Notes under the pieces: generated by a model
The model's database searches: none
What the model saw: the letters and a program-made list of their open reading frames with translations, nothing else
What the model was told of the DNA's origin: nothing
Shown here: positions 1-54,604 of the stretch, piece after piece
Numbering within the stretch: position 1 is the first letter of the stretch
Layout of the letters: the number at the start of each line of letters is the position of its first letter
Translations under genes and position numbers: made by a program
Source of the DNA: Saprospiraceae bacterium
Lineage (GTDB): Bacteria; Bacteroidota; Bacteroidia; Chitinophagales; Saprospiraceae
Assembly: GCA_025056735.1 (NCBI GenBank)
Contig: JANWVR010000015.1
Location: 1-54,604, forward strand
Length of the DNA stretch: 54,604 nucleotides
Reading direction: 5' to 3'

Positions 1-470
1 GCGGAGTCGCCCGGCAACAGCGGTTTTTGGCGGATGTTCACATCCAGAAAAGTGCGGCGGCGCGTGCGCTCCTTTTCAGGTATGGGCTGCCCGTTGAGGC
101 TAAGCTGTTCGATGCGCACGCCCTCGCCTACGTCGTCGGGACTCACATCGTCATCGCGCAGGCTGCCCTTGCGATAGCGGTCGGCGGCCAACTTAAAGCG
201 CAACAGCTGCAGCGTGTCGGGGCTTTGATTGTAATAGACGATAGTTGCCTGCCCCTGCACTAAGCGCTTTTTGGGTGTAAGGCTAACGTTTATCCAGTAG
301 GCGGCCCGGTTTTGCCAGTACTTCGGCCCTGGGCGGCCGTCGAAGCTGCGCGTGCCTTTCTCGTAAGCCCGCAGCACGTTGCGCGCCATAAACAGGGTAG
401 AGTCTTGGGCCGAGGCTAACGGCAGAAAGGCTGCCTTCAGCAGCATCCATAAAGTCAGAAAGCGAAACAT
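1..470 (-). CDS. M1 family aminopeptidase, N-terminal part (runs off the window)
   Basis: Reading from an ATG at 470 towards base 1 gives 156 uninterrupted codons that leave the window without a stop, so only the N-terminus is present. The first 21 residues form a signal peptide (MFRFLTLWMLLKAAFLPLASA, then QD). A stretch around residues 48-85 contains KYWQNRAAYWINVSL and VYYNQSPDTLQLLRFKL. This pattern is characteristic of the N-terminal beta domain of Bacteroidota M1 zinc aminopeptidases, whose family degrades peptides after export. The catalytic HExxH and GAMEN motifs would lie beyond the window edge, so the assignment rests on the N-terminal domain only. A TACCTTTG element lies 18 bases upstream of the ATG. 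Another exported protein with the same N-terminal domain cannot be excluded. Confidence 0.75.
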   Translation of the reverse strand, partial: MFRFLTLWMLLKAAFLPLASAQDSTLFMARNVLRAYEKGTRSFDGRPGPKYWQNRAAYWINVSLTPKKRLVQGQATIVYYNQSPDTLQLLRFKLAADRYRKGSLRDDDVSPDDVGEGVRIEQLSLNGQPIPEKERTRRRTFLDVNIRQKPLLPGDS

Positions 471-487
471 GCGCGGTCGTTTGCCGG

Positions 488-495
488 CAAAGGTA
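488..495 (-). promoter_or_regulatory. -7 promoter element of the M1 peptidase gene
   Basis: The minus strand reads TACCTTTG, a perfect match to the Bacteroidota -7 consensus TAnnTTTG, 18 bases before the ATG at 470. No TTG -33 box is seen at the usual spacing, so only the -7 half is supported. Confidence 0.45.
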
Positions 496-723
496 GGCGA
501 AAGCCGCAGTGAATGCGATGGAGCGAAAAACCCAGCCTTCTTAGCGGGCGACGTGTCTAAAAGATCCAGCCTCCGGCTATTAAACCCGCTCAAACGAGCG
601 GATACAGAGGAGGAGATGTGCCCTCTTGACGAGCTATTTTGCCGGTAGCAAGTGCGGCCTGCGGCCCTCTGTGCTCTTGACGATTGTTGAGAGAGCGTGA
701 ACTTGTCATCACTCCCTGTAGGA
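496..723. other. Intergenic region between the peptidase and the symporter
   Basis: No convincing gene is seen here. The only structure is a six-base-pair hairpin, CCGCTC-AAAC-GAGCGG at 586-601. Read on the minus strand it is followed by GTTTAAT and could be a weak terminator for the symporter gene ending at 724. Two similar short stretches around CTCTTGACGA (near 623 and 674) are noted without interpretation. Confidence 0.3.
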
Positions 724-2442
724 CTAAAGCAGCGGCTTTCTCAAAGATGTATCCGGAGCGCTCCCTTGGTCTGAGAGTGTCTGCCACACCCAGCCAATAC
801 CCATAACTAAGCCGCAGCCCAGCGGGTTGTACCACAGGTAGGCGTCGCGATCCACGCCAAAGAAGAGCATCAGGATGAGGGCCTGAGTAACGAGGGCTGC
901 CCAAAATACGGCCTTGCCCTTCACCTTGGGCAGGAAGAAAGCCGTGAAAAAGATGCCCAGAATGGTTCCGTAGAAGACCGAACCGATCATATTGATTGCC
1001 TGAATAAGGTTTTCAAACAGATCGGCATAGCTGGCAAAGGCGACGATGAAGGCGCCCCAGCCGATGGTGAACCAGCGCGCTGCGCGGAAGTAGTGGGTGT
1101 CGTCGCGGTCGGTAACGATGGAACGGCGATAGATATCGGACACTGAAGTGGCCGTCAGGGCGCTCAATTCGGAGGCGGTGGTGCTCCAGGAGGCGCAAAA
1201 GATCATGGCCAGCATCAGGCCCGTCAGGCCTACGGGCACATATCGAAGGATGAAATGGATGAACACGAAATCCTTGTCTTTAGGGTCGGTGTCGGGGCGA
1301 GCCTTTTTTACTAAGGCTTCGGCCTGTTGGTGCAGGGCTTTTCGTTCAGCATCCCACTGTTTCAGTTGCTCCTGAATAGTTGGGGGTAGCTGGCCGTCCT
1401 GCAAGTGGGCTGTGGCTTCGCGGAGTGTCGCCTGTTTGAGGCGGGCCAGGCTGTCGTTGCGGGCTTCCAGCTGCTGGAAGGCGGTTTCATAGGGGGTAGC
1501 GCGTACAGCAGCCCGATTGGCTTCATGGAAGTACAGCGGCGCAGGATTGAATTGAAAAAAAACATATACCATGACGCCAACGGCCAGCACCAGCAACTGC
1601 ATAGGGATTTTGACAAAGCCGTTGAACAACAACCCGACGCGGCTTTCGCGCAGCGATTTGCCCGACAGATAGCGCCCTACCTGGCTCTGGTCGGTTCCGA
1701 AATAGGAAAGGAATAGAAAAGTAGCGCCCAGAATGCCCGACCAGATGTTGTAGCGGTCGCGCACATCGAACGACCAGTCTACTACCCGGGTCTTGCCTGT
1801 GGCGCCCGCCACCATCCAGGCCTCGGGCAGCCCAACGCCTTCGGGAAGACTGCTGAGGGCTACGATAAACGCCAACACCAAGCCGCCTAGCATGATGCTC
1901 ATTTGCAGCTCCTGCGTGCGGCTCACGGCTGCGCTGCCACCTGAGGTGGTGTAGATAATGACGAACACGGCCATGAGCGCGTTGGTCAGGGCCAGATTCC
2001 AGCCAAAAACGGCACATAAAACGATACTCGGTGCGTAGATGCTGATGGCCGCCGCTACACCGCGCTGAATGAGAAACAGCAAAGCCGTCAGCGTACGCAT
2101 GCGCCGGTCGAAGCGGTGTTCTAAGTACTCGTAGGCCGTCGTCACGCGCAGCCGATAGTACACCGGCAGCACAAATGCCACCAGAATAAGCATGGCGATG
2201 GGCATGCCGAAGTAAAATTGGGCGAACTCCATGCCGTCGGCAAAACCCTGACCGGGCGTGCTCAAAAATGTAATGGCGCTGGCCTGCGTGGCCATAATGC
2301 TCAGCCCTATCGTCCACCAGGGCAGGTCGCGCTTGCCAGCCAGAAAGTCTTTGCTGGTGCCGATGTGGCGGCTTCTCCAAATACCGTAGGCGACAACCCC
2401 GGCCAGCGCCAACACCAGCACGACCCAGTCTATTGGCGTCAT
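724..2442 (-). CDS. Sodium:solute symporter (SSS family)
   Basis: This 572-residue integral membrane protein belongs to the SSS family, which couples sodium entry to uptake of sugars, amino acids or other solutes. The N-terminus carries the usual first helix (residues 5-22), the KDFLAGKRDLPWW segment and the conserved TQASAITFLSTPGQGF stretch (residues 52-67). Further helices follow to about residue 555. The substrate cannot be read from the sequence. Residues about 299-395 form a long hydrophilic, helix-rich segment between two membrane helices, which makes the protein longer than minimal SSS transporters. The ATG at 2442 overlaps the stop of the upstream gene in an ATGA, so the two are probably translated from one message with coupling. 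Confidence 0.9.
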   Translation of the reverse strand: MTPIDWVVLVLALAGVVAYGIWRSRHIGTSKDFLAGKRDLPWWTIGLSIMATQASAITFLSTPGQGFADGMEFAQFYFGMPIAMLILVAFVLPVYYRLRVTTAYEYLEHRFDRRMRTLTALLFLIQRGVAAAISIYAPSIVLCAVFGWNLALTNALMAVFVIIYTTSGGSAAVSRTQELQMSIMLGGLVLAFIVALSSLPEGVGLPEAWMVAGATGKTRVVDWSFDVRDRYNIWSGILGATFLFLSYFGTDQSQVGRYLSGKSLRESRVGLLFNGFVKIPMQLLVLAVGVMVYVFFQFNPAPLYFHEANRAAVRATPYETAFQQLEARNDSLARLKQATLREATAHLQDGQLPPTIQEQLKQWDAERKALHQQAEALVKKARPDTDPKDKDFVFIHFILRYVPVGLTGLMLAMIFCASWSTTASELSALTATSVSDIYRRSIVTDRDDTHYFRAARWFTIGWGAFIVAFASYADLFENLIQAINMIGSVFYGTILGIFFTAFFLPKVKGKAVFWAALVTQALILMLFFGVDRDAYLWYNPLGCGLVMGIGWVWQTLSDQGSAPDTSLRKPLL

Positions 2443-3017
2443 TTTGAGAAAGATAGATAAAGAATGACAAAAATCACAACGAACAGCAGCACCCAGCTGC
2501 CAATGCCAATGCTGTTCTCGCGCCAGACGTTAAACAACTTTTCCATCAAATTTCGCCAGTCCAATTCACCACCTCTTGGGTCGCGCGTATCCGGTTCATG
2601 CACTAAGAAAAAGTATTTGCGCTGTCCTTTGCGCGCCTGATCGCCGTGCTTGGTCAGCACCAAAAAACTGGAGTTTAGAAAGCGAAGGTCAAACAACTCG
2701 CTCTTACCTGCCAGCTCCAGAATAAGCGAATTGCTGCCGCCCAACTGCTTCCACGCGCCCTTGAGGACGTTGCCGTCCAACGACAGCAAGTACTCTCCGC
2801 CCGGATTAAAAATGTGCAAAATGGCCTCGTGAAAGCCCTCATCGTCGCGCACTTCCTTCCAGCGTTTGCCCAGCCAGAAGGCCTCTTCGCGCAGGTCTTC
2901 TCCGTAAGGAATTACTTTTGGCAGGATGAAATCTAAGTGCTGATCCATCGTGCCCAAATCGGCCGGCAACTCCGGGCTCAACACGCGGGATATATCCTTG
3001 AATGTCGTCAGCTGCAT
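2439..3017 (-). CDS. Hypothetical protein with C-terminal membrane anchor
   Basis: I do not recognise this 192-residue protein. It has a soluble N-terminal region of about 165 residues and one hydrophobic helix at the very end (about residues 169-189, SWVLLFVVIFVILYLSF) followed by only two residues, as in a tail-anchored protein. There is no signal peptide. The soluble part contains a well-ordered, mixed alpha/beta-looking sequence with no catalytic motif that I can name. Its stop codon overlaps the start of the SSS transporter by four bases (ATGA), which points to co-translation and perhaps to a role with that transporter. The ATG at 3017 is the first in frame. About 120 bases separate it from the sugar transferase upstream. 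Confidence 0.7.
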   Translation of the reverse strand: MQLTTFKDISRVLSPELPADLGTMDQHLDFILPKVIPYGEDLREEAFWLGKRWKEVRDDEGFHEAILHIFNPGGEYLLSLDGNVLKGAWKQLGGSNSLILELAGKSELFDLRFLNSSFLVLTKHGDQARKGQRKYFFLVHEPDTRDPRGGELDWRNLMEKLFNVWRENSIGIGSWVLLFVVIFVILYLSFSK

Positions 3018-3141
3018 CGCGTCTATCGTTTTTCACCGGGTAAAAATCGGCATTCGCACAGTTCTAACGCGAAATTCTGCGGTCTTGCCTTGTTCACTTA
3101 TGCCGCCTGCTGGCCCATCGAGTTTGACCCGCGCCGGCAGT

Positions 3142-4569
3142 CTATTTGCCCCGCCCTTGCAGCAGCACCAACACGGTATAGAACAGGATTTTGAAATCCA
3201 GTGCCAGCGACATATTTTCGATGTAAAGTAGATCGAATTTGAGGCGCTGGAGCATTTCTTCCACCGATGAAGCGTAGCCGTACTTGACCTGCCCCCACGA
3301 GGTAATGCCCGGTCGCACCTTGAGCAGGTGGCGGTAGTGGGGGTTATGTTTTAGGATTTGATCAATAAAGTGCTGGCGCTCAGGACGTGGGCCCACTAAG
3401 GACATATCGCCGCGCAGGACATTCCAGAAGTTGGGCAATTCGTCCAAGCGCCATTTGCGCATAATAGCCCCCCAGGGCGTGCAGCGCGGGTCGTTCTCCT
3501 GCGACAGCTGAGGGCCGTTCTTTTCGGCATCCACGTACATGGATCGGAACTTGTAAAGCAAAAAAGGCCGTCCGTGCAGGCCGATGCGCTCCTGGCGAAA
3601 AAGGATGGGGCCGGGCGATGAGAGGCGCACGCGCAGGGCGATGTACAGCAGCAATGGCAACAGCAGCAGAAGCATCGTCGCGCTTACCACCACGTCAATG
3701 GCGCGCTTCAGGACGCGCTGCCAGCGAGGCATGAGCTCCTGGCGAATTTCGATGAGCACGGCTCCATACACATGCGTCATCTTGACCGACCCCAGCAGGA
3801 TGTCGTACATGTCGGGGATGATCTTGACGAATACCTGATGGCTGAAGTCAAAGAGTGTGTCTAAGATGCGGCGCACTAAGTTGTGCTCACTCGTTTCAAT
3901 GGCAATAATGACGTCTTCTACCTCATAAGCGCGAATGACGCGAGAAAGGTCATCTATGGTGCCTAATTGAGGCAGATAATGAGCGAGCGGGGCTTCAGAG
4001 CCGTTAGCACCAGTATCTACGTAGCCGATAAAGCGATATCCAATACTCTTCTTCTGCCCGACGATGTCTTTGTAAAGTTCGACAGCATTTTGATTGCCGC
4101 CGACAAGAAGGGTATTGAAAGCCACTTTGCCCTCCTGAACGCGCTGATGCGCTCTTGTGAGCAAAACCATGCGCATAGTGGCCGTCAAAAAGAAATGCAG
4201 GCTAAACAGGACAACAAACGATTGCGCATACGTGCGCGAGTCCTGCACTACATCATCGAGAATAAGGGTAAAAAACAGGGCCAGAACGCCAATAAACGAC
4301 GCGAGGAAAGTGCGCCCCAGCGTATTCACGCGCGACATGCGGTAGATGTCGGGCGAATAGTGGTCAAAAATAGCATACAACAATAGCCAGCCCACGGGAA
4401 TAGCGTCCGCGCCCAACCACAGGTTAGGATCCCGAAAAACCGCTTCGTTTATGGGTGCGCCCTCTGTTTTTTTTCGATACAAGAAAAAGAGCACCCAGGC
4501 CAGCATAGCCATCAGGAAGTCAGCAGCAGCGTACAGTCGGGTATCGCGTTGGCGGAGTCGGCGCGACAA
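3142..4569 (-). CDS. Polyprenyl-phosphate sugar-1-phosphate transferase (WcaJ/EpsE-type)
   Basis: This membrane enzyme starts polysaccharide synthesis by moving a sugar phosphate onto undecaprenyl phosphate. The N-terminal half has four or five helices and a CoA-binding-like domain (LLVGGN.. to the EDVIIAIE stretch). The last 190 residues are the bacterial sugar transferase domain, with KRAIDVVVSA, SPGPILFRQERIG, FRSMYVDAE, the acidic pair in KWRLDELPNFWNVL and RGDMSLVGPRPER. The frame is open up to a TTG at 4644, but that codon lies inside a -7 promoter element (TACATTTG at 4642-4649). The next plausible start is TTG at 4569, giving 475 residues, and I use that one. The start is uncertain, the family assignment is not. 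No other glycosyltransferase gene is nearby. Confidence 0.88.
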   Translation of the reverse strand: MSRRLRQRDTRLYAAADFLMAMLAWVLFFLYRKKTEGAPINEAVFRDPNLWLGADAIPVGWLLLYAIFDHYSPDIYRMSRVNTLGRTFLASFIGVLALFFTLILDDVVQDSRTYAQSFVVLFSLHFFLTATMRMVLLTRAHQRVQEGKVAFNTLLVGGNQNAVELYKDIVGQKKSIGYRFIGYVDTGANGSEAPLAHYLPQLGTIDDLSRVIRAYEVEDVIIAIETSEHNLVRRILDTLFDFSHQVFVKIIPDMYDILLGSVKMTHVYGAVLIEIRQELMPRWQRVLKRAIDVVVSATMLLLLLPLLLYIALRVRLSSPGPILFRQERIGLHGRPFLLYKFRSMYVDAEKNGPQLSQENDPRCTPWGAIMRKWRLDELPNFWNVLRGDMSLVGPRPERQHFIDQILKHNPHYRHLLKVRPGITSWGQVKYGYASSVEEMLQRLKFDLLYIENMSLALDFKILFYTVLVLLQGRGK

Positions 4570-4641
4570 GGAACGTAGGGTTTTGCTTGTGTGAGCGATA
4601 GCGATGAGCCGATAGATAAATGCAATAAAAAACGGCAGAGC

Positions 4642-4649
4642 CAAATGTA
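4642..4649 (-). promoter_or_regulatory. -7 promoter element before the sugar transferase
   Basis: The minus strand reads TACATTTG, matching TAnnTTTG. It covers the upstream TTG of the open frame and therefore argues for a start further downstream. No clear -33 box is seen. Confidence 0.4.
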
Positions 4650-4700
4650 CCCCTTAGACCCGAAGGGTGATTTATTTTGAGAATGGGCAACCTACCCACT

Positions 4701-4724
4701 TTTTTCACTTTTCACTTTTCACTT
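4701..4724. repeat. Short tandem repeat, three copies of TTTCACT
   Basis: Three adjacent copies of a seven- to eight-base unit (TTTTCACT) lie immediately after the lipoprotein stop codon in the spacer to the sugar transferase. It is a simple-sequence tract with no evident function. Confidence 0.5.
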
Positions 4725-5605
4725 TAAAAGTGCATCAGTCGGATATTGTCAAACAGCACAGTACCCGTTGTTTTTTCAAACTGACCGGCGTTGTTGGGCT
4801 TGAGTGCTAATCGGAAGAGGAGGCGATGGCGTTTTCGTTCCCCTAAGTTGACGAGCGGGTCGGTCAGGTTGAGGTAGATTTTGCGCCATGTATCAGAGGG
4901 GGTGAACGTAAATACAGAGGTGCTGGACTCCGTTGTACCTGGGCCGTCGTCGGCCAATAGCCACAATTCGAAGGGTACGTCGTTTTTGCGGTGGAGTTCC
5001 AACCAAACCTGGCGCGCGCGAGTAGCGGGCATCCCTTCAACGGGTTCGGTAGCCACGTCATTGAGTCGGTTAGCCGTATCCGCGCGCATGCGCACCGAGC
5101 GGCCAGCAAAAGCACCCTCAGTGACGAGCTCAAAGCCCGTGCGCGGGTTGTCGTCGCGATCTTGTAAGACAATAACGCTGGCGTCGAATGTGCCGCGCTC
5201 GATAGACCACGGGAAGCGAATGTCGTTTACGTAGCGCGTCTTGGGTTTTAGCGTCGTCGTTTGCGCAGGTGTCAGGACAACTTTTCCCTCGTAGCGCTGC
5301 ATCATGGGATAGACGGATGGCGTGAGCAGCTGACCGTTGCCCTTTACGCCGGGAAAAACGAGTACGTTACAAGTGTCTTCAGCCAGCACGGGCACTAATG
5401 CCGGAATAGAATATCCGCCCAGAAACTGATTGTTGACGTACACCCAGGCCTCGGTAATGTTTTGCCAGTCAGCACCGCCTAAAGCATCCACAGCAAAGGG
5501 TTCTACGCGCAGATAAGCAGGCAAGGGCTCCTCTTTGTCTGAGCAAGCAAGGCACCCCAGGGAAATAAGTAAAGCGCCTCCCCATGCAATTGATCGCATT
5601 CGCAT
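4724..5605 (-). CDS. Putative lipoprotein of a Bacteroidota-type family
   Basis: The 293-residue product starts with a lipoprotein signal peptide: a basic N-terminus, a hydrophobic stretch and the lipobox LACS with the modified cysteine at about residue 21. It would be anchored in a membrane. The body holds ITEAWVYVNNQFLGGYSIPALVPVL followed by a segment with VFPGVKGNG and SVYPMMQRYEG, a pattern I associate with uncharacterised Bacteroidota lipoproteins. The C-terminal third looks like a beta-sandwich, ending in TGTVLFDNIRL, which resembles carbohydrate-binding or jelly-roll modules. No enzymatic motif is visible and I assign no function. The gene stands alone between the DASH cryptochrome and the sugar transferase, about 75 bases after the former. 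Confidence 0.75.
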   Translation of the reverse strand: MRMRSIAWGGALLISLGCLACSDKEEPLPAYLRVEPFAVDALGGADWQNITEAWVYVNNQFLGGYSIPALVPVLAEDTCNVLVFPGVKGNGQLLTPSVYPMMQRYEGKVVLTPAQTTTLKPKTRYVNDIRFPWSIERGTFDASVIVLQDRDDNPRTGFELVTEGAFAGRSVRMRADTANRLNDVATEPVEGMPATRARQVWLELHRKNDVPFELWLLADDGPGTTESSTSVFTFTPSDTWRKIYLNLTDPLVNLGERKRHRLLFRLALKPNNAGQFEKTTGTVLFDNIRLMHF

Positions 5606-5680
5606 GATCTACCAAATGCCGACGGATTGGTTTCGGCTGGGGGCAAAGATACCGACTTAGGCGAATTCAGGGCCTTTGCT

Positions 5681-7108
5681 TCAAGGGCGTGCCCATTTAT
5701 CAATGCGGACGATAGCCTTAGGGTAGCCGTTGACGCCGAATTGTTGGCGCTCGCTGGCGTTGAGCAGGTCGGGACGATGCACCTTTTCTCGAGGCACATC
5801 GCGAAGCTCTGGGCACCACAGGCGCACGTATTCGCCGTCAGGGTCGTAGTTGCGCGCCTGAGTCAGAATGTTGAAGTAGCGGTCTTCGCGCGGGTCGCTG
5901 CCCACCCCGGCCACGTAGTTCCAGTTGCCCCAGTTGGAGCAAGGGTCGTAGTCGAGCAGCAACGACTCGAAGTATTCAGCGCCCATTTGCCAGTTGACCT
6001 TTAGGTCGCGCACCAAGAAGGAGGCCACATTCTGACGGCCGCGATTGCTCATCCAGCCAGTAGCGTTCAGCTCGCGCATATTGGCATCAATAAACGGCAC
6101 GCCGGTGCGTCCTTCGGCCCACAGCTGAAATTTTTCCCAGTCATTTTTCAGGTGCGGCATGGGTTTGTTTTGTGGGCCACCTTTAAGGAAGATTCGGTTG
6201 CGGTGTTTTTTGCCCATCAGGCGGAAGAAGTCGCGCCAGAGCAACTCAAAAAAGAGCCAGTACGTGCTTTCGTTGCGCACGCGCTCGTGTTCGTAGCGCT
6301 TCAGCTCGTGATAGATAAATTTGGGCGACAGGCAACCAGCGGCCAGCCACGGTGAGAATTTGGAGGAGTAATCCGAGCCAATCAGACCATTGCGGGTTTC
6401 CTTGTAGCGGGCCACGGCGTTGCTTTCCCATAGGTAATGGCGCAGGCGGGCCAGTCCCTCCGTCTCCCCTCCTTTGAAGGGCAATACGGCGCGGGGGTCA
6501 GGTTCAAACGGTTCGTGCCCGAAGTCGGTCAGCGAAGGGAGCTCTCCTATATCCAGCCCCGGCGGCAGCGGCGGCAGCGATGTCGGGGTCGGGAAGGGCG
6601 CTCGAATGGGGGTAATATGTTCATTTTCCTTTCGGAATTGGGTAAACGTATCGGGCGTATGGTGTACAGGCACCGGAAGGTCTTGCGTGTGATAGAGCAT
6701 TTTGCCGCGCACGTAAAGGAGCTCGACGCCAAAGGGCCACAGCTTGCGCTCTAAGGCGTCCTGCACGAGCTCTTCCTCTTGCGTGCGCTCCCGGTTGCAC
6801 AACACCCATGAGGCCTTTATTTGTTGGGCTAACTCGGAGACGATGTACTCGGGTTTGCCTACTCGCACCAACAGGTCAGAGCCTAAGCGTCGAAGATTCT
6901 GCCGCAAATCGGCCACGCTCTCAAGCACAAATTTCGCCCTGAACTTACCCGTTTTTGGAAAGCCAAAGCGCGTTTTACCCATAAACACCCGTTCATCGAA
7001 GACGTAAATGGGCACGACCTCATCGGCCATACGCAGGGCAGTGGAAATGGCTTCATTGTCGTGCAAACGTAAATCCTGGCGAAACCAGACAATAGCGCGG
7101 CGCTTCAT
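5681..7108 (-). CDS. Cryptochrome DASH / photolyase family flavoprotein
   Basis: This 475-residue protein belongs to the photolyase/cryptochrome family, which uses FAD and light to repair pyrimidine dimers or to sense light. The N-terminal photolyase domain begins at VWFRQDLRLHDNEA. The FAD-binding half contains YKETRNGLIGSDYSSK, FSPWLAAGCLSP, the GRTGVPFIDANMREL stretch and WMSNRGRQNVASF. The segment with SNWGNWNYVAGVG and DPREDRYFNI is typical of the DASH subgroup, whose studied members repair dimers mainly in single-stranded DNA. The frame extends upstream to 7270, but the ATG at 7108 fits the family start exactly (MKRRAIVWFRQDLRL), so the extra 54 residues are not counted. The gene is divergent from the DUF5916 gene. 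Confidence 0.95.
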   Translation of the reverse strand: MKRRAIVWFRQDLRLHDNEAISTALRMADEVVPIYVFDERVFMGKTRFGFPKTGKFRAKFVLESVADLRQNLRRLGSDLLVRVGKPEYIVSELAQQIKASWVLCNRERTQEEELVQDALERKLWPFGVELLYVRGKMLYHTQDLPVPVHHTPDTFTQFRKENEHITPIRAPFPTPTSLPPLPPGLDIGELPSLTDFGHEPFEPDPRAVLPFKGGETEGLARLRHYLWESNAVARYKETRNGLIGSDYSSKFSPWLAAGCLSPKFIYHELKRYEHERVRNESTYWLFFELLWRDFFRLMGKKHRNRIFLKGGPQNKPMPHLKNDWEKFQLWAEGRTGVPFIDANMRELNATGWMSNRGRQNVASFLVRDLKVNWQMGAEYFESLLLDYDPCSNWGNWNYVAGVGSDPREDRYFNILTQARNYDPDGEYVRLWCPELRDVPREKVHRPDLLNASERQQFGVNGYPKAIVRIDKWARP

Positions 7109-7249
7109 GGCAAAAGGATGCTTTAAGGAAAAGGACAGGAAATGACTATGCTTACAAATTGTTGCTATAACAGTCAAAAAGCGCGCAGGTTTGGTCAAGA
7201 CACCATGGACACCAACAGGCGGCGTCTGTCGGCATTTTGCCGCTGCTGG

Positions 7250-7257
7250 TACATTTG
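7250..7257 (+). promoter_or_regulatory. -7 promoter element before the DUF5916 gene
   Basis: TACATTTG matches the Bacteroidota -7 consensus and lies 43 bases before the ATG at 7301. A second, poorer candidate (CACTTTTG) lies at about 7284. Neither has a well-placed -33 TTG. Confidence 0.3.
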
Positions 7258-7300
7258 GGCGTGATGGCATTCGCGTGCTGCGTGCACTTTTGCGTCCGAA

Positions 7301-9616
7301 ATGACCCGATTTTTTTGGCTAATCCTGTGGATAGCAGCGCCTGTTGGTCTGGCGCATGGCCAATTGGCGGTATCGAGTCCGGCGTTCGCATCGGAAGCTC
7401 GGCGGGTGCCCGGGCAGTCGCCCGAGGGCTTGCGCATTCGCCGCACGCCGGCACCCATTACCTTAGATGGCCGTTTGGAAGAGCAGGCCTGGGCCGAAGC
7501 CGATGCAGCCGTGGATTTTACCCAGCAGTTCCCGGTGGATACTGTATTGGCCGACGCGCGCACCGAAGCGCGCTTTACCTTCGACGACCGATTTCTATAT
7601 GTGGGCGTCGTCTGCTGGCAAGCGCGTGCTGATTATACAGCGCCATCGCTCAAGCGCGACTTTCCTACGGCCACCAGCGATGTGGTCAACGTCCTCATCA
7701 GCCCCTCGCGCGACGGGCTGAACGGCTTTCTTTTTGGCGTCAGCCCGCTCAACGTGCAACGAGAGGCGCTCGTTGACAACGGCACTACCCTCTCGCTCGA
7801 ATGGGACAACCGCTGGAACTCGGCCGTAACCCAACACGACGACCATTGGGTCGTGGAAATGGCCATTCCCTTCAAAACCCTGCGTTATTCGCGCGCCGAA
7901 GGTGCCAACACCTGGGCCATCAACATTGTGCGCACGCGCTTGAAAAACTGGGAAGTCAGCACCTGGCATCCGGTGCCGCGCCAGTATGCGCCCAACAATC
8001 TGGCTTTTTGCCGCCCCTTGCACTGGCAAACACCCCCGCCGCCACCTGGGCTGAATGCCGCCATCATTCCCTACGCCACAGCACGCTGGGAGGCCAACTT
8101 CCGACGCCAGACGCCCGATTTAAGCGTCTCCGAACGCATCCGCCGTAGCGTTTACGGTTTGGGGGCCGACGCCAAAATTGGCATCACGCCCTCGCTCAAC
8201 TTAGACCTGACGTTCAACCCAGATTTCTCGCAAGTAGAGGTGGACCGACAGGTGGTCAACCTCAGCCGTTTTGAACTCTTCTTCCCGGAGCGCCGGCAGT
8301 TTTTTTTAGAAAACCGCGACCTGTTCGCCATGTTCGGCTTTCCCAGCACCCGGCCCTTTTTTTCGCGGCGTATCGGGCTGGCGCGCAACCCTATCACCGG
8401 CTTCAATGAAAATATACCCATTCTGGCCGGTGCGCGCCTGAGCGGCAAACTCACCGACGACTGGCGCATCGGCCTGCTCAACATGCAAACCGCGCGCGTC
8501 AACTGGGACTCAGCCCGCACCCTGCCCGCTGCCAACTTCACTGTGGCTACCGTGCAGCGCAAAATGTTCAGCCGCAGCGCATTGAGCGCCATCCTCGTCA
8601 ACAAAGAAAATTTCCTCGGCCCCCTCAACGAAACCCAGCGCGCCGGCATTCAGCCCTGGAACCGCGTTGCTGGGCTTGAGTATAACCTCTACAGCGCCGA
8701 CAACCGTTGGGAAGGCGAGTGGTACTACCACCGCTCGTTCTCGCCCGACCCACGCCGACGCGGCCAGACTGCCGCCCAATTCCTCGGCTATTTCGACCGT
8801 CATTTCAACACCCGATTGGGCTACATCCTCGTAGACTCGTTCTATACCGCCGACGCTGGCTTCGTGCCCCGCAAAGGCTACCAGAGCTTCTTTCCGGGCG
8901 GAGGCCTCATTTTCTATCCGAAAAAGGGAAAAATCAATAACTGGTTGGTGCGCCTCAACGGCGAATTTACCTATTCGCTCTTCTGGCAGGAAACCGACCG
9001 CGAAGTCAACCTGAACGTGGAGGCCACCTCCCAGGATCAGGCCGAAGCGGGCATTTATCTGACCAACACTTACACCTTTTTGTTTGAAAACTTCGACCCT
9101 ACCAACCTGTACCGGCCAGGCACGCAACCCTTGCCGGGCCAGCGCGGCTACACCTACAATAGCGGCGGCGCTTATTTCAGCAGCAGCAATACCTACGACC
9201 TGCAAGGGTGGGTAGCGGTGCAATTCGGTCAGTTTTTTAATGGTTATTCTCAATCCGTATCGGGCGAAATCAGCTACCGCTGGCAGCCCTACGGCACGTT
9301 TGCCGTCAGTTACAACTACAACCGCATTCGCCTGCCAGCGCCCTACGCCAGCGCCGAGGTATGGATCGTAGGGCCGCGTGCCGAACTGGCCTTCTCGCGC
9401 AACCTTTTTGCCAGCGCCTTTTTTCAATGGAATACGCAAGCCAACAATTTCAACATCAACGCTCGCCTGCAATGGCGCTTTGCGCCTGTTTCTGACCTCT
9501 TTGTAGTCTATACTGACAACTCCTTCGCCCAGCCTGTTGCCGACACGCGAGCGCGCTTTCTGACGCCTAAAAACCGCGCCTTAGTGCTGAAAGTCGTTTA
9601 TTGGCTTAATGCCTGA
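7301..9616 (+). CDS. DUF5916 outer-membrane protein with CBM9-like N-terminal domain
   Basis: This 771-residue exported protein starts with a signal peptide (cleavage near AHGQ). Residues about 45-240 form a CBM9-like sandwich with PITLDGRLEEQAWAEA, FDDRFLYVGVVC and MAIPFKTLRYS. The remainder is the DUF5916 region, recognisable from NPDFSQVEVDRQVVNLSRFE, FFPERRQFFLENRDLF and the FFSRRIG segment. It is followed by many alternating beta-strands that suggest an outer-membrane barrel and by a strand-like C-terminus. The family is widespread in Bacteroidota and lacks an agreed function. Carbohydrate binding is only suggested by the CBM9-like fold. The gene is divergent from the cryptochrome and is followed 69 bases later by the first glucosaminidase gene. 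Confidence 0.9.
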   Translation: MTRFFWLILWIAAPVGLAHGQLAVSSPAFASEARRVPGQSPEGLRIRRTPAPITLDGRLEEQAWAEADAAVDFTQQFPVDTVLADARTEARFTFDDRFLYVGVVCWQARADYTAPSLKRDFPTATSDVVNVLISPSRDGLNGFLFGVSPLNVQREALVDNGTTLSLEWDNRWNSAVTQHDDHWVVEMAIPFKTLRYSRAEGANTWAINIVRTRLKNWEVSTWHPVPRQYAPNNLAFCRPLHWQTPPPPPGLNAAIIPYATARWEANFRRQTPDLSVSERIRRSVYGLGADAKIGITPSLNLDLTFNPDFSQVEVDRQVVNLSRFELFFPERRQFFLENRDLFAMFGFPSTRPFFSRRIGLARNPITGFNENIPILAGARLSGKLTDDWRIGLLNMQTARVNWDSARTLPAANFTVATVQRKMFSRSALSAILVNKENFLGPLNETQRAGIQPWNRVAGLEYNLYSADNRWEGEWYYHRSFSPDPRRRGQTAAQFLGYFDRHFNTRLGYILVDSFYTADAGFVPRKGYQSFFPGGGLIFYPKKGKINNWLVRLNGEFTYSLFWQETDREVNLNVEATSQDQAEAGIYLTNTYTFLFENFDPTNLYRPGTQPLPGQRGYTYNSGGAYFSSSNTYDLQGWVAVQFGQFFNGYSQSVSGEISYRWQPYGTFAVSYNYNRIRLPAPYASAEVWIVGPRAELAFSRNLFASAFFQWNTQANNFNINARLQWRFAPVSDLFVVYTDNSFAQPVADTRARFLTPKNRALVLKVVYWLNA

Positions 9617-9635
9617 ACGGCCCGAAGAAACGTTT

Positions 9636-9643
9636 TACCTTCG
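9636..9643 (+). promoter_or_regulatory. -7-like element before the first glucosaminidase gene
   Basis: TACCTTCG, one base from TAnnTTTG, lies 43 bases before the ATG at 9686. The same variant precedes purK. No -33 box is seen at standard spacing. Confidence 0.3.
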
Positions 9644-9685
9644 CCTGCGTATCAAAGGCCAATTACAGAACATAATGAGAAAACG

Positions 9686-10951
9686 ATGAGTCGTTGGCTT
9701 ACCCTCGCACTATCGGGCTGGCTGGCCCCTGCCCTCTTATTTGCTCAAAAAAACTCAGATGCGGAAATGGACTCGCTGCGCCAGGCGTACATCCTGCGCT
9801 ACCGCGACATCGCTATGGATGAAATGGAGCGCAGCGGTGTGCCGGCCAGCATTAAACTGGCTCAGGCGCTTTTAGAAACGCGCGCTGGCACGAGCGAGCT
9901 GGCCCAAAAGGCCAACAACCATTTTGGCCTCAAATGCGGAAAAAACTGGAATGGTGAAACGTACGCTAAAAACGACGACGAGTTTGACGCCAAAGGGCAG
10001 CCGGTGTTGTCGTGCTTTCGCAAATACGCTCATGTAGTGGCTTCCTATGCCGACCACAGCGCCTTTTTGCAATTGCCCGAAAAGAAGGACCGTTACGGCT
10101 TTCTGTTTGCCTTAGACCCGTTGGATTACAAAGGCTGGGCGCAGGGGCTGCAGAAAGCCGGCTATTCGCCCGTAAGCCATTATGCGGAGCGGCTGATTTT
10201 TTACATTGAACGTCATCAGCTGTATGAGTACGACCGGCAGGTGAAAAGCGGTCGGCTGGCGCTCAAGCGCGTGGCAACACTCAACGGGGCGCGCTTAGTG
10301 CAGGCGCGCGAAGGCGAGACGCTGCGCCGCATAGCCCAATTGTATCAACTGCCTGCTGACTCGTTGATGGTGTTTAACGATAGCCTTTACGCCTTGGACC
10401 GACCGCTGCAAACCGGCGATTTCGTATTCCTTGAGTCTAAAGGCACATCTGTTGGGCCAGGGGCGCCAGCCACCCATCGGGCGCAAAAGGGCCAGACCCT
10501 TCGGCACGTTGCCCAGTACTACGGCGTGCGGCTCAGGACACTCCAACAATATAATCCATATGCTCCCGACGCTCCGTTGACTGCCAACGCAGTGATACGC
10601 CTGCAGCTCCCTGCAAAACCCGGGCTGGCCGCCAAGGGCATATCGGCCAAGCGCGACAGCGCAGCGCCAAAGTCGCAGCCGTCGTCGGGCTTAGTGGTGG
10701 AAATGCTGCCCACCGAGCCTTTAGCAGCGCCCATCCCTGCAAGGCCAGCATCCGATGCACGCCCTTCTGAAGCGTCGCCCGTTACCATCAACATGCGAAC
10801 GGGTGAAGTGGAAGAGTACCATGTCGTTGTCCAAGGCGATACGCTTAGCAGCATTGCGCGGCGCTATCAGACTACGGTGGAACGGCTGCGCCGGCTCAAT
10901 CCAGGCTTGAGTGATGCCATACGCCCAGGGCAAACACTGCGCGTTCGGTGA
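9686..10951 (+). CDS. Exported glucosaminidase with LysM repeats (first copy)
   Basis: The 421-residue product has a signal peptide (residues 1-20, cleaved near LLFA-QK). Residues about 33-185 form a FlgJ/mannosyl-glycoprotein endo-beta-N-acetylglucosaminidase domain, with ASIKLAQALLETRAGTSELA and its likely catalytic Glu64, then NNHFGLKC. Enzymes of this fold cut the glycan strands of peptidoglycan. Three LysM-type repeats follow at about 203-247, 264-308 and 378-421. The last (YHVVVQGDTLSSIARRYQTT) is the clearest. LysM binds N-acetylglucosamine and would hold the enzyme on the wall. The next gene is a paralogue with the same order of domains, so this is a tandem duplication. Cleavage has not been shown for this protein and is inferred from the domain. 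Confidence 0.92.
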   Translation: MSRWLTLALSGWLAPALLFAQKNSDAEMDSLRQAYILRYRDIAMDEMERSGVPASIKLAQALLETRAGTSELAQKANNHFGLKCGKNWNGETYAKNDDEFDAKGQPVLSCFRKYAHVVASYADHSAFLQLPEKKDRYGFLFALDPLDYKGWAQGLQKAGYSPVSHYAERLIFYIERHQLYEYDRQVKSGRLALKRVATLNGARLVQAREGETLRRIAQLYQLPADSLMVFNDSLYALDRPLQTGDFVFLESKGTSVGPGAPATHRAQKGQTLRHVAQYYGVRLRTLQQYNPYAPDAPLTANAVIRLQLPAKPGLAAKGISAKRDSAAPKSQPSSGLVVEMLPTEPLAAPIPARPASDARPSEASPVTINMRTGEVEEYHVVVQGDTLSSIARRYQTTVERLRRLNPGLSDAIRPGQTLRVR

Positions 10952-11018
10952 GAGACGTTGTAGGCAAACCGTGCATCTTTGCACCTGTCCGTCTCACTTG
11001 AAACACACACCGGCTGCG

Positions 11019-12464
11019 ATGAAATACCTGCGTTTGCTTTGGTTCTCTCTGCCCTTGTTTGCCTGGCTGGGCTGTAAAAGCACCAAACCCACTACCGCCG
11101 AACGCCCCCTGCGCTCGCCCGAACCCGCTGCAGCGGCCAAATCTACTGGCAACCCTCAACTGGACTACGTGCAGCGCTACAAAGACATTGCCATCGCCGA
11201 AATGCAGCGCACGGGCATTCCAGCCTCCATCAAACTGGCCCAGGGCATTCTGGAGAGCGGCTCTGGGCGCAGCGAGCTGGCCGTCAATGCCAACAATCAC
11301 TTCGGCATCAAATGCGCCGGTACCTGGACGGGCCGCACTTATTACAAAAAGGACGATGAGCGCGACGCCAGTGGCAACCCTATCGAGTCGTGCTTCCGCC
11401 GCTATGAGCGGCCCGACGAGAGCTTCTTCGACCATAGCGAATTCATTCGAGACCCGCGCAGAGCAGCGCGTTATGGGTTTCTGTTTAACTTAGACCCCAC
11501 GGATTATCGCGGCTGGGCGCGCGGCCTGCAAACAGCCGGCTATGCCACATCGCCCACGTATGCCGACCGTCTCATTGAGCTCATCGAAAACCTGCGCCTT
11601 TATGAATACGACCAACCGGGTGCAGTAGTGGCGCCCCCGCCGGGCGGTGTTGTGCCCGAGCGCGTGCCGCCAAAAGAGCGCATCCAATACGTTAACGACG
11701 TCAAGGTCGTACACTCGCGCCCAGGGGAAACCATCGCCGATATTGCGCGCATTTACCAGCTCAACCCCAGTGACGTGGCTGATTACAACGACCGCCTTTT
11801 CGCCCCGGGCGACCGCCTGCCCGTAGGCACGCGCATTTTCATCCAGCCCAAACGACGCAGCTGGCGCGGTCGCACCACGCATCACTTCGTGCGCACAGGC
11901 CAGACGATGCTTGACATCGCCCAGCAGTACGGCATCCAACTCGAAGCATTGCTGGAGCGCAACGGCATGACCTACGGCCAGGAACCCATGGTCAATGAAA
12001 AAATCCGCCTCCGTGGCCGCCGGCAGGCCGGCGAAGTCGTCCGCTTGCGCGACGGTGGAACGCCGCAACCGCCCCGGCCTACACCACCACCACCCCTGAC
12101 ACCCGACGAAAGACCGCCCTTCGAACGACCCGACACGGCCAAAGCACCCTCAACGCCCGCGCCCTTGCCCGACCGACCTGTCGTCGTCGGCGTCCCGTAT
12201 CCAACTGACCCCATTCCGGAGCCTGCTCCGCAGCCTCGGCCACCCGCGTCTCAGACGCCACAGCCGCAGTGGCCCAACCCAACGCCTCCTGCGCCCCAAA
12301 CACCGCCAACACCGCAGCCGCAAGCCGTCTTTCACCGCGTCGAACGCGGCGACACGCTCTTCAGCCTTTCACGCCGATACGGCATCTCCGTGGCAGAACT
12401 CAAACGAATAAATCAGCTCACCTCCGACCAAATTAAAATCGGACAGGTCTTGCGCATTCAATAA
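11019..12464 (+). CDS. Glucosaminidase lipoprotein with LysM repeats (second copy)
   Basis: This 481-residue paralogue of the preceding gene starts at the ATG at 11019. The open frame extends upstream into the previous gene, but only this start gives a proper signal with a lipobox (FAWLGC, Cys19), so it is probably membrane-anchored while copy one is soluble. The glucosaminidase domain covers residues about 48-197, with ASIKLAQGILESGSGRSELA (likely catalytic Glu79) and NNHFGIKC. Two weaker LysM repeats lie at about 228-276 and 288-333, and a clear one at the end (436-480). A proline-rich, probably unstructured linker of about 85 residues (347-433) separates the second and third and is absent from copy one. 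Spacing to the Lnb-like gene is 32 bases. Confidence 0.92.
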   Translation: MKYLRLLWFSLPLFAWLGCKSTKPTTAERPLRSPEPAAAAKSTGNPQLDYVQRYKDIAIAEMQRTGIPASIKLAQGILESGSGRSELAVNANNHFGIKCAGTWTGRTYYKKDDERDASGNPIESCFRRYERPDESFFDHSEFIRDPRRAARYGFLFNLDPTDYRGWARGLQTAGYATSPTYADRLIELIENLRLYEYDQPGAVVAPPPGGVVPERVPPKERIQYVNDVKVVHSRPGETIADIARIYQLNPSDVADYNDRLFAPGDRLPVGTRIFIQPKRRSWRGRTTHHFVRTGQTMLDIAQQYGIQLEALLERNGMTYGQEPMVNEKIRLRGRRQAGEVVRLRDGGTPQPPRPTPPPPLTPDERPPFERPDTAKAPSTPAPLPDRPVVVGVPYPTDPIPEPAPQPRPPASQTPQPQWPNPTPPAPQTPPTPQPQAVFHRVERGDTLFSLSRRYGISVAELKRINQLTSDQIKIGQVLRIQ

Positions 12465-12496
12465 AAAACCGCCGGAAAACTGCCCTTACATCGCAC

Positions 12497-13651
12497 ATGA
12501 AAAACCGCTCCCTCGTCCTTGCCCTGCTTTTGGCTACTGCGGCGCCGTTGTTCGCTCAAATACAACTGTCGGACCAGGCTCGAGTCAGCCTGATGACTGC
12601 TGCGCCTGGCACCCTGATGTACAACCTCTTCGGCCACAGCGCCTTGCGCGTGTACGACCCCGTGCTTGGGCTCGACCGATGCTACAACTACGGCACCTTT
12701 AACTTCGAAGACCCTTACTTTTTGCTCAACTTTTGCCGCGGGCGGCTGCGCTACTACTTGGATATCGAACCCTATCGCTATTTCGAGTACGGCAACTTGC
12801 TCGAAGAGCGACTCATGAAGGAGCAGGTGCTCAACCTCACCGCCCAACAGCGACAGTTTCTATTCGACCTGCTGGAAGTCAATGCCTTAGAGGAAAATAA
12901 GTACTACCTCTACGACTTTTTCTACGATAACTGCGCCACTCGCATCCGCGACGTGGTAGAAAAAGCGCATCTCTACCAGATTACTTTCGACACGACTTTC
13001 CTGCCGCTGGGCGCCACAATGCGCGACCTGCTGCACCCCTACCTAACCAATTACCCCTGGACGCGCTTTGGCATTGACCTGGCGCTGGGCCAACCGGCAG
13101 ACCGCGTGGCTTTAGGGCGCGACTATATGTTCCTGCCCGATTACATGCACGACATGTTCGCACGAGCCCGCGTGGCCGACACGATACCTTTGGTGGCGGA
13201 AGAACGTCAGATACCTAGCTGGTCTCTGCCACCCAAACCTGCCCCTCAACGGGGCTTCTTTGGAAACCCGCTGTGGGTGATGTGCCTGATAGCTGCCGTC
13301 GGGATTGCTTCGATGTTTAGCCGCCGCGCCGAGCAGGTCTTCGATGTCGTTTTCTGGCTCGCCCTCGGCTTAGCGGGGCTTATTCTCTTCTTACTGTGGT
13401 TTGCTACCGACCACACCACCACAAAAAACAACTGGAACCTGTTGTGGGCTTTACCCACGCACTTGCTGTTCTTCTGGCGCACGAAACGCACCGAACTCAC
13501 CGAAACCTATTTCACCGTCGTGGGCGCCATCGCGCTTGTAACGCTGCTTATGTGGGGGTTCATCCCGCAAGACCTGCCTGAAACAGCCCTGCCGATTGTA
13601 GTGCTGATTGTGGTTAAAGGGCTGATGCGGCGCTATCGGCGCGAAGATTGA
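12497..13651 (+). CDS. Lnb N-terminal domain (DUF4105) membrane protein
   Basis: The 384-residue protein has a signal peptide (cleaved near LFAQ) and a DUF4105 domain over residues about 25-200. It also has about four to five membrane helices in the last 130 residues. The domain carries the two expected catalytic residues: His47 in YNLFGHSALRVYD and Cys146 in YDNCATRIRD. The Bacteroides protein Lnb, from this family, transfers an acyl chain to the N-terminus of lipoproteins, so a role in lipoprotein maturation is likely but inferred. The family is broad and not all members have been tested. The upstream neighbour is itself a lipoprotein. The gene is the last of three plus-strand envelope genes and is followed by RNase P RNA on the other strand. 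Confidence 0.85.
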   Translation: MKNRSLVLALLLATAAPLFAQIQLSDQARVSLMTAAPGTLMYNLFGHSALRVYDPVLGLDRCYNYGTFNFEDPYFLLNFCRGRLRYYLDIEPYRYFEYGNLLEERLMKEQVLNLTAQQRQFLFDLLEVNALEENKYYLYDFFYDNCATRIRDVVEKAHLYQITFDTTFLPLGATMRDLLHPYLTNYPWTRFGIDLALGQPADRVALGRDYMFLPDYMHDMFARARVADTIPLVAEERQIPSWSLPPKPAPQRGFFGNPLWVMCLIAAVGIASMFSRRAEQVFDVVFWLALGLAGLILFLLWFATDHTTTKNNWNLLWALPTHLLFFWRTKRTELTETYFTVVGAIALVTLLMWGFIPQDLPETALPIVVLIVVKGLMRRYRRED

Positions 13652-13718
13652 AGCCTTGCAGCGCCCGGCATCTTTCTATCGCCATTTGTTTCCTTCTTTC
13701 CTGATAGCCCGTCCAAAA

Positions 13719-14131
13719 AGCACTGCAAACCTGTAAGCCGGATTCTGTCCCCGTTTCCGGGTCTCTGCCATTTATCTGGGCCGACGTCTCACGACGCGGC
13801 TCTGCGCTGCCTACCCCCCTTGCTGGCCTTAGTGAGGGCCGATGCGCGAGCCACACATCCTCCGCCGGAGCGGAGCGCAAGGCATACTTGGCATTTCAAC
13901 CCGCGAGGTTTATCCGCCCTCCGACTTGCGCCGGAGCGCCGTGCGCTCTTACCGCACGTTTTCACCCTTACCACAGGCTCTAAGAGCCCAAGGCGGTTAT
14001 TTTCTGTGACCCTCTCTGTGCCTCGACCGTTGTCGAGACCCCACCCGTTAGGTGGCGCGGTGCTCTGTGTTGTCCGGACTTTCCTCCCCGCCCCTAAAGG
14101 GGCAAAGGCGGCAGAGCGGTTTGCAGTGCAA
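13719..14131 (-). ncRNA. rnpB: RNase P RNA, bacterial class A
   Basis: Read on the minus strand, this stretch of about 410 bases is the catalytic RNA of RNase P, which trims the 5' leader from tRNA precursors. The hallmark segments are in the right order: GAGGAAAGTCCGGACA near the 5' end (about 14080), GGTAAGGGTGAAAACGTG with GCGGTAAGAGCGCA in the middle (13940-13980), GGGTAGGCAGCGCAGAGC (about 13800-13817), then CCAGATAAATGGCAGAG and ACAGAATCCGGCTTACAGG close to the 3' end. The two ends pair as helix P1: GCACTGCAAACC at the 5' end with GGTTTGCAGTGC at the 3' end. A TTTTT run follows the 3' strand of P1 (13715-13719) and may end transcription. Coding frames across the region are accidental. 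The ends are accurate to a few bases. Confidence 0.97.
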
Positions 14132-14234
14132 GACTTTTTAGACGGTGCGTATGTCCTTATGGTGACGATGCGATCAAGCGTGTTGGCATGATTTTTTGGT
14201 TTTGCAGAGCACTTTTTTAGCCGGAGGCTTCTTG

Positions 14235-14242
14235 TACTTTTG
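14235..14242 (+). promoter_or_regulatory. -7 promoter element before the large histidine kinase
   Basis: TACTTTTG matches TAnnTTTG and lies 107 bases before the ATG at 14350, implying a leader of about 100 bases. No -33 TTG is found 19-22 bases upstream. Confidence 0.4.
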
Positions 14243-14349
14243 CGCAATGCTTGCGCTGGTAAGCCTGTAACCAGCAACATGCGGCGAGTCCGACGAGCTA
14301 CTGACGGACGCTGCAGAAGCCTCGCACTCACCGCTTTTGTGCGCATATT

Positions 14350-17300
14350 ATGATGAAAAGCTCGCTCCTGTACCTTTTTGCTGGAGTTGTTCTGGCGGCA
14401 GTGGTCTACACTGCGCAAAACAGCCTCAAAGATACGGCGCTCTTACGACGAAGCGCTGGGCGTGTGGAGGCGCATGTAATGGAGCAAGAGCGCGCAGCGC
14501 TGCAATGGCTGGAGCAAGAGCAAGCGGCTTTAAAGACGGTGGTGCAAGGGCGTTTGCCTGCCAACATAGAGGGCTGGAGCGCTTCCCTGAGCGAGCAAAG
14601 CCAGCAGGACTACACGTTATTGATTCACCAGGGCGACTCGGTGCTGTTTGCCTCAAACAACGCTGTTTCGCCCCTGCCTGAGGTGTTGAGCGCCCTCGCG
14701 AATGCGGGTGAACATCGGCAGGGCATACGGATGCCTGCGGGCTATTTTTACGTGTATGCGCGTCCATTTGATGCGGATGCGACGGTGTCCGTGTGGATTC
14801 CGATAGAATGGCAGACGGCGGGGAGGCGTTATTTTCCGGCATCGCTTTCTATGCCAGCGGGTGTGCAAGTGGTTGCCGCAGAATCGGGCGAGCCGATATA
14901 CGTAAATGGAGCGCCCTTGTTTGGGCTATCGGCACAAGGGCGTGTGCAGGCTGCATGGGTGCAGGGCGTTCTGTTAGCGGCATTGTTGTTATTGCTGGCG
15001 CTGGTATTGGCCCGGGTATCGGGTCAGGTCTTGCGTTGGCACGGTCAGGGCAAGCGCTGGCAGGCGCTGGGGCTGCTGACGCTTACCTTTTTAGCCCTTT
15101 GGGCGCTCATGGCGACTACGGGTTTTAGCCGAGAGGCGCTTGGGGCGCTGTCGGTTTTTGCGCGCCCTTTAGAGCGCCCTGTGTTGGGTGTGTGCTCTGT
15201 AGGCGATTTGCTGCTGCACCTGACGCTGCTGCTGTGGTTTGCAGTATTTTTTCATCGCATTTCGCGGGTGGAAGGGTTGTCCCAGCGGTTTTCGCCGCTG
15301 GCCCGTATAGCGCTCAGCACGCTCGCATACGCAGTAACGGTGGGCAGTGCGCTGGGCTTAGTGTGGCTGTGTCACTGGCTTATCTTTGAGTCGGGCATTT
15401 TCTTTGATTTTGATAACCTGCTCAACGCCGACCGTTTTTCGGCGCTGGCATTGGCCAGTTTGTTGGCGGTATTGTTGGCGTTGTTTCTGTTCCATCACCG
15501 GCTCATTTTCACGGCACAGGAGTGTGGTCTGCCTGTATTTCAGCGCGCAATAGCGTTGGGCTTGGGCGCCGCTCTAGCTTTTGTACTGGCAAAGGCCGGC
15601 AACGTATCTGCGCCGTGGCCGTTGCTGCTGATGATTGTGCTGGCGGCGGGTTATGCCGTGTTGTTTCAGCGTTCTATCGCTTTGCGCGTCCCACGTTTAG
15701 TTGGGTTGGCGGTATGGCTGATGCTGTTTTCGGCGCTCACGGCGTGGTCGCTGTATTCGTTTAACGCCGACAGAGACCGCCAGACGCGCTTAGCCTATGC
15801 CGAAATGCTGGCTCTCGGGCGCGACTCTTCGCACGCCGAGCCGCTGCTGCGCCAGGCGGCGCCTTTGCTGACGCAAGACAGCACGTTGGCCAATCTGCTC
15901 AAGCCCTGGCCTTTCCGGCCTTTAGCCGCTGACCTGCGCCAACGCGCCTACGAACTGACGTACCCCTACAGCTACCTTTTTCAAAACTATCGCCTATCCG
16001 TCTTCGCCTTCGACAAAGACGGCTCAGTACTGCCGCAAGACCAGCCCCAAGACCGGGCTGAAGTGGTGGGAAACAATTGGGAAAAGGGCATACCAGTGGC
16101 CGACCTGCCTCAGGTACGCTATTTGGTGACCGATAACGGCGTCTTCCGCTACCTGTTGCGTGTGCCTATGCAGCGCATCAATGACCCGGCGCAGCCCGCT
16201 GAAGTGTATTTCGCCTTCGACCACGTCTATCCACAGCCTACGCGCGTTTACTCGGAGCTATTCTATCGGCAACCGTATCGGGGCATGACACGCCTCTTCA
16301 CTTACGACTATGCTGTGCAGCGCCGCGGCTATCTCGTGGTGGATCAGGGCGAAGCCAGCCGCGCCGTTTTTGCCAAAGACCTGCCCCGCGGCCAGGCGGA
16401 AGAGCGCATCACTCGACAACCGCGCCGCGCAGACGCCGTGTACAGCACGCTCGACGGAACCGCTGCTGCTGCCGTGGGCCGCCCATTGGGCGATGCCCGC
16501 AAGCCTCTATACCTGTTCTCAGCGCTCTTTGCATTGTGCCTGCTCATCATTGTAGTCGTGGCGCTCCTCAACACATGGTTAGGATTTCTGCCCGCCCACT
16601 ACCAGCTGAGCTTCGCGGGCCAAGGCTCACTATCGAAGCGCATCCATTACCGAACGTTTGCCCTCATCGGAGCAGGCTTCGCGGGTGCCATTGCCCTCAC
16701 TTACGTGCACTTCGCCGACCAGGCCCGCCAACGCGAGCAGGCCGACTTAGACCGCCGGGCCGAAGCCTTAGTGACCTACATGCGCATTCAACTGGGCGAT
16801 GTGCCGCCGCAAACAGACACCCTGGCCCAGGTCGTGCCGCAATTACTGGCTCCGCAGGCGGCCAGTCTGGCTACCGACGTCAACTTCTTCTCGTCCGAAG
16901 GGCAAATCCTCTTCTCTACCCAAAACCCGTTGGTGCGCATAGGCGTGCTGCCCAATCGCATGAGTGCTGACGCCCAGGCGCGCCTGATAGCCGGATTGGA
17001 ACAGGAAGCCACCGTCGCCGAACGCGCCGGCGGAACCACTTACACCAATCGCTACCTGCCGCTGCGCAACAACCAAAACCAATTGCTCGGCTTCCTCGGC
17101 GTACCCTACTACCTGTCGGGCCGCAAAGTAGGCCCCGAAGTGTCGGACTTCATCGGACTGCTGGCCAGCGTGTATGTGTTCCTCATGCTCATCGCTTATG
17201 CTGTCTCGTACACTCTGTCTAACTCGATTATCAGCCCGCTCAAACTGATCTCCAATAAAATCCAGCGCCTGAAACTGGAAGACAAAAACGAACCACTCGA

Positions 17301-18111
17301 ATATACCGAGCAGGCCGGCGATGAAATCAGCGCCCTTATCGAAGAGTACAACCGAATGGTAAACAAATTGGAAGAGTCCAAAGCCCGGCTCATCCGCTTA
17401 GAACGCGAAAGCGCCTGGCGCGAAATGGCCCGTCAGGTGGCCCACGACATCAAAAACCCGCTGACAACCATCAAACTGTCTATGCAGCAACTCGAGCGCC
17501 TGTCGTCTGACCCAGCACAGGCCGCTGCTTATTTGAAAAAGGCCATCGCCCGCCTCATCGAGCAGATAGACTCGCTGGCCCAAATCGCCACCGAGTTCTC
17601 GCTGTTTGCCAACTTAGATATCCGTCAAAAACACGACATGGTGCTCAACGACGTGGTCGAAAGCGTCTATGACCTCTTTACCGAGGACCGCAACGTCGAG
17701 ATGTCCATCGAACTGCCTGCCGAACGCTTCCACATTCAGGGGGACAAAAATCACCTCATTCGGGTATTCAACAACTTGGTTATCAACGCCATCCAGGCTA
17801 TACCTGCCGAGCGCAAGGGGCGCATCGAGCTATCGGTAAGCCGCCAGGGCAACTTTTTGGTCGTGCGCATCCGCGACAACGGCGGCGGCATTCCACCTGA
17901 AATCCAAAAGCGCGTCTTTGAACCCAACTTCACGACTAAAAGCTCAGGCAGTGGGCTGGGCTTAGCCATCTGCAAACGCATCATCGAGGCACACGACGGC
18001 CACATCTACTTCGAGACGCGCCCGGGCGAAGGCACCGATTTCTATGTTGAGTTGCCTATTTCGACACATGAAACGGCGACGGAACAACCCAAAGAGGCTC
18101 TCTCGAATTAA
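14350..18111 (+). CDS. Very large membrane sensor histidine kinase (HAMP-HisKA-HATPase)
   Basis: This 1253-residue protein is a membrane-bound sensor kinase. A first helix (about residues 5-22) is followed by an exposed region, then seven or eight helices between about 200 and 460. A second exposed region runs to about 710, and three more helices lie near 715-735, 770-790 and 935-955 with a third extracytoplasmic segment between the last two. A HAMP-like linker leads to the HisKA box RQVAHDIKNPLTTIK, with the phosphorylated residue at His1032. The ATP-binding part has the N box VFNNLVINAIQAIP (about 1140), RIRDNGGGIP, FEPNFTTKSSGSGLGLA and the final strands. The signal is unknown. No response regulator gene lies within the window next to it, so its partner is elsewhere. 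Confidence 0.92.
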   Translation: MMKSSLLYLFAGVVLAAVVYTAQNSLKDTALLRRSAGRVEAHVMEQERAALQWLEQEQAALKTVVQGRLPANIEGWSASLSEQSQQDYTLLIHQGDSVLFASNNAVSPLPEVLSALANAGEHRQGIRMPAGYFYVYARPFDADATVSVWIPIEWQTAGRRYFPASLSMPAGVQVVAAESGEPIYVNGAPLFGLSAQGRVQAAWVQGVLLAALLLLLALVLARVSGQVLRWHGQGKRWQALGLLTLTFLALWALMATTGFSREALGALSVFARPLERPVLGVCSVGDLLLHLTLLLWFAVFFHRISRVEGLSQRFSPLARIALSTLAYAVTVGSALGLVWLCHWLIFESGIFFDFDNLLNADRFSALALASLLAVLLALFLFHHRLIFTAQECGLPVFQRAIALGLGAALAFVLAKAGNVSAPWPLLLMIVLAAGYAVLFQRSIALRVPRLVGLAVWLMLFSALTAWSLYSFNADRDRQTRLAYAEMLALGRDSSHAEPLLRQAAPLLTQDSTLANLLKPWPFRPLAADLRQRAYELTYPYSYLFQNYRLSVFAFDKDGSVLPQDQPQDRAEVVGNNWEKGIPVADLPQVRYLVTDNGVFRYLLRVPMQRINDPAQPAEVYFAFDHVYPQPTRVYSELFYRQPYRGMTRLFTYDYAVQRRGYLVVDQGEASRAVFAKDLPRGQAEERITRQPRRADAVYSTLDGTAAAAVGRPLGDARKPLYLFSALFALCLLIIVVVALLNTWLGFLPAHYQLSFAGQGSLSKRIHYRTFALIGAGFAGAIALTYVHFADQARQREQADLDRRAEALVTYMRIQLGDVPPQTDTLAQVVPQLLAPQAASLATDVNFFSSEGQILFSTQNPLVRIGVLPNRMSADAQARLIAGLEQEATVAERAGGTTYTNRYLPLRNNQNQLLGFLGVPYYLSGRKVGPEVSDFIGLLASVYVFLMLIAYAVSYTLSNSIISPLKLISNKIQRLKLEDKNEPLEYTEQAGDEISALIEEYNRMVNKLEESKARLIRLERESAWREMARQVAHDIKNPLTTIKLSMQQLERLSSDPAQAAAYLKKAIARLIEQIDSLAQIATEFSLFANLDIRQKHDMVLNDVVESVYDLFTEDRNVEMSIELPAERFHIQGDKNHLIRVFNNLVINAIQAIPAERKGRIELSVSRQGNFLVVRIRDNGGGIPPEIQKRVFEPNFTTKSSGSGLGLAICKRIIEAHDGHIYFETRPGEGTDFYVELPISTHETATEQPKEALSN

Positions 18112-18170
18112 CCGATATCCTGCTTCGATTTAGCGCGATTACTGCACCTGCGCTTTGGCCTTCGCCGCCG

Positions 18171-18206
18171 CTTTCCTTTGCTCGCTCAAGACCGGGCGAA
18201 GGAAAG
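18171..18206. terminator. Stem-loop between convergent genes
   Basis: A 13-base-pair stem (CTTTCCTTTGCTC pairing with GGGCGAAGGAAAG, three G-T wobbles) with a ten-base loop lies between the stops of the histidine kinase and the DUF423 gene. No T-run follows on either strand, so termination at this site is inferred from position and stem strength. Confidence 0.5.
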
Positions 18207-18221
18207 ATGTGATCTACGGCG

Positions 18222-18605
18222 TTAGCGCCGCACCCCCCAGGCCAGCGCCAGCCAGCCGCCAATAAAACAAAGCCCACCCACCGGCGTGATGGGGCCTGCC
18301 CAGCCTACCGGGAAGGGCAACAGATCGCGACACGCCAGCAGATACAACGAGCCGCTAAAGAAAAGAATACCCAGCCCAAACAATCCGCCGCTACGCCGGA
18401 GCCAGACATCCTCACCTCGCCTCATGAGGATGCCTAACGCCAGCAAGGCCAGGGTGTGAACGAATTGGTATTGAATGCCCTTTTCAAAAATCGCTGCCTG
18501 ATACTCCGACAGGTGCGGCTTCAAGCCATGTGCGCCAAAGGCGCCTAAAGCAACCGTTACAGCGCCCGATAAGGCCGCTAAGCGCAAGAATTGAGAACTG
18601 GTCAT
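18222..18605 (-). CDS. DUF423 small membrane protein
   Basis: The 127-residue product has four predicted membrane helices and the DUF423 signature: GAVTVALGAFGAHGLK near the N-terminus, FEKGIQYQFVHTLALLALG in the middle and GPITPVGGLCFIGGW near the end. The family includes YwdK of Bacillus and has no proven function. The length is as usual for the family. The gene stands alone, converging on the sensor kinase and separated from the downstream side of the permease gene by about 130 bases. The ATG at 18605 gives a standard N-terminus (MTSSQFLRLAALSG). Confidence 0.9.
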   Translation of the reverse strand: MTSSQFLRLAALSGAVTVALGAFGAHGLKPHLSEYQAAIFEKGIQYQFVHTLALLALGILMRRGEDVWLRRSGGLFGLGILFFSGSLYLLACRDLLPFPVGWAGPITPVGGLCFIGGWLALAWGVRR

Positions 18606-18733
18606 AACGGCAAATATCTCGTTCCTTTTAAGGGCTTAAAGGTACAGCACGCGGCCATGCACCTATCGCATTAGTTGTGATACTCAACCGCTCTCACCCG
18701 CCCACCCAGTCGGCTTATTAGCCAGGGCTGTCC

Positions 18734-20053
18734 TCAGGGAACTTGACTGTGTCTCCTTTTCAGCCACCCAAACACGCCAGCGCCTACGGCCAAAAGCCCC
18801 AGCCCTGGCAGCGCCTGTTCGGGGCGTTCCCAAAATGTATTTACGGCAAAAGCTGCTGAAAGAAGCACAAATACTGCCGGCACGATGGGATACCCCCACG
18901 CCCTAACTGGACGCTCTACCTGCGGACGCCTTATGCGCAAAACAAAAACGGCCGCGCCCGCTAAGCCCATAAAGAGGGCATCCGCAAACGTCACGAACGT
19001 GATAATGCGATCAAACAAACCTCCGAAAAATAACAACACGCCTATGGACCAAAGCGCTTGCACCGACATGGCTAACATGGGTGTGCGCCAGCGCGGGTGC
19101 ACTTTCGCCAACGACGACAGGAAAATGCCGTCGCTCGCCATAGCAAAATAAATGCGCGGCGCCGACATCGTATAAATGCTCACCGTGCCAAAAATAGAAA
19201 GCGCAATAGCGGCAGCTACCGCTTTGCCACCCCAGGGCGCCACCTGCTCTAAGGCCTCACCAGCCACACGGGGCGTGCGGGCGATGGCGTCCAACGGCAG
19301 TAGCAGCATGTAGGCCATGTTGACCAACAAATAAGCCGCCAGAACGATAAACACGCCCAGCACCATCGCTCGAGGCGCCGTGCGCGGGGCGTCTATAGCC
19401 TCGCCGGCCACGTAAGAGGCATGGTGCCAGCCGCCTATGGAAAAAATGACCCCTATAAGCGCCGTCAGCAGCGCCGTTGGCCAGGCCTCAGGCACCCCTT
19501 CATTCAGGGAAAACTGTAGCCCCGTTCGCTCGGCGCTGCCGTAAAGAAAGCCTACGGCAATAATCATCGCAATTGCCAACAATTTCAACCCGGTGAGTAC
19601 ATTGCTAAGCGCCTGGCTCACGTGCACGCCCAGCATATTGAGCGCCGTCAGGCCCAACACCGAAACTGCTGCTATCGCCACCTTGGCGGCCTCGCTCATG
19701 CCTGGGAAAAATATCTTCAGGTATTCTGCAAAGGCAGCCCCCAGACCGGCTAAGGCGCCGCTATTGACGACCAATAAAATGATCCAACCGTAGAGAAAAG
19801 CGGCAAAGTCACCGTATGCCTCGCGCAAATACGCATACATACCGCCCGAACGCGGAAACATACTGCCTAACTCGCTGAATGTCAGCGCTCCCGTCAGTGC
19901 CAGCACGCCGCCCAGCACCCAAGCCAATAACGCCAGCAACGCGTTCGGCACCGCTTGCACAATCTGGCCGGGCGTTACAAAAATACCCGAACCAATGCAG
20001 GAGCCTACGGCGATCATCGTCAAGCCATATAACGTCAGGGCTTTGCGCAACAT
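18734..20053 (-). CDS. APC-family amino acid permease
   Basis: This 439-residue protein has about twelve membrane helices and belongs to the amino acid-polyamine-organocation family, which imports or exchanges amino acids. Helix 1 contains the unwound substrate-binding motif GSCIGSGIFVTPG. The next helices show LLAWVLGGVLALTGALTFSEL and the AYLREAYGDFAAFLYGW stretch, both typical of the LAT/YhdG-like branch. The frame reaches a GTG at 20086, but the ATG at 20053 gives the family N-terminus (MLRKALTLYGLTMIAVGS). A possible promoter ends only four bases before this ATG, so the message may be almost leaderless. The substrate cannot be deduced. Confidence 0.9.
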   Translation of the reverse strand: MLRKALTLYGLTMIAVGSCIGSGIFVTPGQIVQAVPNALLALLAWVLGGVLALTGALTFSELGSMFPRSGGMYAYLREAYGDFAAFLYGWIILLVVNSGALAGLGAAFAEYLKIFFPGMSEAAKVAIAAVSVLGLTALNMLGVHVSQALSNVLTGLKLLAIAMIIAVGFLYGSAERTGLQFSLNEGVPEAWPTALLTALIGVIFSIGGWHHASYVAGEAIDAPRTAPRAMVLGVFIVLAAYLLVNMAYMLLLPLDAIARTPRVAGEALEQVAPWGGKAVAAAIALSIFGTVSIYTMSAPRIYFAMASDGIFLSSLAKVHPRWRTPMLAMSVQALWSIGVLLFFGGLFDRIITFVTFADALFMGLAGAAVFVLRIRRPQVERPVRAWGYPIVPAVFVLLSAAFAVNTFWERPEQALPGLGLLAVGAGVFGWLKRRHSQVP

Positions 20054-20057
20054 GGCG

Positions 20058-20090
20058 CAAAGAAAATGCCCTTTAGCGAGGCCCACACAA
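20058..20090 (-). promoter_or_regulatory. Possible promoter of the permease gene
   Basis: On the minus strand TTG (20090-20088) is followed after 22 bases by TTTCTTTG (20065-20058), an imperfect version of TAnnTTTG, four bases before the ATG at 20053. If real, the transcript would start at or near the start codon. Confidence 0.3.
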
Positions 20091-20105
20091 GGGTGGGCTT
20101 TTTTT
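20081..20105 (+). terminator. Terminator-like hairpin with T-run on the plus strand
   Basis: GCCCAC-ACAAGG-GTGGGC is followed by an eight-base run of T on the plus strand. No plus-strand gene ends here. It may serve as a shield against antisense transcription, or simply be part of the permease promoter region. Confidence 0.35.
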
Positions 20106-20115
20106 GGTGCTTATG

Positions 20116-20146
20116 AAAAAGCCTGGCGGTTTGTACCCCGCCAGGC
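20116..20146 (-). terminator. Rho-independent terminator of the sigma/anti-sigma unit
   Basis: On the minus strand a perfect nine-base-pair stem (GCCTGGCGG with CCGCCAGGC, eight-base loop) is followed by TTTTTC. It lies 53 bases after the stop of the anti-sigma-like gene at 20199 and closes that transcription unit. Confidence 0.8.
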
Positions 20147-20198
20147 CCTATTTGATTGGTCGTTACTGCTAAACAGGCCCTAACATAGGGTGCTCACC

Positions 20199-20813
20199 TT
20201 ACTCTGGCTTCGGAGCTTTTAGCATCAGCCACTGGCGGATACTGGGCGGATAAGTGCCGTGTTGGATGCTCGTTCTCAAGGGGAGCGGTTGCAGCGGTTG
20301 TGCCCATGGGGCGTTGCGCAGGGCTTCTACTTCGCGTCGGATGGTAGTGTTGGGGGCGGGCACGCTGCCGGGTAGCGGGGCGCTGCTGGGCAGTAGCGGT
20401 TCGGCATGGCGGTGGACGTCGAATGCAGCGTTTCTGGGCTTAGGTGCGCGTGCTGGAGTCGAAGAGATGATCCGCTCGGGAGGTGCAGTCTCCGCCGCTG
20501 GCGCAGTTTCTACGATTGCAGTTGGCACTTCGTAGGGAACAGCATTTGCTGCACCGGGCGCTTCGGGCGATTTCGCCGGCTTCAGGAAGGCCCAATAGAG
20601 CCCGAACAGCAGGGCTGCAGAGGCCGTTGCTATAAGCAGAGCAACATAGGCTCCTCCACCTGAGCGAGGCGGTGTTTTCAGATGGGTGCGGACGCCTTCC
20701 CACACGCGCGGCGAGGGCGTATCCCAGCCGGAGGGCGAAGGAGTGTCGGGCAAATCCTCGAAGGCCCGGCGGAACAGGGCGTCTAAATGGGCGAACTCTT
20801 TGTTATCTTCCAT
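20199..20813 (-). CDS. Putative membrane anti-sigma factor
   Basis: The 204-residue product has a charged cytoplasmic N-terminus of about 55 residues (LDALFRRAFEDLPDTPSPSGWD), one membrane helix at about 56-77 (AYVALLIATASAALLFGLYWAF) and a proline- and alanine-rich exported tail. The N-terminal pattern, with W at the start of a VWEGVRTHLK segment, is common in Bacteroidota proteins encoded right after ECF sigma factors. That position is also seen here, 41 bases behind the sigma gene on the same strand. Binding and release of this sigma factor is therefore inferred from context. No zinc-binding anti-sigma motif is visible. A strong terminator follows the gene. Confidence 0.7.
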   Translation of the reverse strand: MEDNKEFAHLDALFRRAFEDLPDTPSPSGWDTPSPRVWEGVRTHLKTPPRSGGGAYVALLIATASAALLFGLYWAFLKPAKSPEAPGAANAVPYEVPTAIVETAPAAETAPPERIISSTPARAPKPRNAAFDVHRHAEPLLPSSAPLPGSVPAPNTTIRREVEALRNAPWAQPLQPLPLRTSIQHGTYPPSIRQWLMLKAPKPE

Positions 20814-20854
20814 AATTTAACATGAGCAGAGCAGGCCGGTATGGCGTGCGATTT

Positions 20855-21400
20855 TCAGGTGATGAAGGATTTGTCCACGATGCGCTTGAGATATTCGCGC
20901 GCTTTGAACAGCTGGCTTTTGCTCGTTCCAATGGAGATGCCGAGTTGTTCGGCAATCTCTTCGTGGCTAAATCCTTCGATGACATACAGATTAAACACCG
21001 CACGATATCCTGGAGGCAGGCGCTGCAGATACTGAAGGAGCGTTTCGGCGTCAAGGTTAGAGGCAAAGTCCTCTTCGGTACGCAGCAGGTTTTCGAACGG
21101 CGTGTAGTCAGGCGTGTCGCGCAGGAAATCGCGCTGTTTGCGCAGGTGGCTTAGCGCTGTGTTGACCATGATGCGCCGGATCCACCCGCCCAACGCGCCT
21201 TCGCCTCGAAATTGTGCCATGTCTCGAAATACGCGGATGAAGCCGTCCTGAAGCATGTCTTCCGCCTCGGCCCGGTCTCGTGCAAAGCGAAGAACTACCC
21301 GAAACATCGGGACGCTGAACTTCTGATAGAGCGCCGTCTGATGCGCAGGACTTCCGTTTAATACGCCTTGCACTAATTCCTGGTCGGTCAGTTGTTGCAT
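20855..21400 (-). CDS. ECF-type RNA polymerase sigma factor
   Basis: This 181-residue protein has the two conserved parts of an ECF sigma-70 factor. Region 2 includes RDRAEAEDMLQDGFIRVFR and GWIRRIMVNTALSHLRK (about residues 40-95). Region 4 includes LQRLPPGYRAVFNLYVIEG and the helix-turn-helix FSHEEIAEQLGISIGTSKS (about residues 120-170). It would direct RNA polymerase to a small set of promoters in response to an envelope signal. The frame extends to 21550, but the ATG at 21400 (MQQLTDQELVQGVLNG) matches the family start. The following gene is a probable membrane anti-sigma factor. I see no promoter resembling TAnnTTTG in the 250 bases upstream, which would be consistent with autoregulation, though this is only a suggestion. 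Confidence 0.93.
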   Translation of the reverse strand: MQQLTDQELVQGVLNGSPAHQTALYQKFSVPMFRVVLRFARDRAEAEDMLQDGFIRVFRDMAQFRGEGALGGWIRRIMVNTALSHLRKQRDFLRDTPDYTPFENLLRTEEDFASNLDAETLLQYLQRLPPGYRAVFNLYVIEGFSHEEIAEQLGISIGTSKSQLFKAREYLKRIVDKSFIT

Positions 21401-21654
21401 GTTGAACGGATGCTGGATGGGTGATCGAGGAGCCACTTGGGTTGCCTGTAGGAGTGTTTTTTTGAAAAATAAGGCTGTCAAGCCATTTTTCGAGTCGCAA
21501 AGAGGGCCAGAGTGGAGCGGTAGAGCCGGGGAGGTTTTCTCCAAAAGCATCGTTGGCTGTGCATCGGCTTGTGGGGGGATACTCCACTGCCTTGGCTAAA
21601 ACGGATGGGCCAATAAATGTTTTATGTGGTTGCTGCGCAAGGCCGTTTTTCGGT
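21401..21654. other. Intergenic region upstream of the sigma factor
   Basis: No gene or RNA is recognised in these 254 bases between the LytS-type kinase stop and the sigma factor start. A stretch of seven T at about 21455-21461 and AT-rich DNA around 21455-21490 stand out from the GC-rich surroundings and could hold the sigma-operon promoter. Confidence 0.3.
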
Positions 21655-22689
21655 CTATTTTTCCGCCAGATGTATCTTCAGATGGGCGCGGAAGGTGCCG
21701 TTTTCACGGCCAGTAAAGAGCTCGTGGCGGTCGGGGTAGAGCAGTTCTAATTGGCGGCGCACGTTTTTCAGCCCGATGCCTTCGGTGCGGGGTGGAGGAG
21801 CGTCGGCGTCCACAGTGTTGCGCACCTCGAAGTCAAGGGTATTGTCTTGAAAGGCTAAGCGCACCGATATTTCCACCGTTCCAGTGGTGCCGCCGGCGCC
21901 GTGTTTGAAGCTATTCTCTACAAAGGGCAGCAGGAGTAAGGGCGCAATAAAACCACCCGGCGGTTCTATGTGCTCTTCGTAATGCACTTTAAGGCGCTCG
22001 TTGTAGCGCAGTTTTTCCAATTCAATGTAATCTCGGATGACTTTGGCTTCGTCGGCAACGGCGATACGCGGAGCACGGCAGTCGTAGAGCATGAAGCGCA
22101 TGATCTTAGACAGCATCAAGATGGCATCGGCCGTATGGTCTGATTTTTTGCGTGCTAAGCCATAAAGGTTGTTTAGGGTATTGAACAGGAAGTGCGGATT
22201 CATCTGCGCGCGCAAGAAGTTGAGCTCCGATTGGAGCTTCTCCTGCATCAGTTCCCGCTCAAACTCTAAGCTCTTGTAGTGCACGCGGATCATTTTGATG
22301 GTCGTCGCCGCCGCTACAGTAATGAACAGGTCAAAGGCAATGAGATACATACCCTTCCAGCTGAAGAACGGCACGTTACGGCCCGGCTGCGTCAGGGGGA
22401 AGAGTAGCCACTCCGTAGTCATTCGATACAGCAGGATAGCGACGAGAAAAGCGGCCGTCGTCAGTCCCACAAGTTTCCACAGTTTATCGCGGTCCAAGTA
22501 GAGCGGGATAACGCGATAGAAAACGAAATAGGTCAGCAGGAGTTTGACAGGTATAACGGAGGCTTCGTTGATGAATGCCTCGGCGGGGTCAATACGGTTG
22601 TAGAAGCTGCCTAGCCCGGTATTGAGGATGAGATAGACTACCCAGAAGCTGACGTGGTAGCCGATGCGGAGCCAATCTATGCGCGCCAT
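21655..22689 (-). CDS. LytS/YehU-type membrane histidine kinase
   Basis: The 344-residue protein has four membrane helices (about residues 10-28, 44-64, 72-92 and 112-132) followed by a coiled stretch and the His_kinase domain FLRAQMNPHFLFNTLNNL with phosphorylated His166. A HATPase region follows with LLLLPFVENSFKHG and TEGIGLKNVRRQLELLY. Such kinases normally phosphorylate LytTR-type regulators. None is encoded next to it here, which is unusual for this class in Bacteroidota. The ATG at 22689 lies inside the 3' end of the GH31 gene (13-base overlap), so it is probably co-transcribed with that glucosidase. The link between the two is unknown. Confidence 0.92.
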   Translation of the reverse strand: MARIDWLRIGYHVSFWVVYLILNTGLGSFYNRIDPAEAFINEASVIPVKLLLTYFVFYRVIPLYLDRDKLWKLVGLTTAAFLVAILLYRMTTEWLLFPLTQPGRNVPFFSWKGMYLIAFDLFITVAAATTIKMIRVHYKSLEFERELMQEKLQSELNFLRAQMNPHFLFNTLNNLYGLARKKSDHTADAILMLSKIMRFMLYDCRAPRIAVADEAKVIRDYIELEKLRYNERLKVHYEEHIEPPGGFIAPLLLLPFVENSFKHGAGGTTGTVEISVRLAFQDNTLDFEVRNTVDADAPPPRTEGIGLKNVRRQLELLYPDRHELFTGRENGTFRAHLKIHLAEK

Positions 22690-25205
22690 TCGATGTTTTG
22701 AAAATCGGGTGAGATGACAAAGTGATAAAAGGTGCGGTTGTGCAGGCGAATTTCCCGCAAGGGCATTTCAACGCCATCAACGAGGCATTTTTGCAAGAAA
22801 GTGGGAAATCCGACTAAGAAAATTTTTATTTTTTTATAGAAAACGGGCCAACAGCCGTCTATATGTTGGCGAAGGTAAAAAGATTGTTTGTCAGCAAAGG
22901 TCGTCCAGGTGCGCAGGCAAAATTCGCCTTCCCGATAACCGTAGCCTTCCCCGGCATCTTCGTATAGTTGGCTGACGACAGCCTCGGCGGCATTGTGATA
23001 ATAGACGTACAGCTCCAGTTCTTCCACAGTAGCTATGTGGCCGGTGTGTTGGAGCACCGGATAAGTCGGTAACACAGCGCCGGCCCTGACGAAGAACGGA
23101 ATCTGTTCTGGCATGACGTTGACAAAGAGTTCGCCTGAAGCCAGTTGGCCGTTCCAAAAATAATACCAGAGCCCTTTAGGCAGGTAAACCAATTGCCGTT
23201 GCACTTTGGGCTGCACCACAGGGCTGATCCATAAGTGGTCGCCGCAGAGGAAGTCGCGTTCTACGTCGCGCAGTTTAGGGTCGTTAGGGTCAACGAAAGC
23301 GGCGTGTTGGAGCACGGGTGTGCCGTCTTGGCTATTTTTCCACATCGCCGTGTAGAGGTAAGGGAGTAGGGCATAGCGCAGTTGAATGGCCTTTTGGGCC
23401 AGGGGCGTCCAGCGGTCGCCAAACGACCACGGCTCTCGGTCAGTGGTATGCAGCGCGGGATCGGCCAGCTGAGCCTCATCTTTGACAGCAGTATCGCCTG
23501 CCGAATATTGGCCCATGCTGTGCACGCGCATAAGGGGGTGGAAAACGCCCAACTGGAGCCACCGGACAAACAGTTCGCCATCGGGCATCCCGGAAAAGCC
23601 GCCGATATCGGCGCCGCAGAACGAGAATCCTGATGCGCTCAGCCGCTGACATTGCACATTAGCCAGGGCTAAGTGTTCCCACGAAGCGCTGTTGTCACCC
23701 GTCCACACCGCCGCATAGCGCTGCCCACCACTGAAGGAAGCGCGCGTCAGCAGGAAGGGGCGTTTTTGCGGGCAAAGTCTCCGCATGCCCTCCCACGAAG
23801 CGCGCGTCATCAGCAAACCATAGACGTTGTGCAATTGCCGATGTGCAGCCCAGTGGCCCTCGAAGGAATGTTGCGCATCGTCGGGCAGCGTTCTGGAGCG
23901 CACGTGAAAGACAGCAGGCTCGTTCATGTCGTTCCAAAACCCGCTGACGCCCAGGTCAGTGTATAGTTCCCGGTGCAGTTCGCCCCACCATTCGCGCGTC
24001 TGGGGGTTGGAGAAATCTGGAAAAGCGCAAAAGCCCGGCCACACAGGGCCTTTGGCAAGCGCTCCATCAGCGGCGCGTACAAACAGGCCCTTTTCTACGC
24101 CCTCGCGATAAGCGGCATAGTTAGGGTCTTCCTTGATGCCCGGGTCAATGATGACTACCGTATGGAAGCCGCGTTTGCGCAAAACATCTATTAAGCCCTT
24201 AGGGTCTGGAAAATGCTCCCGATTCCAGGTAAAGCATCGGAAGCCATCCATATAGTCAATGTCCAAGTAAATGGCGTCGCAGGGAATGCACAATGTGCGG
24301 AAGGTGTCGGCTATTTCCAGTACGCGTTCTTGTGGGTAGTAGCTCCAACGGCACTGGTGGTAGCCCAGCGCCCACAATGGCGGCAGTTGTGGCCGCCCGG
24401 TCAGGCGCGCGTAGGCGCGCGTTACATCGGCAGGCGTCTGACCGTAGAGGAAGTAATAATTCATCTCTCCACCCTCTGCCCAAAAAGAGACCACGCCTCT
24501 GGCTTTGCTGTCAAAGTCAAAGTGCGTGCGAAAGGTGTTGTCTAAAAAAATGCCGTAAGAAAGCCCCTGGTGAATGCCGTAATAGAACGGTATGGCTCGA
24601 TAGAGCGGGTCGGTATTGGGCCCAAAAGCAAAAGCGTCGGTACACCAGTTTTCAAACGCTTTACCGCACAGGTTGGCGCCGCAGGTCTTATCGCCCAAGC
24701 CGTAGAAAGCCTCGCGCCGCTGACATTTTTTGGAGATTTTTAACCGATGCCAGCCTTTGAGCACGCTGCGACGCGCCACAAACTCGCCAGCATCCTCGTT
24801 GAGCAGTCGGTCGTCGGCGTCGTAGAAACGCGCGAGTGCTCCGGTTTTCGTCAGCGTTAGCTGGAGCAAAGCAGTAGTCAGAACGTACTCGTTGGCCATC
24901 TCGCTCAGGGTGGCAGTCACCTTCTGAGCGGGTCTTTCGGCGTCTAAGGCATAGGAGAAGTCGGGCTGAAAAACGCCATCAGGGCTGTAGCGCAGCCGAA
25001 TGGTGTCGGGAGCGATGACCTGCACGCGCAGGCAAAAGCCGTTGCGACAGGCGAACTCATAGGCGCCCTCTTTCCAGCGCACCGCCACTACCTCGTCGGG
25101 GCGCATTTCTTCATAGACGTCCTCGTAGCGCAGGCGAATGTCCGCCTCGCTGAGCGGAACGACATTGGGCGGCGAAGGCGTTTTTGCCGGCTTTTTGTCC
25201 TTCAT
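22677..25205 (-). CDS. Glycoside hydrolase family 31 (alpha-glucosidase-like)
   Basis: This 842-residue enzyme has the family 31 layout: an N-terminal beta-sandwich (residues about 40-260), a TIM barrel (about 270-640) and C-terminal beta domains. The barrel contains PPLWALGYHQCRWSYYP, IYLDIDYMDGFRCFTW, the nucleophile motif GFWNDMNEPAVF and the probable acid/base segment WTGDNSASWEHL. Family members remove alpha-linked glucose or xylose from oligosaccharides, and the closest general description is alpha-glucosidase. No signal peptide is seen, so it acts in the cytoplasm. A C-terminal stretch (FYKKIKIFLVGFPTF) is unusually rich in Lys and Phe and AT-rich. The stop overlaps the LytS-type kinase gene by 13 bases. 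Confidence 0.93.
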   Translation of the reverse strand: MKDKKPAKTPSPPNVVPLSEADIRLRYEDVYEEMRPDEVVAVRWKEGAYEFACRNGFCLRVQVIAPDTIRLRYSPDGVFQPDFSYALDAERPAQKVTATLSEMANEYVLTTALLQLTLTKTGALARFYDADDRLLNEDAGEFVARRSVLKGWHRLKISKKCQRREAFYGLGDKTCGANLCGKAFENWCTDAFAFGPNTDPLYRAIPFYYGIHQGLSYGIFLDNTFRTHFDFDSKARGVVSFWAEGGEMNYYFLYGQTPADVTRAYARLTGRPQLPPLWALGYHQCRWSYYPQERVLEIADTFRTLCIPCDAIYLDIDYMDGFRCFTWNREHFPDPKGLIDVLRKRGFHTVVIIDPGIKEDPNYAAYREGVEKGLFVRAADGALAKGPVWPGFCAFPDFSNPQTREWWGELHRELYTDLGVSGFWNDMNEPAVFHVRSRTLPDDAQHSFEGHWAAHRQLHNVYGLLMTRASWEGMRRLCPQKRPFLLTRASFSGGQRYAAVWTGDNSASWEHLALANVQCQRLSASGFSFCGADIGGFSGMPDGELFVRWLQLGVFHPLMRVHSMGQYSAGDTAVKDEAQLADPALHTTDREPWSFGDRWTPLAQKAIQLRYALLPYLYTAMWKNSQDGTPVLQHAAFVDPNDPKLRDVERDFLCGDHLWISPVVQPKVQRQLVYLPKGLWYYFWNGQLASGELFVNVMPEQIPFFVRAGAVLPTYPVLQHTGHIATVEELELYVYYHNAAEAVVSQLYEDAGEGYGYREGEFCLRTWTTFADKQSFYLRQHIDGCWPVFYKKIKIFLVGFPTFLQKCLVDGVEMPLREIRLHNRTFYHFVISPDFQNIEWRA

Positions 25206-25277
25206 GCAGCAAAATTCGGGTTACTTCGCGGTATCTGAAGGGGCATTCTGCGTCTTGCCCATGGCCAAGCGGGTGAC

Positions 25278-25322
25278 AAAAAAGAGAGGCGTCGCTCGGT
25301 TTGGGGCACCTGACGACGCCTC
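25278..25322 (-). terminator. Rho-independent terminator of the secreted-protein gene
   Basis: On the minus strand a perfect nine-base-pair stem (GAGGCGTCG with CGACGCCTC, 19-base loop that can close further with GGT/ACC) is followed by TCTTTTTTG. It begins 20 bases after the stop at 25343. Confidence 0.7.
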
Positions 25323-25342
25323 ATGTGGAGCAGGGCGATGGT

Positions 25343-26050
25343 TTAGCGCACGCCAATAATCTCTACCTCGGCGCCTGTAAGCGCAGGGTTGTACCAGCAG
25401 TCGAAGCCCCTGGCTCTGTAAGTAGCCACAGCCGCCTTGGCCTCTTCAGGCGTGGTGTAGCCTTTTACAATATAACTGGCGCCTTTAGCGCCGCCGGGAC
25501 AGGTACTGCCGGGGTGCCACAACAAGTATAGACCTTCAATAGCCGGCGCTTTGTCCACGGGCGCGTCTTTGCAATAGACGGCGAATTGCACGTAGTGCAG
25601 TTCGCTGACAGGCGTAAATAGTTCATTGCCCACCTGGCCGCGGCCCGGGCGCACGTTGCGCTGTACGTAAAGGCCATTGACGGTGACGGTCGTGGAAGAC
25701 TCTGGCTCGGGCGCCGCTACAGCAGAGGTAGAATACATTGCAGGCGCCACCGAGCGCGCATCTTTTTTCGTCGAAGGGCTGGCCACTGGAGCAGATGGTT
25801 GCTTGCCCTGTACTTTAGCCAAAGCGGCAGCGCGGCGGGCAGCAGCGTCCTGTTCGCCGGTTTTGCTGGCAGTTGTTGCTGGCGAAGCCGGGCGCGCAGT
25901 GGTAGGCGCAGGGCTTTTAGGCGCGCTGTGCATTACCGGCGCGGGCGCAGGGTCGGGATTAGCAGGTCTGTACGGCAACTTAATTTCGGCCTGCGCCTGC
26001 AAAACAGCGATAGAGGCCATCAATAAGCAGAGAATAAGCGTATGTTTCAT
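25343..26050 (-). CDS. Secreted protein with Pro/Ala-rich linker and SPOR-like C-terminus
   Basis: The ATG at 26050 gives a 235-residue product with a signal peptide (cleaved near LQAQA). The frame continues upstream to 26188 but those residues have no sense as a signal. Residues about 25-125 are rich in Pro, Ala, Ser and Thr and probably unstructured. The C-terminal 90 residues have the alternation of a small alpha/beta domain: LHYVQFAVYCKD, then GLYLLWHPG, SYIVKGYTTPEEAKAAVATYRARGFDCWY. This resembles the SPOR peptidoglycan-binding fold in outline (strand, helix, strand with the EEA segment), but I cannot confirm it. Three cysteines in this domain could form a disulfide. The function is unknown. 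Confidence 0.65.
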   Translation of the reverse strand: MKHTLILCLLMASIAVLQAQAEIKLPYRPANPDPAPAPVMHSAPKSPAPTTARPASPATTASKTGEQDAAARRAAALAKVQGKQPSAPVASPSTKKDARSVAPAMYSTSAVAAPEPESSTTVTVNGLYVQRNVRPGRGQVGNELFTPVSELHYVQFAVYCKDAPVDKAPAIEGLYLLWHPGSTCPGGAKGASYIVKGYTTPEEAKAAVATYRARGFDCWYNPALTGAEVEIIGVR

Positions 26051-26153
26051 AGTGTTTTGAAATGTTCGATTTAAGGCAAACGATATTGTGCAGTAAAACG
26101 CACTTTTTCGGGCCGACAGTCTTTTATTTTTGTAAAAAAGTGCCACCAGCAAC

Positions 26154-27056
26154 TCAAAACAGTAATGCGGCGCCGAAAACGCCCGCACTATCGCCTAACT
26201 TAGGTTTTAGGAAAACAGTATCAATCCGCGGATTAAAGAGGTGCTTGCCCGCCTCTGTTACGCCGTCGGAGTACAGGCGATCAATATTGCCCACGCCACC
26301 GCCCAACACGATAGCGTCAGGATCAAGGATATTGATAACGACAGCAATAGCCCTGCCGAAGTAATGGATGAGCCGGTCAAGTGTCTCCGTAGCCGCGGCA
26401 TCCGCACCTATCCCAGCACGCGCGGCAATATCGGGCAAGCGTCGCTCCTCACCGGTTTTTTGCCGGTAAAATCGCTCCAACGCCGGGCCAGAAAGGAGTG
26501 TTTCCACGCAGCCTACTTTGCCACAGTAGCACGGGCCGCCTTCAGCATCTAAAAAATTATGGCCCCACTCGCCAGCAATGCCCTGCCGACCATGAATAAC
26601 CCGACCATGTACGACGATGCCGCCTCCTACACCAGTGCCCATGATGACGCCAAAAACGACTTCGGCTTGCGGCAGCGCTTCTGGCACAGCGCCCATCAGC
26701 GCCTCAGCCATAGCAAAACAGTTGGCATCGTTGGAAAGGCGAACCGGAATGCCCAGGCGTTGCTCTAAGTCCCGGTCAAATGGTTTGCCGATCAGTGCCG
26801 TTGTATTGGCGTTCTTGACAACGCCCGTCTGAGGGTCAAGCGTGCCGGGGTGCCCTAAACCTAATCGCGTAGGCTTTCGCCCGGTCAGGCGGGAGAGTTC
26901 ATCCACCAGCAAGGCTATCTGGTCAAGGATATGCGCATAGCCCTGCCGGGCTTCCGTAGGTATTCTATGGCGTGCCAGCACGCGCGGATTCTCACGGCTT
27001 TCCAATACAACACCCTCTATTTTGGTGCCGCCCAAGTCAATGCCCCATAGGTTCAT
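26154..27056 (-). CDS. ROK family sugar kinase
   Basis: This 300-residue cytoplasmic kinase belongs to the ROK family, which phosphorylates glucose, fructose or amino sugars with ATP. It begins with the phosphate-binding motif LWGIDLGGTKIEGVVLE and shows LGLGHPGTLDPQTG, the sugar-binding LSNDANCFAMAEAL and GVIMGTGVGGGIVVHG. The zinc motif CYCGKVGCVE is intact. The C-terminal ATP-binding region includes PDAIVLGGGVGN. The substrate cannot be fixed, though glucokinase or fructokinase is most likely. A GH31 glucosidase two genes away on the same strand could supply free glucose, which is inference. The ATG at 27056 fits the family, whereas the open frame starts at 27101. Confidence 0.93.
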   Translation of the reverse strand: MNLWGIDLGGTKIEGVVLESRENPRVLARHRIPTEARQGYAHILDQIALLVDELSRLTGRKPTRLGLGHPGTLDPQTGVVKNANTTALIGKPFDRDLEQRLGIPVRLSNDANCFAMAEALMGAVPEALPQAEVVFGVIMGTGVGGGIVVHGRVIHGRQGIAGEWGHNFLDAEGGPCYCGKVGCVETLLSGPALERFYRQKTGEERRLPDIAARAGIGADAAATETLDRLIHYFGRAIAVVINILDPDAIVLGGGVGNIDRLYSDGVTEAGKHLFNPRIDTVFLKPKLGDSAGVFGAALLF

Positions 27057-27132
27057 ACTTCGCTCGTTTTGGCGGCAAAGAAACGCACTTCGGGCAACCA
27101 CATGCTTACGAAGCGCATCAACGCTGTGTGCC

Positions 27133-27166
27133 TTTGGAACAGGCTAATACAAATGACTACCTTTGC
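27133..27166 (+). promoter_or_regulatory. Promoter of porV
   Basis: TTG at 27133-27135 is followed after 22 bases by TACCTTTGC at 27158-27166. Both the -33 and -7 boxes match the Bacteroidota consensus, with near-standard spacing. It is the best promoter in the window and gives a leader of about 60 bases. Confidence 0.7.
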
Positions 27167-27230
27167 GGGCTTTCAGTACCTAACGGCGCACAAAAACAAA
27201 ACATCCTGCCACTAATTTACACCTGCTATC

Positions 27231-28466
27231 ATGAGATTAAAGGCTCTGCTTCCGTGGCTGACGGTTTTCGCCGCGGTTTTATTTTCAGGATATTCTCTTC
27301 AAGCGCAGCTGCTCCCCAGATGTCGGGACGGAAAGGGTTACTCCTACAATCCCGTAACGGGCGCGCTAATACCTACAGGCGAAAAATGCGCTAACTCAGT
27401 TACGAGCGCCGTGCCCTTTTTGCGTATTGCTCCCGATGCCCGCGGAGGTGCTATGGGCGACGTCGGCATCGCTACCTCTGCCGATCCTAATGGCATGCAC
27501 TACAACCAGTCCAAACTGGCCTTCGCCGATAAAAACTTAGCTGTATCTGCCACCTACACGCCATGGATGCGTAATTTAGGGCTGCAGGATGTGTATCTGG
27601 CCTATCTGTCCGCCTACAAGCGTTTAGACGACCTTCAAACCGTTGGCGCCAGCCTGCGCTACTTCTCCTTGGGCGATATCGAATTCACCGATGAAAACGG
27701 TGGCTCGCTGGGCCAGGGCCGTCCGAACGAGCTTGAAGTTGCCCTTGCTTATTCGCGAAAACTCTCGAAGAAATTCGCCGCCGCTGTCGGCGCTAAGTTT
27801 ATTTATTCCAACTTAGCCACTGGCCAGATCGTGGAAGGCAATGAAATCCGCCCAGGCGTGGCCGGCGGCGCCGATGTGTCGCTGACTTACCGCACGCCAA
27901 TGAAACTCACCCGGGCGGGGGGTGAATTCACTTTCGGCGCAGCCGTGTCGAATCTCGGTTCTAAAATCACATATACTCGCTCAGCCAATCGCGATTACAT
28001 ACCCACCAATTTGGGCTTGGGCTTCGCCTGGAAATTTAATTTAGACGCTCACAACACCCTGACATTCACCACCGACCTGAACAAACTGCTTGTGCCTACA
28101 CCACGCCCAGATATAGATGAAGACGGCGACGGAATCCCTGACTACAAGCAGTACTCTTCCATCCGCGGCATCTTCGTCTCTTTCTCCGATGCCCCCGGCG
28201 GCTTCAGCGAAGAACTCAAGGAAATCAACATCGGCGCCGGCGCCGAGTACTGGTATGACAACCAGTTCGCCGTGCGTGCGGGATACTTCTATGAGCACTA
28301 TTCCAAAGGCAACCGCAAGTACTTCAGCGTGGGCCTCGGCGTCAAGTACAATGTCTTTGGCGTTAACTTCTCCTACTTAGTCCCCACCACCAACCAGCGC
28401 AACCCGTTGGACAATACCCTGCGCTTCTCACTGCTTTTCGACTTAGCAGCCATAGAAGGTCAGTAA
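27231..28466 (+). CDS. porV: Type IX secretion system outer-membrane protein PorV
   Basis: The 411-residue product has a signal peptide (cleaved near LQAQ) and the PorV/PorQ-family barrel. Recognisable parts are VPFLRIAPDARGGAMGDVG, NGMHYNQSKLAF and the VGASLRYFSLGDIEF segment. The last strand ends near LRFSLLFDL. In the type IX system PorV works with PorU on the cell surface to receive cargo proteins and to attach them after removal of their C-terminal signal. A loop with DIDEDGDGIPDYKQ looks like a calcium-binding turn and may be in a surface loop. porU is not adjacent, unlike in some relatives. The length agrees with PorV. The presence of the gene implies a type IX secretion system. Confidence 0.93.
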   Translation: MRLKALLPWLTVFAAVLFSGYSLQAQLLPRCRDGKGYSYNPVTGALIPTGEKCANSVTSAVPFLRIAPDARGGAMGDVGIATSADPNGMHYNQSKLAFADKNLAVSATYTPWMRNLGLQDVYLAYLSAYKRLDDLQTVGASLRYFSLGDIEFTDENGGSLGQGRPNELEVALAYSRKLSKKFAAAVGAKFIYSNLATGQIVEGNEIRPGVAGGADVSLTYRTPMKLTRAGGEFTFGAAVSNLGSKITYTRSANRDYIPTNLGLGFAWKFNLDAHNTLTFTTDLNKLLVPTPRPDIDEDGDGIPDYKQYSSIRGIFVSFSDAPGGFSEELKEINIGAGAEYWYDNQFAVRAGYFYEHYSKGNRKYFSVGLGVKYNVFGVNFSYLVPTTNQRNPLDNTLRFSLLFDLAAIEGQ

Positions 28467-28485
28467 CACGAGCTTGCGACCCAAC

Positions 28486-28534
28486 AAAAAGCGGGAGGCC
28501 GTCGTATTAACCGACAGCTTCCCGCTTGTGTTTT
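28486..28534. terminator. Bidirectional terminator between porV and a secreted-protein gene
   Basis: A 16-base-pair stem with one mismatch and one G-T pair (AAGCGGGAGGCCGTCG with CGACAGCTTCCCGCTT) lies between two convergent genes. The minus strand continues with TTTG and the plus strand with GTGTTTTG. It probably ends both transcripts. Confidence 0.75.
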
Positions 28535-28553
28535 GCGGCGCTTACGCCTGCGT

Positions 28554-29282
28554 TTAAAACGACGTATGCGCCAGGTCGAAGCGGAAGTACACGTTCACGC
28601 CGGCGTTCGTCATGCGCGCCTGACGCACCGTTTCGTTGGTCAGGTCTAACTCGTAAAACCCTTCCAAACCGATGGCTGCTCGTTCTGCCGGCCCTACAAC
28701 GCGCCCAATGCCTGCACGAAAGGCCAATAAATTGCCCGACTGAACGCCCAGCGGATAGTCAGGATTATAAAATGTTTTCAAGTACTGACGCGCCTCAGCG
28801 TTGGTGCTGTACGTGATCGTTTCGGCACCCCAGCCCCAATCGCGAAACACGCGCTTGAAGCCCCCGTGCGCCGAAAAGAAAAAGTCGCTATCAAACGGCC
28901 GAAAGTCTTTGCCCAGCCCAAGCGTCAGCGCTAAGGACATCTTCTGATAACTGGATGGCGACGACATAAATTCCACATTGCCAAACACCGGAAAAAGCCG
29001 ATGGGCAAAGTAGGCATTCAGCCCATAACGCGGTTGCGCATAACGACCGCGCAAGCCGTAGTCTTTTTCAAATTGCTCCCACGAATAGCCGCCCTTGTCC
29101 TTATGGCTGATGGAGACGAATTTATACACCTCCTGCAGGTTGGTAGCGTAGAAGTGGGTGTTGTGGAACAACATGGAGCCACCTGCGTTGACGCCCAGGC
29201 GAATAAAGATGTTTTCGTTTTTCTGTGCGGCCGCTTGCGAGCACAGCCACAGGCCGAAAAGTAAAGTAATGGTTTTTTTCAT
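28554..29282 (-). CDS. Secreted protein of unknown function, probable beta-barrel
   Basis: I do not recognise this protein. From the ATG at 29282 (MKKTITLLFGLW; a second ATG lies six bases upstream) it has 242 residues and a signal peptide cleaved near AAAQ. The mature part is rich in aromatic residues, with alternating strands such as YGLNAYFAHRLFPVFGNVEF and LALTLGLGKDF. It ends in NAGVNVYFRFDLAHTSF, whose terminal aromatic residue fits an outer-membrane barrel. An internal stretch (LLAFRAGIGRVVGPAERAAI) supports that reading. A role in the outer membrane is an inference. The gene converges on porV and is separated from it by a bidirectional terminator. Confidence 0.7.
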   Translation of the reverse strand: MKKTITLLFGLWLCSQAAAQKNENIFIRLGVNAGGSMLFHNTHFYATNLQEVYKFVSISHKDKGGYSWEQFEKDYGLRGRYAQPRYGLNAYFAHRLFPVFGNVEFMSSPSSYQKMSLALTLGLGKDFRPFDSDFFFSAHGGFKRVFRDWGWGAETITYSTNAEARQYLKTFYNPDYPLGVQSGNLLAFRAGIGRVVGPAERAAIGLEGFYELDLTNETVRQARMTNAGVNVYFRFDLAHTSF

Positions 29283-29288
29283 CGTCAT

Positions 29289-29572
29289 AATTCCGTTGTG
29301 GTTGTATAAGAAAAAAAAGAATGGCATGACTCCCAATCGGCATTGATTGGAACGGGCGGGAAGTTAGACGATTAACCAGGGGATGCGTCATCTCCAGCAA
29401 AAACCATTCCGCTCACAGCGGAAGCGGGTCTTCTCACCAAGATGCGGGAAACGCGGCGTCAAAGGTAAAATATCCAGCTCAGGTATGGCGTGCTATGCGT
29501 TAGAAAAGTTGTATATTTTATTAGTTAAATTCCGGCTAATTACCCAAGCAGACGACACTGGTCCGTGCGGGT
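29289..29572. other. Intergenic region downstream of dnaE
   Basis: The 284 bases between the dnaE stop and the secreted-protein gene hold no gene that I can support. The part near 29505-29545 is AT-rich (TATATTTTATTAGTTAAATT), unlike the surroundings, and may contain a promoter for the minus-strand gene or a processing site. No terminator hairpin is evident after dnaE. Confidence 0.3.
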
Positions 29573-32500
29573 CTAATTGACGCTGCACTCGATGCCCAGC
29601 AGCTCTAAGGCTGAAATCAGTTCGCGGCAGACCTGCACTTTGCGGCTGGCCGACAGAAAGGGCAGACGCTCTTTGTGCTGGAGGTCCAAAAGTTCCATAC
29701 GCAGGGCGTGCTTGCCCTGGTGTGCCGTGCAAATGCGCTCAATCTCGGAAATGAAGTCAGGCGTGATGCGCTCCACCGGAATGCGCAGGGTAACGCCTTT
29801 GGTCTTCTCTTCGCCGATGCTCTCCAGCAGGCGGATATTGCTGACGCGCAATTCGTAATTCTCCGCGCCTGCAAAGCGCGCTTTGTATTCGCCTTCGATA
29901 TAAAGGCATTCGCCTTCTTCTAAGAAGTTTCGGAATTTTACGTAAGTATCTGAAAACAAGGAAATTTCCAGGTCGCCCGTGTAATCCTGCAGGACGATGC
30001 GCCCCCAGTTTGTGCCTTTCTGGGAGACCCGATGTTCGGCGTGCGTTACGAAGCCGGCGATGGCTACTTTCTGGTCTTTACAGTTTTCTAAATGGCTGAT
30101 GGGCCTGGCGAAGGTTTCCCAGGCGAAGCGGTAGTTGTCCAAGGGGTGTCCGCTGAGGTACACGCCCACGACGTCGCGTTCGCGCTGGAGCAGGGTGAGC
30201 AGGTTCCAGGGTTCGGCTTTGGGCAGCGGCGGTTGAGGGATGCTGACCGAGTCGGATAGGTCGCCGAAGAGGGAATTGGCCGACAGGATTTTGTCTTCCT
30301 GATAGGCGTGGGCATACCGAAGAAGATGTTCGAGGAAGGATTCGTACTTGTCGCTGGGAGCGAACAGGTGGCTGCGGTACTCTTTGCCTTTGCCGGCCAG
30401 AGGGGGCAGTTCGTCGAAGGCGCCGGCGTAGGCCAAGCTTTCCAAAACGCGCTTGTTGATGGCGCGCAGGTTGGCGCGGCGCATGAAGTCGTAGAGGTCC
30501 TGAAATGGGCCGTTTTTCTGGCGCTCTTCGATAAGGCTTTGCACTGCCGCCTCGCCTGCGCCTTTAATGGCGCCCAGACCGTAGCGAATGACGCCCTTTT
30601 TATTGACGGAGAAGTTGACGTCAGACTCGTTGACGTCGGGCCCTTTGACCGTTAGGCCCATGCGGCGGCATTCCTCTAAAAAGAAAGTGATTTTTTCGAT
30701 GGCGCCCTGGTGGTTGCTAAGCACAGCGGCCATGTACTCGGCTGGGTAATTGGCCTTCAAATAGGCCGTTTGATAGGCCACAAAGGCGTAGCAGGTAGAG
30801 TGGCTTTTGTTGAAGGCATAAGAGGCAAAGGCTTCCCAGTCGCTCCAGATTTTTTCGAGTTTGTCTTTTGGGTAGCCGCGCGCCATAGCGCCTTCGATGA
30901 ATTGGCCGCGCATCTTGTCCAGAACTGCCTTTTGCTTTTTGCCCATGGCTTTGCGCAGCACATCGGCGTCGCCTTTGGAGAAGCCGGCCAATTTTTGCGA
31001 AAGCAACATGATTTGTTCCTGATAGACGCAGATGCCAAAGGTTTCCTTTAGGTATTCCTCCATTTCGGGCAGGTCGTAGGTGATGCGGCTGCGTCCGTGT
31101 TTGCGCGCGATGAATTCCGGAATGTAGTCTAATGGGCCGGGGCGATAGAGCGCGTTCATGGCGATGAGGTCATCGAACTTGTCGGGCTTCAGTTCGCGCA
31201 GGTACTTCTGCATGCCGGGACTTTCAAACTGGAAGGTGCCGATGGTTTCGCCGCGTTGGTAGAGTTCGTAGGTTTTGGCGTCGTCAAGCGGGATATTGTC
31301 TATGTCAATGCGGACGCCGTGGTTTCGCTCGATGAGGCGCAGGGCGTCGCGGATAATGGTCAGGTTGCGCAGGCCGAGAAAGTCCATTTTGATGACGCCC
31401 GCGTCTTCGATGGTACTGCCTTCGTACTGGGTGATGAGCAGGTTAGTTTCCTTCGAGGTGCAAACGGGCAGGATTTCGGTCAGGTCTTTGGGCGCAATGA
31501 TGATGCCAGCGGCGTGAATTCCCGTGCCGCGCACAGAGCCCTCGAGCACCATAGCCTCGCGCAAGACTTTGGCCTCCAGCGTGTCTTCCTGGGCCAAATA
31601 CTCGCGCAGACGCTTACAGCTTTCTATGTCGTCGGCCAGCAGGCCCTCTTTTTCGGCTAAAGAGCCCTCGCCTTCTAACGGCGCAGTCAGCACGCGCTTG
31701 AGGGAGATGCCGGGCTTTTCGGGCACCAATTTGGCTAAGGCGTTGGATTGGTCTAAGGGCAAATCCAGCACGCGTGCCACGTCCTTAATAGACATCTTAG
31801 CCGCCATGGAGCTGTACGTTACAATCTGGGCTACCTGCTGATAGCCATACTTTTTGACGACGTAATCAATCACTTTGTCGCGCCCTTCGTCGTCAAAGTC
31901 AGTATCAATATCGGGCATGCTCTTGCGCTCGGGATTGAGAAAGCGCTCGAACAGCAGGCCGTACTTGATGGGGTCAATGTTGGTAATGCCAATGCAATAA
32001 GCCACTGCTGAGCCTGCTGCCGAACCGCGCCCCGGCCCGACGAACACGCCCAGGTCGCGCCCGGCCCGGATGAAGTCAGCCACGATGAGGAAGTAACCGG
32101 CAAAGCCCATCGTCTGGATAGTGCGCAGCTCGAAGTTGAGGCGCTCTTCAATTTCCGGCGTGATTTCGCCGTAGCGCTTGCGCGCCCCCTCGAAGGTCAG
32201 GTGGCGCAAGTAGTCATCCTGCGAGGCAAACTCCTGGGGGACGACGAAGTGAGGCAGCAGGATATCCTGCTTCAACTTCAGGTACTCGCACTTATCTACA
32301 ATTTCCAGGGTGTTATCCAACGCGAAGGGCACATCGTGAAAGAGCGCCGCCATTTCGGCCTGCGTCTTGAAGTAGAACTGGTCGTTCGGAAAGGCAAAGC
32401 GCCCGCCTTTGGTAACTGTGCCTTCTTCCACGAAATCGCGGATGGGCGGGGTGGACTGCTTTTCACCCGTGTTGACGCACAGCAGGATGTCGTGCGCGTT

Positions 32501-33151
32501 AGCGTCTTTTTGATCTACATAGTGTGAGTCGTTGGTGCAGATGACCTTGACGTTGTACTCTTTAGCCCAGCGGAGCAGCACCTCGTTGACGCGGTCCTGT
32601 TCGGCCTGCTGGTGGCGCTGCAGTTCGATGTAGTAATCTTCGCCAAACAGGTCGAGCCACCACTCGAATTCCTTGCGGGCCGCCTCTTCGCCCTGGCGCA
32701 GGATAGTTTGCGGCACCACGGCGCCCAGGCAACACGTAGTGGCAATCAGGCCCTCGTGGTACTGGAGCACTAAATCCTTGTCAATGCGCGGGTATTTACC
32801 GTAGAAGCCTTCGATGTAGCCCAGCGAACACAGCTTCACCAGGTTGCGATAGCCCGTAGCATTTTTGGCTAAGAAAAGCTGGTGGTAGCGCTTGTCTTTG
32901 TCCTCTTTGGTAAACGTCTTGCGGTGCCGATCGGCCACTAAATAAAACTCGCAGCCTACGATAGGCTTGACGCCTTCATGACGCGCTGCCTCAGCCACGA
33001 ACTGAAATACGCCGAACATATTGCCGTGGTCGGTGATGGCCACCGCGGGCATGCCGTCGGCTTTGGCCTTTTTGAACAAGGCCGGAATGGCCGCCGCTCC
33101 GTCGAGCAGCGAAAATTGGGTATGGCAGTGGAGGTGAGCAAAATTGGGCAT
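29573..33151 (-). CDS. dnaE: DNA polymerase III subunit alpha
   Basis: The 1192-residue product is the replicative polymerase subunit. Domains in order are a PHP domain (residues about 1-290, with FAHLHCHTQFSLLDG, AITDHGNMFG and TNDSHYV), palm, fingers and thumb (about 300-850), a helix-hairpin-helix region and an OB domain (about 1020-1110). The first two catalytic aspartates are in PDIDTDFDDEG near residue 415, and the third is in VIKMDFLGLRNLT. VGPGRGSAAGSAVAYCIGI, just before, is the nucleotide-binding palm stretch. Metal-ligand histidines in the PHP domain look retained, so a proofreading or pyrophosphatase activity is possible. The upstream gene, an AlbA_2-TPR protein, ends three bases before the ATG, so the two are likely one transcription unit. 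Confidence 0.98.
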   Translation of the reverse strand: MPNFAHLHCHTQFSLLDGAAAIPALFKKAKADGMPAVAITDHGNMFGVFQFVAEAARHEGVKPIVGCEFYLVADRHRKTFTKEDKDKRYHQLFLAKNATGYRNLVKLCSLGYIEGFYGKYPRIDKDLVLQYHEGLIATTCCLGAVVPQTILRQGEEAARKEFEWWLDLFGEDYYIELQRHQQAEQDRVNEVLLRWAKEYNVKVICTNDSHYVDQKDANAHDILLCVNTGEKQSTPPIRDFVEEGTVTKGGRFAFPNDQFYFKTQAEMAALFHDVPFALDNTLEIVDKCEYLKLKQDILLPHFVVPQEFASQDDYLRHLTFEGARKRYGEITPEIEERLNFELRTIQTMGFAGYFLIVADFIRAGRDLGVFVGPGRGSAAGSAVAYCIGITNIDPIKYGLLFERFLNPERKSMPDIDTDFDDEGRDKVIDYVVKKYGYQQVAQIVTYSSMAAKMSIKDVARVLDLPLDQSNALAKLVPEKPGISLKRVLTAPLEGEGSLAEKEGLLADDIESCKRLREYLAQEDTLEAKVLREAMVLEGSVRGTGIHAAGIIIAPKDLTEILPVCTSKETNLLITQYEGSTIEDAGVIKMDFLGLRNLTIIRDALRLIERNHGVRIDIDNIPLDDAKTYELYQRGETIGTFQFESPGMQKYLRELKPDKFDDLIAMNALYRPGPLDYIPEFIARKHGRSRITYDLPEMEEYLKETFGICVYQEQIMLLSQKLAGFSKGDADVLRKAMGKKQKAVLDKMRGQFIEGAMARGYPKDKLEKIWSDWEAFASYAFNKSHSTCYAFVAYQTAYLKANYPAEYMAAVLSNHQGAIEKITFFLEECRRMGLTVKGPDVNESDVNFSVNKKGVIRYGLGAIKGAGEAAVQSLIEERQKNGPFQDLYDFMRRANLRAINKRVLESLAYAGAFDELPPLAGKGKEYRSHLFAPSDKYESFLEHLLRYAHAYQEDKILSANSLFGDLSDSVSIPQPPLPKAEPWNLLTLLQRERDVVGVYLSGHPLDNYRFAWETFARPISHLENCKDQKVAIAGFVTHAEHRVSQKGTNWGRIVLQDYTGDLEISLFSDTYVKFRNFLEEGECLYIEGEYKARFAGAENYELRVSNIRLLESIGEEKTKGVTLRIPVERITPDFISEIERICTAHQGKHALRMELLDLQHKERLPFLSASRKVQVCRELISALELLGIECSVN

Positions 33152-33154
33152 GTG

Positions 33155-35116
33155 TCAGTGTTTTTTCCACTTCTGGAATTGTTGCTGGACTTCCGGCTCC
33201 TCAGGCAGAAGGGCTACGGCCTGTTCGTAGGCATATTCAATTTCCGTATCCGGCTTGTTGAGGTACTGGTAAATTTCGGCTAGGCGGAACCAGCACCAGC
33301 CGCAGCGCTTGCTTTCGGGGCTGAGCTGAATGACCCGCCGGTAAAGGGCGGCAGACTCCTCCAGCAGGCGCTGGTTGAGCTGCTTTTTGCGCTTGCGGTA
33401 GGCCTCGCGCGCCAGTTCAAATTTGATACTGGCCAGCTCGTTCAGCCCTTTTGGGTCGCTCCACAAAAGGGTGCGGTTGTTTTCCAACAGCTGGTGGGCG
33501 CTCTCGAAATCGCCGGCATTTCGATACAAGGTAGCGACGTCGGTCAGCGCACTAGGGTCAGCAAATGACGGGTCCACATAGCGAAGCGTCTCAGCCGCTT
33601 TCAAGGGTTTGCCTCGTACTAAATACGCGCGGGCCATAGCCTGGGCGGCAGGCGTTCGGTCTATACGACCGTTTTGGGCCAGCAGTTCTTTCCATTCCGT
33701 TTCGGCGCCTTCGAGGTCGCCGCTTTCAGCCTTGTATTCAATGAGTTGCGCCCAAAGGATGCCCGACGGGGCGGCTGCCTTGCTTTCGGAGAGGCGATGC
33801 AGCGCCGCATCCTTTTGCCCGGTGGCCCACAAGTAGGCGGCCTCCCGGATGGCGTGCAAGACCACGTATTGCAGGTGCGCCGGTAGCGTCACACGGAAGT
33901 ACGTGCGACTGGCGTCGAAGTCGAAGCGCGGCGGCGGCGAGCCGTTCTGCTTCATCTCTCGGATGATAGTGGGGATGCCCGTGTTGCGCATTTCGGCCAA
34001 GCGCAGCTGCTTGAGGAAATCGCCCACCCGGCGGTTGCGGTTGGGGGCCGGCGGCACTCGAGCGCCTTCAGCGAAATGCTCGGGCAGAATGCCCGGCACA
34101 GGGCCCGGGTAGCTGATGATTTCCATCCGGTCAGGATAAAGGTAGATTTTTATCGGCTCCGTGCTTACGTCGTAGCCGCGGTGGTAAAAGGCATTGACTA
34201 CAGCCTCTTCCATAGCGGCATACGGAAAAGCGACAAAGCGCATAGCCTCGGCTTTGTGCGGCAGTTTTTGGGTTAAATGGCCGGTAATGCCCTCCAGGAA
34301 GCGCAAAATCTCTCGAATTTGCTCATGAATAGGGCCGGTGAAGTACTTTTCTTCCACCACTCGCCCGCCAGCCTCGTCCCCGAACTGAGCCACTTCTGTG
34401 CGAGCGCCAGCAAAGTACTCGTGCGGCGAAAAGGTGAAAAACATAAGCCCTACATTTACAGGCGCGTAATGGTCGTTGACCCGGCGCGCAATGCGCAGGT
34501 CTAAGCAGTCTTCCAGTAAACCCTGACCGGCCTCCGCCAGCTTGCTACGCGCGTCAATGAGGAATTTTTTGATAAGGCTGTGTTCCAACACCTCGTAGGA
34601 AAGACGAGCATTCGCCCTGTCGTCAAAAGGAATGCGCGCCGTCAGGCTGAGTAACTCTTGCAAGATGGCGCCTTGCGCCTCCACCGTCTCCGAACTCTGG
34701 CGGATGTAGTAAGCCCGTTCGCCAGTGCCGCGCGCCGACGGGGCACTGTATGGCCGCGCTTCGCCTGCCGGACACCAGATGACTAAGAGCGTTTTATGCT
34801 CAAAACGAATGGGTTCCACTACCGGATAGTATTCCGGCTCGATGCGGTTGCACTGCCCGCGGATTTTCTTTTGCATCTCCTCCAACGAGTCCTCCGCAAG
34901 GCCGGCAGGCGGTAGCTTTGCCACGCCGCCCTCTTCTTCCACGCCCAGCACGATATAGCCGCCGTTGAGGTTGTGGAAATCGTTGGCAAAGGCGCAAATC
35001 GTGGCCACAACCTGCCGCAGCGCCGGCTCAGAGAGCGACGCTTTAAACTCCAATCGGGCCGACTCAACCGTTTTGGCCCGCAGGAGGTCCTCGATGTTGA
35101 TAGGAATGGCTGGCAT
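33155..35116 (-). CDS. AlbA_2 (Schlafen-type) ATP-binding protein fused to TPR repeats
   Basis: The 653-residue protein begins with an AlbA_2/Schlafen-like domain (residues about 14-140: ESARLEFKASL, GGYIVLGVEEEGG and RAYYIRQSSETVEA). The middle part (about 230-415) is the RecG-like C-terminal ATP-binding region of this family, with FPYAAMEEAVVNAFYHRGYD and IEIISYPGP-like strands. The last 230 residues are helical repeats with a TPR look, such as SALTDVATLYRNAGDFESAH and RCGWCWFRLAEIYQYL. The usual family C-terminus is a winged helix. A TPR tail suggests a protein-protein platform instead. Codon use is like its neighbours. It sits three bases upstream of dnaE. Proteins of this family act as regulators or in defence, but the role here is unknown. 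Confidence 0.85.
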   Translation of the reverse strand: MPAIPINIEDLLRAKTVESARLEFKASLSEPALRQVVATICAFANDFHNLNGGYIVLGVEEEGGVAKLPPAGLAEDSLEEMQKKIRGQCNRIEPEYYPVVEPIRFEHKTLLVIWCPAGEARPYSAPSARGTGERAYYIRQSSETVEAQGAILQELLSLTARIPFDDRANARLSYEVLEHSLIKKFLIDARSKLAEAGQGLLEDCLDLRIARRVNDHYAPVNVGLMFFTFSPHEYFAGARTEVAQFGDEAGGRVVEEKYFTGPIHEQIREILRFLEGITGHLTQKLPHKAEAMRFVAFPYAAMEEAVVNAFYHRGYDVSTEPIKIYLYPDRMEIISYPGPVPGILPEHFAEGARVPPAPNRNRRVGDFLKQLRLAEMRNTGIPTIIREMKQNGSPPPRFDFDASRTYFRVTLPAHLQYVVLHAIREAAYLWATGQKDAALHRLSESKAAAPSGILWAQLIEYKAESGDLEGAETEWKELLAQNGRIDRTPAAQAMARAYLVRGKPLKAAETLRYVDPSFADPSALTDVATLYRNAGDFESAHQLLENNRTLLWSDPKGLNELASIKFELAREAYRKRKKQLNQRLLEESAALYRRVIQLSPESKRCGWCWFRLAEIYQYLNKPDTEIEYAYEQAVALLPEEPEVQQQFQKWKKH

Positions 35117-35138
35117 GGTGGCGCGTGCGGAAGTCCGG

Positions 35139-35146
35139 CAAAATTA
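35139..35146 (-). promoter_or_regulatory. -7 promoter element of the AlbA_2-TPR/dnaE unit
   Basis: The minus strand reads TAATTTTG, matching TAnnTTTG, 23 bases before the ATG at 35116. The -33 box is not evident. Confidence 0.4.
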
Positions 35147-35198
35147 GCAAATCTGCCGCCGTTGTTTGTGGCCCTGGGGTTGGCATCCTCGGTGGCGC

Positions 35199-37037
35199 CT
35201 ACGCATACCCCCTCGCCTGCAGCCGGAAGAGTTCGGCGTATTTGCCGCCCTGCCGCAGCAGCTCTTCATGGCTGCCCTGTTCGATGACCTGCCCGTGTTC
35301 TAAGAAGAGGATACGGTCGGCCATGCGCACGGTGCTGAAGCGGTGGCTGATGAGCACGGCGGCGCGCCCGCGCGTCAGTTCGGCGAAGCGCAGAAACACT
35401 TCGTGTTCGGCGCGCGCATCTAAGGCGGCAGTGGGTTCGTCCAAGATGACGATTTGCGCCTCGCGCATGTAGGCGCGCGCTAAGGCAATTTTTTGCCACT
35501 GGCCCCCGGAGAGGTCTACGCCTCCGGCGAACCGTTTGCCCAGCATCTGGTCGTACTGGTTGGGCAGGCTCTCGATGACGGTATCGGCAAGGCTCTTGTG
35601 CGCCGACGTTACGATGCGCGGGCGATTGGCGCGCGCCTCGATGTCGCCAATAGCGATGTTTTCGGCAGCGGTAAACATGAAGCGCACGTAGTCTTGAAAG
35701 ATAATGCCGATTTCTCGGCGCAGGTCTTCGGGAGCGTACTCGCACAGGGGCACGCCATCGAGCAGGATACGACCCTCGGAGGGTTCGTACAGGTGGGCCA
35801 GCAGTTTGACAAGCGTTGTTTTTCCAGCGCCGTTTTCGCCCACTAAGGCCAATTTTTCGCCAGGAGCAAGGGTGAAGCTGACGTGGCGCAGCGCCCACAC
35901 GTCGCTGCCCGGATAGCGGAAGCCGACGTTCTCGAAGCGGATACCTTCGCGCATGGGCCGGGGCACAGGGCGTTTGCCGATGTGATTGGCCGACAGCGGT
36001 TTAAGGGCCAGAAAATCAAATAAATCGCGCAGGTATAGCGCCATTTCGGCCATGCGCGAAAAGCGCCCGACGATACGCAACAGCAGGTCTTGCAGGCGGC
36101 TGAAGGCGCCAGCCAGGAAGGTCAGCGTGCCCAATGACAGGGCGCCCAGCACCGTTTGGCCAATGATGTAGGCATAGGCGCCGTAGTACGCTGCGGTACT
36201 GAGCGCCGACAGCAGCCCGCCCCATGCCGCGCGTCGTACGGCCAGGCGCCGATTGGCCTGATAGTATTGCTCTGAAATAGCGCGGAAGCGCTCGGCTAAG
36301 AAATGGTCTAAGCCAAAAATCTTGATTTCTTTCGCCGTTTCATTGCTGGCGCCGATGTAGCGCAGGTAGTCCAGTTCGCGTCGTTGCGGCGTCCAGGAGC
36401 GCGTCAGGGAGTAGCCTTCGCGGTCGAAGCGCGTTTCGCTGATGAACGATGGAATGACAGCCAGTACCAGCAAGACAATCAGCCAGGGATTGAAAGCTAT
36501 CAGACCGCCGGCTAAGAAGGCGACCGAAATCAGGTCTTGCGCTTGCGAGAGCGCTGTGCTCATGAGGGCCGTTCGGCCAGCCGTCTGGGTGCGCGCCCGC
36601 TCGAGTTTGTCGTAGAACGCCGCATCTTCAAACTGGTACAGGTCGAGCGTGGCGGCGTGCCGAATGATGCGCACCGAAGAGTCGTTGTTCACTAAGTCGC
36701 CCAACAGGCTGTCGGTCAGCGTGATGGCGCGGCCCAGCAGGTTGTTGGCAACAGCTAAGCCGAACTCCAACACCAGCCAGCCCCACAGCGGATGCGCCAG
36801 CCGCCACACGTCGTCGGGCGAGGACATGGCCTTCACCACGGCGTCAATAATTTCCTTACCCACATACAACAGCGACAGCGGAATGGCTGCCTGCAGCAGG
36901 CGCAAAGCGGCATTCCATAGCGTCAGCGAGGGGGAAACTGCCCAGATCATGCGGAAAAACCGCCACAAATGCCGCCACGACGCCCACTGATCGGCGGGGG
37001 GTGCTGAGCCGTTTTCAGAAGCGTTACCGTTTGCCAT
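35199..37037 (-). CDS. ABC exporter, fused permease and ATPase (canonical site)
   Basis: The 612-residue half-transporter has about six membrane helices in residues 30-330 and a nucleotide-binding domain from about 365. Motifs are all intact: Walker A GENGAGKTT (400-408), signature LSGGQWQK (509-516), Walker B IVILDEPTAALD with catalytic Glu534, and the switch histidine near VLISHRFST. It would export a lipid, drug or peptide as a dimer. Another ABC exporter is encoded divergently 475 bases away and has an altered Walker B, so a heterodimer is possible but not proven. The start ATG at 37037 is preceded by a terminator region that separates it from a short putative peptide gene. Confidence 0.93.
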   Translation of the reverse strand: MANGNASENGSAPPADQWASWRHLWRFFRMIWAVSPSLTLWNAALRLLQAAIPLSLLYVGKEIIDAVVKAMSSPDDVWRLAHPLWGWLVLEFGLAVANNLLGRAITLTDSLLGDLVNNDSSVRIIRHAATLDLYQFEDAAFYDKLERARTQTAGRTALMSTALSQAQDLISVAFLAGGLIAFNPWLIVLLVLAVIPSFISETRFDREGYSLTRSWTPQRRELDYLRYIGASNETAKEIKIFGLDHFLAERFRAISEQYYQANRRLAVRRAAWGGLLSALSTAAYYGAYAYIIGQTVLGALSLGTLTFLAGAFSRLQDLLLRIVGRFSRMAEMALYLRDLFDFLALKPLSANHIGKRPVPRPMREGIRFENVGFRYPGSDVWALRHVSFTLAPGEKLALVGENGAGKTTLVKLLAHLYEPSEGRILLDGVPLCEYAPEDLRREIGIIFQDYVRFMFTAAENIAIGDIEARANRPRIVTSAHKSLADTVIESLPNQYDQMLGKRFAGGVDLSGGQWQKIALARAYMREAQIVILDEPTAALDARAEHEVFLRFAELTRGRAAVLISHRFSTVRMADRILFLEHGQVIEQGSHEELLRQGGKYAELFRLQARGYA

Positions 37038-37088
37038 GTTCGTTTAACGATAAGGCGGCCAAAGGGTTCTCTCAGTGGCCGTACCAAC

Positions 37089-37128
37089 GAAAAAACCTCG
37101 ACGGCGCGGCGCCCATCGAGGTTTTTTT
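37089..37128. terminator. Strong hairpin terminator, usable in both directions
   Basis: An at least 11-base-pair stem (AAAAACCTCGA with TCGAGGTTTTT) has A-runs on one side and T-runs on the other, so both strands end in a U-rich tail. It closes the minus-strand unit that would include the short peptide gene at 37195-37263. No plus-strand gene needs it here. Confidence 0.8.
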
Positions 37129-37194
37129 ATAGAAAAGATGGTTGTTCGAAGCTGTCTTCATTGCGCGAATAGACGCGCTGGGGAGCGGGAGGCC

Positions 37195-37263
37195 TCAGGC
37201 TTCTTTCAGCATTTTATTGCCAAAAACCAGAAGCACAAGCAGTAAACAGGTGAGGATCAGCAT
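37195..37263 (-). CDS. Possible 22-residue hydrophobic membrane peptide
   Basis: An ATG at 37263 opens a short frame, MLILTCLLLVLLVFGNKMLKEA, ending in TGA at 37195. It has a single hydrophobic stretch of about 14 residues followed by a short charged tail, the layout of small single-span membrane peptides. The strong terminator 67 bases downstream on the same strand, with no other gene in the 475-base spacer between two divergent ABC exporters, implies a short minus-strand transcript here. I cannot tell whether the product is translated or whether the region encodes a small RNA. There is no clear TAnnTTTG element upstream and no ribosome-binding site, the latter being normal for this genome. 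Confidence 0.35.
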   Translation of the reverse strand: MLILTCLLLVLLVFGNKMLKEA

Positions 37264-37512
37264 GGCGGATTAAACCGTTTTTGTGTGAAAAAATTGGAGT
37301 CAAAAAAAGCCTTGACGCTTTCTGCCATTAACTGTCGGCAAGAGAACGCTTTTATTAGCCAAAAAAGGGGCCGGAAAATGTTAAGGGTCGTTAATGAAGT
37401 TCAAAAGTTGGCTGAGGCCACTTCGTCGGAGACGTTGGAGTGGCGACGCTTCAGCCCTCAGCCCGATGCTTTTGGCTGAACTTTCTGCTATAGTGTCCGT
37501 TTTTTTACAGGC
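37264..37512. other. Intergenic region upstream of the second ABC exporter
   Basis: I see no gene here beyond the short peptide frame that starts at 37263. An inverted repeat TTCAGCC (37450-37456) / GGCTGAA (37474-37480) lies about 35-60 bases before the ATG at 37513 and could be an operator or a weak hairpin in the leader. Confidence 0.35.
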
Positions 37513-39330
37513 ATGAAGCACCTTTTTTACCTGAGGAAATACTTTTGGAAATACCGCTGGCGGCTGCTGCTGGGGGTGCTTTTCGTGGGCCTTACCAACG
37601 TTTTTCGCGTTTTGCAGCCGCAAGTCATTCGCGAGGCGTTAGACAGCGTCGTGGAGCGCGTGCGCCATTATCAGGAAACCGGCGGCATTGCTGCGCATCC
37701 GGAAGCGTTCGACGAGTTGAGTAGTCAGATAGCGCGCTTTGGCCTGACGGTCATTGGTCTAGCCGCCCTGATGGGCTTGTTCATGTTCTTCATGCGTCAG
37801 ACGATTATCGTCTTTAGTCGGCTTGTCGAATACGACATGCGAAAGGAGTTGTTTGCGCATTACACGCGGCTCGATCTGGCATTCTTTCGCCGCCGCAGCA
37901 CAGGCGACCTCATGTCGCGTATTTCGGAGGACGTTTCCAAGGTGCGTATGTTCTTGGGGCCGGCCATTCTATACGGACTGGACCTGACCTTTTTGTTTGT
38001 GCTGACCATCTCTTCGATGCTGCGCGTGAGTGTGCCGCTGACGCTGTGGTCGCTGGCGCCGCTTCCTTTGCTTAGCCTATCTATCTACTGGGTGAGCAGC
38101 ATCATGAACCGCCGCAGCGAGCAGATTCAGCAGAAGTTGGGTGAGCTGACGAGCATTGCTCAGGAGGTGTACAGCGGCATTCGCGTGGTTAAAGGCTATG
38201 CGCGGGAGGAGGAGATGGGCCGGCATTTTGCGCAGCAATGCGAAAGCTATCGCCAGGAGACGCTGGCCTTGACGCGCGTGGACGCCTTTTTTTACCCGCT
38301 TATGGTGCTCATGATCGGCGCCAGCACCATCATCACTGTATACGTAGGCGGGCTGTATGCCGTGCGCGGCGACATCACGGCGGGTAACATCGCCGAATTT
38401 GTCATCTATATCAATATGCTCACCTGGCCCGTAACGGCTATTGGCTGGATTGCTTCGCTCACCCAGCAGGCAGCGGCTTCGCAAAAGCGCATCAATGAAA
38501 TGCTGCACACCGAGCCAGCCGTAAAAGACCCCATTCAACGGCCCAATCTCCTGCCTGCCTCCAACGGAAAATCCAACACCCGACGCGGGCATATCGTGTT
38601 CGAGAATGTCGGTTTTGTCTATCCTGACTCGGGTGTTCGGGTGCTCAAGGGGCTGTCTTTTGAGGTGCTACCCGGCCAGAAGGTGGCCATCGTCGGCCGC
38701 ACCGGCGCAGGCAAAACCACCATCGCTGACCTGCTGGTGCGCATGTATGACCCCACAGAAGGGCGTATCCTCTTAGATGGCATAGACCTGCGCGAATACC
38801 CGCTGGCCGAACTGCGCCGCCGCATCGGTTACGTGCCCCAAGACGTTTTCCTCTTCTCTGACACCGTGCTGGGCAACATTGCCTTTGGGCGCCCAGGGCT
38901 AAGCCGTCAAGAAGCAGAGCTGCACGCCAGAAATGCCGCTGTCCACCACGATATCCTGGGCCTACCGCAGGGGTACGACACCACCGTCGGCGAACGCGGC
39001 GTAACGCTCTCTGGCGGCCAAAAACAGCGCGTCAGCATTGCTCGCGCCTTTGCCAAACAGCCCGAAATCCTCTTGCTCGACGACTGTCTCTCTGCTGTAG
39101 ATACCCACACCGAAAGCCAAATCCTCGGCTACCTGAGCGAAACACTGGCCGATAAAACAGCCGTTGTCATCACGCATCGAATTTACGGCATGCTGGAATT
39201 CGATCAGATTTTCGTGCTGGAAGAAGGCCGCATCGCCGAGCAGGGTATTCACGAGGAACTCCTGGCAAAAGGCGGATATTATGCCGAATTGTTTGAGCAA
39301 CAAATGACTGCCAGTGGGCAGGTGGAATAG
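37513..39330 (+). CDS. ABC exporter, fused permease and ATPase with altered Walker B
   Basis: The 605-residue protein has an N-terminal membrane domain (residues about 15-320; starts MKHLFYLRKYFWKYRWRLLL) and a nucleotide-binding domain from about 355. Walker A is GRTGAGKTT (395-403), the signature is LSGGQKQR and the switch histidine is in VVITHRIYG. The Walker B segment is LLLDDCLSAVD, with Asp524 where the catalytic glutamate normally stands. MdlA and other halves of heterodimeric exporters show the same change, so this subunit may hydrolyse ATP poorly alone and pair with another half-transporter. The canonical exporter encoded divergently upstream is the obvious local candidate. The gene ends 31 bases before prmC. 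Confidence 0.93.
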   Translation: MKHLFYLRKYFWKYRWRLLLGVLFVGLTNVFRVLQPQVIREALDSVVERVRHYQETGGIAAHPEAFDELSSQIARFGLTVIGLAALMGLFMFFMRQTIIVFSRLVEYDMRKELFAHYTRLDLAFFRRRSTGDLMSRISEDVSKVRMFLGPAILYGLDLTFLFVLTISSMLRVSVPLTLWSLAPLPLLSLSIYWVSSIMNRRSEQIQQKLGELTSIAQEVYSGIRVVKGYAREEEMGRHFAQQCESYRQETLALTRVDAFFYPLMVLMIGASTIITVYVGGLYAVRGDITAGNIAEFVIYINMLTWPVTAIGWIASLTQQAAASQKRINEMLHTEPAVKDPIQRPNLLPASNGKSNTRRGHIVFENVGFVYPDSGVRVLKGLSFEVLPGQKVAIVGRTGAGKTTIADLLVRMYDPTEGRILLDGIDLREYPLAELRRRIGYVPQDVFLFSDTVLGNIAFGRPGLSRQEAELHARNAAVHHDILGLPQGYDTTVGERGVTLSGGQKQRVSIARAFAKQPEILLLDDCLSAVDTHTESQILGYLSETLADKTAVVITHRIYGMLEFDQIFVLEEGRIAEQGIHEELLAKGGYYAELFEQQMTASGQVE

Positions 39331-39361
39331 CGCCAGCAGCGCCTCTGACAATCCATCGGAA

Positions 39362-40216
39362 ATGGAAAAAGCCAACGCATTCGAGCGCCTCGTCCATGAA
39401 CTCTCCCCGCGCCATGGCCTTGGCGAAGCGCGCAGCATTGCCCGCATTGTTTTTGCCGACGCACTGGGCTATCGCACCCCGCCTGCCACCCTCTCTGTAG
39501 AAGAGGAAGCGCGCTTAGAACCCATTCGACGGCGATTATTGGCCGGCGAACCCGTGCAATATGTCCTGGGCCAGGCCGACTTCTTCGGGCTTAAATTTCG
39601 GGTCAACTCCAGCGTGCTCATCCCGCGGCAAGAAACGGAAGAGCTCGTCGCCTTTGCCCTGCGCTGGCTCAATGCTCGCGAACAGCGCCAGCCCGCTGTG
39701 CTCGATGTTGGGCTGGGCAGCGGCTGCATCGGCATCGCCCTCAAACGCCGCCGACCCGATGTACGCCTGTTCGGCATCGAAAAAAGCCCAGACGCCTTAG
39801 CCGTCGCCCTCGAAAATGCCTACATCTTGCTGGGCAAAGGTGAATTCACTTTCTGCAACGCCGATATCCTACAGCCAGAAACAGTGCCCGCGCATTGGCC
39901 CGCCTTCGACCTCATCCTCAGCAACCCGCCTTACGTGCGGCGACAGGAACAGCACCTCATGCCTGAACACGTGCTGGCCCACGAACCGCATGAGGCGCTC
40001 TTCGTCGAGGACGACGACCCGCTCCTCTTCTACCGCGCCATTGCGCGCTTTGCCCAACAAAGGCTCACCGCTGGCGGCGCCCTGTTCTTCGAGTGTAACG
40101 AATTTAATGCCTGGCAAGTCGTCCTCTTGCTTGAGGAAATGGGTTTCTCCAATCCTACCCTACAGCAAGACCTCAGCGGGGCAGAACGAATGGCTTGGGC
40201 CGTGCGCAAAAATTGA
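39362..40216 (+). CDS. prmC: Release factor glutamine methyltransferase (PrmC/HemK)
   Basis: The 284-residue enzyme transfers a methyl group from S-adenosylmethionine to the glutamine of the GGQ motif in peptide-chain release factors. The N-terminal helical domain contains EPVQYVLGQADFFGLKFRV and SVLIPRQETEELV. The Rossmann methyltransferase core has VLDVGLGSGCIGIALK (SAM-binding) and the catalytic LILSNPPYVRR. Length and motif order are those of PrmC. The ATG at 39362 fits the family start (MEKANAFERLVHEL), while the open frame begins inside the preceding ABC exporter gene. The gene ends 10 bases before a decayed copy of the purK 5' end. Confidence 0.96.
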   Translation: MEKANAFERLVHELSPRHGLGEARSIARIVFADALGYRTPPATLSVEEEARLEPIRRRLLAGEPVQYVLGQADFFGLKFRVNSSVLIPRQETEELVAFALRWLNAREQRQPAVLDVGLGSGCIGIALKRRRPDVRLFGIEKSPDALAVALENAYILLGKGEFTFCNADILQPETVPAHWPAFDLILSNPPYVRRQEQHLMPEHVLAHEPHEALFVEDDDPLLFYRAIARFAQQRLTAGGALFFECNEFNAWQVVLLLEEMGFSNPTLQQDLSGAERMAWAVRKN

Positions 40217-40225
40217 ATACCTGAC

Positions 40226-40312
40226 TGCCGTACCTTCGTCCGCGTGTTTTCCCCGTATCGAGAATTGGCATTCTGCGCAGCAGACAGTTGAGCAAGATGC
40301 TCCGCTAGGCCA
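40226..40312 (+). pseudogene. Decayed copy of the purK promoter and 5' end
   Basis: These about 87 bases match the promoter and first codons of the intact purK at about 42085-42172. Hand alignment gives about 80 % identity, with blocks CTGCCGTACCTTCG, GGCATTCTG and GCAAGATGCTC unchanged, one missing base and nearly all differences transitions. In frame it would read from a GTG, but the missing base and an internal TGA prevent translation. It follows the prmC stop directly. The homology ends on both sides of the copy, so the duplication is limited to the start of purK. It is best read as the displaced, no longer used original 5' end of purK or as a copy left by an insertion event. Confidence 0.75.
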
Positions 40313-40409
40313 GCATTAAACCGAGGTTAATGTCTCATCGAGGGCGAAAAGTCGGAGCTCGTGCTATCATAAGATGAGTCTATCTCTAAACAAGGCGTGA
40401 CGCACAGAT
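40313..40409. other. Left junction of the inserted segment
   Basis: The bases between the purK remnant and the AlbA_2 start hold a pair of imperfect inverted sequences, TGTCTCATC (about 40331) and GATGAGTC (about 40374). No integrase, attachment site or transposon end is recognised. Confidence 0.3.
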
Positions 40410-41906
40410 ATGAATATCCAAAAAGAAAAACTATTGGAATTGGTCAAACGCGGCGAAGGACTTACTACGGAGTTCAAGGCGTGCCGCAATAGGATTAGTA
40501 AGGAAGTCTATCCCACCATTTGCGCCTTCCTCAATCGCGCCGGAGGTGTGCTCTTGTTGGGAGTGGAGGATACGGGTATTATCAGCGGTATAGCCCCAAG
40601 TGCCGTAGAAAAAATCCGAAAGGAGTTTGTTACCGCTATCAACAATCCTCAAAAAATCTCTCCGCCCGCATACTTAAGCATTGACGAGATAACCATAGAT
40701 GGCCTTAAAGTTTTGCATATCTATGTCCCTGAGAGTTCGCAAGTACACCGCTGTAATGGACGCATTTATGATCGAAACGAGGACTGCGACCTTGACATTA
40801 CCGACCATACAGAACAAGTAGCATGGCTGTATCGCCGAAAACAAGCTACCTACAGCGAAAACATAGTCTATCCCCATATCACCCCCGGCGACCTCCGCTC
40901 AGACTTGATTGAATGGTGCCGTAACCACGTCCGCATTAACCACAAAAATCACCCTTGGGTACACATGAATGATGTAGAGCTGCTAAAAAGTGCCCAGCTC
41001 TACAAGACAGATCCTACCACCGGCCAACAGGGCATTACTCTGGCTGGCGTATTGCTTTTGGGGACGGACGAACTCATACTTCACGCATGCCCAGCCCATC
41101 GCACCGATTTGATATTGCGTAAGGTGAACATGGATCGGTACGACGACCGCGATCTGGTACGCACCAATCTGATAGAAACCTATGACCGCATCATGGCTTT
41201 CGTTCGAAAGCATCTTCCAGACCCTTTCTACCTTGAGGGCGATGAGCGCAAAAGTCTTCGGGAGATTATTTTTAGAGAGGTGGCTACTAACATCTTGATA
41301 CACAGGGAGTATGCCAGTGGAATGCCCACGCGGTTCATCATTGAGCGCGGAAGGGTTACAACGTTTAATGCTAATCGTCCGCATGGTTTTGGCCCTATCA
41401 ACCCGTACACCTTTTCACCCTACCCCAAAAACCCTGTTATTGGCGCATTCTTCCGCGAAATTGACCGTGCCGAGGAGCTCGGCTCAGGTCTCCGCAACTT
41501 AATGAAATACGGGAAAATCTATGGCGGCGCCGACCCGCAACTCATTGAGGGGGATGTCTTTGAAACCATCATTCGAGTACCGGAGTTTGACGAGGTCACT
41601 ATCGCGAGCGGAAATGCTCCTGGCGTATCTCATGAGCCACCCCCTGAAGTTACCCCCGAAGTTACCCATGAAGTTACCCCCGAAGTCATGAGAGTCCTCC
41701 AGGTCGTGAAAAAGGAGATGAGCCGGGTCGAAATCATGGCTGCACTCGGCCTAAGGGACGAAAAGCATTTTCGAGAAAAGTACTTGCTTCCCTCGCTATC
41801 ATTAAACCTTATCGAGATGACCCAACCCGATAAACCACGAAGCAGCCGACAGCAATACCGACGCACCTCGAAGGGACAAAACGTAGTTGACAAAGAAAAG
41901 TCATGA
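40410..41906 (+). CDS. AlbA_2 (Schlafen-type) ATP-binding protein, probably acquired
   Basis: The 498-residue protein has an N-terminal AlbA_2 domain (residues about 12-130: GLTTEFKACRNR, GGVLLLGVEDTG and RCNGRIYDRNEDCD). A RecG-C-like ATP-binding part runs over about 200-395 (SLREIIFREVATNILIHREY, RAEELGSGLRNLMKYG). A short repeat PEVTPEVTHEVTPEV (about 412-426) forms a linker to a C-terminal winged-helix-like region. This layout is typical of a widespread, patchy family found in many mobile regions. The gene differs from its neighbours by lower GC in several stretches and by the absence of the TTA-before-G leucine codons so frequent elsewhere. It lies between a decayed and an intact copy of the purK 5' end. 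Its biological role is not known. Confidence 0.88.
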   Translation: MNIQKEKLLELVKRGEGLTTEFKACRNRISKEVYPTICAFLNRAGGVLLLGVEDTGIISGIAPSAVEKIRKEFVTAINNPQKISPPAYLSIDEITIDGLKVLHIYVPESSQVHRCNGRIYDRNEDCDLDITDHTEQVAWLYRRKQATYSENIVYPHITPGDLRSDLIEWCRNHVRINHKNHPWVHMNDVELLKSAQLYKTDPTTGQQGITLAGVLLLGTDELILHACPAHRTDLILRKVNMDRYDDRDLVRTNLIETYDRIMAFVRKHLPDPFYLEGDERKSLREIIFREVATNILIHREYASGMPTRFIIERGRVTTFNANRPHGFGPINPYTFSPYPKNPVIGAFFREIDRAEELGSGLRNLMKYGKIYGGADPQLIEGDVFETIIRVPEFDEVTIASGNAPGVSHEPPPEVTPEVTHEVTPEVMRVLQVVKKEMSRVEIMAALGLRDEKHFREKYLLPSLSLNLIEMTQPDKPRSSRQQYRRTSKGQNVVDKEKS

Positions 41907-42082
41907 ATAGTAAATGCGTTCGGGCTGCAACGAAAGCGCCACCTGCACCATTCTTCTACGATCACTACCGATCTGATTGTTTCGGCTCCCGGAGTGCTCT
42001 TCCTTAACGCTCTACAAGCATTCCAAAACCGGAGCATTTCCTTGTGAAGACATAAGCAGAGGAGGGCGCCAAAGCCCTATCT
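41907..42082. other. Right junction of the inserted segment
   Basis: This stretch lies between the AlbA_2 stop and the start of homology to the purK remnant. It contains an inverted repeat related to GCTCCCGG (about 41985) and CCGGAGC (about 42038), and a small hairpin AGGGC-GCCAAA-GCCCT near 42064-42079. No gene is supported. Confidence 0.3.
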
Positions 42083-42089
42083 GCTGCCG

Positions 42090-42097
42090 TACCTTCG
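42090..42097 (+). promoter_or_regulatory. -7-like element of purK
   Basis: TACCTTCG, one base from TAnnTTTG, lies five bases before the ATG at 42103. It is conserved in the decayed upstream copy at 40231-40238. If it is the promoter, purK mRNA is leaderless or nearly so. Confidence 0.45.
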
Positions 42098-42102
42098 CCC
42101 AC

Positions 42103-43260
42103 ATGTTTCACCCATATCCGAAAATCGGCATTCTGGGCGGCGGACAGCTGGGCAAGATGCTCTGCCAGGCTGCTGCTGATTGGCATTTGGACGTTGCCGT
42201 CCTTGACCCTACGCCGGACGCCCCGGCGGCGCGCCTATGTAGTGAGTTCGTCGTGGGCGATTTCCGCGACTACGACACCGTACTGGTGTTTGGCGCCAAA
42301 GCCGACCTGCTGACGGTAGAGATTGAGCAGGTCAACGTGCGGGCACTGTACGAGTTGGAGCGTATGGGCAAGATCGTTCATCCTGCCCCTCGCGCGTTGG
42401 AAGTTATTCAGGACAAGGGGCGTCAAAAGGCTTTTTACGCCGAAAACGACATCCCGACAGCTGCCTTCGAGTTGTTCGACGGCGAGGAAGCGTTGCTCCA
42501 GGCCATTCGCTCCGGGCGCTGGCGGCTGCCGTTAGTGCAGAAGACCCGCACGGCGGGTTACGATGGGCGCGGCGTGGCCGTGTTGCGCACGCCCGAAGAC
42601 CTGGAAACCAAGCTGTTGCGCGGCCCTTGTTTGGCCGAAGAATATGTACCCCTGCGCGCCGAAGTGGCCGTCATTGCCGCGCGCAACGCCGCTGACGAGG
42701 TGGCGGTGTTTCCGCCGGTGGAGATGGACTTTCACCCCGAGGCAAACTTAGTGGAGATGCTTTTTTGCCCGGCGCGCCTGTCGCCCTTCGAGGCTGCGGA
42801 GGCCGAGGCGCTGGCCGAGCGCGTCATTCGGGCATTCGATTTGTGCGGCCTGCTGGCCGTGGAAATGTTTTTGACCCAGGAAGGGCGTCTGCTGGTCAAC
42901 GAAGTCGCACCACGCCCCCATAACAGCGGCCACCACACCATCGAGGCAGCGGCAACGAGTCAATTCCAGCAACACCTGCGCGCCATTACCAACCTGCCTT
43001 TAGGCGACACAACGTTACGCATGCCCGCTGCCATGCTCAACGTGCTGGGCGCGCCCGGGCATCGAGGCCCTGTGCAATACGAGGGCGTGGAGGCCCTGCT
43101 GGCCGAGCCGGGCGTCTATCTGCACCTGTACGGCAAGCAGACGACGGCGCCTTTCCGCAAAATGGGCCACATTACCGTTACGGCGCCTACTCTGGACGAA
43201 GTGCTGGCAAAAGCACGCCGCGTGCGCGATAGGGTGCGCGTAATCAGTCGGCCTGAATGA
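42103..43260 (+). CDS. purK: 5-(carboxyamino)imidazole ribonucleotide synthase
   Basis: The 385-residue enzyme converts aminoimidazole ribonucleotide, bicarbonate and ATP to N5-carboxyaminoimidazole ribonucleotide in purine synthesis. It has the ATP-grasp layout of PurK: an N-terminal Rossmann-like part (KIGILGGGQLGKML), then VEIEQVNVRALYELE, the ATP-binding region LVQKTRTAGYDGRGVAV with CLAEEYVPLRAEVAVI, and LLVNEVAPRPHNSGHHTIEA near the end of the grasp domain. The frame opens upstream at 41977 but the ATG at 42103 gives the exact family start. The purE partner is not in the window. The 5' end has a decayed copy 1.86 kb upstream. The gene converges on trmD. Confidence 0.96.
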   Translation: MFHPYPKIGILGGGQLGKMLCQAAADWHLDVAVLDPTPDAPAARLCSEFVVGDFRDYDTVLVFGAKADLLTVEIEQVNVRALYELERMGKIVHPAPRALEVIQDKGRQKAFYAENDIPTAAFELFDGEEALLQAIRSGRWRLPLVQKTRTAGYDGRGVAVLRTPEDLETKLLRGPCLAEEYVPLRAEVAVIAARNAADEVAVFPPVEMDFHPEANLVEMLFCPARLSPFEAAEAEALAERVIRAFDLCGLLAVEMFLTQEGRLLVNEVAPRPHNSGHHTIEAAATSQFQQHLRAITNLPLGDTTLRMPAAMLNVLGAPGHRGPVQYEGVEALLAEPGVYLHLYGKQTTAPFRKMGHITVTAPTLDEVLAKARRVRDRVRVISRPE

Positions 43261-43307
43261 GTAGCACTTATTGGGCTGAAAACGATCGTTTTAGCATCTG
43301 AATAGCT

Positions 43308-44015
43308 TCAGCCTGTTTTATCGCTCTCGTTTTCGCGCCAGCGTTCGTACAGGTCGGGCCGTCGCGCGCGCGTGCGCTCGAGGCTTTGCTCGTGTCGCCA
43401 TTCGGAGATGCGCTTCTCGTGGCCCGACACCAGCACATCGGGCACGCTCATCCCTTCCCACTCGGCCGGTCGCGTATAGACGGGAGGCGCCAACAGGCCG
43501 TCCTGAAAGCTGTCGAAGAGCGCAGAGGTCTCATCGTTGAGCACGCCGGGGACAAGGCGCCCCACGGCGTCCACGAGTACGGCAGCGGCCAATTCACCGC
43601 CGGAGAGGACGTAGTCGCCGATGCTGATTTCTAAGGTAACGAACTTCTGGCGAATGCGCTCGTCAATGCCCTTGTAGTGGCCACACAGCAGCAAAAGATT
43701 TTCGCAGAGCGATAGGCGGTTGCATACCGCCTGGTTGAGCGTGATACCGTCGGGCGTGAGGTAGATGACCTCGTCGTAAGCGCGCTCGCTCTGCAGCTGT
43801 CGGATGCAGGCGGCCAGCGGCTCAGGGCGCATGACCATACCGGCGCCGCCGCCAAAAGGGTAGTCGTCCACCTGACGGTGTCGGCCCAGACCGTACTGGC
43901 GCAGGTCGTGCACCTGTACGTGCAGCAGCCCGCGCTCCTGCGCCCGCTTCAAAATGGAGTGGTTGAGCGGGCTTTCGAGCAATTCAGGCAGGACAGTAAC
44001 GATATCGAAATGCAT
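43308..44015 (-). CDS. trmD: tRNA (guanine-N1-)-methyltransferase
   Basis: The 235-residue enzyme methylates G37 of tRNAs that read codons starting with C, which prevents frameshifts. It belongs to the SPOUT group with a trefoil knot. The sequence starts [12 protein letters not shown], contains [30 protein letters not shown] and the [14 protein letters not shown] knot segment, and ends with the C-terminal [12 protein letters not shown] and [17 protein letters not shown] parts. All are standard TrmD. It lies eight bases behind an acyl-CoA reductase gene on the same strand, so the two are likely co-transcribed, though no functional link is known to me. Confidence 0.97.
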
Positions 44016-44023
44016 AGAGAGGC

Positions 44024-45070
44024 TCAGGATGGATGCTCATACAATCGGGCCAGGAACGCCATAGTGTCCGCGCCGTCGGCATAGTCATCTAATTCGGGTC
44101 GTTGGCTTTTGCCAAAGGGCAGAGCATGGAAATCGCGCAGTTTGACCTTGCTGACGACACACTGGATGCCGTCTTTTTGCTCGGCCAGCATTTCTTCTAA
44201 GTCGAAGAGCTCGTCGTAGTATTCGTAATGCGCCGAAGCGATGCGCGCCTGGAGGCTACGCTCTTCGCGCAGCAACAGGCAGCCGTTATTGAAGTGCGGC
44301 GTGTGGTTGAGCAGGAAAAGGGCCAAGTTGTAGTCGTAGTTGTTTTTGTACTTATCGTGCAGGATGACGCTGCGGTTTTCGGCCAGTATTTCCAGCAGAT
44401 GGTCGAACCGATATCCGTGTGGAACGAAGAGTTTGGAGACGTTTCGGCAACCCAAACCGAAATAGGCAAAGATGTCTTGCCCCAGCGCGCGCAGTTCGTC
44501 GTCGGTTTCATAGCCGGTGAGGACGGCAACGCTGTTGCGGTTGCGCCGGATGATGTTCGGGTATTTGCCAAAGTATTGCTCGAAATAGCGGGCCGTATTG
44601 TTGCTGCCGGTGGCAATGACGGCGTCGAAGTCGCGCAGTCGTTCGCTTTCATCCAGAAAGTAAGTGTATTCCCAGCTTTCAAAAGCCCAATCACCCAGTT
44701 TCTTGACCAAAAAGGGCAGCAGGTAGCGGTCTTTCTCCGACAGCTTGACCAGCGCTTTGTGGCCAACCACGAACGTGCATAACCAGTCATGGAAACCTAC
44801 CAGCGGGATATTGCCCGCCATAACGATGCCCACCGTTTTTTGCGGATGCGCTGCATCGGGCACAGGGTATCGGGCGGCCCAGGCAACCAGTTTTTCTTTG
44901 GATAAAAAAGCCGAGGCAATTGCCGAGAGGGCATATCGGATATTATCGGGCGTAAACCAGCGATTGGCCACGTAGGCTTGCTGAATGACCGCTTCCAACG
45001 CCTCATCGGGCGCTTCGCTCAGGTAATGGCCCAATTCGGCCAGCAATTCAATGCGTTCGCGTTGCGTCAA
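44024..45070 (-). CDS. LuxC-like acyl-CoA reductase
   Basis: This protein belongs to the LuxC-type acyl-CoA reductase family related to aldehyde dehydrogenases, which reduce acyl-CoA to the aldehyde with NADPH. Typical segments are [36 protein letters not shown], the catalytic-cysteine loop [17 protein letters not shown] and the conserved HFNNGCLLL strand. The open frame extends to 45592. A -7 element (TAACTTTG at 45092-45099) places the transcript start downstream of an ATG at 45145, so the TTG at 45070 is preferred ([17 protein letters not shown], as in relatives), giving 348 residues. The ATG at 45145 is an alternative that would add 25 residues. The gene precedes trmD. Confidence 0.88.
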
Positions 45071-45091
45071 GGGTGATGCGCTTTTAATGGG

Positions 45092-45099
45092 CAAAGTTA
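45092..45099 (-). promoter_or_regulatory. -7 promoter element of the acyl-CoA reductase gene
   Basis: The minus strand reads TAACTTTG, matching TAnnTTTG, 22 bases before the preferred TTG start at 45070. No -33 TTG is found at standard distance. Confidence 0.4.
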
Positions 45100-45295
45100 A
45101 GGGCCTCCCTGCTGCCCGGAGGGGCGTAATCTCGGGCAAGCGCATCCACGGGCAGGCTGGCGAATGGAGCCGGCAGAGAAAAACGCTGCTTTTAGCGTGC
45201 GTCTTGGGTTTAGACGAGAGCGTGAAATTCCCTTTTTTTATGAAAAAATGTCGTCTCTTAGCGGCGAAAAAACGCTGTAGAACACTGCAATACAT

Positions 45296-46588
45296 ATGCG
45301 AGCCATTGTTATTGGCGGCGGCGTCATTGGCCTGAGCGCCGCTTATTTTCTTCGGGAAGAGGGGTGGGAAGTTGTTGTATTGGAAAAGGGCGACCTGACC
45401 AACGGCTGTTCGTTTGGCAACATGGGCTACCTGTCGCCCTCGCATTTTGAGCCGTTGGCGTCGCCGGGCATTGTAAAGCAGGGCTTGTGGTGGATGCTTC
45501 GCACGGAAAGCCCATTTTACATCCGGCCCAGCCTCGATTGGCGATTGTTCGATTGGGGTTTCAAATTCATGCGCGCCGCCACGCCGGCGCACGTCGAGCG
45601 TTGTGCGCGTCCGTTGGCTGATTTGCTGCTGCTCTCGAAGGCCGAAACAAAGCAGTGGGCCGAGTCAGGTCTGTTCGATTTTGAATACACCGAGCGCGGC
45701 TGTGTCTTATGGTACAACACACCGGAGGGCGAAAAGAGTGAGGCAGCAACGGCGCGCCGGGCCGAGGAACTGGGGCTGAAAATAACCGTGCTCAACCGCG
45801 AACAAGCACGTGCACTGGAGCCTGATGCGCAGATGGAGGTGCGCGGCGGCGTGCTTTACCACGACGATGCGCACTTGTATCCCAACGCGCTTATGCAGCA
45901 ACTGCCGCGCGTGTTGGAGCGCCGCGGCGTGCGCGTGCTGTGCAACAGCGAAGTTGTGGGCTTCGTGGGTTCTAATGGCGCTATTGATGCCGTGTGCTAT
46001 CGCCCCGTTGGTGTTGCTGATGCTGAAGAGCGCCTTCCTGCCGACATTGTGGTGTTGGCCGCCGGCTCGTGGTCGCCTCAGGTGGCGCGTTTGTGTGGAG
46101 AATATCTGCCCATGATGCCCGGTAAAGGCTACTCCGTAACTGTGGATGCTCCAGAGCGAACCCTCCGCCATCCGTGCATCCTTAAAGAGGCTAAGGTGGC
46201 CCTAACGCCTTGGCGTGCACGCCTGCGCATCGGCAGCACGCTGGAAATTGGCCACATGGATGACCGCATTCGCCTGCGGCGGGTGCAGAGTATCCTGCGA
46301 GCCGTAGGACAATACCTGCCTGGTATCGCTGCTGACCCTAAGGTGTGCGCCCTGCAGGATGCCGATGTGCTCCTTCAACGCGCCTGGTTTGGCTATCGCC
46401 CCCTGTCGGCCGATGGCATGCCCTACATCGGCTTTGGGCGCAGAAGTCACAACCTTATCATCGCCACCGGGCACGCTATGCTGGGCGTCAGCTTAGCCGC
46501 CGGCACAGGCCGGGTGGTCGCCGAATTGGCAACCGGCAAACCCACTTCTGTGGACGTAACGCCGTTTGACCCTAAACGCTATTCGTAG
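45296..46588 (+). CDS. FAD-dependent amino-acid oxidoreductase (DadA-like)
   Basis: The 430-residue flavoprotein begins with a clear FAD-binding motif (AIVIGGGVIGLSAAYFLREE, then VVVLEKGDLTNGCSFGNMGYLSP) and has the DAO-family layout. A substrate domain contains GRVLYHDDAHLYPNALMQQL-like strands, and a C-terminal FAD-contact region contains YRPLSADGMPYIGF and NLIIATGHAMLGVSLAAGTG. Members oxidise D-amino acids, glycine or related amines to keto acids. The annotation as D-amino acid dehydrogenase is the likely general call, not a proven substrate. The ATG at 45296 gives a perfect N-terminus. It diverges from the acyl-CoA reductase gene and is followed 51 bases later by a secreted-protein gene. 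Confidence 0.9.
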   Translation: MRAIVIGGGVIGLSAAYFLREEGWEVVVLEKGDLTNGCSFGNMGYLSPSHFEPLASPGIVKQGLWWMLRTESPFYIRPSLDWRLFDWGFKFMRAATPAHVERCARPLADLLLLSKAETKQWAESGLFDFEYTERGCVLWYNTPEGEKSEAATARRAEELGLKITVLNREQARALEPDAQMEVRGGVLYHDDAHLYPNALMQQLPRVLERRGVRVLCNSEVVGFVGSNGAIDAVCYRPVGVADAEERLPADIVVLAAGSWSPQVARLCGEYLPMMPGKGYSVTVDAPERTLRHPCILKEAKVALTPWRARLRIGSTLEIGHMDDRIRLRRVQSILRAVGQYLPGIAADPKVCALQDADVLLQRAWFGYRPLSADGMPYIGFGRRSHNLIIATGHAMLGVSLAAGTGRVVAELATGKPTSVDVTPFDPKRYS

Positions 46589-46638
46589 CAACTCACCCTG
46601 TCAGGCTATTTTTGCCAGGAACTAAAAAGCACCGCAAA

Positions 46639-47637
46639 ATGCTGTACAAGAGCCTGCTTGTTTTCTGTTGCCTGCTGTCTGTGGGTGCAGCTGCGCAATC
46701 CTTCGAGCCCATCCTCGTGGCCGATCGCACGTTTAAAATGGACGGTGAGCACATATTCACGTATGCTTTTGCTAAAGACGATGAAGTACAGCTGCGCATG
46801 GAAGTACTCGTGGGCCGCCAGGTGCGCCATGTAGAATTCACCCAACTCAACGGGCCTGTCCTGTTCAGCACCTATGCGCTGGACACGTCGCTGACACACC
46901 GCATGCGCATCCCCCACACGGGTGTTTACCAGCTAATTGTGCGCGAACGCGGTCTGGGCAAAAAGGTCTGCCGTATCGCCATGCACCGAACGCCTGCATC
47001 GCCGATTACAGAACGCTTCGACACGCAAGTTAATTGGGATATACAGCAATACCCTCGCTTTCGCGAGCAAAAGCGCGCCGTTTTAGTGGGCAAACAGACC
47101 GAGGTCGTCTCGCTTGGCGGCCAAGTCAACGTTAGCGCTAGCAAAATGTGGACGAGAAAGCCGATGGGACTCTATCAGTTTACCCTACCACTTAACACCG
47201 TGCGTTGGGCCTTTCGCATCACCGTAGGCCAGGCCACCGCTGAAGCACGCCGGAAAGATGCTGAGGCTCTTAAAAACCTTCTTCAATCTGGGGCAGTCAA
47301 AGCATTAGCGATTGCTCCTGAAACTGCTTTAGCCGCCTTCGCTCTCGGCGCCGCCGTGGACCTCAGCGTGCCTAAAGTGGGCGAAGTCATTGACTACGCC
47401 CTGCTCTCTCGCGAAAACGCCGACAAGTTTCTCAAAGGCGAAAAATACCGGGCCTTTATCTTCCAGGAAAACGTCAGCGCCGATGTCCAGCGCCGAACGA
47501 CTCCCTTGACCGGGACATGGCATTTTGCTTTCCGAAACGATAACTGGTTGGACGACATCGCCGTTCAGGTAGACATCGAGGCTGTTGTTGAAACACCCAT
47601 CTACGCCGAAGAAACCTACTTAGAGCCTGTAAAGTAA
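46639..47637 (+). CDS. Secreted protein of unknown function
   Basis: The 332-residue product has a signal peptide (MLYKSLLVFCCLLSVGAAAQ). The frame extends back to a TTG at 46612, but the ATG at 46639 starts exactly at the signal. The mature part begins FEPILVADRTFKMDGEHIFT and is followed by FTYAFAKDDEVQLRMEVLVG, then by a segment with GVYQLIVRERGLGKK that looks like a beta-sandwich. A long middle part (about residues 200-270) is helical with many Ala and Leu, including a run of charged residues in EARRKDAEALKNLL. No known motif is found and I assign no function. It lies between the DadA-like gene and recA on the same strand. Confidence 0.75.
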   Translation: MLYKSLLVFCCLLSVGAAAQSFEPILVADRTFKMDGEHIFTYAFAKDDEVQLRMEVLVGRQVRHVEFTQLNGPVLFSTYALDTSLTHRMRIPHTGVYQLIVRERGLGKKVCRIAMHRTPASPITERFDTQVNWDIQQYPRFREQKRAVLVGKQTEVVSLGGQVNVSASKMWTRKPMGLYQFTLPLNTVRWAFRITVGQATAEARRKDAEALKNLLQSGAVKALAIAPETALAAFALGAAVDLSVPKVGEVIDYALLSRENADKFLKGEKYRAFIFQENVSADVQRRTTPLTGTWHFAFRNDNWLDDIAVQVDIEAVVETPIYAEETYLEPVK

Positions 47638-47840
47638 GGTTGCCATAGGTAACGCCAACAATGCTGACGACCGAGCCTTTTTTACTAATTATCAAACACT
47701 TAGAAGCCAATCTGTGAGCGTGGGCCACTAAAACACAGGTAACAAAAGAAAGTATTTTGTTTCTGCCCGCCCTCATTTGCAGCCCGCACCTTTGAGTCGA
47801 AAAGTTTTTCACGGACTTCTCAATGCGACGACAAAGCTGA
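47638..47840. other. Intergenic region downstream of the secreted protein
   Basis: About 200 bases without a supported gene. A poor -7-like element (CACCTTTG at 47787-47794) lies 47 bases before the hairpin at 47841, so a short transcript ending at the hairpin is possible. No -33 box is correctly spaced. Confidence 0.3.
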
Positions 47841-47875
47841 AGCGGTGCAAACGAGCATCGCTTTTTTTATTTTTA
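47841..47875 (+). terminator. Rho-independent terminator-like hairpin upstream of recA
   Basis: AGCGGTGC (47841-47848), loop AAACGA, GCATCGCT (47855-47862) form an eight-base-pair stem with one G-T pair, followed by TTTTTTTATTTTT. It is a well-formed plus-strand terminator 146 bases before the recA ATG and about 200 bases after the preceding gene. It either ends the message of that gene, or ends a short leader RNA upstream of recA. Confidence 0.7.
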
Positions 47876-47972
47876 GACTTGCAGAAGGGCCTGTTCACCT
47901 TTGGAATGTGCCGTACATTTGACTGCCCTGGAAAAAAAGCAGCAGCAGGGCTCATGAAAAAACATTTTGTTT

Positions 47973-47980
47973 TACTTTTG
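47973..47980 (+). promoter_or_regulatory. -7 promoter element of recA
   Basis: TACTTTTG matches TAnnTTTG and lies 40 bases before the ATG at 48021. A second match, TACATTTG at 47914-47921, lies further upstream. I see no LexA-type operator, but I could not search for one thoroughly. Confidence 0.4.
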
Positions 47981-48020
47981 TGCCGGCTTTTTCAAAATCA
48001 CCTTCAATCTAACATTTTTT

Positions 48021-49100
48021 ATGTCAAAAGACAGAGACGATAGGCTCAAAACCCTGCAAGCTACCATCGAGCGTTTAGACAGGGCTTATGGCAAGGGCAC
48101 AGTCATGCGCTTAGGCGACAAGCAAGCCGTAGAGGTCGAAGTCATTCCTACTGGCTCGTTGGGCTTAGATATTGCGTTGGGCTGCGGCGGCTATCCACGC
48201 GGGCGCATTATCGAGATTTACGGCCCAGAGTCGTCGGGTAAGACCACATTAGCCATTCACGCGATTGCCGAGTGCCAGAAGAAGGGTGGAATTGGCGCTA
48301 TCATTGATGCTGAGCATGCCTTTGACCGCTTCTATGCTGAAAATTTAGGCGTGGACGTCAATAACCTGCTCATCAGCCAGCCCGACAACGGCGAGCAGGC
48401 GCTGGAGATTGCTGAAAACCTCATCCGCTCGGGTGTGGTGGATATCGTAGTGGTGGACTCAGTGGCTGCGCTTGTTCCCCGCTCCGAAATCGAGGGCGAA
48501 ATGGGTGACTCCAAAGTAGGTCTCCAAGCTCGCCTGATGAGCCAGGCGATGCGCAAATTGGCTGCCGCCATTGGCCGCACAGGCTGTTGTTGTATTTTCA
48601 TCAACCAGTTGCGCGAAAAGATAGGCGTTATGTTTGGCAACCCAGAGACGACCACGGGAGGGAATGCCCTCAAGTTTTATGCTTCCGTACGCTTAGATAT
48701 CCGTAAAAGCGGCGCTGCCATCAAGGATAAGGAGGGCAATGTCGTGGGCAACCAGGTCAAGGTGAAAGTGGTGAAAAACAAACTTGCCCCTCCCTTCCGG
48801 GTGGCTACTTTCGATATTGTGTTTGGCCAGGGCATCTCTAAAGTAGGCGAAATCGTGGACCTCGGCACCGACTTAGATGTCATTCAGAAAAGTGGTGCCT
48901 GGTACAGCTATGAAGGCGTCAAAATCGCCCAGGGCCGAGATGCTGCCAAGCAATTTCTTCAGGACAATCCCGAAGTGGCCGCCGAAATTGAGAAGAAAAT
49001 TAAGGAGAAGATTGCCACTGGCCAGCCGACAATCCGAAGCGCTACTGTCGCGCCGGTTGTCCCGTTAGACGAATTGGGCAGAGAAGAAGACGACTTCTAA
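48021..49100 (+). CDS. recA: Recombinase RecA
   Basis: The 359-residue protein is the central recombinase that forms filaments on single-stranded DNA, exchanges strands and activates the SOS response. Landmark parts are present: the N-terminal helix ([21 protein letters not shown]), [19 protein letters not shown], Walker [10 protein letters not shown] (about 65-73), [20 protein letters not shown] (Walker B and loop L1), the [20 protein letters not shown] stretch and [20 protein letters not shown] (loop L2 region). The acidic C-terminal tail (ELGREEDDF) is standard. The frame extends upstream to 47967, but the ATG at 48021 ([12 protein letters not shown]) is the proper start. The gene converges on a TPR gene, with seven bases between the stops. 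Confidence 0.98.
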
Positions 49101-49107
49101 GAACAAA

Positions 49108-50982
49108 TCAGCACTGCTTTTTGATTTCCTCTATTTTTTCCTTCGTGTGCATGGTTTGGGGATGGTCGTCTCCCAGTTCTCTTCGGAAGATGGGGTAGGA
49201 TTTTTCCATCAACTGAAGAGCAGCCTCCTGTTCGCCAGCGAGGGCATACATCTGGGCCAGGTTGAAATAGAAACAAGCGGTGTTGAAGTGGTCCTTTCCG
49301 TAAGTCTTTTCTGCGTAGGCGGTAGTCTCTTCCATCAGCGACAGCGGATCAGCCATGACTGGCATTTCGTCTGTTGAGACGTTTACCCTTTTATAGAAGG
49401 TTGAAACCCGGGCAGGTCGAGCGCTATAGCCTTTTTCCTGAACTTTTCGCAATTTTTTCTGGAGTGCTCTACCCTGGGCTACCCGACCAGTAAGCATGTA
49501 CACCGAGGACAGGTTGGTACAGGCGCCGGCGGCGTCAGGATGGCCCAGCCCTACGCTTTGTTCGTAGGCTCTAACGGCTTTTTCTAATAGGATCTGCGCT
49601 TTTTTGAGGTTACCCTTAGTTAAGTGTATGGCGGCTACGTTGTTATAGCTGCGTGCCGTGGTGGGGTGATGCCGTCCGAATTGTCGTTCGTGGACAGCGA
49701 GGACTTTTTCCATCATGGTCAGCGCGTTATCGGTGTCGCCTAAATGGTTGAAAATGATGCCCAGCTCGGTGTAGGCACTGACGGTGTTCGGGTCATCTGG
49801 GCCCAGGCGCGTTTCCCACAGGTTGATAGCCTTCTCCATCATTTCTTTAGCGCGCTCATAGTTGCCTTTGTCAGCAAAAGCCCTGGCCTGGTCGAAATAG
49901 TCGGAGGCTTCCTTCATCTCTTCAGGGTCGGGTTTGCCTTTCCGAAGTGCTGCCGTCTTTCTTTTTAACGTCTGGGCGCCTTCTACATCACCCATGTCGC
50001 GCAGTATTTCGGCTAACTTGTCGTATGCCTCTAACGTGTTGGGGTGGAGTCGGCCAGCTTTCCTTTCACTTAGATCTATGGTCTTCTCTAAGAGTTTGCG
50101 GGCGCCCTCGAAGTCGCCTGCTTCATGGAGCATATTGCCCCACATGAAGTATGTCGCGGCGAGCATCTGGTCTTCAGGCCCGAGATGCCGTTCCACCATA
50201 GCCGCGGCTCGCTCCCATATTGCCTGCGCGCCGGCTACATTACCTTGCTTGAAGAGCGCTCGGGTCAACAGTCTGTAAGCCGTTCTCGTGGTTCCATCCT
50301 GAATGCCCAAGTTGTTCTCTATGAGTGGAAGCGCATTCTCCAGTACCGCCTGCGCGCCAGCATAATCGCCGGCGCCATCGAGAACATAGGCTAAATGGCA
50401 GTACGCTGCCGCCACAACTGGATGACTGGGATCGAACGCGCGCTCGATGATGTCCATGGCCTTTCTCGCCATGGCGCAGGCTTGCTCCGGCTTGTCCGAA
50501 AGCAGCAGCGCTTTAGCCAGTTCGTCGTAGCCTTCTGCCGTTTGGAAATGATCCGGGCCTAAATGCTTCTCGGCCATGGCAATATTGCTCTCCCAGTACT
50601 CAGGGGCCTTTTGTATCGTTATGTCCCCGGACTCGCACATGACTTTGACTAAGGTTCTGTGCGCATTGACAATAGTTTCCCATTCGTTCATTTCTAAGGC
50701 CAGCGCAAACGCTTTCCGGGCATGGTAGATGGCTTTTTCGTAGTCTTTGGCCTCTTTATGAGCGTGCGCCAGGCTCTCGTAAACGTATTGCAAGGTGGGC
50801 GCATCTACCTCTTCATCGTCAGCTGTGGCAGGGCTATCCGGACCTTCGCCGTATTTTTTCATGATAAGGGTAAGATGGCGAAGCAGTTCACCCGTGGAAG
50901 ACTCGTCTACAGGCTTTCCGGAAGCCAAAGCCTCTTTCAAGCGTTCCCATTCTTCTATGGCCTTAAGTCGCTTTTCGTGCAT
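49108..50982 (-). CDS. Large tetratricopeptide-repeat protein
   Basis: The 624-residue protein is nearly all helical repeats of about 42 residues, of the kinesin-light-chain TPR type. Repeat cores include GDTDNALTMMEKVLAVHERQ, HPTTARSYNNVAAIHLTKGN and DAAGACTNLSSVYMLTGR. Each carries the paired aromatic and small residues and the HP turn typical of the family. There is no signal peptide or membrane helix, so it is likely cytoplasmic and would bind partner proteins. A spacer of about 70 residues near residue 520 (RVAQGRALQKKLRKVQEKGY) interrupts the array before the last copies. No partner can be named from the neighbourhood. The ATG at 50982 is followed by a charged helix. Confidence 0.85.
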   Translation of the reverse strand: MHEKRLKAIEEWERLKEALASGKPVDESSTGELLRHLTLIMKKYGEGPDSPATADDEEVDAPTLQYVYESLAHAHKEAKDYEKAIYHARKAFALALEMNEWETIVNAHRTLVKVMCESGDITIQKAPEYWESNIAMAEKHLGPDHFQTAEGYDELAKALLLSDKPEQACAMARKAMDIIERAFDPSHPVVAAAYCHLAYVLDGAGDYAGAQAVLENALPLIENNLGIQDGTTRTAYRLLTRALFKQGNVAGAQAIWERAAAMVERHLGPEDQMLAATYFMWGNMLHEAGDFEGARKLLEKTIDLSERKAGRLHPNTLEAYDKLAEILRDMGDVEGAQTLKRKTAALRKGKPDPEEMKEASDYFDQARAFADKGNYERAKEMMEKAINLWETRLGPDDPNTVSAYTELGIIFNHLGDTDNALTMMEKVLAVHERQFGRHHPTTARSYNNVAAIHLTKGNLKKAQILLEKAVRAYEQSVGLGHPDAAGACTNLSSVYMLTGRVAQGRALQKKLRKVQEKGYSARPARVSTFYKRVNVSTDEMPVMADPLSLMEETTAYAEKTYGKDHFNTACFYFNLAQMYALAGEQEAALQLMEKSYPIFRRELGDDHPQTMHTKEKIEEIKKQC

Positions 50983-51051
50983 AGGTCAAAACGGTTAAGA
51001 GAAAGCCTTTTAATGGCACAATCGGGCGTTTTTATCCGATTGAACTTTGCA

Positions 51052-51059
51052 CAAAATTA
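51052..51059 (-). promoter_or_regulatory. -7 promoter element of the TPR gene
   Basis: The minus strand reads TAATTTTG, matching TAnnTTTG, about 70 bases before the ATG at 50982. No -33 TTG at the usual distance. Confidence 0.35.
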
Positions 51060-51161
51060 CATTTTATAGCGCGTCTCACCAGCGCCTCAATAGGACAAAC
51101 TATCCCAGCTATAGGCGGCTTTGCCTCCGAGGCGCTATCGTCTTGACAAGGACGGCATACT

Positions 51162-52058
51162 TTATAGCTCTTTCAGCCGTTCCAGTTCGCGCCGAATGAG
51201 CGCCTGCCCAGCGTCGGACATAGGCACTAAGGGCAGCCGCACTTCGCGCGAACACAGCCCTTGCAGTTCGAGCGCGGCCTTAATGCCGGCGGGGTTGCCC
51301 TCGGTAAAGAGCAGGCGGTAGAGGTCGAGCATCTGTAGATTGAGGCTCTGCGCTTCGGCTAAGGCGCCACGCAAAGCCGCACGCACCATATTAGAAAAGG
51401 GTCTTGGAGCGGTATTGCCAATGACGGAAATGACGCCATCGCCACCGCAGGCGATGAGCGGCAGGGTGATAAAGTCGTCTCCACTTAGGACGAGAAAATC
51501 TTTTGGACGACCTTGAAGGATTTTGCAGATCTGGTAGATGTCGTCGCTGGCCTCCTTAATGCCGATAATGCGCTCATGGGCATGGGCGATGCGCAGCGTA
51601 GTCTCGGCAGTTATATTAGAAGCCGTTCGGCTGGGCACGTTGTATAGGATGATAGGCCGTGGCGAGGCTTCAGCCAGCGCCATATAGTGCCGAAAGATGC
51701 CCTCCTGGGCGGGCTTGTTGTAGGCGGGGTTGCTGGCCAAAAGGGCGTCAATGCCGTCGAAGTCGAAGGCGTTCATGCGGCGGACGATTTCACCGGTATT
51801 GTTGCCGCCAAAAATGCCGACGACTAAGGGCAGGCGTCCGCGATTGATGCGGATGGTGAAGTCAATGATTTGGCGTTGTTCGGTTTCAGAAACCGTAACG
51901 GACTCGCCCGTGGTGCCGAGGCTGACTAAGAAATCTACGCTGCCGGCAATAACGTGTTCGATGATTTTTTCTAAGCTATCCCAGTCAATATGTCCATTTT
52001 GGAAGGGCGTTACCAAGGCTACGCCGGTTCCGCGCAGGCGTTCATGCAGGTTGCTCAT
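51162..52058 (-). CDS. dapA: 4-hydroxy-tetrahydrodipicolinate synthase
   Basis: The 298-residue enzyme condenses pyruvate with aspartate semialdehyde, the first committed step to diaminopimelate and lysine. It is a TIM barrel with the DapA signatures: GTGVALVTPFQNG at the start, LGTTGESVTVSETEQ (phosphate/pyruvate site), YNVPSRTASNITAETTLRI with the catalytic tyrosine, and IIGIKEASDD with the Schiff-base lysine. The C-terminal half includes the LSGDDFITLPLIACGGDGVIS segment. The ATG at 52058 gives the standard N-terminus. An earlier ATG at 52073 adds five residues. The 5' end overlaps the 3' end of the DUF6913 gene by 17 bases, which indicates coupling. Confidence 0.97.
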   Translation of the reverse strand: MSNLHERLRGTGVALVTPFQNGHIDWDSLEKIIEHVIAGSVDFLVSLGTTGESVTVSETEQRQIIDFTIRINRGRLPLVVGIFGGNNTGEIVRRMNAFDFDGIDALLASNPAYNKPAQEGIFRHYMALAEASPRPIILYNVPSRTASNITAETTLRIAHAHERIIGIKEASDDIYQICKILQGRPKDFLVLSGDDFITLPLIACGGDGVISVIGNTAPRPFSNMVRAALRGALAEAQSLNLQMLDLYRLLFTEGNPAGIKAALELQGLCSREVRLPLVPMSDAGQALIRRELERLKEL

Positions 52059-52593
52059 GGTGGGCTGGTACAATTTTGCTCAGGTAATGGGTGGCTTCGC
52101 GCAAGAAGAACTGAATGTCTTTATTAGGCGGCGTCTCGAGCACAAAGTCAAAGTCGTGGGGCGGTACGTTTGTGTTGCCCATTTTCATGGCGGCCTTTGA
52201 GGCGGCGGCTACCCATTGAATGGGCAGGAGTTGGCGAGGATTGAAGCACAGCAGCAGGTCGGGCGTTTCGGCTAAGAAATGTTCAACAGCAGGGCCTTCT
52301 AAGCGACCGCGCCAGCTGAGGTCTCGCGAGGTGAACTGCGGGAAGCGGCTTTGACCGACAGTGTGGGCGTCGTCTACGAAGGCCAGCACGTGTAGCCGTT
52401 TACGGTGTTCGCGTTCAGCGAAGGCTTCTGTCCACAGGGCAATGATTTTGCGCGTTTCCTCTTCAGAAGCGTCGAAGAGCAGGGCTATGGAGCGCGCCGT
52501 ATCGAAGGTGTGGGGCGTTCGGCGGCGCTTGGAGCGCTCTACAAGCTGTCGAAGGGAGCGGCGGAGCAAAGCCAGGCGCAATCGGTCGAGCAT
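52042..52593 (-). CDS. DUF6913 family protein
   Basis: The 183-residue product matches a Bacteroidota-specific uncharacterised family that I place as DUF6913. It has a basic start (RLALLRRSLRQLVERSKRRR), a core with SIALLFDASEEETRKIIALW and LHVLAFVDDAHT. The C-terminal half contains PDLLLCFNPRQLLPIQWVA and DFDFVLETPPNKDIQFFLREA. No catalytic motif is clear. It lies between accA and dapA, overlapping dapA by 17 bases and lying 24 bases after accA, so the three form one transcription unit. Its presence next to dapA recurs in this phylum to my knowledge, but its role is unknown. Confidence 0.8.
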   Translation of the reverse strand: MLDRLRLALLRRSLRQLVERSKRRRTPHTFDTARSIALLFDASEEETRKIIALWTEAFAEREHRKRLHVLAFVDDAHTVGQSRFPQFTSRDLSWRGRLEGPAVEHFLAETPDLLLCFNPRQLLPIQWVAAASKAAMKMGNTNVPPHDFDFVLETPPNKDIQFFLREATHYLSKIVPAHHEQPA

Positions 52594-52617
52594 AAGCGTG
52601 GAGGTTTACGCGCAAGT

Positions 52618-53592
52618 CTATGAGCTGGTTTGGGCAGCATTCAGTTCGCGGTAGTGTCCCATCCGGCTGTACTTGGCAATACGGGTGGCTATGCGCTCGT
52701 CGGGGTCTATAGGCGTCAGCTCCGACAATTGCTCTAAGATATGGGCTTTGAGCCGGCGGGCCATTTCCTCAGGATCGTTGTGAGCGCCGCCGAAGGGCTC
52801 TTTGAGCACGCCATCAATGAGGCCGAAGCGCAACATGTTGTCAGCGTCGAGTTTTAGGGCTTCAGCAGCCTGCTCTTTGTAGTCCCAGGAGTGCCAGAGA
52901 ATGGACGAACAGGACTCTGGAGAGATAACCGAGTACCAGGTGTATTCCAGCATGAAAACGCGGTCGCCCAGCCCAATGCCCAGTGCACCACCAGAGGCGC
53001 CCTCGCCGATAATATAGCATAAAATGGGCACGCGCAATTGTGCCATCTCGAAGAGGTTGCGTGCAATGGCTTCGGCCTGACCGCGCTGTTCGGCTTCCAG
53101 ACCCGGATAAGCGCCCGGCGTATCAATCAGCGTAACGACTGGAAAACCAAAGCGCTCGGCCAGCTTCATCAGACGCAGGGCTTTGCGATAGCCCTCTGGG
53201 TTGGCCATGCCAAAATTGCGGTACTGGCGCATCTTGGTGTTGATGCCCTTTTGATGACCAATGATGATGATGGTCTGGCCCTCCAGGTCAGCCATACCCG
53301 CCACAATAGCATGATCGTCGCCACTGCAGCGGTCGCCGTGTAACTCAATGAACTTACGGCACATCGTGTTGGCATAGAACAACGTGTAAGGGCGCTCCGG
53401 GTGGCGCGACAGCTGCACCTTTTGCCAGCCCGACAGGTTGGCGTATATCTCTTCGCGCTTTTGCTGAATTTTGGCTTCCAGCTCGCGAATCATGTCGGAG
53501 ACATCTATCTCGCCTTGCTCGCCCACTTCGCGCAGCTTTTGCAGCTGTTCGTGAAGGGCTTCGAGCGGCTTTTCAAATTCCATGAAAGTCAT
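52618..53592 (-). CDS. accA: Acetyl-CoA carboxylase carboxyltransferase subunit alpha
   Basis: The 324-residue subunit transfers the carboxyl group from biotin to acetyl-CoA, giving malonyl-CoA for fatty acid synthesis, together with AccD. The start ([20 protein letters not shown]) is the usual coiled-coil N-terminus. The core follows with [39 protein letters not shown] and the [20 protein letters not shown] stretch. The crotonase-like part has [38 protein letters not shown] and [18 protein letters not shown]. Another ATG lies three codons inside. The gene leads the accA-DUF6913-dapA unit. A -7 element lies 58 bases upstream. Confidence 0.97.
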
Positions 53593-53956
53593 AGCACAGG
53601 CATCGTTGCGTGGTCAATCGTTTCGCGGCTTGCGGGTTACATCGGCAGGCAAAGGTACGGTTTGCCTCAAGGAACGCGCGCGAAAAGATTTGTTGATGCG
53701 GGAGCTAACACCTCCGAATTGCCCACCGAGCGTGCGCCTGTCAACCGTAAAGCAAGCTCAGGGCCCTGTAACTGTGGCCGCACGGCCTGTTGCAAGACAA
53801 TATGCAAGTCCCTCGAACCTTTAGCACCACGCTATATGAAACCCAAGGAACGGCTCCCATGCAAGCCGCGCCTCCATGCAGCAAGTAAATTTGGGTGCAA
53901 AAGGCGTATTTTTTTGTTTCTTTGCCTGACCATTCCTCCAACCTACCCGGATTTTC
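53593..53956. other. Intergenic region upstream of accA and the nuclease gene
   Basis: This 364-base divergent region holds promoters on both sides. Open plus-strand frames across it, including one with a short cysteine-rich stretch, do not look like genes. For the nuclease gene, TTTG (53890-53893) and TTTCTTTG (53917-53924) form a possible -33/-7 pair with 23 bases between them, 33 bases before the ATG. Confidence 0.4.
53650..53657 (-). promoter_or_regulatory. -7 promoter element of the accA unit
   Basis: The minus strand reads TACCTTTG, a perfect TAnnTTTG, 58 bases before the ATG at 53592. No -33 box is seen at the correct distance. Confidence 0.5.
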
Positions 53957-54604
53957 ATGGCAAAACGAAACCTCTCCCTGCAACACCACCCCAGCGACCA
54001 CTACATCAAAGAAGCCCTCAAGGTGGAGGCCGTCGGACGCCAATTCGTGCAAACCTTCCTGCCCCCCGAAGAACTCGCCCTCCTCAACCTCAATACCCTC
54101 CAACTTGCCCCCGATAGCTTCATCGGCGAAGACCTACGCCACTATTTCTCCGACATCGTCTACACCTGCCAGACCCAGCAGGGAAAACCCATGCGCGTGT
54201 GCCTCCTCATCGAGCACAAAAGCACCCCAGTGGGCCGACGCATCTACGTGCAGTTGGGCAACTACCTGCGCAGCATCCAGGAGGAAGACATCCGGCAGCA
54301 GCGAGAGTATTTCACTCTGACCATTCCTATGCTGATCCTGCAAAGCGACGAAGGCGATTTAGTGCTTCTCGCCCTGGAGAAGTATTACGGAGAGGTGCCG
54401 GAGGTGATGCAGGGGTATATTCCGGGCTTCAAGGTTGTGGTGGTGCGCGTGCAGGCGCTGACAGACGAGTTTCTGGAGGGTTTGCGGCACAGTCTTTTGC
54501 TGCGCAACGTGTTGTTGGTGCTCAAGTATGCGCGCGATGCGGATTACATGCGGGTGCATTTTCGCGAAGTGCTTACCTTTGTGTCGGATGAGGTGAGTAC
54601 GGAG
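53957..54604 (+). CDS. Rpn/YhgA-like nuclease, N-terminal part (runs off the window)
   Basis: From the ATG at 53957 the frame stays open for 216 codons to the window end. The start, LQHHPSDHYIKEALKVEAVG, and the PPEELALLNLNTLQLAP stretch belong to the Rpn/YhgA-like family (recombination-promoting nucleases, often annotated as putative transposases). The PD-(D/E)XK nuclease core is visible: the Asp in HYFSDIVYTC and the Glu-x-Lys of CLLIEHKSTPVG, followed by YVQLGNYLRSIQEED. Family members nick or cut DNA and are often found in variable copy number. The C-terminus is missing, so completeness cannot be judged. It is divergent from accA. Confidence 0.88.
   Translation, partial: MAKRNLSLQHHPSDHYIKEALKVEAVGRQFVQTFLPPEELALLNLNTLQLAPDSFIGEDLRHYFSDIVYTCQTQQGKPMRVCLLIEHKSTPVGRRIYVQLGNYLRSIQEEDIRQQREYFTLTIPMLILQSDEGDLVLLALEKYYGEVPEVMQGYIPGFKVVVVRVQALTDEFLEGLRHSLLLRNVLLVLKYARDADYMRVHFREVLTFVSDEVSTE

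Follow-up and report, generated by a model that had tools for sequence, protein, structure and literature searches.

An AlbA_2 gene between two copies of the purK start in a Saprospiraceae bacterium points to gene gain without an integrase

The start of the housekeeping gene purK, a promoter-like box followed by about 22 codons, is present twice in direct orientation in a stretch of 54,604 nucleotides from a Saprospiraceae bacterium (GCA_025056735.1, contig JANWVR010000015.1; hereafter the window), with one long gene, of the AlbA_2 type, between the copies. Such a cargo between copies of a gene end points to gene gain without an integrase. It is very probable that the arrangement arose by an insertion that left the displaced purK start behind, and we consider a circularised fragment entering by one crossover to be its best explanation, and a moderately probable one. 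The parts of the locus are as follows.

39362..40216, + strand: prmC (Pfam methyltransferase and PrmC_N matches), the upstream and ancestral neighbour of purK
40218..40310, + strand: displaced, decayed purK start, with the box TACCTTCG intact at 40231-40238, GTG in place of ATG, a one-base loss and a TGA
40311..40409, + strand: spacer from the displaced copy to the AlbA_2 gene, with the new junction after 40310; no second place in its own genome
40410..41906, + strand: AlbA_2 cargo gene; SLFN_AlbA_2 at residues 16-125, Fic-like_C winged helix at 425-485
41907..42077, + strand: spacer from the cargo to the working purK start
42078..42170, + strand: working purK start; box TACCTTCG at 42090-42097, ATG at 42103
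42103..43260, + strand: purK, whole (ATP-grasp and PurK_C Pfam matches)

Pairwise alignment of the two purK starts spans 94 columns with 16 mismatches (14 of them transitions) and two single-base gaps, and its score of 108 compares with a maximum of 34 among 500 dinucleotide shuffles; BLASTN recovers the pair as 40225-40310 and 42084-42170 at 82% identity. A preliminary description of this DNA had reported a decayed and an intact purK start in direct orientation, and it was right about their coordinates, their spacing of 1.86 kb and the number of differences. The repeated sequence is that of purK. The dead copy begins 2-9 bp past the prmC stop (40214-40216), has GTG (40244) where the working copy has ATG (42103), has lost one base after codon 5 and meets a TGA 15 codons from the GTG, and is therefore unable to encode PurK. 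Among the 28 window ORFs of at least 250 aa with enough flank, the AlbA_2 gene is the only one with a flanking direct repeat, and 319 kb of the same genome contain just one other direct repeat of at least 60 bp with copies 0.3-9 kb apart, at a contig end.

The cargo gene differs in composition from its surroundings, as the preliminary description had noted. Its G+C content (0.494) and GC3 (0.54) are both the lowest of the 32 window ORFs of at least 200 aa, and its leucine codons (CTG 0.11, CTT 0.23) depart from those of both purK (0.56, 0.04) and prmC (0.22, 0.08). The protein matches SLFN_AlbA_2 (PF04326) at 69.2 bits for a Pfam cut-off of 25.3. A Pfam search of this one long gene, which two smaller ORFs overlap on the opposite strand, found no integrase domain. 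The gene occupies a single place in its own genome; a scan of genome contigs gave one relative, at 45%, in a Methanolobus MAG, and viral contigs gave none. There was no NCBIfam match, PADLOC returned two weak matches to Argonaute-associated models (E 4e-5 and 7e-4), and a PDB search found only a Fic protein, through the common C-terminal region. The AlphaFold model, built from a two-sequence input, is poor (mean pLDDT 40) and confident only at about residues 421-498. No donor carrying an AlbA_2 gene next to purK was found.

Relatives preserve the empty site. In 8 of 36 genomes of the same genus, prmC adjoins purK without room for the insert, and in G002, inspected base by base, the gap between the two genes is 121 bp and contains neither an AlbA_2 gene nor a second purK copy. 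At the sites where three near outgroups match one copy only, they match the downstream copy in 9 of 9 cases, which places the change in the upstream copy. These results, together with the same anatomy around AlbA_2 homologs elsewhere, bear out the earlier proposals that DNA had been inserted into the start of purK and that the displaced 5' end had decayed. Two other leads were dropped. G001 has an AlbA_2-like ORF after purK, but no direct repeat there; and states common to both purK copies and absent in G035, considered as a sign of a late duplication, carry no information on it, since G002 and G011 have the same states.

The anatomy recurs elsewhere: at recC, hsdM, a DUF2130 gene, a glycosyltransferase gene and a plasmid ORF, a duplicated end brackets an AlbA_2 homolog. 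The first set of loci gave recC, the glycosyltransferase, the plasmid ORF and a non-coding prophage stretch as targets; a second set, for which the test was fixed beforehand, gave hsdM three times and the DUF2130 gene. Flanking repeats occur at 9 of 42 testable AlbA_2 loci outside the window (8 strictly), compared with 1 of 129 ORFs of the window's own genome (p=1.3e-5); for ORFs from the loci of the first set the figure is 3 of 99 (p=0.001). The second set alone, counted strictly, gives 4/12 versus 3/99 (p=0.0024); it becomes 5/12 if L259, with 36 bp and dispersed repeats, is included. Six loci (L152, L157, L161, L174, L177 and L178) were left uncounted because they have several repeats or repeats far from the gene, and 33 of the 42 testable homologs have no flanking repeat. 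The repeats are tight, and 97% identical in G1023. The same anatomy is also found around other, unrelated cargo genes and is thus not AlbA_2-specific. The scan for gene ends missed the copies in L270 and L277, where hsdM downstream has a broken reading frame or a start at another place; its matches in L266, L273 and three of the five in L271 resemble paralogs or repeats of other kinds. When 226 genomes were searched for additional hsdM starts, 29 had a match; the search recovered both G536 leftovers, a second match on another contig in each of G574 (short) and G416 (long), and a few single matches that are truncated.

Leftovers also accumulate: G248 has an array with three leftover recC starts and different cargo, and G536 one with two leftover hsdM starts. 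Seven pairs of leftover and whole recC differ at 28, 17 and 79 sites at codon positions 1, 2 and 3 (p=5e-12 against equal thirds), which implies that the copies diverged while coding, before they met. By eye, all hsdM differences are synonymous (6 of 6 in G536, 2 of 2 in G1023), and the 3' cases have a weaker third-position bias (methyltransferase 13/6/21, glycosyltransferase 15/9/20, plasmid ORF 3/0/5). The window copies of purK differ at 8, 2 and 2 sites, without such a bias, and were therefore near-identical when formed, which a donor of the same species or a true target duplication would fit equally well; no mosaic break was found along purK. One whole copy and one truncated on the cargo side are found for purK in the window, recC, hsdM in G536 and the glycosyltransferase in G408, but not for hsdM in G704, where the downstream start is frameshifted, and G1023, where the gene breaks off shortly past its start; the target is thus not always left whole.

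We propose that a fragment from another cell, carrying an AlbA_2 gene followed by a purK start (promoter and about 22 codons), would have had its ends joined into a circle, and that a single homologous crossover between the purK start of the circle and the resident purK would have inserted it. The product would consist, in order, of the resident 5' end severed at the circle junction (40218-40310), the cargo, and a complete start fused to the remainder of purK. The gene would be whole at every stage and the severed copy free to decay, while a fragment with the 3' end of a gene would give the mirror form found at other loci. The working 5' end does lie on the cargo side, as was first described; that the incoming DNA supplied it would follow from the circle, and a duplication of the host's own target fits the window as well. 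A precedent comes from E. coli, where PCR on 60 Lac- recombinants yielded, in 56, the product that a partial lacZ duplication gives (14 sequenced, 109-950 bp), interpreted by the authors as the single crossover of a shortened, re-closed circle (PMC3240628). There too the insert lies between whole or partial gene segments, although that case involves a laboratory plasmid whereas ours would be older events in natural genomes. The mechanism therefore need not be new or depend on a helper, as the preliminary description had it: according to the same report, circularised DNA and one crossover leave partial duplications without an integrase (PMC3240628), and the anatomy extends to other cargo.

Several other routes could lead to this arrangement. 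One would be an insertion that duplicates about 60-200 bp of its target, as described for some restriction-modification genes (PMC3874152, PMC1643837, PMC3031569); the unneeded copy would then decay, and the survivors would be insertions whose duplication spans a gene end. This route would account for the near-identity of the window copies at birth and for the tight flanking repeats, as in G1023, but the same pattern around unrelated cargo speaks against it, and the recC bias and the G408 leftover require incoming copies that had already diverged. In G408, which has the 3' form, the glycosyltransferase leftover behind the AlbA_2 gene enters a C-terminus other than that of the whole gene, alike by eye, as a crossover predicts and a target-site duplication does not. 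We regard this route as rather unlikely. Homology-facilitated illegitimate recombination, in which a linear donor with AlbA_2 upstream of purK would join by homology within purK and by an illegitimate event at codon 22 of that gene, is known in naturally competent bacteria, is reported as rare in E. coli conjugation (PMC3240628) and has been proposed for displaced T6SS gene ends (PMC5361080). Its product and that of the circle would not differ in the order of their parts. We judge it distinctly unlikely, given that one-sided illegitimate events, with deletions, made up only 4 of the 60 Lac- clones (PMC3240628) and that the illegitimate junction would have to hit the same gene every time, with selection needed as the explanation.

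The hsdM breakpoint is the same in G536 and G704, and that of G1023 is 8 bp away; circle junctions formed at random would not be expected to agree in this way, unless the junction is inherited with the cargo. Gene-restoring elements carry a substitute end of their target gene, and such an element could be placed at a site in the target gene by an integrase or another recombinase supplied in trans. These near-identical breakpoints would suit this route, as would the site-specific integrase gene that overlaps the end of an AlbA_2 homolog on a Legionella adelaidensis plasmid. Yet the window has no second gene of integrase size between its copies, the recC breakpoints vary with the cargo (codons 48/49 and about 71) and the target genes are unrelated to each other, and we consider this very unlikely. 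Extremely unlikely, even if it fits the window taken alone, is the alternative named in the preliminary description, in which the purK start would first have been duplicated in tandem and an unrelated event would later have brought in the AlbA_2 gene between the copies. Relatives with a doubled purK start but without cargo were not found, the 26 other purK loci having been scanned 1.15-1.47 kb upstream, a distance shorter than the spacing in the window; no displaced gene-end copy appeared in a scan of 224 ORFs of the same genome; and the repeats recur around AlbA_2 homologs across unrelated targets.

It is possible, if doubtful, that AlbA_2 and other, often defence-like, genes travel as cassettes in which a cargo is joined to one copied end, 5' or 3', of a conserved host gene: homologous recombination between the copies would excise a circle that re-enters the same gene in another cell, needing no integrase and leaving the gene unbroken, and arrays such as those of G248 and G536 would accumulate. 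The displaced start may also pass its promoter to the cargo. A bolder form has the AlbA_2 protein itself aid the move, which would explain the over-representation of AlbA_2 genes between such repeats.

Among known systems, integrative elements such as SXT in prfC rebuild the 5' end of the gene they enter, which likewise receives a new start; here, the insert is one gene without an integrase, and the repeat is far longer than the usual att core. The arrangement at purK is close to the insertion with long target duplication of restriction-modification genes reportedly described by Nobusato (2000) and Furuta (2010). Both have a gene or small set of genes between direct target copies of about 100 bp, without an integrase (PMC3874152, PMC1643837, PMC3031569), and here too a relative (G002) has the single-copy empty site. 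Unlike those insertions, our cases carry an AlbA_2/Fic-like_C protein or other genes, nearly all repeats are gene starts or ends, arrays build up, and the recC copies diverged as coding alleles. Displaced 3' ends of T6SS effector/immunity and Rhs genes are also described as arising from a module that brings a new gene end, with leftovers piling up (PMC5361080), but they concern effector 3' regions, whereas ours are mostly 5' ends of purK, recC, hsdM and a DUF2130 gene, with unrelated cargo. Of small variable segments, a reported 10-18% have direct repeats on their flanks, but 66-94% of these repeats are shorter than 30 bp (PMC2884548). We found no description of AlbA_2 genes between duplicated gene ends in the literature searched.

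The turnover of gene content in Bacteria largely involves small segments, many of them without a visible integrase. If recombination in one end of a neighbouring gene is how single genes enter, the leftover ends are readable scars of the place and direction of each gain. They point to hot spots that collect such genes, recC and hsdM in the genomes examined, and through them a cassette route that needs no integrase can be put to a direct test.

The start of purK is present twice, in direct orientation, around a single AlbA_2 gene, here called the cargo gene, as follows.

40216, end of the prmC stop codon
40218-40310, upstream copy of the purK start, by pairwise alignment
99 bp, gap between the upstream purK copy and the cargo gene
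40410-41906, cargo gene, a single long gene with SLFN_AlbA_2 and a Fic-like winged helix
171 bp, gap between the cargo gene and the working purK start
42078-42170, working purK start
42103-43260, purK

Pairwise alignment of the two regions spans 94 columns; 16 are mismatches, of which 14 are transitions, and there are two gaps of one base each. The alignment score of 108, against a maximum of 34 among 500 shuffles, bears out the repeat noticed in the preliminary description. The upstream copy is dead, because it has GTG for ATG, lacks one base, and meets an early TGA. The lower GC ascribed to the cargo gene is also real, its G+C and GC3 being the lowest among 32 ORFs of the window. A different AlbA_2 protein (SLFN_AlbA_2, HATPase_c_4, TPR) is encoded about 5 kb away (33155-35116, reverse strand). 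A box TAnnTT(T/C)G, which we liken to the -7 box motif, lies a few bases 5' of the purK ATG (window 42090-42105); inspection by eye shows it at 19 of the 30 loci listed, which suggests that the purK transcript is leaderless or nearly so.

Comparison of the prmC-purK interval in relatives upholds the earlier reading of an insertion at purK. The two genes adjoin in 8 of 36 other same-genus genomes (G002, G006, G014, G016, G029, G030, G032, and G034), with no more than about 280 bp between them as judged from match coordinates; in G002, whose purK is 85% identical, the distance is 121 bp, and neither a second purK copy nor an AlbA_2 match was found. In G035 (purK 90% identical), prmC is located away from purK, and no purK leftover, i.e., no displaced and truncated gene-end copy, was found beside it. 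A second purK start was found in none of 26 other purK loci over the 1.15-1.47 kb upstream that were covered, less than the window's spacing; the best score there was 29, against up to 32 on the downstream side. With G035, G002, and G011 as outgroups, all three match only one copy at nine sites, and at 9/9 this is the downstream one; at a few other differing sites the outgroups split, G035 siding with the upstream copy at two. Together with the 8/2/2 split of the 12 in-frame differences over codon positions 1/2/3, this argues that the copies were probably near-identical at birth and that the upstream one then decayed freely, as had been proposed for the displaced end.

No close homolog of the cargo gene was found in same-genus genomes (best E 1.3e-12). 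The closest, about 55-70% identical over long matches, occur in 18 of 65 genomes of g81, a distant genus of the phylum that we guess from its features to be Chlorobium. An initial look at 23 homolog loci gave two cases of flanking repeats. The 600 bp preceding each homolog were then matched against the 700 bp following it, limits chosen after the repeats of a first set had been seen and fixed before the second. The first set comprised 37 loci including the window, 31 of them with enough flank, and 5 had a repeat: the window, recC in G244, a glycosyltransferase gene in G408, an ORF of 113 aa carried by a Bacteroides ovatus plasmid, and a stretch of a Mycoplasma prophage that has no annotation (172 bp in total, 41 bp within the limits). 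In the second set (14 loci, 12 testable) there were five, one weak and dispersed and four clear, at hsdM in G704, G536, and G1023 and at a DUF2130 gene in G1057. Among control ORFs of 250+ aa from the loci of the first set, 3/99 had a repeat, and 1/129 ORFs did in 319 kb of the window's own genome. Non-window homologs (9/42, the other 33 having no flanking repeat) exceed both (p=0.001 and p=1.3e-5, respectively), as does the strict second set (4/12 vs 3/99, p=0.0024), the first set alone being borderline (4/30 vs 3/99, p=0.05); these values are optimistic because the hsdM cases may be related by descent, and in some genomes two loci were counted. On a Legionella adelaidensis plasmid (L179:6001-8774), a homolog's end overlaps the start of an annotated site-specific integrase gene.

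Although AlbA_2 genes exceed controls, other cargo is also bracketed by duplicated gene ends, and the anatomy is therefore not tied to AlbA_2. One of the three control hits is the same phenomenon with different cargo. Near the recC insertion of G244, at a distance of some 3 kb, two copies of a methyltransferase 3' end (L149:1521-3311; 331 bp, 87%) flank an ORF of 268 aa that matches no Pfam family. In G248, three truncated recC starts (codons 1-72, 1-71, and 1-49) precede the whole gene, with different genes between them, including an AAA ATPase with RNA ligase and a toxin-antitoxin-like pair. The apparent empty site in g81 consists of a methyltransferase gene followed by recC after a gap of about 30 bp, as judged by eye in G180, G272, G311, and G370. 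Insertions concentrate upstream of recC in this genus, a hot spot where truncated recC starts accompany cargo that varies (L236, G248:C27; L239, G311:C80; L237, G374:C33; L241, G347:C54). In the sequence sampled from the window's own genome, a gene-end scan of 224 ORFs of 120+ aa found a leftover for none. That genome also has tandem paralogous glucosaminidase-LysM genes (window 9686-12464; DNA identity 66% over 388 bp) and a direct repeat of 97 bp (93%; L200:7714-7810 and 9235-9331) that extends up to the end of a contig.

In restriction loci L271, L269, and L270, truncated hsdM starts enclose single genes (AlbA_2, ORF6N, NOV_C, and one Fic-like by eye). G536 (L271, G536:C13) has two such starts (codons 1-23) upstream of the whole hsdM, with NOV_C and ORF6N genes between the first two starts and AlbA_2 before hsdM, and both leftovers enter the same AlbA_2 leader. 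The order in G688 (L269, G688:C25) is AlbA_2, hsdM start, Fic-like gene, hsdM; in G704 (L270, G704:C1) AlbA_2 and the Fic-like gene are arranged in another order. Breakpoints in hsdM are identical in two genomes and 8 bp away in a third, a coincidence that may reflect either a preferred site or common descent of an AlbA_2-hsdM unit. In G704 and G1023 the downstream copy of hsdM also carries damage, and in G549, from the genus of G536, AlbA_2 is joined to hsdM and the leftover is absent.

In seven leftover/whole recC pairs, some non-independent, differences fall 28/17/79 at codon positions 1/2/3, which shows that the copies diverged as coding sequence and only afterwards came together. The methyltransferase (13/6/21), the glycosyltransferase (15/9/20), and the plasmid ORF (3/0/5) show less of this bias. 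Behind the AlbA_2 gene of G408, the leftover enters a C-terminus unlike that of the whole gene. Crossover of an incoming gene end with the resident gene accounts for these observations better than target-site duplication. G244 and G111 have one AlbA_2 junction in common, and at recC codons 18-35 two start types appear by eye to be swapped between leftover and whole gene, as if exchanged by recombination. A circularised fragment could, by one crossover, bracket its cargo with a duplicated gene start or gene end and leave the target gene whole. In E. coli given cut DNA, 56/60 Lac- recombinants yielded a PCR product of partial lacZ duplication, which the authors attribute to a shortened, re-closed circle and a single crossover, and 4/60 were one-sided illegitimate events (PMC3240628). 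Several observations count against this reading: the near-coincident hsdM breakpoints, the damaged hsdM of G704 and G1023, the G549 junction that lacks a leftover, the 33 non-window homologs that have no flanking repeat, and the failure to find any donor in which AlbA_2 adjoins purK. For the window, either the donor would have belonged to its own or a very closely related lineage, or this would be a true target duplication.

The mechanism need not be new or helper-dependent, as had been supposed: for the window event the best reading is an insertion-duplication that does without an integrase. It comes close to the insertion with long target duplication described for restriction-modification genes (PMC3874152, PMC1643837, PMC3031569), to which it would add gene starts and ends as targets, arrays, allele-type divergence at recC, and recurrence with AlbA_2 genes.
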